Shown here: in pieces, positions 1 through 53,167 of the stretch
Layout: each line of letters starts with the position of its first letter
How positions within the stretch are numbered: position 1 is the stretch's first letter
Origin: an uncultured Sulfolobales archaeon
GTDB lineage: Archaea; Thermoproteota; Thermoprotei_A; Sulfolobales; Acidilobaceae
Length of the DNA: 53,167 bases
Direction of reading: 5' to 3'
NCBI GenBank assembly: GCA_937921695.1
Contig: CAKZTZ010000015.1
Span: 1-53,167 of the forward strand
Translations under genes and position numbers: made by a program
Notes under the pieces: generated by a model
Databases searched by the model: none
Told to the model about the DNA's origin: nothing
What the model saw: only the letters and a program-made list of their open reading frames with translations

Positions 1-40
1 TCTCATACATAGTCAAGGCTAAGTCCTTAGACATGCTCAT
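1..40 (-). CDS. possible 5' end of a gene leaving the window
   Basis: On the minus strand an ATG at 40 (second ATG at 34) opens a frame that stays open to the window edge and reads MSMSKDLALTMYE. An AT-rich TATA-like block lies upstream at about 82-97, at a distance that suits this start. Only 13 codons are visible, so the product cannot be named. The same direction as the E1/lipoyl/AcoX genes is compatible with membership of that locus, but the 280-bp gap and separate TATA block argue for its own promoter. Confidence 0.3.
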   Translation of the reverse strand, partial: MSMSKDLALTMYE

Positions 41-320
41 TCACGATCACCAGTTCAAATAAAGGTAAGTTATATCTAGGAATTTAAATTATATATGGTT
101 CTCCTACAATTTATAACCAAGTTTTAGGATAATGCTTCGAAAACTTTGTAAGCAAGATATTTAATGTGTATCCTCGCTCTTTTACCCTTATGTTTTCACA
201 TGAATTTTTATGATTATTTTACCATGAAGACCCCTTTAAACCTTTTAGTATTCACAGTCTCTGATCTCATTTTATAAGCCAAATGAGATATTACCAGCGA
301 GAATCCCATAAATGTTAATA
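41..320. other. AT-rich intergenic stretch
   Basis: No reading frame, tRNA or clear hairpin is visible. It carries several TATA-like AT blocks (82-97, 107-116, 267-275). The one at 82-97 could drive the partial minus-strand gene at the window edge. Nothing else can be supported here. Confidence 0.4.
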
Positions 321-1322
321 TTAAAAATTAATTTTTATGAAGCCCTCGGCTATAGCCTTTATCAAACTCTCAATGTCAACTATTACGGGGCCTTCAGGAT
401 TTATATATACCTTGATTTCATCGGAAGGGTCTACTTCTATCTCCCTTTCTCCATCTAATGCTACGGTATATGTTTTCTTAGTTCTATTGAAGACTACGAT
501 ATCACCCACTTTATAAATTTTCACGCCGTTCACAGTAATATTCTTCAGCACTCCCGGGCCTGTAAGAGCTCTAAGTTTCAACCCAAAAGAGTCTTCACCT
601 AGACTGAAGTATATAGCTTCATCGCTCTCCATACTAATAGGTTTGATCATGGCTCCAATACTAGCAAGGCCAATACTGGTGGGCTTTGCTATTGAGACTA
701 TAGCCTCTCCGACCCTCTCTACATCGATGACGGCTTTAGAGCCTCGAAACATGTAGTCTGTTAATGCTACATCTACTAGAGCGTGATCTCTAGATTCTCC
801 ATTTATAACAACATCTAGCTTTTTGATTCTAACACTATAATACATGGATGATTCCCTGTTTAAAGCGACTACTCCCGCAGCGAACCCTGCCACGCTTCCA
901 TCAATGAAGTAAGGGACTACGTTATTAGTTCCTGTAGACACGGGTATAAGAGGTGTTTGTTTAGAGACTTTTGAGGCTACCCTCACAGTCCCGTCTCCCC
1001 CTAAAATGATTATGCAGTCAGCATTACGTCTAACCATGTAGTCTACCGATACCAATGTGTCTTCAGGACCTCCCACAGGCTCCATATCGATAAGGTCTAC
1101 GTCGACAGCAATTTTCCCTAGAGCGTCTAAAGTTTTATCAATAATACCGTAAAAATCTGGAGCTAAGATGATTTTATTAACACCTAATCCCTCTAAAACT
1201 TTAACCGCTTTCAGTAAAATGTAGGCTTTCTGATTATTGTCCACAAAGTTAGCATAGGAAGAAAGCCTTCTGATATCCGTGCCTGAGACGGGGTTAACTA
1301 GGATACCAACACTACCTACCAT
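321..1322 (-). CDS. AcoX-like NAD kinase-fold protein
   Basis: 333 aa. The N-terminal NPVSGTDIRRL segment, the GGDGT nucleotide-binding motif of the ATP-NAD kinase fold (about residues 108-112) and the STGTNNVVP segment (about 129-137) are the marks of AcoX, a protein of unknown reaction encoded with acetoin dehydrogenases in bacteria. It is the last of three same-strand genes after the E1 fusion and the lipoyl protein, with a 70-bp gap before it. This context supports a role with the 2-oxoacid/acetoin dehydrogenase. The family is clear; the biochemical function is unknown, including whether it phosphorylates NAD or a diacyl-type substrate. Confidence 0.8.
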   Translation of the reverse strand: MVGSVGILVNPVSGTDIRRLSSYANFVDNNQKAYILLKAVKVLEGLGVNKIILAPDFYGIIDKTLDALGKIAVDVDLIDMEPVGGPEDTLVSVDYMVRRNADCIIILGGDGTVRVASKVSKQTPLIPVSTGTNNVVPYFIDGSVAGFAAGVVALNRESSMYYSVRIKKLDVVINGESRDHALVDVALTDYMFRGSKAVIDVERVGEAIVSIAKPTSIGLASIGAMIKPISMESDEAIYFSLGEDSFGLKLRALTGPGVLKNITVNGVKIYKVGDIVVFNRTKKTYTVALDGEREIEVDPSDEIKVYINPEGPVIVDIESLIKAIAEGFIKINF

Positions 1323-1392
1323 ATTTCGAGGTCACCGGGTTATAGTTTAACATTATCATAGCTCTCATTACTCAATTATAAAATTTCATCAT

Positions 1393-1656
1393 TTACTCTG
1401 GAACTTCAACTTCGGCCAAAGGGTCTCCGGGAGATACCGATGAGCCTTTCCTTGCAATAATTTTAACAATAGTCCCGTCAATAGGAGAGGGTATCTCTAT
1501 CCTAACCTTGGCAGCCATTATAATACATAGTATATCACCTTTTCTAACATTTGCCCCCTCTTTTTTCAGCCACTCGGCTATAACGCCTTTCCCAAACCTC
1601 TTTACATCCCATAGTGGAGGAACGTTAATTGTAAGCCTCTTAGTCAAATTTAACAC
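1393..1656 (-). CDS. free-standing lipoyl/biotinyl-domain protein
   Basis: 87 aa, a single lipoyl-type beta-barrel domain. Landmarks are a turn motif GANVRKGD (34-41), the modification lysine in AAKVRIEIPSP (K50) and the symmetric half IDGTIVKI with GSSVSPGDPLAEVEVPE at the end. Neither the usual D/E-x-D-K of E2 lipoyl domains nor the E-x-M-K of biotin carriers is kept. An A-A-K takes that place, so lipoylation is likelier than biotinylation but unproven. It lacks the E2 catalytic core and subunit-binding domain. It lies 54 bp after the E1 fusion and is probably co-transcribed. It may be the mobile lipoyl arm for that E1. Confidence 0.8.
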   Translation of the reverse strand: MLNLTKRLTINVPPLWDVKRFGKGVIAEWLKKEGANVRKGDILCIIMAAKVRIEIPSPIDGTIVKIIARKGSSVSPGDPLAEVEVPE

Positions 1657-1710
1657 CTTCTCCCCTGTTTAAAAATAAAAGTTTTAAATTTTGGTATGTG
1701 GATGTTTGAG

Positions 1711-3759
1711 TTAATAGCGTTTCTTAGCTAGGGACTCTGCCTCTTCAACGATTTTTTCAACTGTCGGTATTACGAAGCGTTCTAGAACGGGGCTGAAGGG
1801 GATAGGGGTATCTGGGACTGCAAGTCTCCGCGGGGGTGCTTTGAGATATTCTAGAGCGTTCTCAGCAACTGTGGCTATTATTTCGCTTGATACGCTAAAT
1901 GATAAGTAGTCTTCATCTACTACTAGGAGTTTTCCAGTTTTCTTAACGCTGTTAATTATAGTCTTCTTATCTAGAGGCACTATTGTTCGCGGGTCCACTA
2001 TTTCAACGCTTATCCCTTCCTTTGCCAGTATCTCCGCGGCCTCTAGGGCTCTGTGAACCATTAAGCCCATAGCTACAATAGTTAAGTCTTTACCTTCTCT
2101 CACTATCCTCGCTTTGCCTAGAGGGATAGTGTAGGGTTCTGGAGGGGTATGGGTTATCGCTGTTTCAGGATATGGCATCCAGGGTAGCCCCATGGTACCT
2201 TTATGGAACAAGTATACTACAGGGTCATCACCTCTAATGGCGCTTATCATTAAACCTTTAGCATCATAAGAGTTTGAGGGAAACACCACCTTTAAGCCTG
2301 GGACGTGCGCGAAGGTAGCTGTGAGCACTTGGGAGTGCTGTGCAGCATCACTATACCCTCCTCCAACAGCCATCATTAAGACTACTGGGTGTTTAAACTG
2401 GCCTCCCGACATGTAATGATCTTTAGCTAGGTGATTAAATATTTGATCCCAGGTAGCTCCTATGAAATCCGCGAACATTAAATCAACTATAGGTCTCATA
2501 CCTACTGCTGAGGCGCCGACAGCTGCGCCTACAAATGCTGACTCGGATATAGGGGTATCCCTAACTCTCTCAGGCCCGAATTTTTCTATGAGCCCTGCAG
2601 TCTCACTCCATATGCCTCCATACACACCTATATCCTCGCCCATGACAAAGACGCTAGGATCTCTCTCCATTTCCTGGGCTATAGCTTCTTGGATAGCTTT
2701 ATACATTGGCACGGGTCTCTCCCCAGTTGGAAGCCCTATATCTGGAGGGCTCCACTCTTGTGAAGGTAGACTGGCAAAAACGTCGAGGAGGGCCTCTTTA
2801 GGATCTGGGTAGGGTGCGGCTAGAGCGAATTCTATAGCATCTTTAACCTCTTTCTCAGATCTTTCCACTATTCTCCTATCCTCTTCTTCTGTGAGCCAGC
2901 CTCTCTTAATTAGTGATTCCCTAACACGGACTATAGGATCTTTCTTCATAAGTTCCTCGATTTCCTCCTTAGGCCTATATAGTTGGGGGTCTCCCTCAAA
3001 ATGCCCGTAAAACCTATATGTTTCAACCTCTATAATAGATGGTCCTAACCCTTTCCTCGCCCTCTCTACAGCTTCCTTAGCCGCCTCAAATACGGCAAAG
3101 AAGTCGTTATCGGGAATGAAAACCCCCGGGATGCCGTAGGAAACCGCCCTATCACTATTCCTAGTTACTGCTGTAGACTTCGACTTAGGGACTGAGATAG
3201 CCCACTTATTATCTTCAATAACAAAAATAACTGGAAGCTTCCAGAGAGCTGCCAGGTTTAAAGACTCGTGAAAAGTCCCCTGATTAGCTGCTCCGTCACC
3301 ACCATAAGCTACGGTCACGTTATCAAATCCTCTAAGCTTAAAGGCGAGAGCAGCACCTGTAGCCTGAGGCCAGCTCGCACCTACAATCCCGCTACAACTA
3401 AATCTTACAGTGGCGTCAAACAGATGCATATGTCCTCCCTTACCCCTACTTAATCCTGTTTTCTTACCGAGTAGCTCGCTAGCCAGCCTCCTTAGATCAA
3501 TTCCCTTAGCTATAGCTAAGTGATGGGATCTATGGGTCCCTACAACAACATCATCCTTACGTAAGTGAGCGATAACGCCGACAGCTGCAGGCTCCTGGCC
3601 GGCGGCTAGGTGCATCTCACCCGGTAAAGGACCTCCAGCAATATTGAAGAGAGGCTTTTTACCTTCATAGTACAGGTCTCGAACGGTTTCCTCAAATTTC
3701 CTAATTTTAACCATGGTCTCATAAGCTTGTAGGGCAACTGCAGGAGTAAGCTCTGCCAT
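1711..3759 (-). CDS. 2-oxoacid/acetoin dehydrogenase E1, alpha-beta fusion
   Basis: 682 aa thiamine-diphosphate E1 with both halves in one chain. Residues 1 to about 340 are the alpha part: the ThDP motif starts at GDG (154-156) and ends near IEDNKW (181-186), and the GHFEGD region of the phosphorylation-loop type follows. From about 345 (RPVPMYKAIQEAI, then MGEDIGVYGG) to the end is the beta part with its C-terminal transketolase domain. E1 components of pyruvate, branched-chain and acetoin dehydrogenases are usually two separate chains of about 330 aa each, so this is a fusion. The AcoX-like neighbour favours an acetoin or branched 2-oxoacid substrate. No E2 core or E3 lies in the window. 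Confidence 0.9.
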   Translation of the reverse strand: MAELTPAVALQAYETMVKIRKFEETVRDLYYEGKKPLFNIAGGPLPGEMHLAAGQEPAAVGVIAHLRKDDVVVGTHRSHHLAIAKGIDLRRLASELLGKKTGLSRGKGGHMHLFDATVRFSCSGIVGASWPQATGAALAFKLRGFDNVTVAYGGDGAANQGTFHESLNLAALWKLPVIFVIEDNKWAISVPKSKSTAVTRNSDRAVSYGIPGVFIPDNDFFAVFEAAKEAVERARKGLGPSIIEVETYRFYGHFEGDPQLYRPKEEIEELMKKDPIVRVRESLIKRGWLTEEEDRRIVERSEKEVKDAIEFALAAPYPDPKEALLDVFASLPSQEWSPPDIGLPTGERPVPMYKAIQEAIAQEMERDPSVFVMGEDIGVYGGIWSETAGLIEKFGPERVRDTPISESAFVGAAVGASAVGMRPIVDLMFADFIGATWDQIFNHLAKDHYMSGGQFKHPVVLMMAVGGGYSDAAQHSQVLTATFAHVPGLKVVFPSNSYDAKGLMISAIRGDDPVVYLFHKGTMGLPWMPYPETAITHTPPEPYTIPLGKARIVREGKDLTIVAMGLMVHRALEAAEILAKEGISVEIVDPRTIVPLDKKTIINSVKKTGKLLVVDEDYLSFSVSSEIIATVAENALEYLKAPPRRLAVPDTPIPFSPVLERFVIPTVEKIVEEAESLAKKRY

Positions 3760-3901
3760 TAAGACATCACCTGTAGCCTATATGGGGGTGATATAAACTT
3801 ATTTAAATACTTTGAGGTTCTTAATTTTACATTAACCTAGTTATAGCTAAGCTACTAAGTACGTCATTCTTAAATAGTTAAACTTTGGGGTTATAGTTAT
3901 A

Positions 3902-4228
3902 CTATCCTAAGTAGTGTATTAGAGCTAGTCTCAGTATTTCCACGACAGCCTTACCCACAAGTCTCAACTTATAACCTATACCCCCCAGGCCGAGCTTCCA
4001 TTCATTAGCTAGTATAGCGAAAGCCAGCGCTTTCTCTAATGCTTTAAGCTCTTTCAGAACCAGCTTTTTACAGTATGGGTCATTGATATATTTAGATGCT
4101 ATCTCCAAGTCTAGTTTAGCCATGTTTAGGAAAGCATAGGTCACATCCCCTCCCGTCGTTAGATATTCCCTAATACTCTCATAGCCCTCCACATATTTAG
4201 CTATGTCACTCTCTAAGTTTGAACTCAT
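3902..4228 (-). CDS. small protein of unknown function, paralogue of its upstream neighbour
   Basis: 108 aa, mostly alpha-helical, no signal peptide or membrane segment. I do not recognise the family. It overlaps the upstream gene by 4 bp (ATGA-type coupling), so the two are surely co-translated. The stretch LEIASKYINDPYCKKLVLKE aligns with MEIAASHIDCPYCAKHMRLE of the neighbour. The two therefore look like an ancient tandem duplication in which this copy lost the first Cys of a C-x-x-C pair. A two-subunit helical complex is an inference only. Confidence 0.6.
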   Translation of the reverse strand: MSSNLESDIAKYVEGYESIREYLTTGGDVTYAFLNMAKLDLEIASKYINDPYCKKLVLKELKALEKALAFAILANEWKLGLGGIGYKLRLVGKAVVEILRLALIHYLG

Positions 4229-4581
4229 ATTATACCAGCCCTCCTCAACCCGCCGAGCACGGTGTACAATAATATTTTGGTAGCTAGAACTATTCTACTA
4301 TAAAGCCTCTCCCTAATCCCATGTTTATGTATGTTGTTACCTTCCCTACGTATCCTCTCAGCCACTTCACCTATTTCGCTAGATTCTAAACGCATATGCT
4401 TAGCGCAGTAAGGGCAGTCTATATGCGAGGCGGCTATCTCCATATGTCTTTTGAAAGCTTCTAAAAATAATAAAGCAGGATCTAGGCCCTTACTAAGATC
4501 ACGTAGTAAGCCTTCAAACCATTCGTCCTCCTCATCTAAAAGTTTATCAATAGAAGTCTGAGACATTCTCTCTACCGCCAA
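4225..4581 (-). CDS. small CPYC-motif protein of unknown function
   Basis: 118 aa, acidic N-terminus, helical, with one C-P-Y-C motif near residues 57-60 that could bind metal or form a disulfide. It is the first gene of a two-gene unit; its stop overlaps the start of its paralogue by 4 bp. I do not recognise the family. Start: residue 1 is ATG with a second ATG at residue 6 (MSQTSIDK), and either could be used. Upstream lies a 930-bp stretch without a gene. Confidence 0.55.
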   Translation of the reverse strand: MAVERMSQTSIDKLLDEEDEWFEGLLRDLSKGLDPALLFLEAFKRHMEIAASHIDCPYCAKHMRLESSEIGEVAERIRREGNNIHKHGIRERLYSRIVLATKILLYTVLGGLRRAGII

Positions 4582-5511
4582 TTTAAAATTACCTAAGCCT
4601 TAATATGTCTTATCACATAGCCCTCCCGCGTTTAACGCACTCTTATTGGTGAAGGTTAAGGCGCTGGTAAAAATTTAATGATAAACATTAATAGAGGTAA
4701 TGTGGCAGCTATTTTAATATATAAAAGAGCTTTACGCTAAATTTAGAAGGGTTAACTCAATAATGTTAGCAGTAGACCAAAATGAATTGAAAGTCTTAAA
4801 GCCGAGTTAAGAGTTTAAGGTGAAGCTGAGCGCTTCTCCAAAATAAACCGTGAAGCCCACGGAATCTGCAATTTAAAGCTCCACAGCCTTTAAACTATAT
4901 TGTTAGCCCCTAACCATCCTCTGCAGCTTTTAACTGACGGATTAGAGTTATTTGCAGCTTTAGATCCCAGTGTGGGCGGGCCTTCGGACCATAGGTTGAA
5001 ATGTTTCTAGCCTTCTCCTTAAGAAGGGGGCGCATCCATTTTAATCTACGCTCTTCACGGCTTAACCCTTAAATATCGGATCCGGGCTTAATGCGCATCT
5101 TAATATATCATAGCATATATCATGGTAATAGGCTGTTACGGGAAGGAGTAAGGTCATGTTTAAATATTCATATATATAATGAGAGAGCATAGTATGGAGG
5201 CATCAAGCTTATAACAGTATTGAAGATCATCCATGCTTGAAGGAGGGATCCATAGAGGGCTCAAATGGAAGGCTTATAGTGTTGGCCTTAGGGGAACCAT
5301 ATCTTGCAGGGTGACGCTAATGATTCTGCATGCAAGGCTAATTCCCGCCAAAGGAGATATTGCTAAGTTCCGTTAGTAAGGAAGCACCCCCCTACCGTGT
5401 AGGCATGACCTGCAGGGAGAAAGGGATAGCGCGTTTAGAACTTTCACTTTTACCTCTCAACTTGCTCTAGGAGCTTTTCAAGTCGACGTTCAGACATCTT
5501 TATTAACCTTA
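4582..5511. other. 930-bp region with no convincing gene
   Basis: Unusually long for this dense genome. I see no reading frame with a family signature on either strand; the longest ATG frame noted (5233-5376, 47 codons) is unrecognised. TATA-like blocks occur at 4716-4725 and 5158-5178. Several short GC-rich blocks (for example 4973-4989, 5385-5420) could be RNA or remnants of a lost gene or element. Nothing is firm. Confidence 0.4.
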
Positions 5512-6360
5512 ATGGTCAAAGTATTAATGGTGCTAGGAGTGGCTGTCGACGTTAAAAGAGAGCTCTTGAAGCTTTTAAGGGAAGATGAGGAGTTTAGGTA
5601 CGCAGTCTTAGGGCTCTTAGGCTTAGAAGAGATTCTAAAAGCTATTAAGAGCCTACAGGAGCAAGTCGCCGATCTTCAGAGACAAGTTGCTAATCTCCAG
5701 AAGCAGTTTGTCACTTTACAGGAGCAAGTCGCCGGCCTCCAGAAGCAGTTCGTCACTTTACAGAAGCAGGTTGCTAGCTTACAGAAGCAGGTTGCCGATC
5801 TCCAGAAGCAGTTCGTCACTCTAGAGAAGCAGGTTGCTAGCTTACAGGAGCAGGTTGCCGGCCTCCAGAAGCAGTTTGTCACTTTACAGGAGCAGGTTGC
5901 TAGCTTACAGAAGCAGTTTGTCACTCTAGAGAAGCATGTTGCCGGCTTACAGGAGCAGATGGTTAGGCTGAGCGGGACTATAGCGGCTCTAGGTATGAGA
6001 TATGGTGTTTTGACGGAAGAGGTGTTCAGGGATGCTATTAAATATCTTGTAGAGGATCTACTTAAAGTTTACAAGGTTGAGAAGTGGACATACTATGACA
6101 AGAGTGGCCGCGTGTTCAACGCTCCATCAATAGTGGAGGTCGACGTGCTCGTGAGAGATGGGGAGCATATACTTGTAGAGTATAAAGCTCACATAGACAG
6201 GAGTGACGTTACAGAACTCTTCAAAATAGGAGAGTTATATGCTGAGGTTACGGGGGTCAAACCAAGACTATTAATAGTGGGCCCTACAGCGGTCTCGAGA
6301 GCTTTAAAACTAGCTGAAGAGCTTAAAGTAGATGTTAGGACTGAATATGTATTCCAATAA
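5512..6360 (+). CDS. coiled-coil protein with C-terminal PD-(D/E)XK nuclease-like domain (DUF3782 type)
   Basis: 282 aa. After a helical head, residues 48-152 are fifteen consecutive heptads of the type LQKQFVT / LQEQVAG / LEKQVAS, a long parallel coiled coil. The C-terminal domain (about 165-282) holds D211 in the strand IVEVDVLV and E223-x-K225 in ILVEYKAH. This D-(x11)-E-x-K spacing is typical of PD-(D/E)XK nucleases, and such chains are a recurrent crenarchaeal family (DUF3782-like). Partner and substrate are unknown. The start may be ATG 5512 or ATG 5527. The heptads are near-identical at DNA level too (see the repeat entry). Confidence 0.75.
   Translation: MVKVLMVLGVAVDVKRELLKLLREDEEFRYAVLGLLGLEEILKAIKSLQEQVADLQRQVANLQKQFVTLQEQVAGLQKQFVTLQKQVASLQKQVADLQKQFVTLEKQVASLQEQVAGLQKQFVTLQEQVASLQKQFVTLEKHVAGLQEQMVRLSGTIAALGMRYGVLTEEVFRDAIKYLVEDLLKVYKVEKWTYYDKSGRVFNAPSIVEVDVLVRDGEHILVEYKAHIDRSDVTELFKIGELYAEVTGVKPRLLIVGPTAVSRALKLAEELKVDVRTEYVFQ
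5653..5967 (+). repeat. 15 tandem 21-bp heptad-coding repeats
   Basis: Fifteen in-frame 21-bp units each encode one coiled-coil heptad. Three main unit types (ending VT, AG/AS and AD/AN) recur in mixed order and share long identical stretches, which points to slippage or gene conversion among units. Array length equals coiled-coil length, so copy-number change would resize the rod without a frameshift. Confidence 0.85.
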
Positions 6361-6545
6361 ATGGTTTTACCATTTCAGGCTTTAAAAGCTCCTGTTATGA
6401 AGTCGGTATTAGTTTAAGATCTTAACCTAGTTTACACTACTTTAACATGAGCCTTTTCAAGTTTAGCCTATATGATTACATGCTTTGTGCGAGACTGATC
6501 TCTTATTTTAGTTGTTGTGTTTTGTATTGTTCTTGGTGTTTCGTA

Positions 6546-7232
6546 TTGGTTGGTAGTAGGGTTTTTGTGGCTTTGGATCCTGGGGTTGGGGAGTCTTTGG
6601 GTTACTGGCTTAATATTGTTTCTAGGCTTTGTGGCGGGGTTGCCGGGTTTAAGTTTGGGCTTCCTTTTCTTTTGAGTTTTGGTGTTGATGGGGTTAGGGT
6701 TTCTAGGGGTGTTTGTGATAGTATGTTTATTGTTGATTTGAAGCTTGCCGATGTTGGGGATGTTATGGTTTCCACTGTTTCTAGGCTTGTGGGTTATGTT
6801 GATGGGGTTATTGCTCATGGTTTTACCGGTTTTGAGGGGGCTCTTGGGGAGCTTAAGGATTATCTTGATAGTGTTGGTGTTAAGCTTGCCCTCATAGTCT
6901 CTATGAGTCACGCTGGTAGTCTTGATGTTCTCGACGTTAATATTGATAGGCTTCTCTGGGTTGCTGATAGGGTTAAGCCTTGGGGTTTAGTGGCTCCAGC
7001 TACTAGGCCTCATGTTATAAGCTATGTTAAGTCTAGGGCTCCATGGGCTAAAATACTGTCTCCAGGTGTCGGGGTTCAGGGTGCTAGGCCTGGGGATGCT
7101 CTTAGGGCTGGGGCTGACTATGAGATTATAGGTAGGGCTATAACTAGGGCTCCAAACCCTCTGGAAGTATTACAGTCTATAAATCTCGAGCACGAGAAAA
7201 TTATGGGGGAGCGTGGAGTTGGACGAGTGTAG
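6546..7232 (+). CDS. pyrF: orotidine 5'-phosphate decarboxylase
   Basis: Decarboxylates OMP to UMP, the last step of de novo pyrimidine synthesis. The catalytic D-x-K-x-x-D motif is D64-L-K66-L-A-D69, preceded by K36 in GFKFG, with the phosphate-binding SPGVGVQGARPG and GRAI segments near the end. The frame is open from ATG 6447, but the first 33 codons are Cys-rich and unlike the family. TTG 6546 gives MVGSRVFVALD, the expected first strand. pyrE starts 20 bp before the pyrF stop, so the two are translationally coupled. The 5' third is strongly T-rich and A-poor (6541-6600: 25 T, 5 A). Confidence 0.92.
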   Translation: MVGSRVFVALDPGVGESLGYWLNIVSRLCGGVAGFKFGLPFLLSFGVDGVRVSRGVCDSMFIVDLKLADVGDVMVSTVSRLVGYVDGVIAHGFTGFEGALGELKDYLDSVGVKLALIVSMSHAGSLDVLDVNIDRLLWVADRVKPWGLVAPATRPHVISYVKSRAPWAKILSPGVGVQGARPGDALRAGADYEIIGRAITRAPNPLEVLQSINLEHEKIMGERGVGRV

Positions 7233-7758
7233 AGAACTGGCTAGGATAGTTGAATCGCGCCAGGCACTACTTTTCGGAGAGTTCACTTTATCCTCAGGGC
7301 TTAAAAGCAACTACTACCTCGACATGAGGAGGCTCCTAGGAGACTATAAGTCCTATAGGGAGACCCTCGAGCTCCTAGCATACAAGGCTGAGAGCGCCTT
7401 CAAAGAATTCGATATAATAGTAGGGGTAGCTACAGGAGGAATACCCTGGGCTGCAGGGCTAGCCCTAGTTATGGGTAAGAGCTTAGCATATGTCAGGCTG
7501 GAGAAGAAAGGTCATGGAACCCTGGGAGTCGTTGAGGGAGCCCCGCCCTACGGCAAGTGTATAATTGTGGATGACGTGGCAACCACAGGGGCCTCCATAG
7601 AGTCTGCTGTTGAAGTTTTAAAGGGACACTGTGAGGTGGTGGGAGTTCTAGTAATAGTTGATAGGCTTCAAGGCGCCGGGGAGAGGTTGAAGAAGATTAA
7701 TATTAAGATGGAGAGCGTGGCTACTGTGGAGGAGCTTTTCGAGTGTATGAAGGCTTAG
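7213..7758 (+). CDS. pyrE: orotate phosphoribosyltransferase
   Basis: 181 aa. Transfers ribose-5-phosphate from PRPP to orotate. The PRPP-binding motif is IIVDDVATTG (117-126), preceded by the FGEFTLSSGLKSNYY substrate loop (21-35) and the flexible catalytic loop around KKGHG (98-102). Start is GTG 7213, inside the end of pyrF. Its own stop is 21 bp from the convergent aIF2-beta stop. The length is normal for archaeal PyrE. Confidence 0.95.
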   Translation: MELDECRELARIVESRQALLFGEFTLSSGLKSNYYLDMRRLLGDYKSYRETLELLAYKAESAFKEFDIIVGVATGGIPWAAGLALVMGKSLAYVRLEKKGHGTLGVVEGAPPYGKCIIVDDVATTGASIESAVEVLKGHCEVVGVLVIVDRLQGAGERLKKINIKMESVATVEELFECMKA

Positions 7759-7779
7759 AGTGGAAAATCGAGCGCTCCT

Positions 7780-8202
7780 CTAGAAGGGCTTTACAGACTG
7801 TTCCGCCCCGCACGCTTCACACACTAGGATTAAGGCTTTACCCCTCTTCTCCAGCCTAGTATCTATACTGTTGCATGTTGGACACCTCACATAGGACTTT
7901 TCAAACCTCTGAAGGAACTCTTCCAGGGTCTTCCTCGATATTTTCGCGGTTAAAGTTAAGTGGCCTGTACTATCATCATAGGAGCCTCCAGTAGCTAGTT
8001 CTTTCAAGAGATATCTCGACACAAGCTCCGGGTCCCTCTTAAGCTTCTCAGCTATGTCTTTAAAATTCCTTACTATAACATGGTCTCCTATCCTGATCAA
8101 CTCTAGCTCTGGGAGCCTGAACTCTCCGCCTTCACTCTTAGGGGGTATTTTAGAGTAGAGCCTCTCAAGGAGCCTCATATAGTCTAGTTTACCCTCACTC
8201 AA
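7780..8202 (-). CDS. translation initiation factor aIF2 subunit beta
   Basis: Subunit of the archaeal heterotrimer that brings initiator tRNA to the ribosome. The chain has the alpha/beta core (ELELIRIGDHVIVRNF, LLKELATGGSYD) and a C-terminal zinc ribbon CPTC...CEAC. The frame is open from ATG 8247, but TTG 8202 gives MSEGKLDYMRLLERLYSKIP, which matches the usual N-terminus (about 140 aa), so I prefer it. Divergent from the aldo-keto reductase; the spacer holds AT-rich promoter sequence around 8240-8262. Confidence 0.92.
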   Translation of the reverse strand: MSEGKLDYMRLLERLYSKIPPKSEGGEFRLPELELIRIGDHVIVRNFKDIAEKLKRDPELVSRYLLKELATGGSYDDSTGHLTLTAKISRKTLEEFLQRFEKSYVRCPTCNSIDTRLEKRGKALILVCEACGAEQSVKPF

Positions 8203-8289
8203 AGCTGTTCCCGCGAATATTGTAGCGGGGGAACCTTTAATATACATAAATTTAAACTCTAACCCTCCAATGGGGGAGGGTGCCTGGAG

Positions 8290-9240
8290 TTGGAGTATAC
8301 TAGTCTAGGCGGGACGGATGTCAAGATATCGAGAGTGGGTTTAGGAGCGTGGCAGTTTAGCGACGCGTGGGGGGTTAAAGATTATGGTATAGCTAAGTCT
8401 ATAATAGCTAAAGCTCTAGAGTTGGGGGTCAACTTTATAGACACAGCTATGGTTTACGGGCGGGGTCTAAGCGAGCAGTTCATAGGCAACGCTCTCAAAG
8501 AGCTCAACGTTAATAGGGATGATATAGTGATAGCTACTAAGATACCTGGAGAGTTCCTCAGCCCCCACGACGTGTTTAAAGCTGTGGAGAGGAGCTTGAA
8601 CAGGCTTCAAACAAGCTACATAGACTTACTTTTGATCCATTGGCCCCCATGCTGGCATCATATCCCTACATGTGTCTACATGAAGGCTTTAGAGAGGCTT
8701 GTAAACATTGGTAAAGTGAACTACCTAGGGCTTAGCGACTACCCCGTAGAGCTGGTAGACGCTGCTAGAATGTGCCTTTCTAGGGTGGATATTGAAGCTC
8801 TCCAAGTCAGGTTCAACCTAGCGGAGAGGTGGGCTGAGGAGGAGCACATACCTTACGCTGAGGAGAACGATATGACTGTGATGGCGTGGAGCCCCCTAGC
8901 TAAAGGAGCTATAACGGGGAAATACACGCTAGAAGATGCGCGGAAACTTCAGGATTTAAGGGTTAACGAGCCACTATTCCAGCCAGACAACTACCCTCAA
9001 GTATTAGAGCTAGCTAACATTGTTAAAAACATAGCCTCTAAATACGGGAAGACCCCCGCTCAAGTGGCTTTAAACTGGCTCATAACATATAGTGACGTAA
9101 TAGTCCCCATACCCGGGGCTAGGAGCCCTCAACAGGCTGAAGAGAACGCCGGCTCAGTAGGGTGGAGGCTAACATACGAAGACTGGAGGGCCTTAGACGA
9201 GGCTAGTAGGAAGCTTAGAATAACATATGTAACATTCTAA
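8290..9240 (+). CDS. aldo-keto reductase
   Basis: 316 aa NAD(P)H-dependent carbonyl reductase of the AKR superfamily. The full catalytic tetrad is present: D51, Y56 (DTAMVYGRG), K84 (IATKIPGE) and H117 (LLIHWPP). The C-terminal coenzyme loop reads VIVPIPGARSPQQAEEN. It resembles the yhdN/tas-like subgroup; the substrate cannot be read from the sequence. Start is TTG 8290 with the ribosome binding site GGGAGGG at 8274-8280, 9 nt upstream. Confidence 0.9.
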   Translation: MEYTSLGGTDVKISRVGLGAWQFSDAWGVKDYGIAKSIIAKALELGVNFIDTAMVYGRGLSEQFIGNALKELNVNRDDIVIATKIPGEFLSPHDVFKAVERSLNRLQTSYIDLLLIHWPPCWHHIPTCVYMKALERLVNIGKVNYLGLSDYPVELVDAARMCLSRVDIEALQVRFNLAERWAEEEHIPYAEENDMTVMAWSPLAKGAITGKYTLEDARKLQDLRVNEPLFQPDNYPQVLELANIVKNIASKYGKTPAQVALNWLITYSDVIVPIPGARSPQQAEENAGSVGWRLTYEDWRALDEASRKLRITYVTF

Positions 9241-9279
9241 CAGCCAACAGGGGGGCCTCACAGCCCGGCGCGGCCGCCA

Positions 9280-9360
9280 TTTATAAAGCGTGAATTCTAG
9301 TTTATTGTTTTCTCTCACACCACGTCTTAGTATGATTACCCTAAGGCTACAATTATATAG
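9280..9360 (+). promoter_or_regulatory. promoter region of the PLP-enzyme/MFS pair
   Basis: AATTATATAGG at about 9350-9360 is a TATA-like box 31-41 bp before the GTG start at 9391, so a short leader is expected. A second AT box (ATTTATAAAG, 9280-9289) lies further up, just after a very GC-rich block (9266-9279). Confidence 0.45.
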
Positions 9361-9390
9361 GTTTTAAGATTGTGAAATTAGAGAGGCGCG

Positions 9391-10776
9391 GTGGAAAAGT
9401 TGGCCTCCTCAGCGGGTGAGACGGGAAACAGAGAGTTTGAAGTTGACAAGCTTTTGAATGAGGCTGAAAAATTAGATGTGCTTGTTTCCGGGAAGTTTTT
9501 CGCGTATATTTATGAGACTGGAGACGAGAAAGTGAAAAATACTGCGATGAAAGCCCTGCTAAAATTTTACAATAAAAACATGCTTGATTTCACTGTTTAC
9601 AGGAGTGCTATCTTCTTCGAGAAAGAAGTTTTAAATTTCGCAAAGAAGCTGCTTCACGGGGAAAACACCTACGGGACCTTCACCTATGGCGGGACTGAAA
9701 GCATAATTCTCGCCGTTCTATCAGCTCGAAACTATTTCTGGAAGCGGAGAGGCAGAGATGTAGTCCCCGAGCTTCTAGCGCCCTACACTATTCACCCTTC
9801 TTTCGCGAAAGCCGCCCATTACTCTGGAATGAAAATCAGGTATTTTGATATAGATGAGAAGTTAAAAGCCGATGTTGAGAGCCTTAAGGGGTCGGTAAGC
9901 GATAAAACAGCGTTAATAGCCGTCTCAGCCCCCAACTGGCCCTTCGGCACTGTAGACCCGGTTAGGGAGATTGCGGGTGTTGCAGTAGATGAGGGGATAC
10001 CCCTACATGTTGACGCGTGTCTCGGAGGCTTTATCCTGCCGTTTTTCGAGAAGCTAGGCGAGAAAGTGGAGCTTTTCGATTTCCGAGTAGAGGGGGTAAC
10101 GTCTATCTCCGCGGACCTCCACAAATACGGTTATACTCCTAAAGGCGCCTCTATCGTTTTATTCCGCTCGGCAGAGTTGAAAAAAGAATCTATGTTTGTC
10201 GACGTCCAGAACCCCGGGTACGTCTTCGTCAACCCCGCCGTCCTCTCTTCACGGTCGATAGGCCCCCTAGCTTCCGCGTTCGCGGTAGTGAAGTTTTTAG
10301 GCGAAGATGGTTATCTGAGGTTATCTAAGCATGTGCTAGAGGCTAGGGAGACAATACTTAAGGGTTTAGAACCCCTAGGCTTTAAGAGTGTCGCACCGGT
10401 TGAGTCACCTATTTTAAGCCTTTTCAACCCCGATGTTGACCTGCTATCTTTCACGCTGGCGATGAGAGAGATGGGGTGGCATTTCCATCTCCAGAGGGAA
10501 ATAGAAAGGTATTCAATACCTATGAACATACATTTAACGATATCGCCAATCCACAGGGAAACAGCCGGGGAGTTTATCGCGGACGCGGAGAAAGCGGTGG
10601 GGAAAAGTAGAGTTAAGAGAAGTTTAGCTGAAATATTATCAGTTGAGAGTCTCCTGGAAGATTTAACGAGTGGAAAGATAGATTCGAGCATCGCACCGCT
10701 GCTCGTCGACATGTTCGACCCGAAAATGGTGGAAGAGTTTGTAAAGGATATCGTGGTAAAGCTATACGGTGATTAA
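9391..10776 (+). CDS. PLP-dependent lyase/decarboxylase, sphingosine-1-phosphate-lyase-like
   Basis: 461 aa, group II decarboxylase fold. GGTES (100-104) binds the cofactor phosphate, D208 in HVDACLGGF contacts the pyridine nitrogen, and K245 in DLHKYGYTPKG is the Schiff-base lysine. The GTFTYGGTES and LHKYGYTPKG patterns are closer to S1P lyases than to MfnA-type decarboxylases, and the protein is longer than MfnA (about 380 aa). The true substrate is unknown. Start is GTG 9391. Its last 8 bp overlap the MFS gene. Base use differs from neighbours: the 5' end is A-rich (9421-9480: 22 A, 15 T), which hints at transfer. Confidence 0.8.
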   Translation: MEKLASSAGETGNREFEVDKLLNEAEKLDVLVSGKFFAYIYETGDEKVKNTAMKALLKFYNKNMLDFTVYRSAIFFEKEVLNFAKKLLHGENTYGTFTYGGTESIILAVLSARNYFWKRRGRDVVPELLAPYTIHPSFAKAAHYSGMKIRYFDIDEKLKADVESLKGSVSDKTALIAVSAPNWPFGTVDPVREIAGVAVDEGIPLHVDACLGGFILPFFEKLGEKVELFDFRVEGVTSISADLHKYGYTPKGASIVLFRSAELKKESMFVDVQNPGYVFVNPAVLSSRSIGPLASAFAVVKFLGEDGYLRLSKHVLEARETILKGLEPLGFKSVAPVESPILSLFNPDVDLLSFTLAMREMGWHFHLQREIERYSIPMNIHLTISPIHRETAGEFIADAEKAVGKSRVKRSLAEILSVESLLEDLTSGKIDSSIAPLLVDMFDPKMVEEFVKDIVVKLYGD

Positions 10777-11938
10777 GGTGAGACTCCTGCTAACAATAGG
10801 ATTCATAATAATAACCTTCACGTCTCAATACGTCTGGGTCACTTTCTCACCGGTTTTAACTAATATAGCGGAAGACTTAGACGTGAACCCGGTATTAGTA
10901 GGTTACCTGGCGGTTCTCTACCCTATCTTCTTCTTGATCCTTACTATTCCCTCAGGAATACTTTTAGATAAAAACTTCCGCTTCTGGCTGGCCTTCGGCG
11001 CTGTCATGACTTTTCTCGGCGGGTCGTTGAGGGTCTTAATGCCCTACTCTTACCCCTGGCTCTTCATCTGCCAGCTTTTAGCTGCTATAGGTCAACCGTT
11101 CCTCCTCAACGGCTTCGTTCCGTTCGCCTCGAGATTATATGAGAAGAGGAGGGCGCTAATTATCTCTGTACTGAGCCTTTCAATGTATCTCGGAATAATA
11201 TCCGCTCTAGCGGCGGGATATTATCTGTATACTGTTGGCGGGGTGGTGATGCTAATAATCCCTAGTGCAACCCTCTCTCTTGTTGGAATCATATTCTTCC
11301 TCTCGGGGATCCTCCTCGTCAAGCAGGATTCCCCCATGTCAGGGTACACTTTTAGAGTAAGGGAGGTTGTAGGAAAAAGGGATTTATGGATGCTCGGGCT
11401 CATCCTAGGTTTTGGCATTGCTGTTTTCGACAACCTGGCAACATGGCTTCAACCTGTGATTGAAACAGTTGGTCTAGGAAAATACGCTGGTCAAGCTGTA
11501 GCGCTCACATTAGTATCCGGTCTAATAGGTATATCTTTTATTCCAAGCATAGTTTCAAGGCTGGAAACTAGGACTATCTACCTTAGGACCGTGATCCCCC
11601 TAATAACAATCTCCTTCATAACCCTCTCCAGATACCATGAGGTTTACGCACTTTACAGTCTTCTAGCGGCTTCAGGATTTCTAATGATGCCGGGCTACCC
11701 ACTGATAATGGACTGGATAGGCAGATTTCATAGAAAGGAAATCCAAGGAAGCGCGACCGGCTTCGTGGGCTTCATCAGCAGGATAGTATCCGTTATCCTC
11801 CTATTCTTAGCTCCCCAGTTTATAGGAAGCGTGAAATACTACTTCACCTTCCTGGCAGCGGCGACTGCTTTAGCGTTCCTCTTCGCTCTACAGCTACCAA
11901 ACGACAGGAAACTGAGAGTACAGCTCGATAAAACTTAA
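10769..11938 (+). CDS. MFS transporter
   Basis: 389 aa with about 12 hydrophobic helices. The helix 2-3 loop carries a degenerate MFS signature (GILLDKNFRFWLAFG). Start is GTG 10769 inside the end of the PLP enzyme, so the two are coupled. That suggests it moves the substrate or product of that enzyme, but this is an inference from context. No close subfamily recognised. Confidence 0.75.
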   Translation: MIKVRLLLTIGFIIITFTSQYVWVTFSPVLTNIAEDLDVNPVLVGYLAVLYPIFFLILTIPSGILLDKNFRFWLAFGAVMTFLGGSLRVLMPYSYPWLFICQLLAAIGQPFLLNGFVPFASRLYEKRRALIISVLSLSMYLGIISALAAGYYLYTVGGVVMLIIPSATLSLVGIIFFLSGILLVKQDSPMSGYTFRVREVVGKRDLWMLGLILGFGIAVFDNLATWLQPVIETVGLGKYAGQAVALTLVSGLIGISFIPSIVSRLETRTIYLRTVIPLITISFITLSRYHEVYALYSLLAASGFLMMPGYPLIMDWIGRFHRKEIQGSATGFVGFISRIVSVILLFLAPQFIGSVKYYFTFLAAATALAFLFALQLPNDRKLRVQLDKT

Positions 11939-12236
11939 CAGCAGGACGCCTAAACAGCAGCTTTCTATAGTCTAATGCGAGGGAAATACTGAAAGTCGTG
12001 TTTCCATGTTCCTCTGCAAATACCGGGAATAGCCTGTAGTGGGGTTTTTAAGCTCTCTGCCTGCCAATAATATAGTTTGAAGTTAAAAATACGTGAGCAT
12101 TGCTCTTAGAGATGAAGAGTTAAATGCGGAATATTATTTTAAATATTTAAATGATGTTAATATTTAAATGACGATTTATAAATAAAAATATTACCCTAGC
12201 CTGAAACTCTTTTTATATTGAAGGAGGTGTGTAAGA
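11939..12236 (+). promoter_or_regulatory. malate dehydrogenase promoter with two direct repeats
   Basis: The spacer holds two 15-bp direct repeats, AATATTTAAATGATG at 12142-12156 and AATATTTAAATGACG at 12159-12173, 17 bp apart. Next come a TATA box (TTTATAAAT, 12175-12183) and the ribosome binding site GGAGGTG at 12223-12229, before the TTG start at 12237. The repeats abut the TATA box and could be operator or activator sites. Nothing is seen in the first 120 bp. Confidence 0.5.
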
Positions 12237-13166
12237 TTGATATCCATAGTTGGGACGGGTAGGGTTGGAACGGCCACGGCTCTCATAGCCCTTCTCAGGG
12301 GTTTGGATAACAAGATCGTCCTTGTTGACGTAGTGCCCGGGCTTGCTCAAGGGGAGGCTCTAGACCTCGGCCATGCTGCTGCTATCCTCGGTATCGATGC
12401 TGAAATAGTTGGTACTGAAGATTTCAGCGCTATAAAAGGTAGCGATATAGTTTTAGTGACTGCTGGTAAGCCTAGGAAGCCTGGGATGACTAGGGAGCAG
12501 CTTCTGGCAGATAACGCTGCTATAGTTGCTGATATAGCTTCTAAGATTAAACAGTATGCTCCAGACTCGGTAGTTATAATGACGACTAACCCTCTAGATG
12601 CTATGGTCTATGTTATGTATAAGAAACTCGGGTTCCCGAGGGAGAGGGTTATAGGGTTCAGCGGCGTCCTAGACTCTGCTAGGCTCGCATACTATACTTC
12701 ACAAAAGCTTAAAGTGAGCGCATCCTCTATAAACCCAGTAGTCATAGGGATGCACGGGGAAGCCATGTTCCCAGTGCCTAGGCTATCAACAGTAGCCGGG
12801 GTCCCACTAACACAGTTAATGTCTAAGAGTGATGTAGAAGCTGTAGTTAAAGAAACTGTACAAGCTGGGGCAGTGATAACAAAGCTAAGGGGCTATAGTA
12901 GCAACTACGCCCCAGGAGCGGGAGTAGTCCTCATGGCTGAGGCTGTTAAGAGAGATGCGAAGAAAACTTTCATAGCAAGCATATACCTAGACGGAGAATA
13001 CGGGCTCAGAGACGTCGTAGTAGAGATCCCAGTAATAATCGGGAGAGGGGGCGTGGAGAAAGTAATAGAACTCCCACTAAACGAAGAAGAGAAACAAGGA
13101 TTCATAAAAAGCGTCGATGCTGTAAAAGCTCTCATAGACGCGCTACCAGAAGAATACAAGAAGTAA
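12237..13166 (+). CDS. mdh: malate dehydrogenase
   Basis: 309 aa, LDH/MDH superfamily, reversible NAD(P)-dependent malate-oxaloacetate conversion. Nucleotide motif G-T-G-R-V-G at 6-11. The substrate loop GKPRKPGMTREQL carries R80 and R86, and R149, D146 and H173 (GMHGEAMFP) complete the active site. Arginine in the loop, rather than glutamine, indicates malate over lactate. Start is TTG 12237 with an ideal ribosome binding site. The 3' end is strongly A-rich with A-ending codons. Confidence 0.93.
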   Translation: MISIVGTGRVGTATALIALLRGLDNKIVLVDVVPGLAQGEALDLGHAAAILGIDAEIVGTEDFSAIKGSDIVLVTAGKPRKPGMTREQLLADNAAIVADIASKIKQYAPDSVVIMTTNPLDAMVYVMYKKLGFPRERVIGFSGVLDSARLAYYTSQKLKVSASSINPVVIGMHGEAMFPVPRLSTVAGVPLTQLMSKSDVEAVVKETVQAGAVITKLRGYSSNYAPGAGVVLMAEAVKRDAKKTFIASIYLDGEYGLRDVVVEIPVIIGRGGVEKVIELPLNEEEKQGFIKSVDAVKALIDALPEEYKK

Positions 13167-13336
13167 TAGGCATAAACTGGGAGAGCCTCCATAAACACAA
13201 GTTTCCCCTCTCATAAACCTGTTTTTAACTTAAACCCCTCATTTAGTTAAAAGAATTCCCTTCAGCGTTATCTCGACTTCTCTTGTAAGCTATAATATTT
13301 CGACTTTCCCCTATGCTTTGTTTGAGCGTTTAGATT

Positions 13337-14293
13337 TCACTTAGGGAGGTTTTGAAGCTGGGAGGTGATTATGAGGGTCCAAGGCTCGCTGGGGAGTGGC
13401 CACATTACTAGGATCTCTACTGATAGGGGTTCTCGTGAGGCTATTTTTGGGGCTTCTATTCTGCCTAATAAAATATCGATTAGGCTAACTTCCTTCTTAA
13501 TAGTCTTTGCCGGGGCGTCTTCCGGCAATTGTGCGAGTTCTCGAGCTCTTTTTAAAGCGTCTTCCAGCGTGCCCACCATGTCTATTAGGCCTAGTTCTTT
13601 AGCTTTCCCCCCAGAGTATACTGAGGCTCTAAGTATTTCATTCCAGTCCCTTATCTTATCTCCCCTATGCTCTCTCACCTTAGAGGCGAAAACCCCGGCA
13701 ACATCGTTTATGAAGCTTTGGACCACTTTTAGATCATTCTCTGTAAGGTTTCTATAGGGGCTCCCCACATCCTTAAGGTCTCCACTCTTAACTGTAGTAA
13801 TGTTTATACCAAGCTTCTCGTACAGCCCCTTGAGGTTCACGAGCACAGCAACCGCCCCCGCAGAACCTACGAGAGCTGTAGGGTGGGCAATAATCTCCCT
13901 AGCAGGTAGAGTTATAAGGTATCCCCCCGAAGTCCCGTAGCCTGTTATATAAACAATTAAAACCTTCTCTTTAGCGAGCCCCTTAACAATCTCGTAAACC
14001 TCAAAAGCAGCAGAAGTACCGCCAGGACTATTAACAATTAAAACTACAGCCCTAGCCGCCGGGTCCCCCCTCACAATATCCACTAACCCCTTAACATCCC
14101 TAGGAGTTAAAGCACCGCCTAGAAGAGGCTTCTCATAATCAATAACACCTTGAAGCTTCAAAACAGCAACATATGGAACTTTAAACGCCGCCGGGCCAAC
14201 CCAAATAAGGGCAACCCCAATAGAGCCTAACAATATCAACATTGAGAGAGCTAAAGCTAAAACCGTAACCAACACAACCCTACGGCTAGCCAC
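13337..14293 (-). CDS. sppA: signal peptide peptidase SppA (S49 protease)
   Basis: 318 aa. One N-terminal membrane helix (about 5-33) anchors a serine protease domain that degrades leftover signal peptides outside the membrane. S122 in GYGTSGGYL is the nucleophile and K174 in KSGDLKDVGSP the general base. Their 52-residue spacing equals that of the Bacillus SppA dyad (S147/K199, from memory). The oxyanion segment is NSPGGTSAA (88-96). Single-domain size is as expected for archaea. The coding strand goes from T-rich at the 5' end (27 T, 9 A in the complement of 14221-14280) to balanced at the 3' end. Confidence 0.92.
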   Translation of the reverse strand: MASRRVVLVTVLALALSMLILLGSIGVALIWVGPAAFKVPYVAVLKLQGVIDYEKPLLGGALTPRDVKGLVDIVRGDPAARAVVLIVNSPGGTSAAFEVYEIVKGLAKEKVLIVYITGYGTSGGYLITLPAREIIAHPTALVGSAGAVAVLVNLKGLYEKLGINITTVKSGDLKDVGSPYRNLTENDLKVVQSFINDVAGVFASKVREHRGDKIRDWNEILRASVYSGGKAKELGLIDMVGTLEDALKRARELAQLPEDAPAKTIKKEVSLIDILLGRIEAPKIASREPLSVEILVMWPLPSEPWTLIITSQLQNLPK

Positions 14294-14495
14294 GGCAGAC
14301 CAAACCTCAGAAACTTATAAGGTCGCAGAACTTTATATTATTAAGCGCCTATAAATGCTTTCACGTCCAAGCAACTATAAACCTCTAAGAATCTAACATT
14401 GTCCTCTACACGCTAACAATAGAATCTCTAATACCTATGGGGTTCACTCCTCATTAACATTTAAAGCCTTAAAAGAGTCCAGATAACTTGGCGAG

Positions 14496-14511
14496 CCCGA
14501 GTATACTCGGG
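14496..14511. promoter_or_regulatory. perfect 16-bp palindrome just upstream of tRNA-His
   Basis: CCCGAGTATACTCGGG is a perfect inverted repeat ending 7 bp before the encoded G-1 of tRNA-His. It could fold as a leader hairpin or be a dimeric protein-binding site. The centre GTATAC is too close to the tRNA to be its TATA box; an AT-richer block at 14481-14488 suits better. Confidence 0.6.
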
Positions 14512-14518
14512 TCTCAGT

Positions 14519-14596
14519 GGCCCGGGTAGCTCAGCTGGTTAGAGCGCCGGGCTGTGGACCCGGAGGTCCCGGGTTCAAATCCCGGCCCGGGCCCCA
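14519..14596 (+). tRNA. tRNA-His (anticodon GTG)
   Basis: Full cloverleaf: acceptor 14520-14526 pairs with 14586-14592, the anticodon loop CTGTGGA gives GTG, and the T arm is CCGGG-TTCAAAT-CCCGG. The extra G-1 needed by HisRS is in the DNA at 14519, opposite discriminator C73 (14593), and CCA is encoded (14594-14596). No intron. A T-rich stretch at 14605-14625 may end transcription. Confidence 0.96.
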
Positions 14597-14660
14597 CGCT
14601 TCTGCTTGTTTCTCTCTATTTTAACTTTCAGTTCTAATTTATTGGGTTTGGTGGTTTAGC

Positions 14661-15524
14661 TTGGTTGATGTTAGGGTTGTTGATGCGACCCCGCAGGCTC
14701 AGGGGTTTAGCTCTGTATATCTTGTTGGCGGCTCTAGGGGTTATGCTATTATAGATGCTGGGCCTTCCAACGGCTCCAGTAAGGTTCTTGACTATGTTAG
14801 GAGTGCTGGTTTAAGGGTTTGCTGTATAATCTTGACTCACATACATATAGACCATGGGGGGGCTTCCGGGGTTCTCTCAAAGGAGCTAGGCGTCCCGGTC
14901 TACGTGCACCCTAGGGGTTCTAGGCATCTCGTCGACCCTAGCGTGCTCTGGGAGCAGTCTAGGCAGGCTTTGGGGCTTGTAGCTGAATACTATGGTAAGC
15001 CTACCCCAGTTGAGGAGTCTATGGTTAAAGTTCCAGGGGACGGTGACACTATAGATTTGGGAGGGGCTACTTTAAAAATAATATACACCCCGGGGCACGC
15101 CAGCCATCACATGAGCGTCTTCCTAGTAGAGGATGGCGTAATGTTTACAGGAGACTCGGGGGGAGTAGTAGTAGAAGGGGAAGTCAAAGCGCCAACAACA
15201 CCCTACCCGTTCAAGCCGAAACCATACCTGGAAAGCATAGAGAGAATGCTGAGAGAGAACGTGAAGAAAGCAGCCCTAGCACACTATGGGATAACAGGAG
15301 AAGGAGCCCAATACCTCAAATGGCACTCTGAAGAAGTTAGAACATGGCTTGACGAAATAGCGAAACTAGTATCGATGGGAATAAACGACCCCCTCAAAAT
15401 AGCGGAAGAACTAGCATCAAGAAATAGAAACGCTAAGATAGCCGTGAACTCTAGAATATCACATTTATACTATAACAGTGTAATGGGAATGACCAGAGCA
15501 GTGCTAGAAGGCGAATGGCCATAA
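14661..15524 (+). CDS. metallo-beta-lactamase-fold hydrolase
   Basis: 287 aa. The di-metal motif H60-x-H62-x-D64-H65 is in LTHIHIDHGG. Further ligands are the H of TPGHASHH and the D of FTGDSGGV, with a late H in ALAHYGITGEG. The C-terminal 70 residues are helical, like the glyoxalase-II/lactonase-type members. The exact substrate cannot be given. Start is TTG 14661 (MVDVRVVDATPQAQG). T-rich 5' end, A-rich 3' end. Confidence 0.85.
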   Translation: MVDVRVVDATPQAQGFSSVYLVGGSRGYAIIDAGPSNGSSKVLDYVRSAGLRVCCIILTHIHIDHGGASGVLSKELGVPVYVHPRGSRHLVDPSVLWEQSRQALGLVAEYYGKPTPVEESMVKVPGDGDTIDLGGATLKIIYTPGHASHHMSVFLVEDGVMFTGDSGGVVVEGEVKAPTTPYPFKPKPYLESIERMLRENVKKAALAHYGITGEGAQYLKWHSEEVRTWLDEIAKLVSMGINDPLKIAEELASRNRNAKIAVNSRISHLYYNSVMGMTRAVLEGEWP

Positions 15525-15581
15525 ACGGCCTTAAAACCCTACTTCTCCCGTAACTTCCCTGATTCTAGATATGCTTTCAAA

Positions 15582-15806
15582 TCATATAGTCTTCCAGAGT
15601 TTCCCACCGCTCTTGAGAGCATCTTGGTTTCTAACCCACCTCATCATGAAACTTTTGTAACATTCTTTACTACAGAAAACCCATGGGGTGCTGTTTATGC
15701 AGCATGTTTTAACTATTACTGGCTGCCCCCTTAGAATCCTCCCGCAACCCGTGCATCTTATAGCTATCACGTTATTTGCCTTCAGCTGGAAGGGCAACTT
15801 TTTCAC
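15582..15806 (-). CDS. small Cys-rich zinc-finger (TRASH-like) protein next to Thi4
   Basis: At most 74 aa. Cys pairs: CTGC ([10 protein letters not shown]), CC (VKTCCINS) and C-x3-C in [10 protein letters not shown]. The last is typical of TRASH-type metal-binding domains. From ATG 15806 it would overlap the end of Thi4 by 35 bp. A GTG at 15770, one base after the Thi4 stop, would give a 62-aa product that keeps all cysteines. Tight coupling to Thi4 suggests a job in sulfur or metal supply for thiazole synthesis; that is an inference. Confidence 0.65.
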
Positions 15807-16572
15807 CTCTCAAGTCTTCCGCTATGATCTCAGCCACCCTCTTACCGCTCATTAACATGCCCCCGAATATGGGGCCCATTCTAGGCAGCCCGTAAACTGC
15901 ACATGCAGCTATACCTGTAACATAGAGGCCCGGGGCTACCCTCCCAGCATGCTTAACTACTAGTTTTTCAGACTCTTCCGAGTATGCGGACTTCTCTCCT
16001 GCAAGGGTTATACCTAGCTCAGGTATTTTCCTCGAAGCTACAGATATAATCTCCGCATCGTGCCCTGTAGCATCCACTACAGCCTTAGCTTCAGTGTATA
16101 GGGGGTCGACGTGCATGCCGCTCATCTGGATTGGGGTCCAAATCCAGAGGATCCCAGTTATTCTCGGAGGGTCACTCCTATATATAACGTCATCAACATG
16201 GACCCCTAGAAATATCCTAGCTCCAGCATCTATAGCCTTAGATGCTAGTTTAGCTATCAAAACAGAAGGGTCTACAGTGTAAACCCCATACTCTGAAGGC
16301 TCATATCTAACACCGAACTCGCTAAGAATAGGTAAAGCCTCCTCCTGGAAAACTATCCTAGGAAGCATATTGCCCCCAGGCCCAATACCTCCCCCGAAAG
16401 AGAATCTACGCTCGAAAACTACAACTTTAAAGCCATGCTTAGCAAGATAATAGGAGGCAGTTAGCCCCGAAGGCCCGGCGCCAACTATAGCAACATCTAC
16501 TTCAGAAACTTCTTCTAAATCCCTTAAAGCGCTCTTGATAATAGCCCTTCCAATATTACTCTCTCTAAGCAA
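15772..16572 (-). CDS. thi4: thiamine thiazole synthase, Thi4 family
   Basis: 266 aa. Dinucleotide motif [10 protein letters not shown] near 27-36, [21 protein letters not shown], and the terminal [18 protein letters not shown] mark Thi4. It makes the thiazole of thiamine from NAD and glycine. Yeast Thi4 gives up a Cys as sulfur donor. Lining up [15 protein letters not shown] by hand with the yeast segment puts Ala at that place, so this enzyme should be the catalytic, sulfide-using type known from archaea. I could not confirm the alignment. The ThDP enzymes in this window depend on this cofactor. Confidence 0.92.
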
Positions 16573-16784
16573 ATGATCCCACCAAACTGTAAACAGTAAT
16601 TCTCTAGTATTTAATTCTATAGTAAACCTGGTTATTGATGCACATTAAAATCTTAAGCTATATTTCTCCTAAAGCGTTTCATTTGAACCTCACGTGACTG
16701 CATGTTCTCACAAGGCTATGTAGTTTTGGGTTTAACCTTGCAGGATTTAGAGGAGCTTATTAAATGTGAATGTGAGCTCTTTTA

Positions 16785-18080
16785 ATGGGGGTTTGCGTGG
16801 ATCTCGTATTTAAGGCTTTAGAGGTTTTGAGGGGGAGGCCTTTATGTGATAGGTGTCTTGGTAGGTTTTTTGCTAGGTTTGGCTATGGTTGGTCTAACCT
16901 GGATAGGGGTTCTGCTATTAAGAGGGTTATAGTTATGTATTATCATTGGAGGGTTAGATCGGGCGATAAGGGTGCTTTGGAGGAGTTTCTTCCTTTAGCC
17001 CCTAATATTGGAGTTGAGGCTTCAGGGCTTTATAGGCTCCTTACTGGCGCGGATCTAGAGGTTAAACCTTGTTCTCTTTGTGGCGGTAGCCTGGAGGGTT
17101 TCCTCGACAATGCCGCTACCAGTGTTGCGGGGCTTTTGAGGGTTTATGGTGTTAGGAGGTTTATTGTTGGGGCTAGGGTTGATGAGGGTATTTTGAGGGT
17201 TGAGGAGGATATAGCTTTAAAACATTCTCTAGACGGGTGGGAGTCTATTAAGAACGAGGTTAAAAGGGAGGTTGGCAAGAGGGTTGAGGCTTTAGGCTTC
17301 ACAGCCGACTTTACAAGCCCCGAAGCTATGGTTATAGTAGAGTTCCCCAGCGGGGAGCTTGAAATTATAGTTAACAGTCTAATCCTAGCAGGCAGGTATT
17401 GGAAGAGGGGGAGGCTTGTGAGCCAAGCTTACTGGCCTAGTTTCGGGGGCGTTAAATACTATTCTATAGAGGAGGCTCTCACACCTCTCCTGAGGCTCGC
17501 AGAAGGCGAAAGCGTAATCCTCCACGCTGCTGGGAGGGAGGATGTAGATGCTAGAATGCTAGGCACTGGGAGGCCTGCACTAGTTGAAGTTAAAGCTCCG
17601 AGGGTTAGAGAACTAGACTTATCCCAGGTTGAGAAAGCTATTGAGGAAGCATCTAAAGGCCTTGTAGCCTTCAAGTTTGAAGGCTACGCTAACAGGGGTA
17701 TGGTGAAAGTTTATAAAGAGGAGGCTGCGGTTAAGAGTAAAGTTTACAAAGCCCTCATAGCTGTGAGGGGCGGCGTAGAAGCGGGGGATCTTGCAAGGCT
17801 TGAGGAGAATCTGAAGGGTGCAACGATTATGCAGAGGACCCCCCTGAGAATATCGCGTAGGAAAAAAGATATTATGAGGGCTAAGAAAGTCTACGAAGTT
17901 AAATGCAGGGCTCTCGGCGGCCCCTTCATAGAATGCCTAATAAAAGCCTCGGGAGGCCTCTATGTTAAAGAGCTTATAAGCGGCGATAACGGGAGAACTA
18001 GGCCTAGCTTCACGGAAACACTGGGCAAGGAGGCGGCATGCCTCGAGCTTGACGTGCTACTAGTCACTCCTATAAGCTAG
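16785..18080 (+). CDS. pus10: tRNA pseudouridine synthase Pus10
   Basis: 431 aa. Makes pseudouridine 54/55 in the T loop of archaeal tRNA. The N-terminal zinc site has CDRC (21-24) and CSLC (96-99), followed by a THUMP-like region. The catalytic segment GREDVDARMLGTGRP (250-264) holds the catalytic Asp. ATG start. The last 21 bp overlap the convergent HemK-like gene. Confidence 0.94.
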   Translation: MGVCVDLVFKALEVLRGRPLCDRCLGRFFARFGYGWSNLDRGSAIKRVIVMYYHWRVRSGDKGALEEFLPLAPNIGVEASGLYRLLTGADLEVKPCSLCGGSLEGFLDNAATSVAGLLRVYGVRRFIVGARVDEGILRVEEDIALKHSLDGWESIKNEVKREVGKRVEALGFTADFTSPEAMVIVEFPSGELEIIVNSLILAGRYWKRGRLVSQAYWPSFGGVKYYSIEEALTPLLRLAEGESVILHAAGREDVDARMLGTGRPALVEVKAPRVRELDLSQVEKAIEEASKGLVAFKFEGYANRGMVKVYKEEAAVKSKVYKALIAVRGGVEAGDLARLEENLKGATIMQRTPLRISRRKKDIMRAKKVYEVKCRALGGPFIECLIKASGGLYVKELISGDNGRTRPSFTETLGKEAACLELDVLLVTPIS

Positions 18081-18722
18081 TATTGCGCGGAGCTCCTCAT
18101 AGAAAAACCTTCTAGATCCAAGTACCTCAACTTTAAAGCCGAACTCCACAGCTAAAGCCTCGGGATTCACGGGGGACAATGTGGAATAAACCGTTAAGAC
18201 TTCCCTTGAAACTTCGAAAGCATTTAGGAGAAGCTCGTACATGACCCCGGAGCCTCCCCAAGAATACTCGAGCCACTCCAGGCATTCTAGAGGCTTTCGA
18301 GGAGGCTCATCGGGAAGATAAGGGGGGTTTAAAATAGTTAGGTCCCACAAGCTGTCTAGGCATGAAAGCCCCCAACACCTTACAACATGAGCTTCCGGGG
18401 GTAAGTTTTTCCTTGAAAGCTCCACAGCATAGGGCGATATATCTATGGCTACGAGAACCGGGGGTTTGAAGAGTTTATAGGCGGCCAGGGCTAAAATGCC
18501 TGTCCCCGAGCCTACATCTACGATTTTATTGTAGACCCTACCTAGACTTTTAAGTTTCACGAGAGCATCTATGAGGAGAAGCGAGTCGTCTGAAGGGTTA
18601 TATACGCATGGGTGGAGCTCTAGGGTTACCGCCCCCTCAGGCCCTAGGCTTATTTGTAGAGTTTTAAGAGATTCTCCAAGTCCTCCACTGTTAAATCTCT
18701 CACTCTCTTCCCTTCGAGCCAT
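18060..18722 (-). CDS. HemK/PrmC-like N5-glutamine methyltransferase
   Basis: Rossmann methyltransferase with SAM motif VDVGSGTGILALAAY and the catalytic NPPY of the HemK family (ILNPPYLPDEPP). Archaeal and eukaryotic members methylate the GGQ glutamine of release factor 1. I chose ATG 18722 (MARREESERF), which overlaps the KsgA 3' end by 73 bp; ATG 18749 is also open, and no ATG, GTG or TTG further in gives a better fit. It follows KsgA in the same order as in other archaea. Confidence 0.85.
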   Translation of the reverse strand: MARREESERFNSGGLGESLKTLQISLGPEGAVTLELHPCVYNPSDDSLLLIDALVKLKSLGRVYNKIVDVGSGTGILALAAYKLFKPPVLVAIDISPYAVELSRKNLPPEAHVVRCWGLSCLDSLWDLTILNPPYLPDEPPRKPLECLEWLEYSWGGSGVMYELLLNAFEVSREVLTVYSTLSPVNPEALAVEFGFKVEVLGSRRFFYEELRAILAYRSD

Positions 18723-19438
18723 TTGAGGCCCCCTTCTACTCCCATACATTTGGAGATCATTTTAGAAGCTTTCTTATTCCTCCCCGAGAAAAGGCATCTA
18801 GAGATTTCCTCGAATGCTTCGTCCCCCTCTGCCCATTCTTTAACTCTTGATAGCTCCACGACAGCCCCGTCAACTTCAGGCTGGGGGTAGTAGTAGCTTC
18901 TATGTATCAAGCCTACTATTCTAACTTTGAAGTATCTCCTTACTAGTAGTGTGAGCCTCCCATAGTCGGGGCTCCCAGGCTCTGCCACTATCCTAGAGGC
19001 TAGTTCTTTTTGGACTCCCAGGATGGAGTAAGTTATATTGTTATTCTCAGCTATAGCTCTTAAAATAACGCTTGAAATATTGTATGGGGTGTTAGAGTAT
19101 AATACTTTAAGGCTTGTAGCTCTAGAGTAGCTGACCCCATCGCCTATGATTATGGAGACGTTCTCCGGGGCTATGCTCGATAAGTGCCGTGCAAGACTCC
19201 TATCAACTTCTACAGCAACTATTCTAGAAGCTATATCTGCGACGTGAAGGGTGAGGGCTCCAAGGCCGGGGCCCACCTCAACCATGTCCCTGTGTGGAGC
19301 CCTTGATAGGGGCTCTAGGAAGAGCTTGACCCCCCTGGGGTCTACTAGAAAGTGTTGTCCCAAGTATTCCCTAGGCTTTACCCCCAGCTTCTTAAGGTGT
19401 CTTAGGGTCCACTCTAGAAGATTCTCCTGTTTAAACAT
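18650..19438 (-). CDS. ksgA: 16S rRNA adenine dimethyltransferase KsgA/Dim1
   Basis: 262 aa. Dimethylates two adjacent adenosines in the 3' hairpin of 16S rRNA. SAM motif VEVGPGLGAL (53-62), acidic VEVD (77-80), catalytic N116-T-P-Y119 (usually NLPY), and the PQPEVDGAVVEL segment. It follows the DUF655 gene by 5 bp and overlaps the HemK-like gene. Confidence 0.95.
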   Translation of the reverse strand: MFKQENLLEWTLRHLKKLGVKPREYLGQHFLVDPRGVKLFLEPLSRAPHRDMVEVGPGLGALTLHVADIASRIVAVEVDRSLARHLSSIAPENVSIIIGDGVSYSRATSLKVLYSNTPYNISSVILRAIAENNNITYSILGVQKELASRIVAEPGSPDYGRLTLLVRRYFKVRIVGLIHRSYYYPQPEVDGAVVELSRVKEWAEGDEAFEEISRCLFSGRNKKASKMISKCMGVEGGLKWLEGKRVRDLTVEDLENLLKLYK

Positions 19439-19443
19439 TAAAC

Positions 19444-20358
19444 TTATTGTGAAGCACCCGCTTTCCGGAAATATGCCCTCTTAACCTTACTTAGATAGTC
19501 CAGGTATGGAGTGTCGGGGTTTGAAGGTTCTATGAAGAGGTAATACTTAGCTTCCCCCCTTATCTCCTCAGCTATTTTCTCTGAAAGAGCTGTTAGAGGG
19601 TCTATTTTAAGCACTTTCTTAACCTCATCAAAACTCTCGAAAGGCTTCTGCCTCCTCCTGTCGAGGAACGTTGAGAGCACTTTCTTACCTACTCCCTTGA
19701 AGAGTTCGAGAGTGTGGAGTCTCACGTTTATAGCGTCGGCTATGTTGAAGAATTCAATGTATATGCGCTCGTCAGCTTTTATAATGGCTTTTACAGCCTC
19801 TGTAAGGTTACTCTTAGCTATGTCTGTTAACTCCTCATACTTGAGGGGGCTCGGGGGGACTACTAGTATTGACGAGGGGAGGCCTTTATCCTCAGCTATC
19901 CTGGAGAGCTCGATGGGGGAGTCTACGAGTAAGGCCCAGCCCCCCTCCTCTTGTATCATCACTTTTAAAGATTCCAGACCCCACTTATCTAGGGGCGTGA
20001 GAGGATAGCAGTATACCATCTTCTCAGGGCCCGGGAGGCATGCTAGGACCACTACAGTCTTCTTAACCTTCTGGCCTTTCCAGTCCACTGGTTGAATTAT
20101 AGTCCTCAGGACGCTCCTTGCGAGAGTGACTCTCTGGAGAACCTCTACGTCTCCAAGGGGTATTCCATCTATTAAAGTGAACCTCCTAACCCCTATAGCT
20201 TGAGCTATAGGCCTATCCTTATGCTCTTTATGAGGGTCGCTGTAAAGGCCTTGGGGGATATAGTCTAAGATAATCCCCTCAACCTCAACGGCCGCTGGGT
20301 GCTGGGACCTTAGCCCTTGAAGCCTCCCAGACCCCCTTTCAAAGCCCTCCGACTCCAA
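19444..20358 (-). CDS. DUF655 (HhH) protein with an inserted middle region
   Basis: 304 aa. Residues 25-80 (EGIILDYIPQG, RPIAQAIGVRRFTLIDG) and 170-275 (LKYEELTDIAKSNL, then LHTLELFKGVGKK, a helix-hairpin-helix, then KPFESFDEV) are the two halves of the usual DUF655 protein, about 190 aa. Between them, about 83-172 is an extra block of about 90 residues of alpha/beta type (KTVVVLACLPG, GWALLVDSP, SSILVVPPS) that I do not recognise. The position RpoF-DUF655-KsgA is the conserved archaeal order. A role in RNA or translation is likely but unknown. Confidence 0.85.
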   Translation of the reverse strand: MESEGFERGSGRLQGLRSQHPAAVEVEGIILDYIPQGLYSDPHKEHKDRPIAQAIGVRRFTLIDGIPLGDVEVLQRVTLARSVLRTIIQPVDWKGQKVKKTVVVLACLPGPEKMVYCYPLTPLDKWGLESLKVMIQEEGGWALLVDSPIELSRIAEDKGLPSSILVVPPSPLKYEELTDIAKSNLTEAVKAIIKADERIYIEFFNIADAINVRLHTLELFKGVGKKVLSTFLDRRRQKPFESFDEVKKVLKIDPLTALSEKIAEEIRGEAKYYLFIEPSNPDTPYLDYLSKVKRAYFRKAGASQ

Positions 20359-20417
20359 ATTTTAACCCACCGCTAGCTCCATATAAACCATTATTTGGGG
20401 AGTGCTTAAATTTCAAA

Positions 20418-20771
20418 TTACGTCTCGCCCCGGCTGGAGCAGAAGCTCTTCAATATTGACAGGATATTATCTATGAGCTCCGGATCAAATTTCAAGTCTT
20501 TCTTCATAGAAAGTATAGATCTAACCTCGCCCTCAGTTTCAGGGCACATGTTGAGAAGGTTGGCTATTACATCTTCGTTTAAACCCAGCTTAGACAAGCT
20601 CTCAAAAGCCTTCCTAGCCTCCTCCCCGCTCTTGGAGGCGTATAGTAGGAGGTAGTTCCATGTCCTCTCATGTATCTCCCCTATCCTGTCCTGGCCTTCC
20701 ATCCTCGACTTTAAAGCTTCTCTAGCCTCATAGACTGTTATGTATTTCTTCCTTATAATACGCCTGTCCAA
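20418..20771 (-). CDS. rpoF: RNA polymerase subunit Rpo4 (F)
   Basis: 117 aa homologue of Rpb4. It forms the stalk of archaeal RNA polymerase with Rpo7. Helical throughout; the HRDC-like half has EDVIANLLNMCPETEGEVRSIL. Sits between L21e and DUF655 as in most archaea, with 22 bp to the L21e stop. Confidence 0.93.
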   Translation of the reverse strand: MDRRIIRKKYITVYEAREALKSRMEGQDRIGEIHERTWNYLLLYASKSGEEARKAFESLSKLGLNEDVIANLLNMCPETEGEVRSILSMKKDLKFDPELIDNILSILKSFCSSRGET

Positions 20772-20793
20772 GGATCCCCCTCCGAGAGCCCCT

Positions 20794-21105
20794 CTAGTTA
20801 GAGCTTTGCTGTTTTAGGGGTTTGAGATGGACTGGAGACACGTAGAGGATTTTCCTCTTATCTCCGAGATATACTTCTATCTCGTAAGCTTCCCCCCTCT
20901 TACCTGTTATGGTGCCTGTTAGCCCATGGTATCTCCTATGAGGCATGGCTTTATGGTAGCTGGAGTTTATCACTATAGCCACTTTATCCCCTACATTATA
21001 CTCTCTCAATAGGGAGCTCAGCCTCGGGATAGACCCTTTCTCTCTAACGTTTTTCCTTAGGAGTTTCCTAGTTCTATTCCTATACCCTCTGGGCGCCTTA
21101 ACCAT
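20794..21105 (-). CDS. rpl21e: ribosomal protein L21e (eL21)
   Basis: 103 aa, basic. Begins MVKAPRGYRNRTRKLLRK; the core is NVGDKVAIVINSSYHKAMPH and YHGLTGTITGKRGEAYEI, as in archaeal eL21. First gene of the minus-strand block L21e-RpoF-DUF655-KsgA-HemK, sharing a promoter region with the divergent TrmJ-like gene. Confidence 0.95.
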   Translation of the reverse strand: MVKAPRGYRNRTRKLLRKNVREKGSIPRLSSLLREYNVGDKVAIVINSSYHKAMPHRRYHGLTGTITGKRGEAYEIEVYLGDKRKILYVSPVHLKPLKQQSSN

Positions 21106-21141
21106 AAGTCTACACCCTGAGGCTTCAGATTTCCCTCACAC

Positions 21142-21158
21142 CTATTATATTTTAATAG
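21142..21158. promoter_or_regulatory. palindromic bidirectional TATA box (L21e / TrmJ-like)
   Basis: CTATTATATTTTAATAG has 6-bp inverted arms around a 5-bp centre. Start sites about 26 bp to either side would fall near 21123 (minus, 18 nt before L21e) and near 21176 (plus, 40 nt before the TrmJ-like ATG). One TATA element may serve both. Confidence 0.5.
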
Positions 21159-21216
21159 TTTCCAGTCTGGACTTTTCACATTGGGTGCTTACTGTAAGTT
21201 TAACGGTGGGCTTGAA

Positions 21217-21954
21217 ATGGAAAAGTTGAGGCTCATCCTCGTAGGCGTTGAGGGGGCGGTTAATATGGGGATGATAGCTAGGCTAGCGGATAACTTCTCT
21301 GTAGACGAGTTTTACATAGTCAGCCCGGTGGCTAGCGTTGAGGAAGCTTTAGAATACGCTGCTAGGGCGGCAGATAGGCTTCGGGGGGCTCGCATAGTTT
21401 CAAGTCTAGAAGAGGCTCTCGAGGGAGTCAGCTTATCAATATGCACTTCAGCCCTAGCTTCGAGAGAGGATATTCTAAGAATACCTGTGAAGCCCCAGGA
21501 GGCTGCAGAGCTAGCGGCATCAGTGAAAGGTACTGTAGCCCTAGTTATGGGGAGGGAGAGTGTAGGCCTCACGAGACTAGAGATTAGCAAGTGCACAATA
21601 CTAGCAACTATAGAAGCTAGCCCTAAATACCCGGAGCTCAACCTCTCAAACGCCACCGCCATAATGCTATACGAGCTGTTCAAAGTTAGGGGGAAGCCGC
21701 ACTATGTTGAAGAACCGGCAGACCCGAGCCTCATAGGGCTTATAGAAGCCTATGCTAGATCCCTAGCGGAACTCCTACTAGCTGATAAGAGGAGGGTTGA
21801 AGAAGTAGCGCTAGCCTTTAGAAGAGTCGCAGCTAAGAACATAGTTCACAGGAAAGAAGCGGAGAACATAGTGTTAATCTTGTCCAAAGCCTATAGGAGG
21901 CTGGGCAAATGTAAAGCTGAACCCGTTCATGAGCAAGCTTCAAACACTCAGTAA
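21217..21954 (+). CDS. TrmJ-like SPOUT tRNA/rRNA 2'-O-methyltransferase
   Basis: 245 aa. RLILVGVEGAVNMGMIAR at the start, VMGRESVGLTRLE and the knot segment YPELNLSNATAIMLYEL are the SpoU/TrmJ motifs; archaeal TrmJ makes Cm32. The C-terminal helical tail dimerises family members. The frame is open from TTG 21181, but ATG 21217 (MEKLRLILVG) has a GGTGGG site 6 nt upstream and the family N-terminus. It lies directly before the ribosomal operon, in the same direction. Confidence 0.88.
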   Translation: MEKLRLILVGVEGAVNMGMIARLADNFSVDEFYIVSPVASVEEALEYAARAADRLRGARIVSSLEEALEGVSLSICTSALASREDILRIPVKPQEAAELAASVKGTVALVMGRESVGLTRLEISKCTILATIEASPKYPELNLSNATAIMLYELFKVRGKPHYVEEPADPSLIGLIEAYARSLAELLLADKRRVEEVALAFRRVAAKNIVHRKEAENIVLILSKAYRRLGKCKAEPVHEQASNTQ

Positions 21955-21997
21955 CTAGTATCTACTCTAGAAGCGGGAGAGGCGGGACAGCAAAATA

Positions 21998-22005
21998 GTA
22001 TATAA
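21998..22005 (+). promoter_or_regulatory. TATA box of the S19 ribosomal operon
   Basis: GTATATAAG, centred near 22001. A start site about 26 bp on falls at about 22027, just ahead of the GGGGG ribosome binding site (22029-22033) of the TTG 22039 start. That supports a short leader and the later S19 start. Confidence 0.65.
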
Positions 22006-22038
22006 GACTTGGTATTTTATTGTTTCTTGGGGGTCTGT

Positions 22039-22476
22039 TTGGCTTTAGAGTTGAGGCCTGAGTGGAAAAAGTTTAGGTATAGGGGTAGGAGTTTAGAGGA
22101 GCTTATGAAGATGCCTCTTTCAGAGCTAGCTAAGCTCCTACCTTCTAAGCAGAGGAGGAGGCTTTTGAGGGGGTTTACGCCCGCCCAGCAGATACTTTTG
22201 AGGAAGATTAGGAGGGCTAGGAGGCAGGCTGCTGAGAAGGGTCTTGATAAGGCTCCCCTTATTAAGACTAGGGTTAGGGATATGATCATACTTCCCGAGA
22301 TGGTTGGTTTAACCGTGGCAGTTCATAATGGTAAAGAGTATGTGCCTGTAAGAATAGTTCCTGAAATGATAGGCCATTATCTTGGAGAGTTCGCCCCCAC
22401 TTGTAGGATTGTCCAGCACGGGGAGCCCGGGTTAAAGGCTACTAAGAGTAGCCTCCACCTCTCAGGCCAGAAGTGA
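22039..22476 (+). CDS. rps19: ribosomal protein S19 (uS19)
   Basis: 145 aa. Core motifs [16 protein letters not shown] and [19 protein letters not shown], with [13 protein letters not shown] near the end. The open frame runs from TTG 22009, but TTG 22039 ([12 protein letters not shown]) matches archaeal S19, has GGGGG 5 nt upstream and fits the TATA box. It heads this operon; in most archaea L2 precedes it, here a methyltransferase does. Confidence 0.94.
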
Positions 22477-22488
22477 CGGTGTTGAGGG

Positions 22489-22962
22489 TTGCCTGAGTGG
22501 AGCTACTCTCTCAAATTTAGGGATGAGGCTAGAATAGCTAAAGCTATGATGTGGGATGTGCCTGTTCACCCTAAAGTTATGAGGGAAGTATGTGAAGCTG
22601 TAAGGGGTATGAAAGTTAAAGAAGCTAAAGAATACCTGAGGAGGGTTATAGATAAAGTTGAGCCTGTCCCCTTCAGGAGGGCTCACCGTGAACAAGCCCA
22701 TAAGAGGGGTCTCGCAGATAAGTGGGGCTGGCCTGCGGGGAGGTATCCTGTTAAAGCTGCTAGATATATTTTAAAGTTACTGGATAATGTTGAGAATAAC
22801 GCTGAAGTTAAGGGTCTTGATGTGGAGAGGATTAAGATAATTCACATAGCTCCCCATAAGGGTCTCACGATTAAAAGGTGGATGCCGAGGGCTTTCGGGA
22901 GGGCTACTCCAAGATTTAGAGTTACTAGTCACGTTGAAGTTATAGTCTCGGAGGGCGATTAG
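22489..22962 (+). CDS. rpl22: ribosomal protein L22 (uL22)
   Basis: 157 aa. MPEWSYSLKF at the start; KEAKEYLRRVIDKVEPVPF and the exit-tunnel beta-hairpin segment IAPHKGLTIKRWMPRAFGRA near the end. TTG start after a GGTGTTGAGGG site. 12 bp after S19. Its stop lies 2 bp before the CTG start of S3. Confidence 0.95.
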   Translation: MPEWSYSLKFRDEARIAKAMMWDVPVHPKVMREVCEAVRGMKVKEAKEYLRRVIDKVEPVPFRRAHREQAHKRGLADKWGWPAGRYPVKAARYILKLLDNVENNAEVKGLDVERIKIIHIAPHKGLTIKRWMPRAFGRATPRFRVTSHVEVIVSEGD

Positions 22963-22967
22963 CTCTG
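22950..22967 (+). promoter_or_regulatory. ribosome binding site and CTG start of S3
   Basis: GGAGGG at 22950-22955 and CTG at 22965-22967 straddle the L22 stop (22960-22962). The spacing is normal for this genome, and it is the only initiation signal that yields a full-length S3. Confidence 0.7.
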
Positions 22968-23708
22968 ACTAAGATTAAGAAGTATTTCTTGAACCAGTCT
23001 ATCCTAAGGGTTAAGGTTGACGAGTATCTTGCTCACAACTTCTACGAGGCGGGCTATAGCGGGGTTCACATAGTTAAGACTGCTCTAGGAGCTAGAGTGC
23101 ACATTTACGCTGAGAGGCCAGCTTTAATAATAGGGAGGAGGGGCTCTACTATAAGAGACCTCCAGAAGATACTAGCGACAGTATTCGGTATGGAAAACCC
23201 GCAGATAACAGTGAGCCAGCAAGAGAACCCCGAGCTTAACGCTAGGATCCAAGCTTTCAGGGTCGTGAGGCTCATAGAGAGGGGTTTCCACTTCAGGCGT
23301 GTAGCGTTCGCAGTGCTTAGGAGGATAATGGCTAATGGAGCTTTAGGGGTAGAGATAACAGTTAGCGGTAAGCTAGTAGCTGAGAGGGCTAGGTTCGAAA
23401 AGTATAGGGAAGGTAAAGTGTATAAGGCGGGCCATGTTGTTGATGAGCTCGTGGATAAGGCTGTAGCCTACGCGAGGCTCCCAAAGGGCGTTATAGGTGT
23501 TGAAGTTTTAATAGTGAAGCCTGGAACACCCCCAGACCATGTTAGGGTTAGAGAAGCTGGGGAGGTCAAAGAGTTCGTAGCTAAGGTTAGGGAGGAGGTT
23601 TTAGCTAAAGGCTTCAAGGCCCCGGAGTTTGAAGAGTTAGAGGGGGTCCTGGAGGAGGCTGAAGAGGTAGAGTTGGAGGAGGTTGATGAAGTTGGCTCCC
23701 AAACATAA
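22965..23708 (+). CDS. rps3: ribosomal protein S3 (uS3), apparent CTG start
   Basis: 247 aa if begun at CTG 22965. The frame then reads (M)TKIKKYFLNQSILRVKVDE, the normal archaeal N-terminus. GGAGGG (22950-22955) lies 9 nt upstream, and no ATG, GTG or TTG exists between the in-frame stop at 22935 and TTG 22989. Starting at TTG 22989 would delete the conserved TKIKKYF. The KH domain has ALIIGRRGSTIRDLQ; the C-terminal tail is acidic. The end overlaps L29 by 26 bp. Confidence 0.93.
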   Translation: MTKIKKYFLNQSILRVKVDEYLAHNFYEAGYSGVHIVKTALGARVHIYAERPALIIGRRGSTIRDLQKILATVFGMENPQITVSQQENPELNARIQAFRVVRLIERGFHFRRVAFAVLRRIMANGALGVEITVSGKLVAERARFEKYREGKVYKAGHVVDELVDKAVAYARLPKGVIGVEVLIVKPGTPPDHVRVREAGEVKEFVAKVREEVLAKGFKAPEFEELEGVLEEAEEVELEEVDEVGSQT

Positions 23709-23907
23709 AGTCAGAGCTAAGGATTTAAGGAATATGAAGCCAGAAGATAGGGAGAAGATTCTTAACGAGTTCACCCAGGAGCTTATAAAATTGAGATATC
23801 AGGCTTCCATAGGTGTGTTGAAAACCCCGGGGAAGCTTAGGGAGCTCAAGAGGAATGTTGCGAGGATCTTAACAATAATGAGGGAGGAAGCTAGGGGCGG
23901 AAAGTAG
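23683..23907 (+). CDS. rpl29: ribosomal protein L29 (uL29)
   Basis: 74 aa, two-helix protein: KDLRNMKPEDREKILNEF and LIKLRYQASIGVLKTPGKL, ending NVARILTIMREEARG. Starts at TTG 23683 or ATG 23686, within the S3 end, so translation is coupled. GGAGGAGG just upstream (about 23672-23680) is a good site for it. Confidence 0.93.
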   Translation: MMKLAPKHKVRAKDLRNMKPEDREKILNEFTQELIKLRYQASIGVLKTPGKLRELKRNVARILTIMREEARGGK

Positions 23908-23909
23908 GG

Positions 23910-24209
23910 TTGAAGATTTCTAAGTCAAACATTTTATGCCACGAGCTCATAGGCTTAAAGGCTAGAATCCTCAGCCACCCCGACCCGGGCTTGAAGGGGG
24001 TTGAGGGGGTTATAGTTTGGGAGTCTCCTAGGACTCTTCAACTAGGCTTAGGCTCTAGGAAGATTACAATACTTAAGCCTGGCTCTATACTCTTAATCCA
24101 GATGCCTGAAGGTGAGTGGGTTAAAGTTAAGGGTGACGAGCTCTTGGGAGGACCCTTCGATAGGGCTAAAAGGATGGTTAGAGGTGAGGGGTGTAGTGCC
24201 GGCTTTTAA
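23910..24209 (+). CDS. rnp1: ribonuclease P protein component 1 (Rpp29/Pop4)
   Basis: 99 aa. KSNILCHELIGLKARI opens the Sm-like barrel, GVIVWESPRTLQL follows; it binds the specificity side of RNase P RNA in archaea. TTG start 2 bp after the L29 stop. The gene overlaps the S17 start by 26 bp. Its place between L29 and S17 is the conserved archaeal position; a separate SUI1 (aIF1) gene often found here is absent. Confidence 0.9.
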   Translation: MKISKSNILCHELIGLKARILSHPDPGLKGVEGVIVWESPRTLQLGLGSRKITILKPGSILLIQMPEGEWVKVKGDELLGGPFDRAKRMVRGEGCSAGF

Positions 24210-24537
24210 GCTAGTTAAAAATCTGAAAGTTCCAGGGGTTGAGCCTCCTAGAGAGGCGTGTAAAGACCCTAACTGCCCTTGGCACGGGACTTTGAAAGTT
24301 AGAGGGTTGATTCTCGAGGGTTTTGTTGAGAAAGCTAAGGCTAGGAAGATGGCTGTTGTTAGGCACGATTACTTGTATTATTCTGAGAAGTATAAGAGGT
24401 ATGAGAGGAGGATGAGCAAGATACACGCTCACATCCCAGAATGTATAAAAGTGGAGCCCGGCCAGAAAGTGGTCATAGGGGAGTGCAGGCCCATAGCTAA
24501 GACTGTTAAATTCGTAGTGCTAGGTGTTAAGGGGTAG
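24184..24537 (+). CDS. rps17: ribosomal protein S17 (uS17)
   Basis: About 117 aa. KLVKNLKVPGVEPP, CKDPNCPWHGTLKVRG (archaeal Cys signature) and SKIHAHIPECIKVEPGQKV are diagnostic. The frame is open from 24112, but the family N-terminus fits GTG 24184 or GTG 24196; the latter has GGTGAGGGG upstream. Overlaps the Rpp29 end. Confidence 0.92.
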   Translation: MRGVVPAFKLVKNLKVPGVEPPREACKDPNCPWHGTLKVRGLILEGFVEKAKARKMAVVRHDYLYYSEKYKRYERRMSKIHAHIPECIKVEPGQKVVIGECRPIAKTVKFVVLGVKG

Positions 24538-24543
24538 AGGGCT

Positions 24544-24966
24544 ATGGCTGGTAAGAGGAAGTATTTGATAACAGCTCCGAGGGGTAAGGTTAACGAGGGG
24601 CTCCAGGTAGGTAGCTATGTCGCTGTAGCCGATAATAGTGGGGCTAGGGAGGCTATGATAATAAATGTCCCACTATTAAAGACTAGGCTTAGGAGAGTCC
24701 CCTTCGCCGGAATCGGGGATCTCGTGATAGTCTCGATCAAGAAAGGGACGCCCCAGCTTAGAAAACAAGTCACATATGCTGTAGTCATAAGGCAGAGGAG
24801 GCCCTTCAAGAGGCCTGATGGTGTCTGGGTCTCCTTCGACGACAACGCTGTCGTCTTAGTGAACCCTGACGGCACCCCTAGAGCTAGCGAGATTAGAGGG
24901 CCCGTAGCTAGGGAAGCGGCGGAAAGGTGGCCTAAAGTGGCTAAACTAGCGACAATGATAGTTTAG
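24544..24966 (+). CDS. rpl14: ribosomal protein L14 (uL14)
   Basis: 140 aa. [39 protein letters not shown] and [20 protein letters not shown] are the L14 signatures. ATG 6 bp after the S17 stop. Normal archaeal length. Confidence 0.96.
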
Positions 24967-24975
24967 GTGGTGCGC

Positions 24976-25437
24976 ATGCCTAGACTAACAGCTAGTAGAC
25001 AGCCGAGAAAACAGAGGCTCGCACTCCTGGAAGCGCCTTTACATGTGAGGCAGAAGCTCATGGCAGCCCCGCTGAGCCCGGAGCTTAGGGAGAAGTATGG
25101 GGTGAGAAACATGCCTGTGAGGAAAGGGGATAAGGTTAGGATAGTGAGGGGGGACTTTAAGGGTCGCGAGGGCTCTGTTGTTAAAGTAGATTTGAGGAGG
25201 CTTAGAATATATGTTGACGGCGTCACTATAAAGAAACTAGATGGGACGCCCAGGTTCGTCCCCATACACCCCTCTAAGGTCGTGATAGTCTCTTTAAGCC
25301 TTAAAGATAAGAGGAGGAGGGCTATGATAGAGAGGAAGACGGGGGCGGAGGTTAAGGAGGAGGCTGAAACAGTTAAGCCTGAAACTACCCAAGAGACTCC
25401 TGGAAGCCCGGCTAGCGGGGGTGTTGTGAGTGGGTAG
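24976..25437 (+). CDS. rpl24: ribosomal protein L24 (uL24)
   Basis: 153 aa from ATG 24976 ([15 protein letters not shown]), which has GGTGGTG just upstream; two GTG codons at 24967 and 24970 are also in frame. KOW domain [20 protein letters not shown]. The C-terminal 30 residues are a Glu/Thr/Pro-rich tail of low complexity. Overlaps S4e by 8 bp. Confidence 0.93.
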
Positions 25438-26191
25438 AATGGGTGGTAGTAAGCATCTCAAGGCTTTAACAGCCCCGGAGTTCTGGCCTATACTTAGGAA
25501 AGAGTATAAGTGGACTGTGAAGCCTAGGCCTGGCCCCCACTCTGCTAGCATGAGTATACCTTTACTTTTAATAGTGAGGGATGTTTTAGGGTACGCTTTA
25601 ACAGCTAGAGAAGCTAGGAGGCTCATAGCTGAGGGTCATTTTAAGGTTGACGGTGTCGTTAGGAGAGATTATAAGTTCCCCGTAGGCTTCATGGATGTTA
25701 TAGAGATACCTAAGACAGGAGAGGTTTACAGAATGCTACCTTATCCAGTTAAATTCTTCAAGCTCGAGCCTATACCTGCTGGCGAGGCTGCGGTAAAGCC
25801 TCTTAGAATAGAGAATAAGACCACGGTGAAAGGGGGCCACCTACAGCTTAACCTCTTCGACGGCAGGAATGTAATCGTTAGAGTGGGAGATCCGAGAAAC
25901 CCTGTCGAGGACGTTTACGAAACCATGGGGACCCTAATAGTTACTATACCAGGCTTGGGGGTTAAAGGCTACATAGGCCTAGGGGAGGGTAAAATAGCGA
26001 TAGTTGTTGGAGGGAAAGCTGTAGGCAGGGTCGGCGTTATTAAATCTATAACATGGGGTTGGAGGAGGGAGTCTACTGTGGTTACTCTTGAAGACGCTAG
26101 GGGTAGCGTCTTCCAGACGAGCTTAAACTATGTTTACGTGATAGGGGAGGATAAGCCCCTAATAAAACTACCTGAGGGTGCGTGGAAGTGA
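25430..26191 (+). CDS. rps4e: ribosomal protein S4e (eS4)
   Basis: 253 aa. [21 protein letters not shown] from GTG 25430 lines up without gaps with the usual MGKKGPRKHLKR start, so this is preferred over ATG 25439. It carries an S4-type RNA-binding fold ([21 protein letters not shown]) and a C-terminal KOW segment. Confidence 0.95.
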
Positions 26192-26745
26192 GCGCCCTAA
26201 CGCCGGAGGTTGTCGAGAAAGTATTGGAGGAGTGGAAGAAGCATCCAATGAGGAAGCCTAGGATATCTAAGGTAACCCTTAACATGGGGATAGGGCAGGG
26301 CGGCGAGAAGCTAGCTAAAGCCTTGAAAGTCCTAGAACAGTTGACGGGGCGGAAGCCTGTCCCTAGGAGGGCTAGGAGAACCATAAGAGACTTCGGCGTG
26401 AGGAAAGGGGAGAATATAGGGGTCATAGTTACTTTGAGGGGTGAAGATGCTATGAACGTTTTAAGGAAAACCCTTGAAGCCATAGGCTACAGGATCAAAG
26501 CTTCAAGCTTAGACAACTATGGGAACGTGTGTTTCGGCATACCAGAGCATATTCAAATCCCCGGGATGAGGTATGACCCGGAGATAGGCATATTCGGCCT
26601 AGACGTCTGCATAACAATCCAAAGGCCAGGCTACAGGGTAGCTCTGAGGAGGAGGGCTAAGAGGAGGATCCCGGAGAGGCACAGGGTTACGAGGGAGGAA
26701 GCCATGGTGTTTTTAAGCCAGAATCTAAGAATAACGTTTACATAG
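26182..26745 (+). CDS. rpl5: ribosomal protein L5 (uL5)
   Basis: 187 aa. [41 protein letters not shown] and [16 protein letters not shown]. Starts GTG 26182 or GTG 26188, overlapping the S4e end. Contacts 5S rRNA. Confidence 0.95.
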
Positions 26746-26752
26746 GGGGTGC

Positions 26753-26923
26753 TTGGAGCTGGCTAAGTTTAAACCTCCAAAGCCCAAGACTATGGGTAGG
26801 GGGGCTCAGAAATGTCAGAGATGCGGCACGAGAGACGCTGTTATACAAAAGTACAACCTATACCTTTGCAGGCAGTGCTTCAGGGAGATAGCTTACGCTT
26901 TAAATTTCAGGAAATACTCTTAG
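26753..26923 (+). CDS. rps14: ribosomal protein S14 (uS14, zinc type)
   Basis: 56 aa. Reads MELAKFKPPKPKTMGRGAQK, then the zinc ribbon C21-x2-C24...C39-x2-C42, and ends AYALNFRKYS, the typical archaeal S14. TTG start with GGGGG (26745-26749) 3 nt upstream. Lies between L5 and S8, as always in archaea. Confidence 0.96.
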   Translation: MELAKFKPPKPKTMGRGAQKCQRCGTRDAVIQKYNLYLCRQCFREIAYALNFRKYS

Positions 26924-26934
26924 GGTGACAGCTG

Positions 26935-27336
26935 ATGGTTATGATGGACACTCTTGCTAACGCGCTTGCAACCATAAAAAACTGTGAAGCTAGAGGTAAG
27001 AGGGAAGCCCTCATAATGCCAGCTTCGAAGCTAATAGCTGAAGTCTTAAGAGTAATACAGAAAGAAGGATACATAGGGGATTTCGAGTATATAGACGACG
27101 GGAGATGGGGGAAATTCAGAGTACAACTCCTAGGAAGGATAAACAACGTAGGAGTAATAAAACCGAGGACATCAGTTAAATACGTGGACCTAGTAAAACT
27201 ACCAGAACACCTGAGAAAATACCTAGTAAGCAGAGACATGGGGATACTAATACTAACAACAAACCAAGGAGTAATGTCCCACAAAGAAGCCATAGCCAGA
27301 AAAATAGGAGGAATAGCAATAGCATACGTCTACTAA
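26935..27336 (+). CDS. rps8: ribosomal protein S8 (uS8)
   Basis: 133 aa. [16 protein letters not shown] at the start; the C-terminal motif is [17 protein letters not shown]...GGIAIAYVY. Last ribosomal gene here: L6, L32e, L19e, L18 and so on, which normally follow, are missing. The 3' half is extremely A-rich (27241-27300: 27 A, 8 T), unlike its 5' end. Confidence 0.96.
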
Positions 27337-27375
27337 ACCTTAAAAACAAACCCCCAAAGAAACCAGCCTAACCCC

Positions 27376-27382
27376 TTATAAA
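27376..27382 (+). promoter_or_regulatory. TATA box of the foldback RNA candidate
   Basis: TTATAAA, centre 27379. The expected start 26-27 bp on is 27405-27406, one or two bases before the 5' arm of the foldback (27407). Few archaeal TATA boxes in this window fit a boundary so precisely. Confidence 0.6.
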
Positions 27383-27404
27383 CCCTACACGCCTAAATAA
27401 CCTT

Positions 27405-27690
27405 GTGGCGGATGCCCCCTAAGCATCCGCGCGGGCACGCTAACCCCAACCCGAGGGGGCTTAAACCCGCGGACGCAACAAGGGGGGCATAGAGTGATAG
27501 AAGAAACCATAAAAGCCCAAGAGACGGCAAACCTCAGGGAGACCCCCTGAGGTAAGCCCTCTCAAGGGCTCTAAGGTTTCTTCTATCACTCTAAACCCCT
27601 CTTAAAGCGTCAACGAGTTTAAGCCCTCTCACCGGGCCCGGGGGGCAAGGTTAGCGTGCTTCTAGAAATGCTTAGGGGGCATCCGCCTCC
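27405..27690 (+). ncRNA. candidate rod-like non-coding RNA, family unknown
   Basis: The whole stretch folds on itself. Helices (5'/3'): 27407-27426/27668-27687 (20 bp, perfect), 27435-27445/27649-27659 (11), 27453-27466/27617-27630 (14, one G-U), 27472-27476/27607-27611 (5), 27481-27485/27596-27600 (5), 27490-27508/27575-27593 (19, perfect), 27514-27518/27566-27570 (5), 27521-27524/27560-27563 (4), 27526-27528/27556-27558 (3), 27532-27539/27545-27552 (8), loop 27540-27544. That is about 94 bp in one rod. Mismatches are confined to discrete internal loops, several symmetric (AA/AA, C/C, AAA/UAA), as in a selected RNA. The 5' arm can also form a local 8-bp hairpin (27408-27415/27423-27430). I find no SRP or RNase P RNA signature. 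A MITE-like inverted repeat is the main alternative. Confidence 0.65.
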
Positions 27691-27734
27691 TATTAATAAT
27701 TGTAAGCTTAAGTGTTCATAGTTTCTTCTCTGTT

Positions 27735-29060
27735 TTATGGGATCGCCTTCCATATTGTTAGGAATATTATTAGGCTTATGATATAGTGGATTATTAGGCT
27801 TGTTATGGTGAATGGTATTGTGATCTTCATCCATTCGTGCCACATTACTTTTCTTCCTAGGGTTCTCTCAGCTAGTACTAGTGATAGGTATAGTGCTGGG
27901 GCTCCAGCTATTGTTGCATTGCTCCCTAGGGTTCCCGACCATGCTGTGGCCCATAGGTGGGGCCATGAGTCTATGCCGTGTTCTGTTGCAGCTTGTTTTA
28001 GTGTTACGAGTGTTGCGAGTATTATAGCGTCGTGCTCCACTATTGCCGACAGGGATGCTACGACCCAGTATACTACTGTGTAGGAGGTTGCTAGCGAGCC
28101 TACTAAGTATCCTGATAGGATCCCTGCAACACTTCCTATCCAGCCCCCTACTTCGAGCCCCTTGACTAGGCTGAATAGTGAAGCATAGAATATGACGACT
28201 TTCCACTCCATGTCTCTAAGCACTTCCTCGAAGCCTGGTATTCTGTTGAGCCTTATTCTTAGGATTTCAAGGGTTAACGCTGTAGCTACGGCTGCAGACA
28301 TGGATATGGCTCCTAGGGGGACGTCGCCTAGCATTGGCCTTATAGATGCCAGGGCTATGAACAATAGGAACCCGGCTATAGAGCACGCCGCCGTCACTCT
28401 ATCCACTTCAGGCTTCTCCAGGTTTAAACCGGTTAGGGGCACATTGCGTAGCCTCCCAAACCATATACGGTAGAATACGGCTAACGTCAGGATATACGAT
28501 AATGTTAAGAGGGGGAAACTGCCCGGGATCCCCCTAAACCATATGAAATCCAGGAACTCCGCCCCCGCGACACTGTGGAGCATCTGCGGCGGCAAGTCCC
28601 CTAGAAGGAGGGCTGTGCCCATGTAGTTAGCCGCTAAACCCACAATCATAGCTGCGAGTAGAGGGTTTTGCCTAAGTTTTCTAGCGGTTTCAACAGCTAG
28701 GCCTCCGAAGAGTAGTATGACGAGGACGTTATCCACAAACATAGTTACGAAGGCCGCTATTAAAGTTATAGTTAAGAGGAGCTGGCCGTAGCTCGCCGAC
28801 CTTTTAACTGCGAGATACACGAGATACTCTGGAATCCTCGACTTTGAAAGATAGCCTGAGAGAGTCCACATACCTATAAGTATCATTATAACATTCCAGT
28901 CTACAGCCTTGAAAGCGTCGAAAAAACCATAATTCTCCGAGAGAACCGCTAAGGCTATAACGCCGGCTAAGGCAATAAGACCTCTCTCCAGAGGCACAAA
29001 TATTATAGCTAATATCGTTGCTAAAACTATTACCAAAGCAACATAATCCACTACGGACAC
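27735..29060 (-). CDS. ArsB/NhaD-superfamily anion or cation transporter
   Basis: 441 aa with about 11-12 membrane helices. VDWNVIMILIGMWTLSGYL and MFVDNVLVILLFGGLAVETA are typical of the ArsB/NhaD/SLC13 ion transporter superfamily (SLC13/ArsB side). The paired N-containing half-repeats (ANYMGTALLLGD and GSNATIAGAPALYLS) fit this fold. Substrate (arsenite, dicarboxylate, sulfate or Na+/H+) cannot be decided. No arsenic genes are nearby. Convergent with S8 and the foldback. Confidence 0.8.
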   Translation of the reverse strand: MSVVDYVALVIVLATILAIIFVPLERGLIALAGVIALAVLSENYGFFDAFKAVDWNVIMILIGMWTLSGYLSKSRIPEYLVYLAVKRSASYGQLLLTITLIAAFVTMFVDNVLVILLFGGLAVETARKLRQNPLLAAMIVGLAANYMGTALLLGDLPPQMLHSVAGAEFLDFIWFRGIPGSFPLLTLSYILTLAVFYRIWFGRLRNVPLTGLNLEKPEVDRVTAACSIAGFLLFIALASIRPMLGDVPLGAISMSAAVATALTLEILRIRLNRIPGFEEVLRDMEWKVVIFYASLFSLVKGLEVGGWIGSVAGILSGYLVGSLATSYTVVYWVVASLSAIVEHDAIILATLVTLKQAATEHGIDSWPHLWATAWSGTLGSNATIAGAPALYLSLVLAERTLGRKVMWHEWMKITIPFTITSLIIHYIISLIIFLTIWKAIP

Positions 29061-29135
29061 CTAAATTCCAGTTAAAACCTAAATTTTCACCCCCTAAAAG
29101 CTTAACCCAGAATAAAGATAATGCTTTAAGATAGA
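29061..29135. other. intergenic spacer before the upp remnant
   Basis: Upstream region of the transporter gene; no clear feature beyond AT-rich sequence. Confidence 0.3.
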
Positions 29136-29710
29136 TTACGCTTCGACACCGAGACTCCTATCGCCAGCACCCCCAAACCTGGAATTATGAAGTACATGTA
29201 GTCGAGCTTAGTGTATAAAGCTAGACAATATACTGGAACATCAGGGTGCAGACTTTAACGAAAGCCACCCCCTGCTCCAACGCTATATACAATACCTTCT
29301 CTTATAGCCAGCTCTACAGTCTTGCCGGTAGCTAGCATGGGATCCATAATTATGGAAACTCCTCTCAAACCTTAGAGCTCTCAAATAGAAAACGTCTACT
29401 GAAACACCCCCAGCATCTTCCCTCCTCTTAGCAGATTAAAACTATAGGAGCCTCCCTATAGACGGCTTGGAACCCCTCGAGGAGGCTCTGGAAGGTCTAA
29501 CTCTGAGCCATAGCGTTAAGAGGGGTCTCCACTGTAACAGGTTTTACTCTAACTCTCTGGAGACTTTAATAGCGAGTATTACGCTAGTCTCATAAAATCC
29601 CTGAAATCCTTTAATCCACTATTCTTATCCCTGAGAGCTCTTAAAACACGCTTAGCCGCAGGGAGCTTCTCGGAAATCATGGAAACACCGCTAAACAAGA
29701 GCCTTCCCAT
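29136..29710 (-). pseudogene. upp: uracil phosphoribosyltransferase pseudogene
   Basis: No long frame survives, but pieces read in order along the minus strand across different frames. They are: MGRLLFSGVSMISEKLPAAK with LRDKNSGLKDFRDFMR from ATG 29710; VILAIKVSRELE; VKPVTVETPLNAMA; EAPIVLI; RGGKMLGVF; RGVSIIMDPMLATGKTVELA (the PRPP motif of UPRT); LHPDVPVYCLALYTKLD; YMYFIIPGLG; and GGAGDRSLGVEA then stop at 29136. This is the order of UPRT (LRDKNT, LAYEVSRDL, VETPL, DPMLATG, HPDV, YIVPGLGDAGDR). At least five frameshifts or stops and a total of 575 bp, against about 630 expected, show decay. It abuts the GH1 gene. Confidence 0.88.
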
Positions 29711-29789
29711 AGCTGTGAGTGTTGAACCTTAAAACTAACATGAACCCTTGGGCGTCCTCTCATCCTTATATGATGGGGTGTCAATTAGT

Positions 29790-29800
29790 ATTAATTTAAT
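29790..29800 (+). promoter_or_regulatory. TATA box of the GH1 glycosidase
   Basis: ATTAATTTAAT; 26 bp downstream lies ATG 29823, so the mRNA is probably leaderless. Confidence 0.55.
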
Positions 29801-29822
29801 AGGTGCGGTTAAGAATCCTAAG

Positions 29823-31274
29823 ATGGTGTTAGTGTTGGCGTTCCCTAAAGACTTCCTATTCGGCTTCTCAGAGTCTGGCTTCCAGTTTGAAATGGGCCTT
29901 AAGGGTTCTGAAGATCCTAATAGCGATTGGTGGGTTTGGGTTCGCGATTTTGAGAATGTTATTAGTGGTGTTGTGAGCGGGGACTTGCCGGAGGATGGTG
30001 TTGGCTACTGGAACCTCTACACTCTCGACCATGAGTTAGCTGTTAAACTGGGGATGAACTGCGCTAGGATTGGTGTTGAATGGAGTAGGGTATTCCCTAA
30101 GCCTACATATGATGTTAGGGTTGACGTGGAGAGGGGTGAGGCGGGCAATATAACCTTTATAGATGTTGACTATAGGGCTTTAGAAGAGCTAGACAGGATG
30201 GCTAATAGGGAGGCTGTGGATCATTATCGCAGTATTTTGAGCGATTGGAGGGGGAGAGGTGGTAGAGTAATAGTTAACCTTAACCATTTCACTCTACCCT
30301 TATGGCTCCACGACCCGATAGCTGTTAGGAAGCAGGGGCCTGGCAAGGCCCCTTCAGGGTGGCTTAGCAGCTCTGCAGTCGTGGAGTTTGCCAAGTACGC
30401 TTCCTATATAGCTTGGAAGTTTGACGACCTCGTAGATTACTATAGTACTTTAAACGAGCCTACTATAGTCTATATTGCCGGGTATCTCAACGCTAAATCA
30501 GGGTTCCCTCCGGGCTACATTAGTTTCGATGCTGCTAGGGAAGCAGCTGAGAACCTAGCGGAGGCTCACGCGAGAGCCTACGAGGCTATTAAGAAGATGT
30601 CAAAGAAGCCTGTAGGCTTAATAAACGCTACTATGGCCGTAGAGCCTGTAAGCCCCGATTACGCTGGGCTAGCTGAGCTAGCCAGCTCTATAATCAACTA
30701 CCCCATCTTAGACGCTGTGACTACAGGAGGGTCTATCATAATCGGGGAGAGGAGAGACCTAGCTGGTAAGCTGGACTGGGTTGGTGTCAACTATTATAGC
30801 AGGGCTTTAATCAAACCTGACAGCCCACCTTTAGGGTTCAAACTAGTGGAAGGCTACGGGTTCAACTGTGGCGGTGCAACATCGCTGGCGGGCAGGCGTT
30901 GCAGCGATTTCGGCTGGGAAGTCTACCCTGAGGGTTTATATAAGGTTTTACTAGAAGTGTGGAGGAGGTACGGGCTAGAGGTCATAGTTACTGAGAACGG
31001 CGTAGCAGATAAAGAGGATATTATTAGGCCTAGGTTCGTCGCCTCCCACATAGCTATGACAGCTAAAGCCTTGAAAGAAGGGGTCAAAGTTAAAGGATAC
31101 CTCCACTGGGCTCTAACAGATAACTATGAGTGGGCTCAGGGGTTCAAAATGAGGTTCGGCCTAGCTAAAGTAGACTATGAGACTAAGAAGAGGAAGCTAA
31201 GACCCAGCTCTCTAATATTCAAGGAGATAGCGGAAAGCAGAGAAATCCCCGAGGACCTGGAGGATGTTCAATAG
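29823..31274 (+). CDS. GH1 beta-glycosidase, LacS-like
   Basis: 483 aa. FPKDFLFGFSESGFQFEMG, GSEDPNSDWWVWVRD and VSGDLPEDGVGYWNLY closely follow Sulfolobus LacS. Acid/base E212 in TLNEP and nucleophile E391 in VTENG. Cleaves beta-glucosides/galactosides. The open frame begins at 29748, but ATG 29823 (MVLVLAFPKDF) fits the family and a leaderless start. No signal peptide, so cytoplasmic. First gene of a sugar-use cluster. Confidence 0.93.
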   Translation: MVLVLAFPKDFLFGFSESGFQFEMGLKGSEDPNSDWWVWVRDFENVISGVVSGDLPEDGVGYWNLYTLDHELAVKLGMNCARIGVEWSRVFPKPTYDVRVDVERGEAGNITFIDVDYRALEELDRMANREAVDHYRSILSDWRGRGGRVIVNLNHFTLPLWLHDPIAVRKQGPGKAPSGWLSSSAVVEFAKYASYIAWKFDDLVDYYSTLNEPTIVYIAGYLNAKSGFPPGYISFDAAREAAENLAEAHARAYEAIKKMSKKPVGLINATMAVEPVSPDYAGLAELASSIINYPILDAVTTGGSIIIGERRDLAGKLDWVGVNYYSRALIKPDSPPLGFKLVEGYGFNCGGATSLAGRRCSDFGWEVYPEGLYKVLLEVWRRYGLEVIVTENGVADKEDIIRPRFVASHIAMTAKALKEGVKVKGYLHWALTDNYEWAQGFKMRFGLAKVDYETKKRKLRPSSLIFKEIAESREIPEDLEDVQ

Positions 31275-31303
31275 CCTATACTGTAAAATTCGCTTACTGC
31301 ATG

Positions 31304-32662
31304 TCAAACCCTACGGGCTCTCTCTTCTAAAGTCCTAACCAGTTTAACGTGGTCACTACAGTATGTTTTAATTAAAGGCAGCCAAAGCAGGAAGCATATA
31401 ATCCAAGCTAGTGTAGTCGTTATTAAAGCGTAGTAATACGCGTCTGCCCCCTCTACGCCCATGCTCTTATAGGCTACTATAAGGGAGCCTCCAAGGAAGG
31501 GGGCTATAGATGCACCTATTCTATCAGTTACATTGAACACCGCGTAGACAGTAGCTCTATGTTCTGGTAGGGTAGTCTCGCTTATCATAGCTGTAACGTT
31601 AGGGCCAGGCCAGGCTACTGGGATGAAGGTTATGAAAGCGAAAAGCATGAGGGGCAGTAGCGCCTCCAGGCTAGTTTCCCCATATGGGTAATTGTAGCTT
31701 ATTAGGGTTAACACTAAGACTAGGCCGCACACTATTCCTATAACAGGCACGTATATTCTAGAGTTGAATATCCCCCTGCTTTTCATAAAGTCGGATAGCG
31801 CGCCCCCTATAATTGTGCCAGTGAAGATCCCTAGACCCGCCGACATTACTACTAGCGTAGCGGTAGACTCCGGGAGCCCCCACCTAACGCCCATGTAAGT
31901 CACCGACCAGAAGACTATAGTGCCCCAAGGTATTGTTCCGGGTATACCTTGAAGATACAGGAAGATTATCGTGTAGGTTCTCCTCAACTCTCCCGCCAGC
32001 TCTCGGATCCTAATCTTATACTCATAACTGTAGCCCGCCTCATAGAGCTTCTTGATTTCAGGCTCAGACATGCCTAGCCTAACGCCCTTTAAAGCTTCGT
32101 ATATTATGGGAGCTACGAGTATTAGAGGTATCGACGTGACTAGAAAGGGGATTCTCCAGCTCTCTCTTGCGAAAACGCCGGCTATAAGCATTCCCCCTAA
32201 GACGCCCAAGCCTATGGAAAGTGCCGCGATCGCGTAAACAGTTCCCCTACGCTCCCTCGGCGCTATATCCGCGAGTAGAGAGTTGAGGAGGGGGTAGCTC
32301 CCGAAAATGCCTATTCCACTGAGAGTCCTAGCTATTAGAAGCTCATAGTAGTTCCTGGAGAAAGCCGTCAAGAGAGTGGGCACGGCCCCCATGAGTATCA
32401 CGGCTGTAAATAAGAGTCTCCTATCAAACTTGTCGCCCAGGTAGCCCCAAACTATGGACGATAGAGAGCCCACGATTACAGGCATGAAACCTAGGAGGCC
32501 CGCGTAGAGTTCCCAGGCTTCCCCCCCTATTATCATGCCCTCCTCTCTGAGGACTGGTATTAGGGGGACTAGGAGGTTCTGTTCGGAGTTTAAAATAGCA
32601 ATGCCGGCCATCATTATTATAATAGCGAATAATGTAGTCATAAGGTTTCCCCCGGGTTTCAC
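31304..32662 (-). CDS. MFS transporter, probably sugar
   Basis: 452 aa, about 12 membrane helices. The loop motif GYLGDKFDRRLL matches the MFS G-x-x-x-D-R-x-G-R-R/K signature, and RTLSGIGIFGSYPLLNSLLADIAPRERRG is the helix 4-5 motif. A longer cytoplasmic loop lies near 200-225. It stands between GH1 and GH4 and diverges from GH4, which supports glycoside or oligosaccharide uptake by context only. Confidence 0.8.
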   Translation of the reverse strand: MKPGGNLMTTLFAIIIMMAGIAILNSEQNLLVPLIPVLREEGMIIGGEAWELYAGLLGFMPVIVGSLSSIVWGYLGDKFDRRLLFTAVILMGAVPTLLTAFSRNYYELLIARTLSGIGIFGSYPLLNSLLADIAPRERRGTVYAIAALSIGLGVLGGMLIAGVFARESWRIPFLVTSIPLILVAPIIYEALKGVRLGMSEPEIKKLYEAGYSYEYKIRIRELAGELRRTYTIIFLYLQGIPGTIPWGTIVFWSVTYMGVRWGLPESTATLVVMSAGLGIFTGTIIGGALSDFMKSRGIFNSRIYVPVIGIVCGLVLVLTLISYNYPYGETSLEALLPLMLFAFITFIPVAWPGPNVTAMISETTLPEHRATVYAVFNVTDRIGASIAPFLGGSLIVAYKSMGVEGADAYYYALITTTLAWIICFLLWLPLIKTYCSDHVKLVRTLEERARRV

Positions 32663-32747
32663 CGCGTCTCTGTGGTGTTTAATAGGTATTTAAAATTTAA
32701 ATATTCCCTGGCTGGCTTATAGCGGGAAGGTGGAGGCTTGAGTTACT

Positions 32748-34115
32748 ATGGTTAAGATAGCTATTATCGGTGCTGGTAGTGCTGCGTGGTCTTCTAGAAT
32801 ACTGGTAGACCTTATACTCACCCCTAGTCTTTACGGTAGCGAGGTCGCCTTGATGGACATAAATGAGGATAGGCTTAACTTGATCTACGGGTTTTCCGTG
32901 AGATATGCTCGGGAGTATGGTGCTAACATTAGGTTCACTAAGACAATGGATAGGAGGGAGGCTATTAGGGATGCTGATTTCGTTGTTAACGTGGCACTGG
33001 CTAAGGGCCACGGGTTTTATGGGAGGCTTATAGAGATTTCCGAGGCTCACGGCTATTATAGGGGTATTAACAGTGTTGAGTGGAACATGGTTTTAGACTA
33101 TTACACGATACTGGGCTATTACCAGTTTAAACTAGCTTTAGACATAGCTAGGGATATAGAGGAGCTCTCTCCAGGCGCGTGGCTTATACAAATAGCTAAC
33201 CCCGTGTTCGAGGCCACAACACTCGTAAGCAGGGAGACTAAAGTTAAAACTATAGGGTTATGCCATGGCCACCTAGACTATGTGAACCTAGTTAAAACTC
33301 TAGGGTTAAACCCTGAAGACGTCGATGTCGAAATGATAGGCTTCAACCATGTCATATGGCTTACAAAGTTCAAGTATAGGGGCGAGGACGCCTACCCCCT
33401 CATAGACGAGTGGATAGCCGGGAAGGCTGAAGAGTACTGGAGGGAATGGAGGAAGAGCCAGTGGAACCCCTTCGACATACAAATGTCCCCCGCGGCCGTA
33501 GACATGTATAGGGTTTACGGTTTATTCCCCATAGGTGATACTGTGAGAGGGGGGACATGGAAGTACCATTGGAACTTTGAAACGAAACAGTACTGGTATG
33601 GGCCCCTGGGGGGCCCCGACTCTGAAATAGGGCGGGGCATTTACCTAGCGTTCCTTGATATGGGGCTTGCGACGCTTAGGGAGGCTCTAGCAGACCCCTC
33701 GAAGCCCCTGGCGAACACTGTCCCGCCTGTTATGAGCGGGGAGACCCTAGTGCCCCTGATAGACTCTATGGTTAACGATAAGCCCGGCACCTACCAGGTT
33801 AACGTGCTCAACGGCGACTCCATACCGGGGATACCTTCAGATGTGGCTGTCGAGATGCCGGTAATAGTTGACGGTAGGGGCGTTCACAGGCTTAGCTTCA
33901 ACCAGCTACCTCCTAGGATAATGAAGTATGTTATGATACTCAGGCTTATGAGGGCTGAATGGGCTCTCCAAGCATTCAAAGAAGGGGGTAGGGATTCCCT
34001 GTTCGAGTGGCTTATAATAGACCCTAGGACGAAATCCACGAGCCAGGTTAACAATGTTATAGACGCTGTTTTAAAAGCTCCAGGTAACGAGGAGATGGCT
34101 AGACACTTCTCCTAG
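32748..34115 (+). CDS. GH4 family NAD-dependent alpha-glycosidase
   Basis: 455 aa. Begins with the NAD motif IAIIGAGSAAWSSRI. IANPVFEATTLV supplies the N of the substrate site, and the metal cysteine and histidine are in GLCHGHLDYV. GH4 enzymes use NAD, Mn2+ and a redox elimination mechanism; the CHGH subgroup includes alpha-glucosidases and alpha-galactosidases acting on non-phosphorylated sugars. ATG start with GGAGG (32731-32735) upstream. Its end overlaps the PIG-L gene by 4 bp, tail to tail. Confidence 0.88.
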   Translation: MVKIAIIGAGSAAWSSRILVDLILTPSLYGSEVALMDINEDRLNLIYGFSVRYAREYGANIRFTKTMDRREAIRDADFVVNVALAKGHGFYGRLIEISEAHGYYRGINSVEWNMVLDYYTILGYYQFKLALDIARDIEELSPGAWLIQIANPVFEATTLVSRETKVKTIGLCHGHLDYVNLVKTLGLNPEDVDVEMIGFNHVIWLTKFKYRGEDAYPLIDEWIAGKAEEYWREWRKSQWNPFDIQMSPAAVDMYRVYGLFPIGDTVRGGTWKYHWNFETKQYWYGPLGGPDSEIGRGIYLAFLDMGLATLREALADPSKPLANTVPPVMSGETLVPLIDSMVNDKPGTYQVNVLNGDSIPGIPSDVAVEMPVIVDGRGVHRLSFNQLPPRIMKYVMILRLMRAEWALQAFKEGGRDSLFEWLIIDPRTKSTSQVNNVIDAVLKAPGNEEMARHFS

Positions 34116-34939
34116 ATCTTATCTAGGAAGGGGGTTACATGTAGGAGCTCTACGGGGATAACTTTAAACCCCTCAGCGTAATCCAGCTTGGCGAGCTTAC
34201 CGTAGAGGGCTGCGTAAACACTTACAATAAACTCTACGAGGGCCCTATCTTTAAACTGGCTCTCGTGCTTAAGCAGAGCCTCAATTTTAACATTTATGGT
34301 TTCACCGACATCTCGAAACACATTAGGGTTACTCGTATAGTAGAGAGCTGCGAATCTAGGGGTGAAAGCTTCCAACCCCTCTCTAATATCAACATCATTA
34401 ACATGAGGTAGCCCGGAAAGTATTAACGCTTCCAGAGTAGCTCTCCCCGTAACGATATGGTCACTGTGGGCCTCATAGGGAGCGTAAGGGTCTGGGGCTA
34501 AGACTACTGAAGGTTTAAGTTTCCTAATATAAGTTATAATTCTACTCCTAACGCTTAAAGTATCTGAAAGCTCCGCATCCCTAAAGTCAAGCCAGTAAAT
34601 ACTTTTCACGCCGAGGAGTTTAGCCGCCTCAGCCTGCTCCCTCCTCCTAATAGAAGCTAAAAACTCAGGGTACACGCTCTTATCTGTAGTGCCGAGCCTG
34701 CCGTCTGTCACTGTTAAATAATAAACGTCGAAACCCCTAGATGTTAAAGAAGCTATAGTCCCCCCAGCTCCTAAATCGCAATCGTCAGGGTGGGGCTGAA
34801 CGCAGAGGAAAACATTATGTATGTCGAAAACCCTGTTAATATCCGGGTAAAGTAGAGAAACTATATACTTTAGAGACTCCTCAAAAGATAAGCCTTTAAC
34901 GCTATCCAAGAGACCCTTAGAAACTTCCGGAAAGCCCAT
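34112..34939 (-). CDS. PIG-L/LmbE-family N-deacetylase
   Basis: 275 aa. Zinc motif QPHPDDCDLGAGG near the N-terminus, and the third ligand in YEAHSDHIVTGRA. The family removes acetyl groups from GlcNAc-type sugars or their conjugates. In a glycoside-degradation cluster it may act on N-acetylated sugars. No signal peptide. Confidence 0.85.
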   Translation of the reverse strand: MGFPEVSKGLLDSVKGLSFEESLKYIVSLLYPDINRVFDIHNVFLCVQPHPDDCDLGAGGTIASLTSRGFDVYYLTVTDGRLGTTDKSVYPEFLASIRRREQAEAAKLLGVKSIYWLDFRDAELSDTLSVRSRIITYIRKLKPSVVLAPDPYAPYEAHSDHIVTGRATLEALILSGLPHVNDVDIREGLEAFTPRFAALYYTSNPNVFRDVGETINVKIEALLKHESQFKDRALVEFIVSVYAALYGKLAKLDYAEGFKVIPVELLHVTPFLDKI

Positions 34940-35038
34940 CCTTAGTCCCCAAGTGTTAGTTAATGTAGTGGATTAAAAACTTCACCTAGGAGCTTCAAAG
35001 TCCATCCTTTAACGCAAAAATGGAATATGCTGGAAGCG

Positions 35039-35116
35039 TGGCGCCGCGGCCGGGATTTGAACCCGGGTCACGGGCTTGACAGGCCCGCATACTGGTCCAG
35101 GCTATACTACCGCGGC
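35039..35116 (-). tRNA. tRNA-Asp (anticodon GTC)
   Basis: Acceptor GCCGCGG (35116-35110) pairs with CCGCGGC (35049-35043), discriminator G, encoded CCA (35041-35039). Anticodon arm CGGGC-CTGTCAA-GCCCG, T arm CGGG-TTCAAAT-CCCG. No intron. The leader CTGGAA and trailer TTCCAG (35122-35117 and 35035-35030) can pair and extend the acceptor stem. Confidence 0.96.
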
Positions 35117-35155
35117 TTCCAGTCTAGCTTGTTTAGGTGCCGGGGTTTAAAGGTT

Positions 35156-36067
35156 TTAGCTCTCCCCGCTATATATTTTTTCTAGTTCCCTTATGAGCCT
35201 CCAGTTTGCTTCTATATTCTCCTCTATTGTTTTCACGTCTTCTTCTGTTATGTGGGCGAATCTTCCCTGTAGTTTCAGGTATTCTGCTATGGGTTTTCTC
35301 CTGGCTTTATCCGTGTATGGTTTACTGGGGGGGCTTATTGTTAGTTTTCCTTCCCCGTATTCCCATAGTATCCAAGCTCCTGTTTCTATGGCTAGTTTAG
35401 CTATGTGGACTGTCTTTTCAGAGTCGAACCTCCAGCCTGGGGGGCATGGCGAGTGTAAGTGTATTAGTTTGAAGCCCCTGATTTTAGCTGCTTTCTCTAG
35501 TTTCGCCGCGAAATCTGTTGGGTAGCCTACTGAAGCTGTGGCTACATAGGGGACTTTATGCATTAGCATTAGGAGGGCTATGTCTTTCCTCTCTTCAGTC
35601 TTCCCTATGATAGGGCTTGTTGTAGTTCGGGCTTTCCACATTGTTGTCCCACTAGCTTGAACTCCAGTATTCATATAGGCCTCGTTATCGCTAACTATAA
35701 CAAGTATATCCTCGTTCCTCACAGCAGCCCCGCTTAGAGTAGCGAATCCTATGTCGGCAGCGCCCCCATCGCCCGACCAAACGATTGTAATACTGTCAAC
35801 CCCTAGGATGTCATGGGAAGCTTTAAGGCCCGAAGCTACAGCAGCGGCTGAAGCGAAAGGCACGTGGAGTAGAGGCATGTCGATACCTGCCTTAGGCCAG
35901 TTACCAGCTATTATACTCGTGCACCCCGCCGGCACTACGAGGACAGCTTTCTCTCCTAGAACGCTGCCTACAACCCTTAACCCCATGTTGTGCGGGCAGC
36001 CCATGCACGCCGGGTTCCCGGGGAGTATGCCTTTAACCTTAGATAATGCAAGCCTTTGAAGGCTCAC
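35156..36067 (-). CDS. porB: pyruvate:ferredoxin oxidoreductase, beta subunit
   Basis: 303 aa ThDP- and [4Fe-4S]-binding subunit. CMGCPHNMGLR gives two cluster cysteines; VWSGDGGAADIG and DNEAYMNTGVQ form the ThDP/Mg motif (GDG...N); HSPCPPGW gives the late cysteine. Last gene of a gamma-delta-alpha-beta operon, overlapping alpha by 4 bp. 2-Oxoisovalerate or broader substrate use cannot be excluded. Confidence 0.92.
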   Translation of the reverse strand: MSLQRLALSKVKGILPGNPACMGCPHNMGLRVVGSVLGEKAVLVVPAGCTSIIAGNWPKAGIDMPLLHVPFASAAAVASGLKASHDILGVDSITIVWSGDGGAADIGFATLSGAAVRNEDILVIVSDNEAYMNTGVQASGTTMWKARTTTSPIIGKTEERKDIALLMLMHKVPYVATASVGYPTDFAAKLEKAAKIRGFKLIHLHSPCPPGWRFDSEKTVHIAKLAIETGAWILWEYGEGKLTISPPSKPYTDKARRKPIAEYLKLQGRFAHITEEDVKTIEENIEANWRLIRELEKIYSGES

Positions 36068-37266
36068 TTACCACCCACCTCCATCCATGGCATGTACCAC
36101 TCGGGCCTAGACCATCCTTCTATAGAGCCGTACTCGTACTCCTCTATGAAAGCCTTGATTATACTATAGAAATCTTCGGGGCCCACATCCACCCCTCCAA
36201 TTCCAGCTATAACGTTTTTAACTGGAGCCTTGCCTTCGAGGGCTGAAGACACTTCTAACCCTAAAATCCCCCTATGGCCCATAGATACAGCCCTATCAAC
36301 AGCTAGAAAGGCCTTAGCGCTCTGAGATATCTCGCGGAGTTCTTCCCACGGGAACGGCCTGAAGAACCTAACCCTTAGAAGGCCCACATTATAGCCCTCG
36401 TCCCTAAGCTTCTCAACAGCCTCTTTCGCATCCCCGCTCCAAGCCCCCATAGTCACCACTATGTAATCAGAGTTTTTAGCGTGGAAGTCTTCTCCAAGCC
36501 CCCCATAACTTCTCAGCCCAAAACCTTTAGCATATTCTAGGTCAACATCCCTAATTACTAGCCTAGACCTCTCCATAGCCTTCCACATGAGCCATCTGAG
36601 CTCCATTGAGACCTCATCAGGGCCTAGATTACCTACGGAGAAAGGCTTCCCAGGCTCTATTTTGAAAGGTAGAGGCTCCCTTGGGGGCAGCCACTCGCGT
36701 ACAAGCTCCTCTTCAGGCATGTCTACGGGCTCCGCGGTATGGCTTAGAGTGAAGCCTTCTAGGGCAACCATAACTGGAAGCGTCACCCTGGGATCTTCTC
36801 CTATTTTGAAAGCCTGGAGAGTCATGTCGAACACTTCCTGGACGCTTGAGGCGAAACCTATGATCCAGCCTGAGTCTCTAACTGTGAGAGCGTCATGATG
36901 GTCGCTGTGTATGTTCCAGGGAGGCCCTATTGCCCTAGTAACTACGGCCATAACTATTGGGAGCCTACTATAGGCAATCCACCAGAGCATTTCATACATG
37001 TATAGTAACCCGTGGCTCGATGTTGCAGTGAAAGCTCTAGCGCCCCCGGCGGCTGCACCGTAGACTGCGGCTAGTGCTGAGTGCTCGGACTCCACCCTTA
37101 TATACTTAGCCTTCAACTCCCCCCTCTCAACCATCTCAGCTATCCTCTCAACTATCACAGTTTGAGGCGTTATGGGGTACGCTGAGACTACTTGGACCCC
37201 GGAGACTCTTACAGCCTCAGCTACGGCAACGTTACCCGTTATAACCTTGCGTATCACGCTACTCAC
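36064..37266 (-). CDS. porA: pyruvate:ferredoxin oxidoreductase, alpha subunit
   Basis: 400 aa. VSAYPITPQTVIVERIAE at the start (ThDP aminopyrimidine site), ESEHSALAAVYGAAAGGARAFTATSSHGL, and a C-terminal transketolase-C region (RVRFFRPFPWEEL). Overlaps delta by 8 bp and beta by 4 bp. Confidence 0.93.
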   Translation of the reverse strand: MSSVIRKVITGNVAVAEAVRVSGVQVVSAYPITPQTVIVERIAEMVERGELKAKYIRVESEHSALAAVYGAAAGGARAFTATSSHGLLYMYEMLWWIAYSRLPIVMAVVTRAIGPPWNIHSDHHDALTVRDSGWIIGFASSVQEVFDMTLQAFKIGEDPRVTLPVMVALEGFTLSHTAEPVDMPEEELVREWLPPREPLPFKIEPGKPFSVGNLGPDEVSMELRWLMWKAMERSRLVIRDVDLEYAKGFGLRSYGGLGEDFHAKNSDYIVVTMGAWSGDAKEAVEKLRDEGYNVGLLRVRFFRPFPWEELREISQSAKAFLAVDRAVSMGHRGILGLEVSSALEGKAPVKNVIAGIGGVDVGPEDFYSIIKAFIEEYEYGSIEGWSRPEWYMPWMEVGGK

Positions 37267-37573
37267 CTTCGAGAATCATATCTATAGCTTTCGCTGGGCA
37301 CACTTGGGAGCATACTCCGCAACCCTTGCAATACTCGTAGTCCACGCTGGGGATCCCTCTGAAAGGCCATATTATAGTGTTTTCAGGGCAGTAGAGCCAG
37401 CATATTCCACACTTTATACATTTATCCCCATACACTATTGGCTTGTAGAGTCTCCATACTCCCGTTCTTCCAGCAGAGCCCGGGCTAGGTTTCGCTAGGA
37501 GCTTCTCGGCGAAAACCCTCAAGTCTTCAACTCCCTCCCTCTCAGGGTTTAAAGGTTTATAAGTGAAGCCCAC
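37259..37573 (-). CDS. porD: pyruvate:ferredoxin oxidoreductase, delta subunit (2x[4Fe-4S])
   Basis: 104 aa ferredoxin-like electron-transfer subunit with two C-x2-C-x2-C-x3-C-P motifs: KCIKCGICWLYCPENT and YCKGCGVCSQVCPAKAI. Six bp after gamma. Length as usual for archaeal PorD. Confidence 0.93.
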   Translation of the reverse strand: MGFTYKPLNPEREGVEDLRVFAEKLLAKPSPGSAGRTGVWRLYKPIVYGDKCIKCGICWLYCPENTIIWPFRGIPSVDYEYCKGCGVCSQVCPAKAIDMILEGE

Positions 37574-37579
37574 TAATGC

Positions 37580-38119
37580 TCACCCCGACACGGAATTCCA
37601 CGCTAGCCTAGCAGCTTCAACGTTAGCCTTAAGTAATTCACCCTTGAAATACTCGCTTAAAGCATTAACTACACTCTCGAGACTAGCTATTCTGAAAACC
37701 TTAGCCATAGCGGAGGACATAGCGGTGTTCACGAGGGGCCAACCAGCTATCACAAGGCCCAACTCTACAGCTATAGAGGTGGCGTTAACATAATATACTT
37801 CCCTCCCAGGTATCTTAGGCTTCTCAGAGGCATTAACAATGACAGGAGCACCTTCAGGGGCTAGTTTAGAAATATCAACTAACTCTAGAATCCTAGAGCT
37901 GAAAACAGCCACGCCTTCAGGCTTTTTAACACTCGAATGCCTAGCTATAGGGCCGTTAGAAACCCTGAGATAAGACTTAACTATAGCACCCCTCCTCTCA
38001 GCCCCAAACTCCGGTATAGCCTGGGCCCACAAGCCCTCAAGGACGGCGGCAGAAGCTAGAATCCTCGAAGCCGTAACCCCACCCTGACCTCCACGGCTGA
38101 GTATTAGAAACTCCCGCAA
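37580..38119 (-). CDS. porG: pyruvate:ferredoxin oxidoreductase, gamma subunit
   Basis: 179 aa from TTG 38119. The REFLILSRGGQGGVTASRIL segment (glycine-rich) and AIPEFGAERRGAIVKSYLR are gamma-subunit marks. The frame is open from 38140, but the family begins right at REF. First gene of the operon; AT-rich sequence at 38150-38190 is the likely promoter. Confidence 0.92.
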   Translation of the reverse strand: MREFLILSRGGQGGVTASRILASAAVLEGLWAQAIPEFGAERRGAIVKSYLRVSNGPIARHSSVKKPEGVAVFSSRILELVDISKLAPEGAPVIVNASEKPKIPGREVYYVNATSIAVELGLVIAGWPLVNTAMSSAMAKVFRIASLESVVNALSEYFKGELLKANVEAARLAWNSVSG

Positions 38120-38240
38120 CAAACAATACTCCACCAACACTCTATCTTCTATCTAGAAAGTTAAAAAATAAACGTTAATACGAGAATAACGAAGGAAAAG
38201 TTAAGGAGAAAGTTTTAATGTCGGCTTAGAAGGTGGCGCT

Positions 38241-40163
38241 TCACCAGACTATGTATGGGGCTTCGAACTTATGCTTCCTCCCAGTCTTGACTATGCGCGC
38301 TGGCGTATCGAAGTATGCTTGACCCCCGCCCAGCCAGCTCAGTAGAGGCCAGCCTCCTAGTGAGGGGTCTGAGAGTTCTATGGGGTTCGGCGTTATCCCG
38401 TTAAACCTCCACTTGTCGGGTGCTAGGCCTCTCTCATAGTATTCTGCTGGGCTCTTAGTGAACAGTATTTTCTTCACCATGTCTGGTAAGTGTTTTACGG
38501 GGTTGACGGCGTCTTCAGACATCTCAACACGCTCCGGTATCTCCTCGGCAAACCTCTCAAACCCCTTCACACTTATGTATTTAGGTTTGACTGTAACTGT
38601 TTCAGCCCACCTGCCCATACCGTAGGGTATGTAGAGCACTCCTGGAGCTACAGCTGTAGACACGACTACTGGAACCTCTACGGAGCCCATCGGGGTTTCA
38701 ACCCTAACTATGTCGCCTGTTTCAACCCCGAACTTAGCGGCATCCCTGGGGTTAACTACTGCGAAGTTCTCGGGTGTTATCTGCTTCATCCAATAGTAGA
38801 ACTGGCTCCTGTGCTTAGTGAATAAAGGCCCACTGCTAATAACTAGGATGAGAGGCCACTCTCCACTCTTATATACTAGCCTTAAGGGAGCCCCGTGAAG
38901 CCACTTATCCTTCTTCTCCACGGCTAGCCCCGGTATGGGCGCGTATGTGGCTGGCGGGAAGTATCTGGGCCCTCCATAGAACTTCTCCCCTGTAGCGCTA
39001 TTCCTCGTCTTAGCTAGCTTATCATTCCAGAACCTGAGTATCTTGTCTCCGGGTACTGAGCGTTTCGATATGCCGCGCGCGTCGAAAGAATCCTCATACC
39101 TTGTGAAGACCCCGCCCCTGGCTAGGCAGTAGGCTGCATACCTCCACTCGTCTGCCGGCAGTATGTCCTTGAACCTGGCTATTGGATAGTTCCTCTCAAC
39201 GAAATCTACCTCCTCGTCAGGCACGCTCTCAGGTATTATCTTAAGGTCTTTAGCGTGGGCCGCGCCGTTAGCGAACACCCTCAAAATGTACTCCCACAAG
39301 CAGTGCATGGAGAACCACTGGCCCTCATACTTCCTACCTTTAACGCCCTGGAACGCCTTATCCCCGTATCCCGGCATTTTTAGAGCCTTAGCGGTATCTA
39401 TGAGGAACTCCCACATGGAAGCATATCTCGGGTGCCCGTTGGGGCATGTTCCTATATACTGTGTTAGGGGCATTATGACGGGGGAACGCCATCCTTCAGC
39501 CCTGACTAGGCCGAGGCCGCCCGCATATAGGAAGTGGACGCCTAAGGTTCCAGTCTCCAGGTATGTGGTGTCAGGCACTATGTAGTCTGCATATAGGTAT
39601 GTCTCGTTTATAGTAGTAGTTATCCCTATGAATAGTGGGAGCTTCTTCGAGTCTTTAAGCACCTCGGCGAACTTGAGCCCATAGTTGGCAGCTATGACTG
39701 GGTTAGCATAGTATAGTATTAAAGCTCCTATAGGGTAGGGGTATCCCTCAGCTATGCCGGCGAACAGCTCACCATATATCTCTTCAGGGGTGAGGGGATA
39801 CCATGGCCTCTTTGTTGGGAACGCCGCTTTAACAGCTTCCTCGCTGCTTTTACCCTCTTTCATAGCCTTCTTAACTCTCAACCAATACTCTAAAGTATCC
39901 TCATAGCTGTACTTATGCCTGTCTATGAAAGGCCCCCATCTTATGGGCTCTCCGAAGCCTGAGTCTCTGAGATCGTAGAGGTAAGAGTTGTAGCTTGTAG
40001 TAGAGGGGCGCCCTAATAGTCCTCCCTTCCTGTGGAAGTTGCCTATGAGTGCGTCTAGGATCCTATAGGCCCATACTATGTATTCACCGTTAGGGTGCAT
40101 GCCCGCCCCTCTGTGAATATATGTTGCAGCCATGGGGGCTGCTTCAGCGAAATCCCTAATCAT
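38241..40163 (-). CDS. molybdopterin oxidoreductase, C-terminal part (split by in-frame stop)
   Basis: 640 aa. It continues the molybdopterin-binding domains of the preceding frame (YIHRGAGMHPNGEYIVW...DALIGNFHRKGGLLGRP) and ends with the molydopterin dinucleotide domain (VVNPRDAAKFGVETGDIVRV; ISVKGFERFAEEIPERVEM). It is in the same frame as the upstream part, separated only by TAA at 40212-40214 and 16 further sense codons. ATG 40163 has no ribosome binding site, so separate initiation is doubtful. See the stop entry. Confidence 0.8.
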   Translation of the reverse strand: MIRDFAEAAPMAATYIHRGAGMHPNGEYIVWAYRILDALIGNFHRKGGLLGRPSTTSYNSYLYDLRDSGFGEPIRWGPFIDRHKYSYEDTLEYWLRVKKAMKEGKSSEEAVKAAFPTKRPWYPLTPEEIYGELFAGIAEGYPYPIGALILYYANPVIAANYGLKFAEVLKDSKKLPLFIGITTTINETYLYADYIVPDTTYLETGTLGVHFLYAGGLGLVRAEGWRSPVIMPLTQYIGTCPNGHPRYASMWEFLIDTAKALKMPGYGDKAFQGVKGRKYEGQWFSMHCLWEYILRVFANGAAHAKDLKIIPESVPDEEVDFVERNYPIARFKDILPADEWRYAAYCLARGGVFTRYEDSFDARGISKRSVPGDKILRFWNDKLAKTRNSATGEKFYGGPRYFPPATYAPIPGLAVEKKDKWLHGAPLRLVYKSGEWPLILVISSGPLFTKHRSQFYYWMKQITPENFAVVNPRDAAKFGVETGDIVRVETPMGSVEVPVVVSTAVAPGVLYIPYGMGRWAETVTVKPKYISVKGFERFAEEIPERVEMSEDAVNPVKHLPDMVKKILFTKSPAEYYERGLAPDKWRFNGITPNPIELSDPSLGGWPLLSWLGGGQAYFDTPARIVKTGRKHKFEAPYIVW

Positions 40164-40211
40164 GGTTTTAACTGTTTCAACATACTCTCTAAACTCTATA
40201 GTCCCGGGCTC

Positions 40212-40214
40212 TTA
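40212..40214 (-). other. in-frame TAA interrupting the molybdoenzyme gene
   Basis: Minus-strand reading: ...DWLAIASP-stop-EPGTIEFREYVETVKT-MIRDFAEAAP... The same frame continues through 16 codons to the ATG at 40163. With a sense codon here the product would be 1176 aa in all, a normal size for a TtrA/PsrA-type subunit with insertions. TAA rules out selenocysteine (TGA) and pyrrolysine (TAG). Confidence 0.85.
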
Positions 40215-41771
40215 GGGGCTCGCTATGGCCAGCCAATCTTCGAAACTGCGGCTTAACGCTTCATCGTATAATATCTTAAATGCAGTCTTAACAGTTATAG
40301 TCCCTCCTGTTGCTAGCGTCACCTTACCCTCATAGAGGAGCTCCGCCCTATCAACAGAATCGTTGACCGCCAGCTTCTCGCCAGTCCACACTACAGGCTT
40401 ATCTGTATCTTCAAGTTTAACATCTTTAGCTTTCAGGAACTCCCCGAACCTGGGATGCCCCTCTTCAACTATCACAAGCCATGTCGCGTTCGCATAGAAA
40501 GGATATCCTAGCTTCTCCGCTGCCTTAGCGTGTGGTGCTGAGAGGAAGCTCTCATTATAGCGTTTGTTCTCCAGCATCCACCTTATCATAGCGAAAGCTA
40601 GTGCAGCGTCCTCGCCCGGCTTCACTGGAACCCATATTATGTTGCCTCTAGCGCGGGTCCTCGGAGCTACAGGGTTGACCCAGTAGATTTTCAGCTCGCC
40701 GCTAGCTGCTTTCTCTATGAAGAGACCTTGACCTGTAGCTCCAGGGTGGATCCTTCCCATCTCCACGCCGGCGGCTATCAGAACTTTAGCTCCCTGATCT
40801 GGGTTTATGTCATAGTATCCCTCCCAGAGGTAGTTGCCGGCATAGTAGGCTAGCTGGCATGATGACGTGTGCCTCAACCAGTTAACGCTCCCAAAGGCGA
40901 ACGTCCACCTCCTATAGAATATGTCAGCATTATCCTGCCCCCTACCCCTCATCCAGACGATCATGTTAGCTTTAGTTCCCAGCTCGGGCCTGTTAGGGTC
41001 TATGAGTATGTCTTCTAGTTTTAACCCTTTCTCTCCAAGGATCTTGGACCATTTAGTTTTAAAGTCTTCCAGGGCTTTAACTATGTCATCATAGGTCTTC
41101 GCGGGATCCCTGGCTGTAGCCATTATAGCGTCAACATCCTTCTTCATGTCTGAAAGTATCTTGTTGGGGTCTTCGAAGCCCGCGTCCCTGAGTTTCCCGT
41201 AGACGAAGAACTCCCTAAGGCCAGGTAGTTTTTCTCCAGTTTCCGTTATTTCGCAGCCTTCGACAACGCATTTTATCAGCTCATCCCAGCTGATAGCTTT
41301 CCATTTACCGCTACCCCTAGGGCCGGCCCTTCTCAGGGGTTTGATGACCCTGTAAGGGTCGTATACATAGTGTATGCCGTCAACACCTCTAGGGCATAGT
41401 GTGCCGCTCCACTTCTCAATAGCTGTTTTAATCGGGGTATCGTAGGGTAAGTGTTCATACCTTTCAACCTGCTTCTCTAGAGACACAGCCCTATTATATG
41501 GGTGGTAGGGGTTACCTTCTATTCTCTCTATAACCTCTACATCCCCATATTTCACTACTCGCGCTTTGATACCGCACCTCACATTGCAGCCTAAACATGT
41601 AGAGATGACATATCTCACGTTGTCTCCAAACTGGAGGTCGGGACCGTAAAACTGCCTCTTAGGTCTAACGATCTTATCTACGACTTTCCAATAGCTCCCT
41701 AGGAAGACTGCTAGGGATGCTGCAGCTAGAGCCCCCTTAATATAAGTCCTCCTACTAATCCTCGCGGTCAC
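40212..41771 (-). CDS. molybdopterin oxidoreductase, N-terminal part (PsrA/TtrA-like)
   Basis: 519 aa. Twin-arginine signal SRRTYIKG with a hydrophobic stretch (export outside the membrane). [4Fe-4S] site C-x2-C-x3-C (STCLGCNVRCG) plus a distant C (GTLCPRG). A likely Mo-ligand Cys is in RHTSSCQLAYYAG. DMSO-reductase family catalytic subunit; the three-gene context fits polysulfide, sulfur, thiosulfate or tetrathionate reductase. Overlaps the membrane subunit by 4 bp. Truncated by TAA; the rest follows in frame. Confidence 0.85.
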   Translation of the reverse strand: MTARISRRTYIKGALAAASLAVFLGSYWKVVDKIVRPKRQFYGPDLQFGDNVRYVISTCLGCNVRCGIKARVVKYGDVEVIERIEGNPYHPYNRAVSLEKQVERYEHLPYDTPIKTAIEKWSGTLCPRGVDGIHYVYDPYRVIKPLRRAGPRGSGKWKAISWDELIKCVVEGCEITETGEKLPGLREFFVYGKLRDAGFEDPNKILSDMKKDVDAIMATARDPAKTYDDIVKALEDFKTKWSKILGEKGLKLEDILIDPNRPELGTKANMIVWMRGRGQDNADIFYRRWTFAFGSVNWLRHTSSCQLAYYAGNYLWEGYYDINPDQGAKVLIAAGVEMGRIHPGATGQGLFIEKAASGELKIYWVNPVAPRTRARGNIIWVPVKPGEDAALAFAMIRWMLENKRYNESFLSAPHAKAAEKLGYPFYANATWLVIVEEGHPRFGEFLKAKDVKLEDTDKPVVWTGEKLAVNDSVDRAELLYEGKVTLATGGTITVKTAFKILYDEALSRSFEDWLAIASP

Positions 41772-42898
41772 AAGCCCTCACCCCTCTTAAACTCGAAGCC
41801 TACAGGGAACACTGAGCCGAGTACTATGATGAGGAATACGCCTATGGCGAAAATGCCAGCTATCAGAGCGTACTCAATTAAAGGTATATGAGCTTCTATA
41901 ACGCCCAGCCCAGTCACAGAAACCTCTTGGGCTTTAACGATAAAATTCCACCTACTAACTACGACTCCGAGGATCCCAGCTATTGAGGCTACTATTGATA
42001 GGGAAATGTAGCGGGCTGAGAGGAGTGATGAAGCGAAAGCTATGAGGTATAGGATTAAGGCTAAACTTATAAAGCCGTAGAGATGGGTGAAAGCGAGATA
42101 GTAGGGTGAGCCTCCAAACATGAAGTACCAAGTTCCAACTTGTATAAGTAGTGATACTATTGCTGCCGCCGATACTATAGCAATAATGGCTATGAAAGGC
42201 TTTATACTGTTAAACTCTAGCTTGACAACTTTAAGGATCCAGATAGCCAGCACTATTATGGCGATATCCATCAGGATTTCCTCGACGAAGAAAATGAATG
42301 GGAGCGCCATCGAGTTCACCCACACGAAATTAGATGTCTGCATGAAGAGCGTGGCCGGATATACAAGCCACGTTATTAGCAATACAGAGCCTATGAAAGC
42401 TAAGACCTTAAGGGGCTTCTCTAAAGCCGCATACTTCCTCTCATCGGATACTCCCAGAGATAATATTCTGTATACAGGGTTACCGGTCTCCATATACCTA
42501 AGGTGTAGGGGGTAGGAGAAGTATAGTAGGGTGAAGACTATTGATATAAGGGCTACTAGGGGCCATGCTATAGCTCCCTGGAAAGCTATTAGGGAGAAGC
42601 CTGGACTAGCCTCGCTAGGCAGGACCCGGGGCCCTATCATCAGCTTCCAAGCGTTATCCGGCGCTCTTAAATCAGCTAGGGGCCCTAAAAGTATAACTAG
42701 GAACATTGAGAGGCCGAATACTAACATTAGAGACATCACCCTCCTCATTATGCCGAGCATGTACGCGAGATACGCTATGAATAGTAGTGCTGAACCTGAT
42801 ATTATTAGTGAGTATGCGAAGACTACAGGCATCCATATGACTGGCTCGGCGAAGTTATTAGGGTACCAGTAGCCCGAGGTATACTCCGGGTAGCTCAC
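41768..42898 (-). CDS. NrfD/PsrC-like quinone-interacting membrane subunit
   Basis: 376 aa with about 9-10 membrane helices and no cofactor cysteines. FAEPVIWMPVVFAYSLIISGSALLF near the start and an NrfD-type N-terminal segment. It anchors the molybdoenzyme and passes electrons to or from the quinone pool. Overlaps both partners by 4 bp. Confidence 0.85.
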   Translation of the reverse strand: MSYPEYTSGYWYPNNFAEPVIWMPVVFAYSLIISGSALLFIAYLAYMLGIMRRVMSLMLVFGLSMFLVILLGPLADLRAPDNAWKLMIGPRVLPSEASPGFSLIAFQGAIAWPLVALISIVFTLLYFSYPLHLRYMETGNPVYRILSLGVSDERKYAALEKPLKVLAFIGSVLLITWLVYPATLFMQTSNFVWVNSMALPFIFFVEEILMDIAIIVLAIWILKVVKLEFNSIKPFIAIIAIVSAAAIVSLLIQVGTWYFMFGGSPYYLAFTHLYGFISLALILYLIAFASSLLSARYISLSIVASIAGILGVVVSRWNFIVKAQEVSVTGLGVIEAHIPLIEYALIAGIFAIGVFLIIVLGSVFPVGFEFKRGEGL

Positions 42899-43569
42899 TT
42901 GTTAGCCACCTCCGGGAGGTCCCTATAGAATATCATTGGCTCCGCTCCAGACTCTAACTTAAGCCTCTGGGTAGCGGTTTTAGCTAAGATTCTAGATATC
43001 ACGGATTCAGGGTCGCTAATATCCCCGAAAACTCTAGCTCCCGTAGGGCAAGTCTCGACGCACGCTGGTAGGAGGCCTAGGTGTATCCTGTGTTCGCAGA
43101 AAGTGCACTTATCAGCAACACCTTTTATTGGGTTAGCGTACCTAGCCCCGTAGGGGCAAGCCTCTATGCACGCGCCACAGCCTATGCAGAGATCGTCATT
43201 CACAAGTACTAGGCCATCATCCCTCTTAAAAGTAGCCCCGGTAGGGCATGGCCTAACACATGGAGGGTTATCGCAATGGTTACACTGTTTAGGAACAAAC
43301 ACTATGACGCCATCGCCCACTACATGCCTCTCAACCCAGGTCCTAAAAGATCCTATAGGCACATTATTCTCAGCAGCACAAGCAACAACACATGCCATGC
43401 AACCATAACACTTACTAACATCAAAATACATGGCCCACCTACGCTTCCCACGCTCAGCACTGGAAGCTTCACTCTTAATAGCTGCTAGAGAAACTGTAAG
43501 AGCTACAGCCGATTTAGCCATGGTCTTAATGACTTCGCGCCGTGAAACAGCCTGGGTCAAGACCGTCAC
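42895..43569 (-). CDS. four-cluster Fe-S subunit (PsrB/TtrB-like)
   Basis: 224 aa. N-terminal SRREVIK with a hydrophobic stretch suggests Tat targeting in its own right, which is less usual for this subunit. Cluster motifs: CYGCMACVVACAAEN, CNHCDNPPCVRPCPTG, CIGCGACIEACPYGA and CTFCEHR...CVETCPTGA. It carries electrons between the NrfD-like and molybdopterin subunits. First gene of the operon. Confidence 0.9.
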   Translation of the reverse strand: MTVLTQAVSRREVIKTMAKSAVALTVSLAAIKSEASSAERGKRRWAMYFDVSKCYGCMACVVACAAENNVPIGSFRTWVERHVVGDGVIVFVPKQCNHCDNPPCVRPCPTGATFKRDDGLVLVNDDLCIGCGACIEACPYGARYANPIKGVADKCTFCEHRIHLGLLPACVETCPTGARVFGDISDPESVISRILAKTATQRLKLESGAEPMIFYRDLPEVANK

Positions 43570-43607
43570 CCTACCAGATTTAACAATTGAAAACTACGCT
43601 TAAAATT

Positions 43608-43625
43608 TTTTTATATATTTATACT
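43608..43625 (-). promoter_or_regulatory. promoter of the molybdoenzyme operon
   Basis: A long A/T block (TTTTATATATTTATACTA on plus) gives a minus-strand TATA box near 43611-43623; a start near 43590 would leave a leader of about 20 nt before the Fe-S gene. Confidence 0.5.
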
Positions 43626-43658
43626 ATAAAATTAATGAAATTTTCATTATGCTTTAGG

Positions 43659-44099
43659 CTAAGCTATTAGTTTTCGTTTTATATCTTCTGCGTCCTCTAT
43701 CACTATGTCTAAAAACTGTTTTAAACCTTCACATATTTCTACGGCTTGAGCTAGTGTTGGGATTAGGTGTACTCTGAGGAACCTATGTTGTTTTTTGAGG
43801 GATTCCATGTCATCTTGTTTCGCGAGCTGAGCCATGAAGGCTAACATTGTCACTAGGCTATCAGGATACTCTAGAGCTTCGAAGCCCGCCTCCTCATAGA
43901 ACTCAGCTATAGCTTTAGGTAGTAGGCTGCGGGTCACAGGGTCATAGTCTACTCTTAAAAGAGATGCTTTAAGAGCCTCCACGTCACACTCCTCAAGGTT
44001 AGCGCCCACAGCTCTGGAGAAAGCGATACCCTCCTCTATTTTCAGCAGTGCGAGCATCATAGCAAGGTATAGTGAGGCTCTATCCAATGTTTCCACCAT
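43659..44099 (-). CDS. TorD-family molybdoenzyme chaperone
   Basis: 146 aa, all helical. LAKQDDMESLKKQHRFLRVHLIP is the TorD/DmsD-type E-x-x-F-x-x-x-H-L signature. Such chaperones bind the Tat signal of the Mo subunit and help cofactor insertion. It lies 89 bp upstream of the Fe-S gene, same strand, with its own or a shared promoter. Short compared with bacterial TorD (about 200 aa). Confidence 0.8.
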   Translation of the reverse strand: MVETLDRASLYLAMMLALLKIEEGIAFSRAVGANLEECDVEALKASLLRVDYDPVTRSLLPKAIAEFYEEAGFEALEYPDSLVTMLAFMAQLAKQDDMESLKKQHRFLRVHLIPTLAQAVEICEGLKQFLDIVIEDAEDIKRKLIA

Positions 44100-44233
44100 A
44101 ATATCTATTATAAGCTTCTCTTTAAATAGAGGGGCTTACAGGGCTTTTAAATCCTGTGTGTTTAAATAGATCAATATTGTGTATGGAGTGCTATGTAGGG
44201 AAAACATATTAGCCATGTTCCCCAGGCTTTACC

Positions 44234-46573
44234 GTGAAGAGGTGGGTGAGAGTGGATTTCAAGAAGTTAAGCGTTAGGCTTGCTATAGCCTTCTTAATAG
44301 TGGCTGTTATGCTGTCCTGGAATGTGGGGCCCATCAATAGTCATGCCGATGATTCTAGCAGGTTGAAAGTAGTGTGGCTTAGTGTGGATAGTGCTAACTA
44401 TTATAGACTCTATAACTGGACGGCTGCCGGCTGGCTGCCAACTTTTAAGAAGCTCTTTGAAGGGGGCGCCCACGGCCCCATGGTTGTCGTGTACCCGTCT
44501 GCGACAGCTGTTAACCATGCGTCTCTCTCTAGCGGGGCCCCTCCCGGGGCTACTGGGATAGTTGCTAACTCGCTTGTCCTACCAGGATCTAGGGTTACAT
44601 CTACAGTTTCAGGTTTCAACGGCAGATACATGACGGCCGAGCCCATATGGATCACAGCTGAGAGGAGCGGCCTTAAAACAATAGTCGTCTCCTTCCCCCA
44701 GTCAACTCCTCCAGCGTGGAAAGTGGACCCTGAGAAGACGAGGTTGTTTAATATTTACGATGCTTTCGTGTCGCCCTTCTCGTCCTCAACCCTCTACACT
44801 AATAACAGGAATATCCCGAGGGCTACTTATGTAGATGTTAGGGAGGCTTCGGGGTGGCAGGGGGTTGAGGATTTCAAATATAAATATGGGATCCCAGCTA
44901 TCTATAATGCTTGGGAGTCGAGCTTCTCGATAGGCGACTCACCATGGTATGTCTACCTGGCTGATACGAGCGGTGACGGGAAGCCCAATCTACTAGCTAT
45001 AGTCCCGGAGGCCAAGGACCTTTCGAAAACACTTGAAGTCTTAAGGGAGGGGGCGTGGAGCAAGCCCCTCAACACAACGATAAAATTCAGAGACCAAACC
45101 TACGTTATAGCCCCAATGTTTAAACTAGTCAAACTAGACCTCGAGGACTTAAGGCTGTATAGGGGGATAACGAGACCCCTGAACACCCCCTGGTTCAACA
45201 ATGAGAAACTAGCTATGGGGGTATGGAACAATGTGATAGTTAAAGTGGGGGCTTTCACGGACGGCGACTGGTTCGCCCTCACAAACGGGTGGATAGATGT
45301 TGAAACTTATATGGAGACTGTTGCTTTCACCAACAGGTTCTTCATGGAGTTCACACTGTATGTTATGAAAAACGCTGACTGGGATTTCGTAATGACCTAT
45401 ACTCCTATAGTCGATAATGTCTACCACCAGTTCCTAGGCATGCTGTATAAGAGCATGCCCTACTATGATCCGGGTAAGGAAGAATACTATAGGAGGCTCA
45501 TACTAGAAGCCTACAAGTTGGTCGACGAGTTTGTCGGCTCCATACTGGCTAATATAGATGTGAAGAATACTGTGCTCATAGTAACATCAGACCATGGACA
45601 GTGTCCCGTTAAATACATTATTAACATAAACGCGATACTATACGATGCTGGCTTATTATCCGTTAGGGGTGGCAGTGTAGCCCTCAACGAGACCAAAGCC
45701 TGGTACTCTTCTCACGGCCACATATTCGTTAATGTGGAGGGTAGAGAGCAGGGTATTGTTAAACCAGAAGATTACAACTCTGTCGTTAAAGCTGTCATAG
45801 ACGCTCTCCAGAAAGTGAGAGACCCGGATACTGGAGAGCCCGTCTTCGACCTAGTTATAGATAAGGGTCAAGCCCACATACTAGGACTCTGGGGAGACAG
45901 GGTAGGCGACGTAGTGTTCTCAACAAAATGCGGATACACCGCTACCGGCGGAGTCCCCACTATTAGGGGTGGCAGTGCTGTAGTGTTCACGCCAGCAACC
46001 CCTCTAAGGACTCTCATAGCAGACCATGGAACCACACTACCATGGTATAAAGACTTGCACGCCACATTCATAGCCTATGGAGGGAACATTAAAGCAGGCT
46101 ATATAGGGCTTGCAAGCTTGCTCAACATAGCGCCCACTGTATCACAAATACTCGGCATAGAGAAGCCTAGGGACGCGGTAGCACCACCCCTACCCATAAC
46201 CGTGCCCGCCCCCGTCACAGTCACTACTCCCGTAACTGTGACAACATCTGTTACGGTTACTACTCCCGTGACCGTGCCTACTACGGTCACTGAAACTAGA
46301 ACCACAACGGCCACTAGAACAGTCACTGATACTAGAACTATGACTACAACCGTGCCTACAACTGTCACTGATACTAGAACCATAACCCAGTACGCGACAA
46401 CAACCGTAACCGACAGAGAGCGTATAACGCAAACAGTGACGGAGACCGAAACCCTCTTAGCGGCGGAACCCAGAACACTCGCAGCAGTCGGCGTAATAGG
46501 CGCGATAATCGGCATACTACTATACAGGTATACAGGCGGCTTCTTCGTGTATAGAAAGAGAGGAGAGCCTTAG
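44234..46573 (+). CDS. membrane-anchored alkaline-phosphatase-superfamily phosphodiesterase
   Basis: 779 aa. N-terminal membrane/signal helix (about 15-35). The catalytic domain has metal ligand D52 (WLSVDSANYY), nucleophile T91 in YPSATAVNHASLSSG, then DNVYHQFLG, VTSDHGQ and YSSHGHIF, as in type I phosphodiesterase/nucleotide pyrophosphatases. Residues of about 655-735 are a Thr/Val/Pro-rich stalk, followed by a C-terminal membrane helix and a basic tail (YRKRGEP). The enzyme thus stands outside the cell on a stalk, likely heavily glycosylated. Substrate unknown. GTG start. Confidence 0.87.
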   Translation: MKRWVRVDFKKLSVRLAIAFLIVAVMLSWNVGPINSHADDSSRLKVVWLSVDSANYYRLYNWTAAGWLPTFKKLFEGGAHGPMVVVYPSATAVNHASLSSGAPPGATGIVANSLVLPGSRVTSTVSGFNGRYMTAEPIWITAERSGLKTIVVSFPQSTPPAWKVDPEKTRLFNIYDAFVSPFSSSTLYTNNRNIPRATYVDVREASGWQGVEDFKYKYGIPAIYNAWESSFSIGDSPWYVYLADTSGDGKPNLLAIVPEAKDLSKTLEVLREGAWSKPLNTTIKFRDQTYVIAPMFKLVKLDLEDLRLYRGITRPLNTPWFNNEKLAMGVWNNVIVKVGAFTDGDWFALTNGWIDVETYMETVAFTNRFFMEFTLYVMKNADWDFVMTYTPIVDNVYHQFLGMLYKSMPYYDPGKEEYYRRLILEAYKLVDEFVGSILANIDVKNTVLIVTSDHGQCPVKYIININAILYDAGLLSVRGGSVALNETKAWYSSHGHIFVNVEGREQGIVKPEDYNSVVKAVIDALQKVRDPDTGEPVFDLVIDKGQAHILGLWGDRVGDVVFSTKCGYTATGGVPTIRGGSAVVFTPATPLRTLIADHGTTLPWYKDLHATFIAYGGNIKAGYIGLASLLNIAPTVSQILGIEKPRDAVAPPLPITVPAPVTVTTPVTVTTSVTVTTPVTVPTTVTETRTTTATRTVTDTRTMTTTVPTTVTDTRTITQYATTTVTDRERITQTVTETETLLAAEPRTLAAVGVIGAIIGILLYRYTGGFFVYRKRGEP
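46196..46440 (+). repeat. Thr/Val-rich stalk-coding repeats
   Basis: Imperfect repeats encode TVTTPVTVTT, TVTDTRT and similar units. They are low-complexity at protein level and partly at DNA level. They give rise to antisense frames on the minus strand, which are not genes. Confidence 0.75.
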
Positions 46574-46925
46574 CTTTATAATGTGAGGCTCAACTCTTTT
46601 TCCCCTTTGTTTTAATTGAATAGCCCGCTTTAAGAAGTCTACCTAGCTTAGCGACCCCCCTAAGTGGTCATAAGAACCCATTACTATGATATTGGGCTTC
46701 GGCCCCCAGCCCATTGGGGGCTCTATTGGCGGGCGTTGCTAGGGCCGCTGATCTCTCCTTTTGCAGCCAAGCATTGAGGCGGTCTCGTATGGGGGGCTTT
46801 AAAATTACTCTGAGCTTATGCTCTAAGTCTTCATGGTTTACGTTATTATATCTTTAAATGTCTCTAAGTAGTTTTTATTCTAGAAGTATGGTTTCAGGGG
46901 AGAGTTTGGGTGGAGGTTCGTAATA
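46574..46925. other. GC-rich structured island in an otherwise gene-free spacer
   Basis: Within the 352-bp spacer, 46650-46797 is GC-rich and full of hairpins: GGGC-TTCG-GCCC (46694-46705, a UUCG tetraloop), GCCCCCA/TGGGGGC (46702-46708/46715-46721), GACC/GGTC at 46653-46668, and a possible long-range CCCCCC/GGGGGG pair (46655-46660/46791-46796). A TATA-like TTTTAATTGAA lies at 46611-46621. This may be a non-coding RNA or the remnant of a lost element. AT-rich flanks 46798-46900 belong to the next promoter. Confidence 0.4.
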
Positions 46926-48191
46926 TTGTGGTCTTCGGCTCGCCGGCATTTCATTGCTGGTTTGGCTCGTGTCTCATTAGTGTTTAAGGGTTCAGTTTCT
47001 ATCGAGGTTTCTATGGGGGTTGTTGTGCCTTCTAGGTTTTCAGGCACTTATTTGGCTGTGGGGCCTTCGAGTTTTAGGGTTGTTGATGGTTTTGTTGAGG
47101 TTTTAGGGTATCCTCTTGGTGTTGGGGGTTCTTTCGTCGTCCCTGTTGGTAGGAGTGTTCCTGTTAGGGTTGATGGTTTTGTTGAGGTTTTCCCTAGTGG
47201 TGGGGTTCTCAAGCCTTTGGGCTCTGGGGAGTATGAGTGGCTTGATGGTTTGGCCTTTGAGATCTCAAGGTATGGGAGGGTTGTCTTCGTGGGGCCTGTT
47301 GACTCGGGTAAGAGTACTCTGGCTTTCTGGGTTTCTAATAAAATGCTTTTGAGGGGTTCTAAGGCTTGGTATTTGACTGTTGACGTGGGCCAGAACGAGG
47401 TTTTCTGCCCCGGCTTTGAAGCTATAGCAGTGTTGAAGCCCCCGGGGGTCCCGGGGTTCTCCGGGTCCTTCTCTCTTGTGGAGCCTTGTTTTATAGGCTC
47501 TTTCACCCCCAGTGACTCCCTAGATAAGTATCTGGGTTGTGCTTCTAAGCTTTCAAGGATAGCTGAAGGCCCCCTGATTGTAGATACTGACGGCTGGGTT
47601 ACGCCCCCCGAGGGTCTCGAGAGTAAAGCTAGGCTAGCGGATGCTGTAGGCGTAGACCTCATAGTAGCTATAGGCTTGGGGGAGGGCGAGGTTAGGGTTC
47701 TAAAGAAAACAGTGGAAGTATTGAGCCTCCCGAGGCTCGTGAAAGGCTCTAAGAGTTTCGAGGAGAGGAGGCTGCACAGGGAGAGGCTTCTAGCCCAGAA
47801 ACTCTCAGGGTCAAAGCCTAGGGCTGTGAAAATAGAGGAGGTAGCAGTTGAGGGGGCCCCCATATTCACAGGGAGCCCTCTGGAGAAAACATTCAAGAAT
47901 ATAGCTCCAAACGTAGTGTACGCAGAGAGAACAGGGGAAGACTCGATAACAATAGTATATAGGGGGAGGCCTCCCGCAAACCTGAAAGCAAAACTAGTAC
48001 CGCAAGGCTGGGAAAAAGGGCTAATAGCGGCAGTCCACGGGGAAGGAGTACACGTAGCTGTCATAGACAGGGTGAACTACGATTCGAAAACCATAACTAT
48101 AATAACCCCATACCAAGGCCCAGTAAGGAAAATAGAAATAGGAAAAGTGAGAGTAGACGTGGAAACATTAACGGGAAAAGTAAAATGGTAG
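46926..48191 (+). CDS. Clp1/Grc3-type polynucleotide 5'-hydroxyl kinase
   Basis: 421 aa. Walker A GPVDSGKST (123-131), DVGQNEVFCPG typical of the family, and a C-terminal domain after about 290. Archaeal members phosphorylate 5'-OH ends of RNA and DNA. TTG 46926 has GGAGGT (46912-46917) 8 nt upstream; ATG 47013 (with GAGGT) is a second option. Extreme composition change along the gene: 47041-47100 has 24 T and 7 A, 48121-48180 has 8 T and 30 A. Confidence 0.88.
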   Translation: MWSSARRHFIAGLARVSLVFKGSVSIEVSMGVVVPSRFSGTYLAVGPSSFRVVDGFVEVLGYPLGVGGSFVVPVGRSVPVRVDGFVEVFPSGGVLKPLGSGEYEWLDGLAFEISRYGRVVFVGPVDSGKSTLAFWVSNKMLLRGSKAWYLTVDVGQNEVFCPGFEAIAVLKPPGVPGFSGSFSLVEPCFIGSFTPSDSLDKYLGCASKLSRIAEGPLIVDTDGWVTPPEGLESKARLADAVGVDLIVAIGLGEGEVRVLKKTVEVLSLPRLVKGSKSFEERRLHRERLLAQKLSGSKPRAVKIEEVAVEGAPIFTGSPLEKTFKNIAPNVVYAERTGEDSITIVYRGRPPANLKAKLVPQGWEKGLIAAVHGEGVHVAVIDRVNYDSKTITIITPYQGPVRKIEIGKVRVDVETLTGKVKW

Positions 48192-48377
48192 CCCCCAGCC
48201 CGAGATATAAGGCTCTCTCAACTTTAAAGTCCAGGCAGACACTTATCTAGAACCTCAAACTAGCCTCTCATGATCCAAATATTTGAGTAGCCCTAAGCGG
48301 TCGACAATAAAGTATATAATGCAGTAAGCATGCCTTGGCGCTCTCTGCTCGTCCAAGGATTCTAGTGTTATGCTGGG

Positions 48378-49367
48378 TTATAGTTTCAAGTTTTCACTTA
48401 GCATCTTCTTATATCCTGTTATTAGGGGTGTAGTTGCGGGGTCTACCCCTTTTATTGTGGCTGCTATTGTTGAGGCATATCCTGCTATTAGGGCTCCTTT
48501 TAGTATGTTTGCTAGGCTCGGCTGTCCCAGTTTTAGTTCTAGTGTTTCCCCGTGTCTTTTGTAGATTTCGGTGACATAGTTCATTATGGCTTCGCAAACT
48601 CTATCTCCCCCCTTTACGGCTATGAACCCTATTTTAATGTTTCTCTTGGCTTGCCACGCTACTATATCGTTATGGGCGGATTCCGGGTATGACTCTGTTT
48701 TAGCTAGTATTTTCGAGTTTTCACTTAGCTCCTGCCTCCACCTCTCAGCTACTATAGAGTAGGGGCCGCACGCCCCTATTATGGTTATGTCGCTCCCCGA
48801 GGCTAGGTTCGCGTATGGCTCGGCATCGTCTACTGTAACGTTTCTAAGCTCGTGGTAGGCTTCTAGTATCTTCTCGTGCTCCACGCTCGAAGCCCCTATA
48901 GAGTCTGTGAGGCCTATGAGACCCCCCAGCATTGAAGGTAGTGCAACCCTCGGGAGGAGCCCCGGCTTAACTTTAACTACTGGAGCCCCTATCTTTAAAG
49001 CTTCAGACTCCAGCCTGCCCCCGCTCGTGACAGCAGCTGTTTGAGCTCCACGCTCTACTGCTTCCTTGAAGCATTTAAGGGTCTCTAGGGTTTCTCCGGA
49101 ATAGCTTACAGCCGCTATTAGGGAGTCTTCAACCCACGCCGGTAAATTATAGTCTTTAATAACGTGCACGGGGACTTTGAAGTTGTAAATGAAGCTTAGA
49201 ACCCTCAAGAAATCCCCAACAACACCGCTGCCCCCAAGCCCGCACACTATAATATTCCTTGGCGTTCTTTCAAACTTTAAGTTAGACGTTGCAGAACGTC
49301 CAGACTCGTAGCCTTCAGCAAGGAGCTCCGGCCACGTGTTATAGCTTGAGAGGAGTTCCAAGGCCAT
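48378..49367 (-). CDS. bifunctional phosphoglucose/phosphomannose isomerase
   Basis: 329 aa, crenarchaeal PGI/PMI family with two SIS domains. Sugar-phosphate loop VCGLGGSGVVGD, AVSYSGETLETL, and the catalytic ESAHNDIVAW (Glu/His). Feeds mannose-6-P and glucose-6-P into fructose-6-P, which fits the sugar-use cluster. ATG 49367 lies 1 nt after GGGGAGGC; TTG 49361 has better spacing to that site. Confidence 0.92.
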   Translation of the reverse strand: MALELLSSYNTWPELLAEGYESGRSATSNLKFERTPRNIIVCGLGGSGVVGDFLRVLSFIYNFKVPVHVIKDYNLPAWVEDSLIAAVSYSGETLETLKCFKEAVERGAQTAAVTSGGRLESEALKIGAPVVKVKPGLLPRVALPSMLGGLIGLTDSIGASSVEHEKILEAYHELRNVTVDDAEPYANLASGSDITIIGACGPYSIVAERWRQELSENSKILAKTESYPESAHNDIVAWQAKRNIKIGFIAVKGGDRVCEAIMNYVTEIYKRHGETLELKLGQPSLANILKGALIAGYASTIAATIKGVDPATTPLITGYKKMLSENLKL

Positions 49368-49372
49368 GCCTC

Positions 49373-49393
49373 CCCACCCTTATAAGGGGTGGG
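49373..49393. promoter_or_regulatory. near-palindromic divergent promoter, PGI/PMI and NMD3
   Basis: CCCACCC-TTATAA-GGGGTGGG is an inverted repeat with a single extra G, centred on a symmetric TATA box (49380-49385). It fits an NMD3 start near 49410. For the minus strand the predicted start site lies inside the PGI/PMI frame, so this side may be read from elsewhere or regulated by a dimeric factor. Confidence 0.45.
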
Positions 49394-49451
49394 TTTTGAG
49401 GGTTTAAATTTCAACGCTGTTTTAAAGGCTGCTTGGATAGTTAATTTTGGG

Positions 49452-50567
49452 GTGTGTCTTTTAGAAGTGTACTCTAGGATATGCCCTAGGTGTGGTAGGG
49501 GGGACAGGCCTTTCATAGGCTTCCTCTGCAACCTATGCTATGTAAACGAGTTTGGCGTAGCTGAAATACCTAGATCTATAGACTTCACATATTGCAGGGT
49601 TTGCGGCTCTTACAAGTATCAGGGCTTATGGGTTGAAGGTGTTGGCAGTGTTTCCGAGACTCTCTCAGAGTATTTGTTGATCGTGTTAAGCCAGAAGATT
49701 AAGCCTACAAGATATATTGAGGAAGCCTGGGTTAAAGATATTAGCGTTAGCGTAGTGGGGGAGCCCGGGATACACGATGTTAAAGTTAGATTAGCTGGGA
49801 AAACTGGTAATGTGGAGGTTGAAGAGGTTAAAACTGTCAAGGTTAAAGCATTAACCACGATATGCCCCTCGTGCTCTAAGAAGGCTACTAAGACAGGGTA
49901 TAATGCTATAGTGCAAGTGAGACCCGCCATAGGCTCTTTAGACTCTGCTTTCAAAGCGGAGTTATGGTCTATCCTGGAAGATCTCGGGGTTAGGGCTAGG
50001 AGCTCCATAATCTCTGTTGACGAGGTGAAGGAGGGGGTGGACATTCTAGTGGATGATCAAAACGTTGCCAGGGTAATAGCTTCAAAGCTTAAAGCTAAGT
50101 GGGGAGGGGTTGTCAACGCTTCGTTTAAAATCACAGGGTCTAAGCCCGGCGGGGGGAGGAAGGGTGTCTTAGCGTTGTCAGTTAAAGTGTTGAATGTGAG
50201 GGCGGGGACTCTGTTGAGCTATATGGGGTCTCCCCACATATATGTTGGCCCCACATCTAGGGGGGTCCTCTTAGTAGATGTGGGTAAAGGTTTAACTGTA
50301 GAGGCTAAGCTTGAAGATCTAGCTAGATCTAGGGTTTTAGATGCTGGCGACTATGTGGGCTATAATATTCTAGTATATAGGCTTACAGCCGACCTGGGGG
50401 GTTCACTTTATTTCATGGACGAGAGTAGGGGCTCTAAGGTTGAAGTTGAGAGGGGTAAGGTGAAACTATATGTTGACAGTTTAAAAGTCGGGGGCTACTA
50501 CCTAGTTTATCAACTTGGAGATCAACTATATATATTGGGTGAGGCTCGAGTTGAGCAGGGAAGTTAA
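49452..50567 (+). CDS. nmd3: NMD3-family ribosome-associated protein
   Basis: Up to 392 aa from 49389; GTG 49452 (MCLLEVYSRICPRCG) or GTG 49467 fits best, giving about 370 aa. Zinc pairs ICPRCGRG, FLCNLC, YCRVCG and ICPSC are those of the NMD3 N-terminal region. The eukaryotic protein exports 60S subunits; the archaeal one is thought to act in large-subunit maturation. Overlaps the aIF1A start by 17 bp, so the cluster is coupled. Confidence 0.88.
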   Translation: MCLLEVYSRICPRCGRGDRPFIGFLCNLCYVNEFGVAEIPRSIDFTYCRVCGSYKYQGLWVEGVGSVSETLSEYLLIVLSQKIKPTRYIEEAWVKDISVSVVGEPGIHDVKVRLAGKTGNVEVEEVKTVKVKALTTICPSCSKKATKTGYNAIVQVRPAIGSLDSAFKAELWSILEDLGVRARSSIISVDEVKEGVDILVDDQNVARVIASKLKAKWGGVVNASFKITGSKPGGGRKGVLALSVKVLNVRAGTLLSYMGSPHIYVGPTSRGVLLVDVGKGLTVEAKLEDLARSRVLDAGDYVGYNILVYRLTADLGGSLYFMDESRGSKVEVERGKVKLYVDSLKVGGYYLVYQLGDQLYILGEARVEQGS

Positions 50568-50868
50568 AGGGTCTGAGGGGGAGTTGCCCCTACCTAGGCC
50601 TGAGGAGGGTACTGTGCTTTGTGTAGTTAAAAGGATTGTTGGAGCAGGGTTTCTAGAAGTTTTCTGTACAGACGATGAGACTTACATGGCTAGGATACCT
50701 GGGAAGATGCGTAGGAGGGTTTGGATAAAAGAGAGGGATGTAGTGCTTTTCCTCCCGTGGGGCACTAGGGATAAGAAGGGTGAAGTAGTTTATAGGTATG
50801 AGAGGGATGAAGTTAGGAGGCTCATAGATATGGGGTTAATGTCTGAAGCTATGCTTGAAGGTGTTTAA
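50551..50868 (+). CDS. translation initiation factor aIF1A
   Basis: 105 aa from TTG 50551 (MSREVKGSEGELPLPRPEEG), with GGGTGAGG 6 nt upstream; the frame is open from 50515 but the extra residues are not family-like. OB fold: EGTVLCVVKRIVGAGFLEV, MARIPGKMRRRVWIKERD, LPWGTRDKKGEVVYRY. Confidence 0.93.
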   Translation: MSREVKGSEGELPLPRPEEGTVLCVVKRIVGAGFLEVFCTDDETYMARIPGKMRRRVWIKERDVVLFLPWGTRDKKGEVVYRYERDEVRRLIDMGLMSEAMLEGV

Positions 50869-50871
50869 AGT

Positions 50872-51666
50872 GTGATAAGGAAGAGGGCTAGGTGGCTTAA
50901 GAGGTTTAAAGATGAGAGCGAGCGGGTCAAGGACGCGGACATGTTTAAGATAGTTGAGGAGGTCTTCGACTCTATAACTATGGGCTTCATATACAGGCTC
51001 GAGTCTAGAAAAGTACTGAGAGAGTTGAAAGGCGCGATAAGCTCGGGGAAAGAATCTAGAGTATACTGGGCTAAAGGCTGGGATGGAGAGGATCTAGCGG
51101 TTAAAATATATTTGACGGAGACGAGCGAGTTCAAGAAGAGTATCAGGAAATACATTGAGGGAGACCCGAGGTTTGAGAGGATCTATGAAACAGACTTCAG
51201 AAAGCTTATATACGAGTGGGCTAAGAAAGAGTATAGGAACCTTAAGAGAATGTATGAGAACGGCGTCAGGGTTCCCAAGCCTGTAGCGTTCGCCGGCAAC
51301 GTTCTCGTAATGAAGTTTATAGGTGAGGACGGGTATAGAGCGCCTCTCCTAGTAGAAGTTGCTGAAGAGCTTGACGTTAAAGAACTCGAAGCCATATACT
51401 TGGATCTTAAAAGTCAAATAGAAGCTTTAATCTGTAAAGCTAGCCTAGTCCACGCTGATCTCAGCGAGTATAACGTGATGGTATTAAATGGGGAGCCCTG
51501 GATTATAGACGTGTCCCAGGCCGTAGACCTGGGACACCCCAAGTCTATGGAGTTCCTGGATAGGGATCTCTTAAACATTTACAGGTTCTTTTCCGAGTAT
51601 CTTGACATTGAGCCTCTCGAGGAGTTTAGGGGTGTTGTGTTGAAATGTCTGGAGGCCAGGGTTTAA
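50872..51666 (+). CDS. rio1: RIO1-type atypical protein kinase
   Basis: 264 aa. ATP loop GAISSGKESRVYWAKG, lysine in LAVKIYL, catalytic VHADLSEYNVMV (D), metal site IIDVSQAVDLGHP (D). Needed for small-subunit maturation. GTG start 3 bp after aIF1A; 22-bp overlap with the KH gene. Confidence 0.95.
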   Translation: MIRKRARWLKRFKDESERVKDADMFKIVEEVFDSITMGFIYRLESRKVLRELKGAISSGKESRVYWAKGWDGEDLAVKIYLTETSEFKKSIRKYIEGDPRFERIYETDFRKLIYEWAKKEYRNLKRMYENGVRVPKPVAFAGNVLVMKFIGEDGYRAPLLVEVAEELDVKELEAIYLDLKSQIEALICKASLVHADLSEYNVMVLNGEPWIIDVSQAVDLGHPKSMEFLDRDLLNIYRFFSEYLDIEPLEEFRGVVLKCLEARV

Positions 51667-52223
51667 AGCCTAGGATGTTCGTTAAAGTCCCGCCTGAGAG
51701 GATTGGAGCTGTCATAGGGAGTGGGGGCAGCGTTAAAAAAGAGATAGCTAGCAGGCTGGGCGTATCCATATCTGTAGACTCTGAAAACTCTGTGGTTATT
51801 GTTGAGGGGGAGCCGGGAACAGTCTCCCCCGTGAACGTCATGAAAGCTGCTGAAATAGTGAAAGCCATAGCCTACGGGTTCCCATATGATAAGGCCATGA
51901 GCCTCATAAACGACGACTATGTGCTCATAATAGTTGACCTTAAGGAGACTATAGGAGATAAGGAGAGCCACCTGAAGAGGGTCAAGGGGAGGATAATAGG
52001 TGAGGGGGGTAAAACGAGGAAGACGCTAGAAGAGCTGACTGGAACACACATACATGTAGGAGAGCACCATGTAGCCATAATAGGCGAGTACGAGAGGGTG
52101 ATGGCCGTGAGGGAAGCTATTCAAATGCTAATAGAAGGTAGAATGCACAGTACTGTATACAAACACCTAGAATCAATAATGAGGGGGATTAGGAAAAGGG
52201 AGAGGCTTAAAATGTGGGGTTAA
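51645..52223 (+). CDS. KH-domain protein, Dim2/Pno1-like
   Basis: 192 aa with two KH domains: KVPPERIGAVIGSGGSVKKEI and RVKGRIIGEGGKTRKTLEELTG. Archaeal Dim2 partners small-subunit assembly next to RIO1. ATG start inside the RIO1 end. The order aIF1A-RIO1-KH is widely conserved in archaea. Confidence 0.92.
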   Translation: MSGGQGLKPRMFVKVPPERIGAVIGSGGSVKKEIASRLGVSISVDSENSVVIVEGEPGTVSPVNVMKAAEIVKAIAYGFPYDKAMSLINDDYVLIIVDLKETIGDKESHLKRVKGRIIGEGGKTRKTLEELTGTHIHVGEHHVAIIGEYERVMAVREAIQMLIEGRMHSTVYKHLESIMRGIRKRERLKMWG

Positions 52224-52243
52224 AATTATGGGGGGAGCGGTCC

Positions 52244-52999
52244 TTGAACCTTCTCACCGTGGAGATCGTGGATAATGTGGCTATAATAAAGCTTGTGAGG
52301 CCCGAAAAACTCAACGCCCTCAATAGAGAGTTATGGTCTAAACTTAAAGAGGCTTTAACCGAAGCGTGTGAGAGCAGTGTAGATGGCGTAGTATTAACGG
52401 GGAGTGGGAGGGCGTTCAGCTCCGGTGATGATATAGGGGAAATGTATAATATTAGGGGCCTTAGTGACGCTTTAGAGTTCTTCGAGCTTGTAAAATCCAC
52501 TGTTGAGGCTCTAGCGGGTTGCGGGAAGCCTGTAGTGGCTGCTGTCAACGGTTTAGCCGCGGGGGGAGGGGCTGAAATACTTCTCTTAGCTGATTACGTT
52601 ATAGCTTCAAGGGGCTCCTGGATATCTTTTCCCGAGTCGAGAATAGGCCTCATACCACCACTACTACTAACCATAGGCGTTGACGTAATAGGCTTTAGGA
52701 GGGCTAGGCAGCTCGCCATCACAGGGGATAGAATAACTGACTCGGAGGCTCTAGAGCTAGGCCTCATAGATAAGATTGTCGAGGGGGAGGGGCTTTTAAG
52801 AGAAGCTGTAAAGACGGCCAGGGAAATGTCAATGTTAACGCCAGCCAGCTCCCTTAAAGCTATAAAGACGGTCTCCCTGGAAAGGTTTAAGGACTCCCTA
52901 GAGAGAGCTCTCAGAATCCTAGCAGAACTCTCGGTGGGGGAAGAAGCTAGGGAGAGGATGAAAGCTTTTCTAGAGAAGAAGCTTAAACCCCCGGGTTAG
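52244..52999 (+). CDS. enoyl-CoA hydratase/isomerase family protein
   Basis: 251 aa from TTG 52244 (MNLLTVEIVDNVAIIKL), with GGGGGAG (52230-52236) 7 nt upstream; the frame is open from GTG 52214. Crotonase signature: RAFSSGDDIGEM (oxyanion hole), AAVNGLAAGGGAEILLLADYV and SFPESRIGLIPP with the catalytic Glu region. The CoA substrate cannot be named. Only loosely related in role to its translation-factor neighbours. Confidence 0.85.
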   Translation: MNLLTVEIVDNVAIIKLVRPEKLNALNRELWSKLKEALTEACESSVDGVVLTGSGRAFSSGDDIGEMYNIRGLSDALEFFELVKSTVEALAGCGKPVVAAVNGLAAGGGAEILLLADYVIASRGSWISFPESRIGLIPPLLLTIGVDVIGFRRARQLAITGDRITDSEALELGLIDKIVEGEGLLREAVKTAREMSMLTPASSLKAIKTVSLERFKDSLERALRILAELSVGEEARERMKAFLEKKLKPPG

Positions 53000-53061
53000 C
53001 TAAATTAAATAAGGGCGGTGATAGAGCTCGCGACGATTCGAGCCCGGTGGAGGGCTGTGAG

Positions 53062-53167
53062 ATGGAAGGGCCGATAGAGCCCTACGAGTGTAGAGTTAGG
53101 GTTTTCAATGGCGCCCTAGTAATAGATAGGGTCTTAGGGGACCTTAAGATGGCTATATACAATTATA
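53062..53167 (+). CDS. 5' part of an unidentified gene leaving the window
   Basis: ATG 53062 has GGAGGG (53049-53054) 7 nt upstream and opens MEGPIEPYECRVRVFNGALV, continuing to the edge (35 codons). AT-rich TAAATTAAATAAG (53001-53013) may be its TATA box. In other Thermoproteota topoisomerase VI often follows the KH gene, but this start does not look like Top6B. Not identified. Confidence 0.55.
   Translation, partial: MEGPIEPYECRVRVFNGALVIDRVLGDLKMAIYNY

Follow-up and report, generated by a model that had tools for sequence, protein, structure and literature searches.

A predicted structured RNA family of Acidilobaceae with three self-complementary arms and a possible capacity for self-assembly

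A long foldback lies between two convergent genes in the chromosome of an uncultured archaeon of the family Acidilobaceae, and the question arises whether it is the gene of a structured RNA, an element acting at the DNA level, or a mobile-element remnant or terminator. It was noticed in the window (the whole stretch of 53,167 nucleotides that was analysed) by a sequence-only reading, which proposed an undescribed non-coding RNA with its own promoter. The foldback is real: a rod at 27407–27687 with an apical loop of 5 nt and the reported perfect runs of 20 bp (helix P1, 27407–27426 with 27668–27687) and 19 bp (27490–27508 with 27575–27593) was recovered. The rod form stands, and the pair count changes, since RNAfold predicts 110 bp in the 281 nt rather than about 94 bp. 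Folded as RNA, the rod has a minimum free energy of -195.6 kcal/mol, and none of 200 shuffled sequences (mean -101.0, sd 5.5) was as good, which corresponds to z of about -17 (-17.1).

No other inverted repeat in the whole 53-kb window matches the rod in strength. A weaker one is located at window positions 1111–1220, with 27-nt arms that are 78% complementary and 56 nt apart. Between the stop codon of rps8 (uS8) and the rod lie 70 nt, and on its other side 47 nt separate the rod from the end (3') of the convergent gene of a CitMHS-type transporter. It contains no open reading frame of note, the longest frame wholly inside being 42 aa. Its parts are as follows.

27375..27382, + strand: TATA-like box CTTATAAA of the predicted archaeal promoter (position conserved in 8/8)
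27407..27687, + strand: whole rod, predicted transcript, 281 nt (fold z-score -17; orthologues)
27407..27426, + strand: 5' strand of helix P1, 20 bp perfect (fold; covariation)
27427..27434, + strand: arm A, self-complementary CCGCGCGG, at the four-way junction (palindrome in 8/8 homologues)
27435..27445, + strand: 5' strand of helix P2, GCACGCTAACC (covariation)
27450..27452, + strand: 5' strand of helix P3, CCC, adjoining the three-way junction (covariation)
27453..27508, + strand: 5' strand of the hypervariable middle helix (identity of G001 and G004 at shuffled level, flanking domains 80–97%)
27509..27574, + strand: apical domain with terminal hairpin ACCTCAGGG-AGACC-CCCTGAGGT (fold; homologue comparison)
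27575..27630, + strand: 3' strand of the hypervariable middle helix (fold; homologue comparison)
27631, + strand: invariant A directly before arm C
27632..27641, + strand: arm C, bulged hairpin palindrome CCGGGCCCGG, at the three-way junction (palindrome in 8/8)
27642..27644, + strand: 3' strand of helix P3, GGG (covariation)
27649..27659, + strand: 3' strand of helix P2, GGTTAGCGTGC (covariation)
27660..27667, + strand: arm B, self-complementary TTCTAGAA, at the four-way junction (perfect palindrome in 7/8)
27668..27687, + strand: 3' strand of helix P1 (fold; covariation)

Each of the six genomes that represent the genus in the collection (G000–G005) has the rod directly 3' of rps8; it is 269–295 nt long there and has 110–132 pairs. 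A sequence pattern made from its 3' arm is found once in each of these genomes and is missing from the 42 remaining genomes of the family. Using the covariance model R1, whose E-values rest on a short calibration, and a looser pattern, further rods were found in other genera. Full rods are present in genus g9 (G013, L144:1501-1808, 308 nt), adjoining an ABC permease gene, and in genus g6 (G010, L161, 349 nt), adjoining a cysteine-synthase-like gene, both neighbours being named by reading their translated frames. The comparison set consists of these eight full rods, all from metagenome assemblies of one family, Acidilobaceae; since the variants come from eight species of a single family, the independent changes among them are few.

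Incomplete copies adjoin the ABC permease gene in G016 (L158:1-120) and G025 (L156), where contigs break or end near the 3' part of the rod; in both, C and B are intact and the 5' arm is abnormal. They are either degenerate copies or the result of assembly failure at the long hairpin. Synteny with the permease gene of G013 revealed no further full rod adjoining that gene in other genomes. A long rod in G023 (L191, about 1422–1755, reverse complement) carries CCGCGCGG and CCGGGCCCGG, a longer P2, the 6-nt GGGCCC where B sits, and no clear TATA box; it is probably a divergent ninth member.

In the genus G000–G005, the run of ribosomal protein genes ends after rps8 and the rod is situated at the break (window 27337–27734; L018, L100, L111, L115). 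In several related genera (e.g. L020, L023, L024), an L6-like frame, read by eye, seems to come after rps8. The rod may mark a rearrangement point.

This distribution bears on two alternatives left by the sequence-only reading. A MITE, a transposon remnant or a giant terminator between convergent genes would suit the inverted-repeat form of the rod and its place between convergent genes in the window, and with MITEs and related inverted-repeat elements it shares the character of an intergenic inverted repeat. However, the rod is single copy in its own genome, and no dispersed copies were found either by the search of that genome or by the covariance-model search of homologues, so that a MITE is excluded; the rod also differs from such elements in its conserved position, orthologous throughout the genus, and in its conserved internal architecture. 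Since the neighbours differ between genera, the rod is an independent unit rather than part of the rps8 operon, and a role as a terminator of that operon is unlikely because the same element stands beside unrelated genes in G013 and G010. Given in addition the module-wise conservation, the compensatory changes and the TATA-like box of its own that are described below, a reading of this kind is scarcely credible.

No RNA family in Rfam accommodates the rod. A search of Rfam 15 gave no match at the gathering score to any of 4227 families, and a relaxed search (E up to 5) returned only weak matches, mostly to precursors of plant and animal miRNA and far under the gathering scores, so that the earlier impression that known families do not fit has now been borne out at both thresholds. 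Archaeal SRP RNA (7S RNA, RF01857) is also a rod-like molecule of about 300 nt with paired ends, but the rod does not match RF01857, and the SRP RNA of the same genome is encoded on another contig (G000:C6:69528-69853). Membership in OLE, GOLLD or ROOL was rejected as well, there being no covariance-model match at the gathering score. An origin from a virus or plasmid was considered and discarded, as the rod has no match in the virus and plasmid sequences searched; three pattern matches in IMG/VR are without any rod. In a limited literature search, no such RNA was found to be described in Desulfurococcales or Acidilobaceae.

The predicted rod structure is shown by covariation. The outer domain is made up of P1, P2, P3 and hairpin C. 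Standard pairs account for 98.8% of its cells, and both sides have changed in 25 of 42 pairs against a mean of 11.8 after shuffling, with none of 500 shuffles as high. When the partners are slid by 1–3 columns, at most 4 such pairs are left. Both sides change in 12 of the 23 alignment pairs of P1 and in 10 of the 13 pairs of P2 (99.2 and 97.4% of cells paired, respectively), and double changes from C-G to U-A are found in P3. The local 8-bp hairpin of the 5' arm (GCGGATGC/GCATCCGC), which had been proposed as a switch, is present as a sequence, but the switching role gains no support from covariation, with 89.6% of cells paired compared with 89.0% after shuffling.

The middle helix behaves in another way. 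When G001 is compared with G004, identity is 94–97% for the outer domain, 80% for the apical domain and 81% for the rps8 gene, whereas that of the middle helix is 50–55%, near the shuffled level of 50. In G004 this helix nevertheless has 45 bp perfectly paired. Its identity in the comparison of G002 with G003 is 96–98%. The perfect long arms reach 51 bp in G002 and 66 bp in G005. The 66-bp perfect duplex of the G005 rod (L100:1977-2271) is unusually long for a chromosomal hairpin. It looks as if the middle helix is swapped as a whole duplex, not by steady drift, although the comparison provides one clear case. Such a replacement as a block between G001 and G004, together with the perfect pairing in G002, in G005 and over 45 bp in G004, might be expected of a guide or defence locus, whose middle helix would be a captured cassette giving double-stranded RNA against foreign or own sequences. 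Nevertheless, the helix has no convincing match, be it as source or as target, in phages or in the host and sister genomes, where the best off-locus match (E 0.0018, 29 nt) belongs to a species other than that of the query, and no nuclease or defence gene was identified as a neighbour of the rod. A guide or defence function is therefore very improbable.

Pairing by itself does not tell RNA from DNA. Isolated helix mismatches comprise 13 G.U and 9 A.C, and all mismatches 40 and 50, respectively; with no clear excess of G.U, the pairing data alone prove neither selection on RNA over DNA nor the strand. The absence of a clear preference for G.U over A.C, the long perfect arms of G002 and G005 and the breaking or ending of contigs near the rod in G016 and G025 would agree with a DNA-level element, that is, a long inverted repeat perfected by arm-to-arm copying and serving as a cruciform, replication or recombination site, for which any RNA would be irrelevant.

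The upstream region speaks against such an element. The first base of the box CTTATAAA is at -32 relative to the rod start 27407, and in all eight full rods a TATA-like box starts 32–35 nt upstream (CTTATAAA, CTTAAAAA, CTTAAAAG, CTTATAAA, CTTATTAA, CTTATTAA, CTTAAATA and TATATATA), those of G004 and G013 having been placed by eye from the sequence where the scoring script favoured another box. The flanks are otherwise poorly conserved, and the downstream flank is not conserved. By archaeal promoter spacing, a TATA box so placed predicts a start at or near the first base of the rod. The rod gene would hence be transcribed from its own TATA promoter, with a start at 27407 or a few bases to either side, and the TATA box proposed earlier at 27376–27382 has been upheld as a TATA-like box at 27375–27382. 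The rod in the window contains no open reading frame of note that a box at this near-constant distance could serve.

The symmetry-breaking features point in the same direction. In every species, A and B are unlike each other and C is confined to a single arm, whereas copying from arm to arm would remove such unpaired features. The sequences of A and B change between genera, which would be hard to follow for a sequence-specific dimeric DNA-binding protein. Because of the predicted promoter and these asymmetries, RNA is favoured over DNA, and a purely DNA-level element is improbable. With orthologues throughout the genus, strong compensatory change, a conserved position of the TATA-like box and no match in Rfam, the proposal of an undescribed structured RNA has gained ground. 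On comparative evidence, the rod represents a predicted structured RNA gene family absent from Rfam and having a new architecture.

This architecture includes elements that the earlier reading missed, namely the palindromes A and B at a flush four-way junction and C in a bulged hairpin. P1 and P2 meet at this junction so that the side segments A (5' strand) and B (3' strand) are the sole unpaired parts, while C is bulged from the 3' strand 18–24 nt further in and is preceded by the invariant A. Along the 5' strand, arms A and C are 18 nt apart in each of the six species of this genus. Arm A is a palindrome in all eight homologues, with four sequences (CCGCGCGG, CTGCGCAG, CCGCTAGCGG and CCACTAGTGG), and arm B is a perfect palindrome in seven, also with four sequences (TTCTAGAA, TTCCGGAA, TTCATGAA and GCTCCGGAGC). 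In G005, arm B is the near-palindrome TTCCAGGAA (TTCC-A-GGAA), whose self-pairing leaves an A.A mismatch at the centre. Arm C is palindromic in all eight, with the sequence CCGGGCCCGG or, in G001 and G004, CGGGGCCCCG. The arms are 8–10 nt long, and the lengths of A and B match (8/8 nt in five species, 8/9 in one and 10/10 in two). Their sequences vary by species and self-complementarity is kept, arm B of G005 being one near-exception.

No palindromes of at least 8 nt other than A, B and C occur in the rods of G000, G003 and G010, nor in that of G002, whose A is lengthened to 12 nt. When 2.08 Mb were scanned on both strands, overlaps included, flush stems around palindrome A were accompanied by a palindromic B in the rods only; about 20 chance flush stems around palindrome A had no palindromic B. 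The central dinucleotide of A switches between CG and TA and that of B between TA, CG and AT. As adjacent central bases are unable to pair in one chain, the maintenance of self-complementarity points to pairing between two copies. For isolated arms, predicted energies are -7.0 to -23.9 kcal/mol for the self-duplex and 0 to -1.6 kcal/mol for the hairpin.

Alternatively, the structured non-coding RNA may act as a monomer. Each of its three arms would then be a minute hairpin, closed by a loop of four bases, that fixes the geometry of the junction or is bound by a protein. A 10-nt palindrome can be folded as 3 bp and a tetraloop (up to -1.6 kcal/mol), arm C is drawn by RNAfold as a 3-bp hairpin, and the odd centre of arm B in G005 suits a 3-bp hairpin with a triloop. 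However, the 8-nt arms allow two pairs only (in B, two A-U) at a predicted 0 kcal/mol, and the central four bases are self-complementary in all variants but one, which a loop would not need. The monomer is, in our opinion, rather unlikely, though it deserves attention.

In contrast to a monomer, a self-assembling RNA would account for the central bases. We infer transcription and oligomerisation of the rod RNA from its sequence; homo-oligomerisation is suggested by the self-complementary switches of the central bases and by the greater predicted stability of the arms as duplexes than as hairpins. It may be concluded, with about an even chance of being right, that the rod encodes a new structured non-coding RNA of Acidilobaceae with its own TATA promoter, which homo-oligomerises via the self-complementary arms A, B and C. 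The RNA would fold into P1, the flush four-way junction with A and B, P2 and the three-way junction with C, beyond which come a long duplex of variable sequence and a conserved hairpin domain at the apex. Its copies would pair A with A, B with B and C with C to form a dimer or a larger complex. The equal lengths of A and B would fit a side-by-side dimer with two helices bridging two molecules, and a chain would also be possible. As to the role of such a complex, the best guess is a scaffold, either structural or for collecting proteins. More tentatively, the rods may be, to our knowledge and by a limited literature search, the first self-assembling archaeal RNA family; two of them would be locked alongside each other in the manner of a double-crossover tile, while the third palindrome extends the complex and the exchangeable duplex acts as a spacer.

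Viroid-like RNAs are rod-shaped and have palindromic segments able to pair between molecules, and the rod is similar to them in both respects; it differs in being chromosomal at a fixed place, with a predicted promoter of its own and no match to a ribozyme family in Rfam. The ornate bacterial RNAs OLE, GOLLD and ROOL form RNA-only homo-oligomers (PMC12286853). The OLE palindrome switches from GGCC to GAUC or AGCU between species, which was taken as support for intermolecular pairing, and this argument for OLE and GOLLD was accompanied by cryo-EM structures of multimers (PMC12286853). Like these RNAs, the rod would be a non-coding RNA that is structured, shows strong covariation and carries symmetric palindromes for self-pairing, which switch between species. 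Unlike them, it is archaeal, 269–349 nt long, and has a flush four-way junction and a variable long duplex, and its oligomerisation is predicted from comparison of sequences.

As far as we know, few new RNA families have been described in archaea apart from guide RNAs, SRP, RNase P and CRISPR, and the natural homo-oligomers of RNA described to date come mainly from bacteria and viruses. It would also be unusual for a perfectly paired helix to be exchanged as a block within a conserved RNA, which raises the question of how both arms of long inverted repeats are renewed. If the proposed self-assembly is true, this small RNA of a thermophile, with its three self-complementary sites that evolve, would offer a simple test of RNA-only assembly in archaea.
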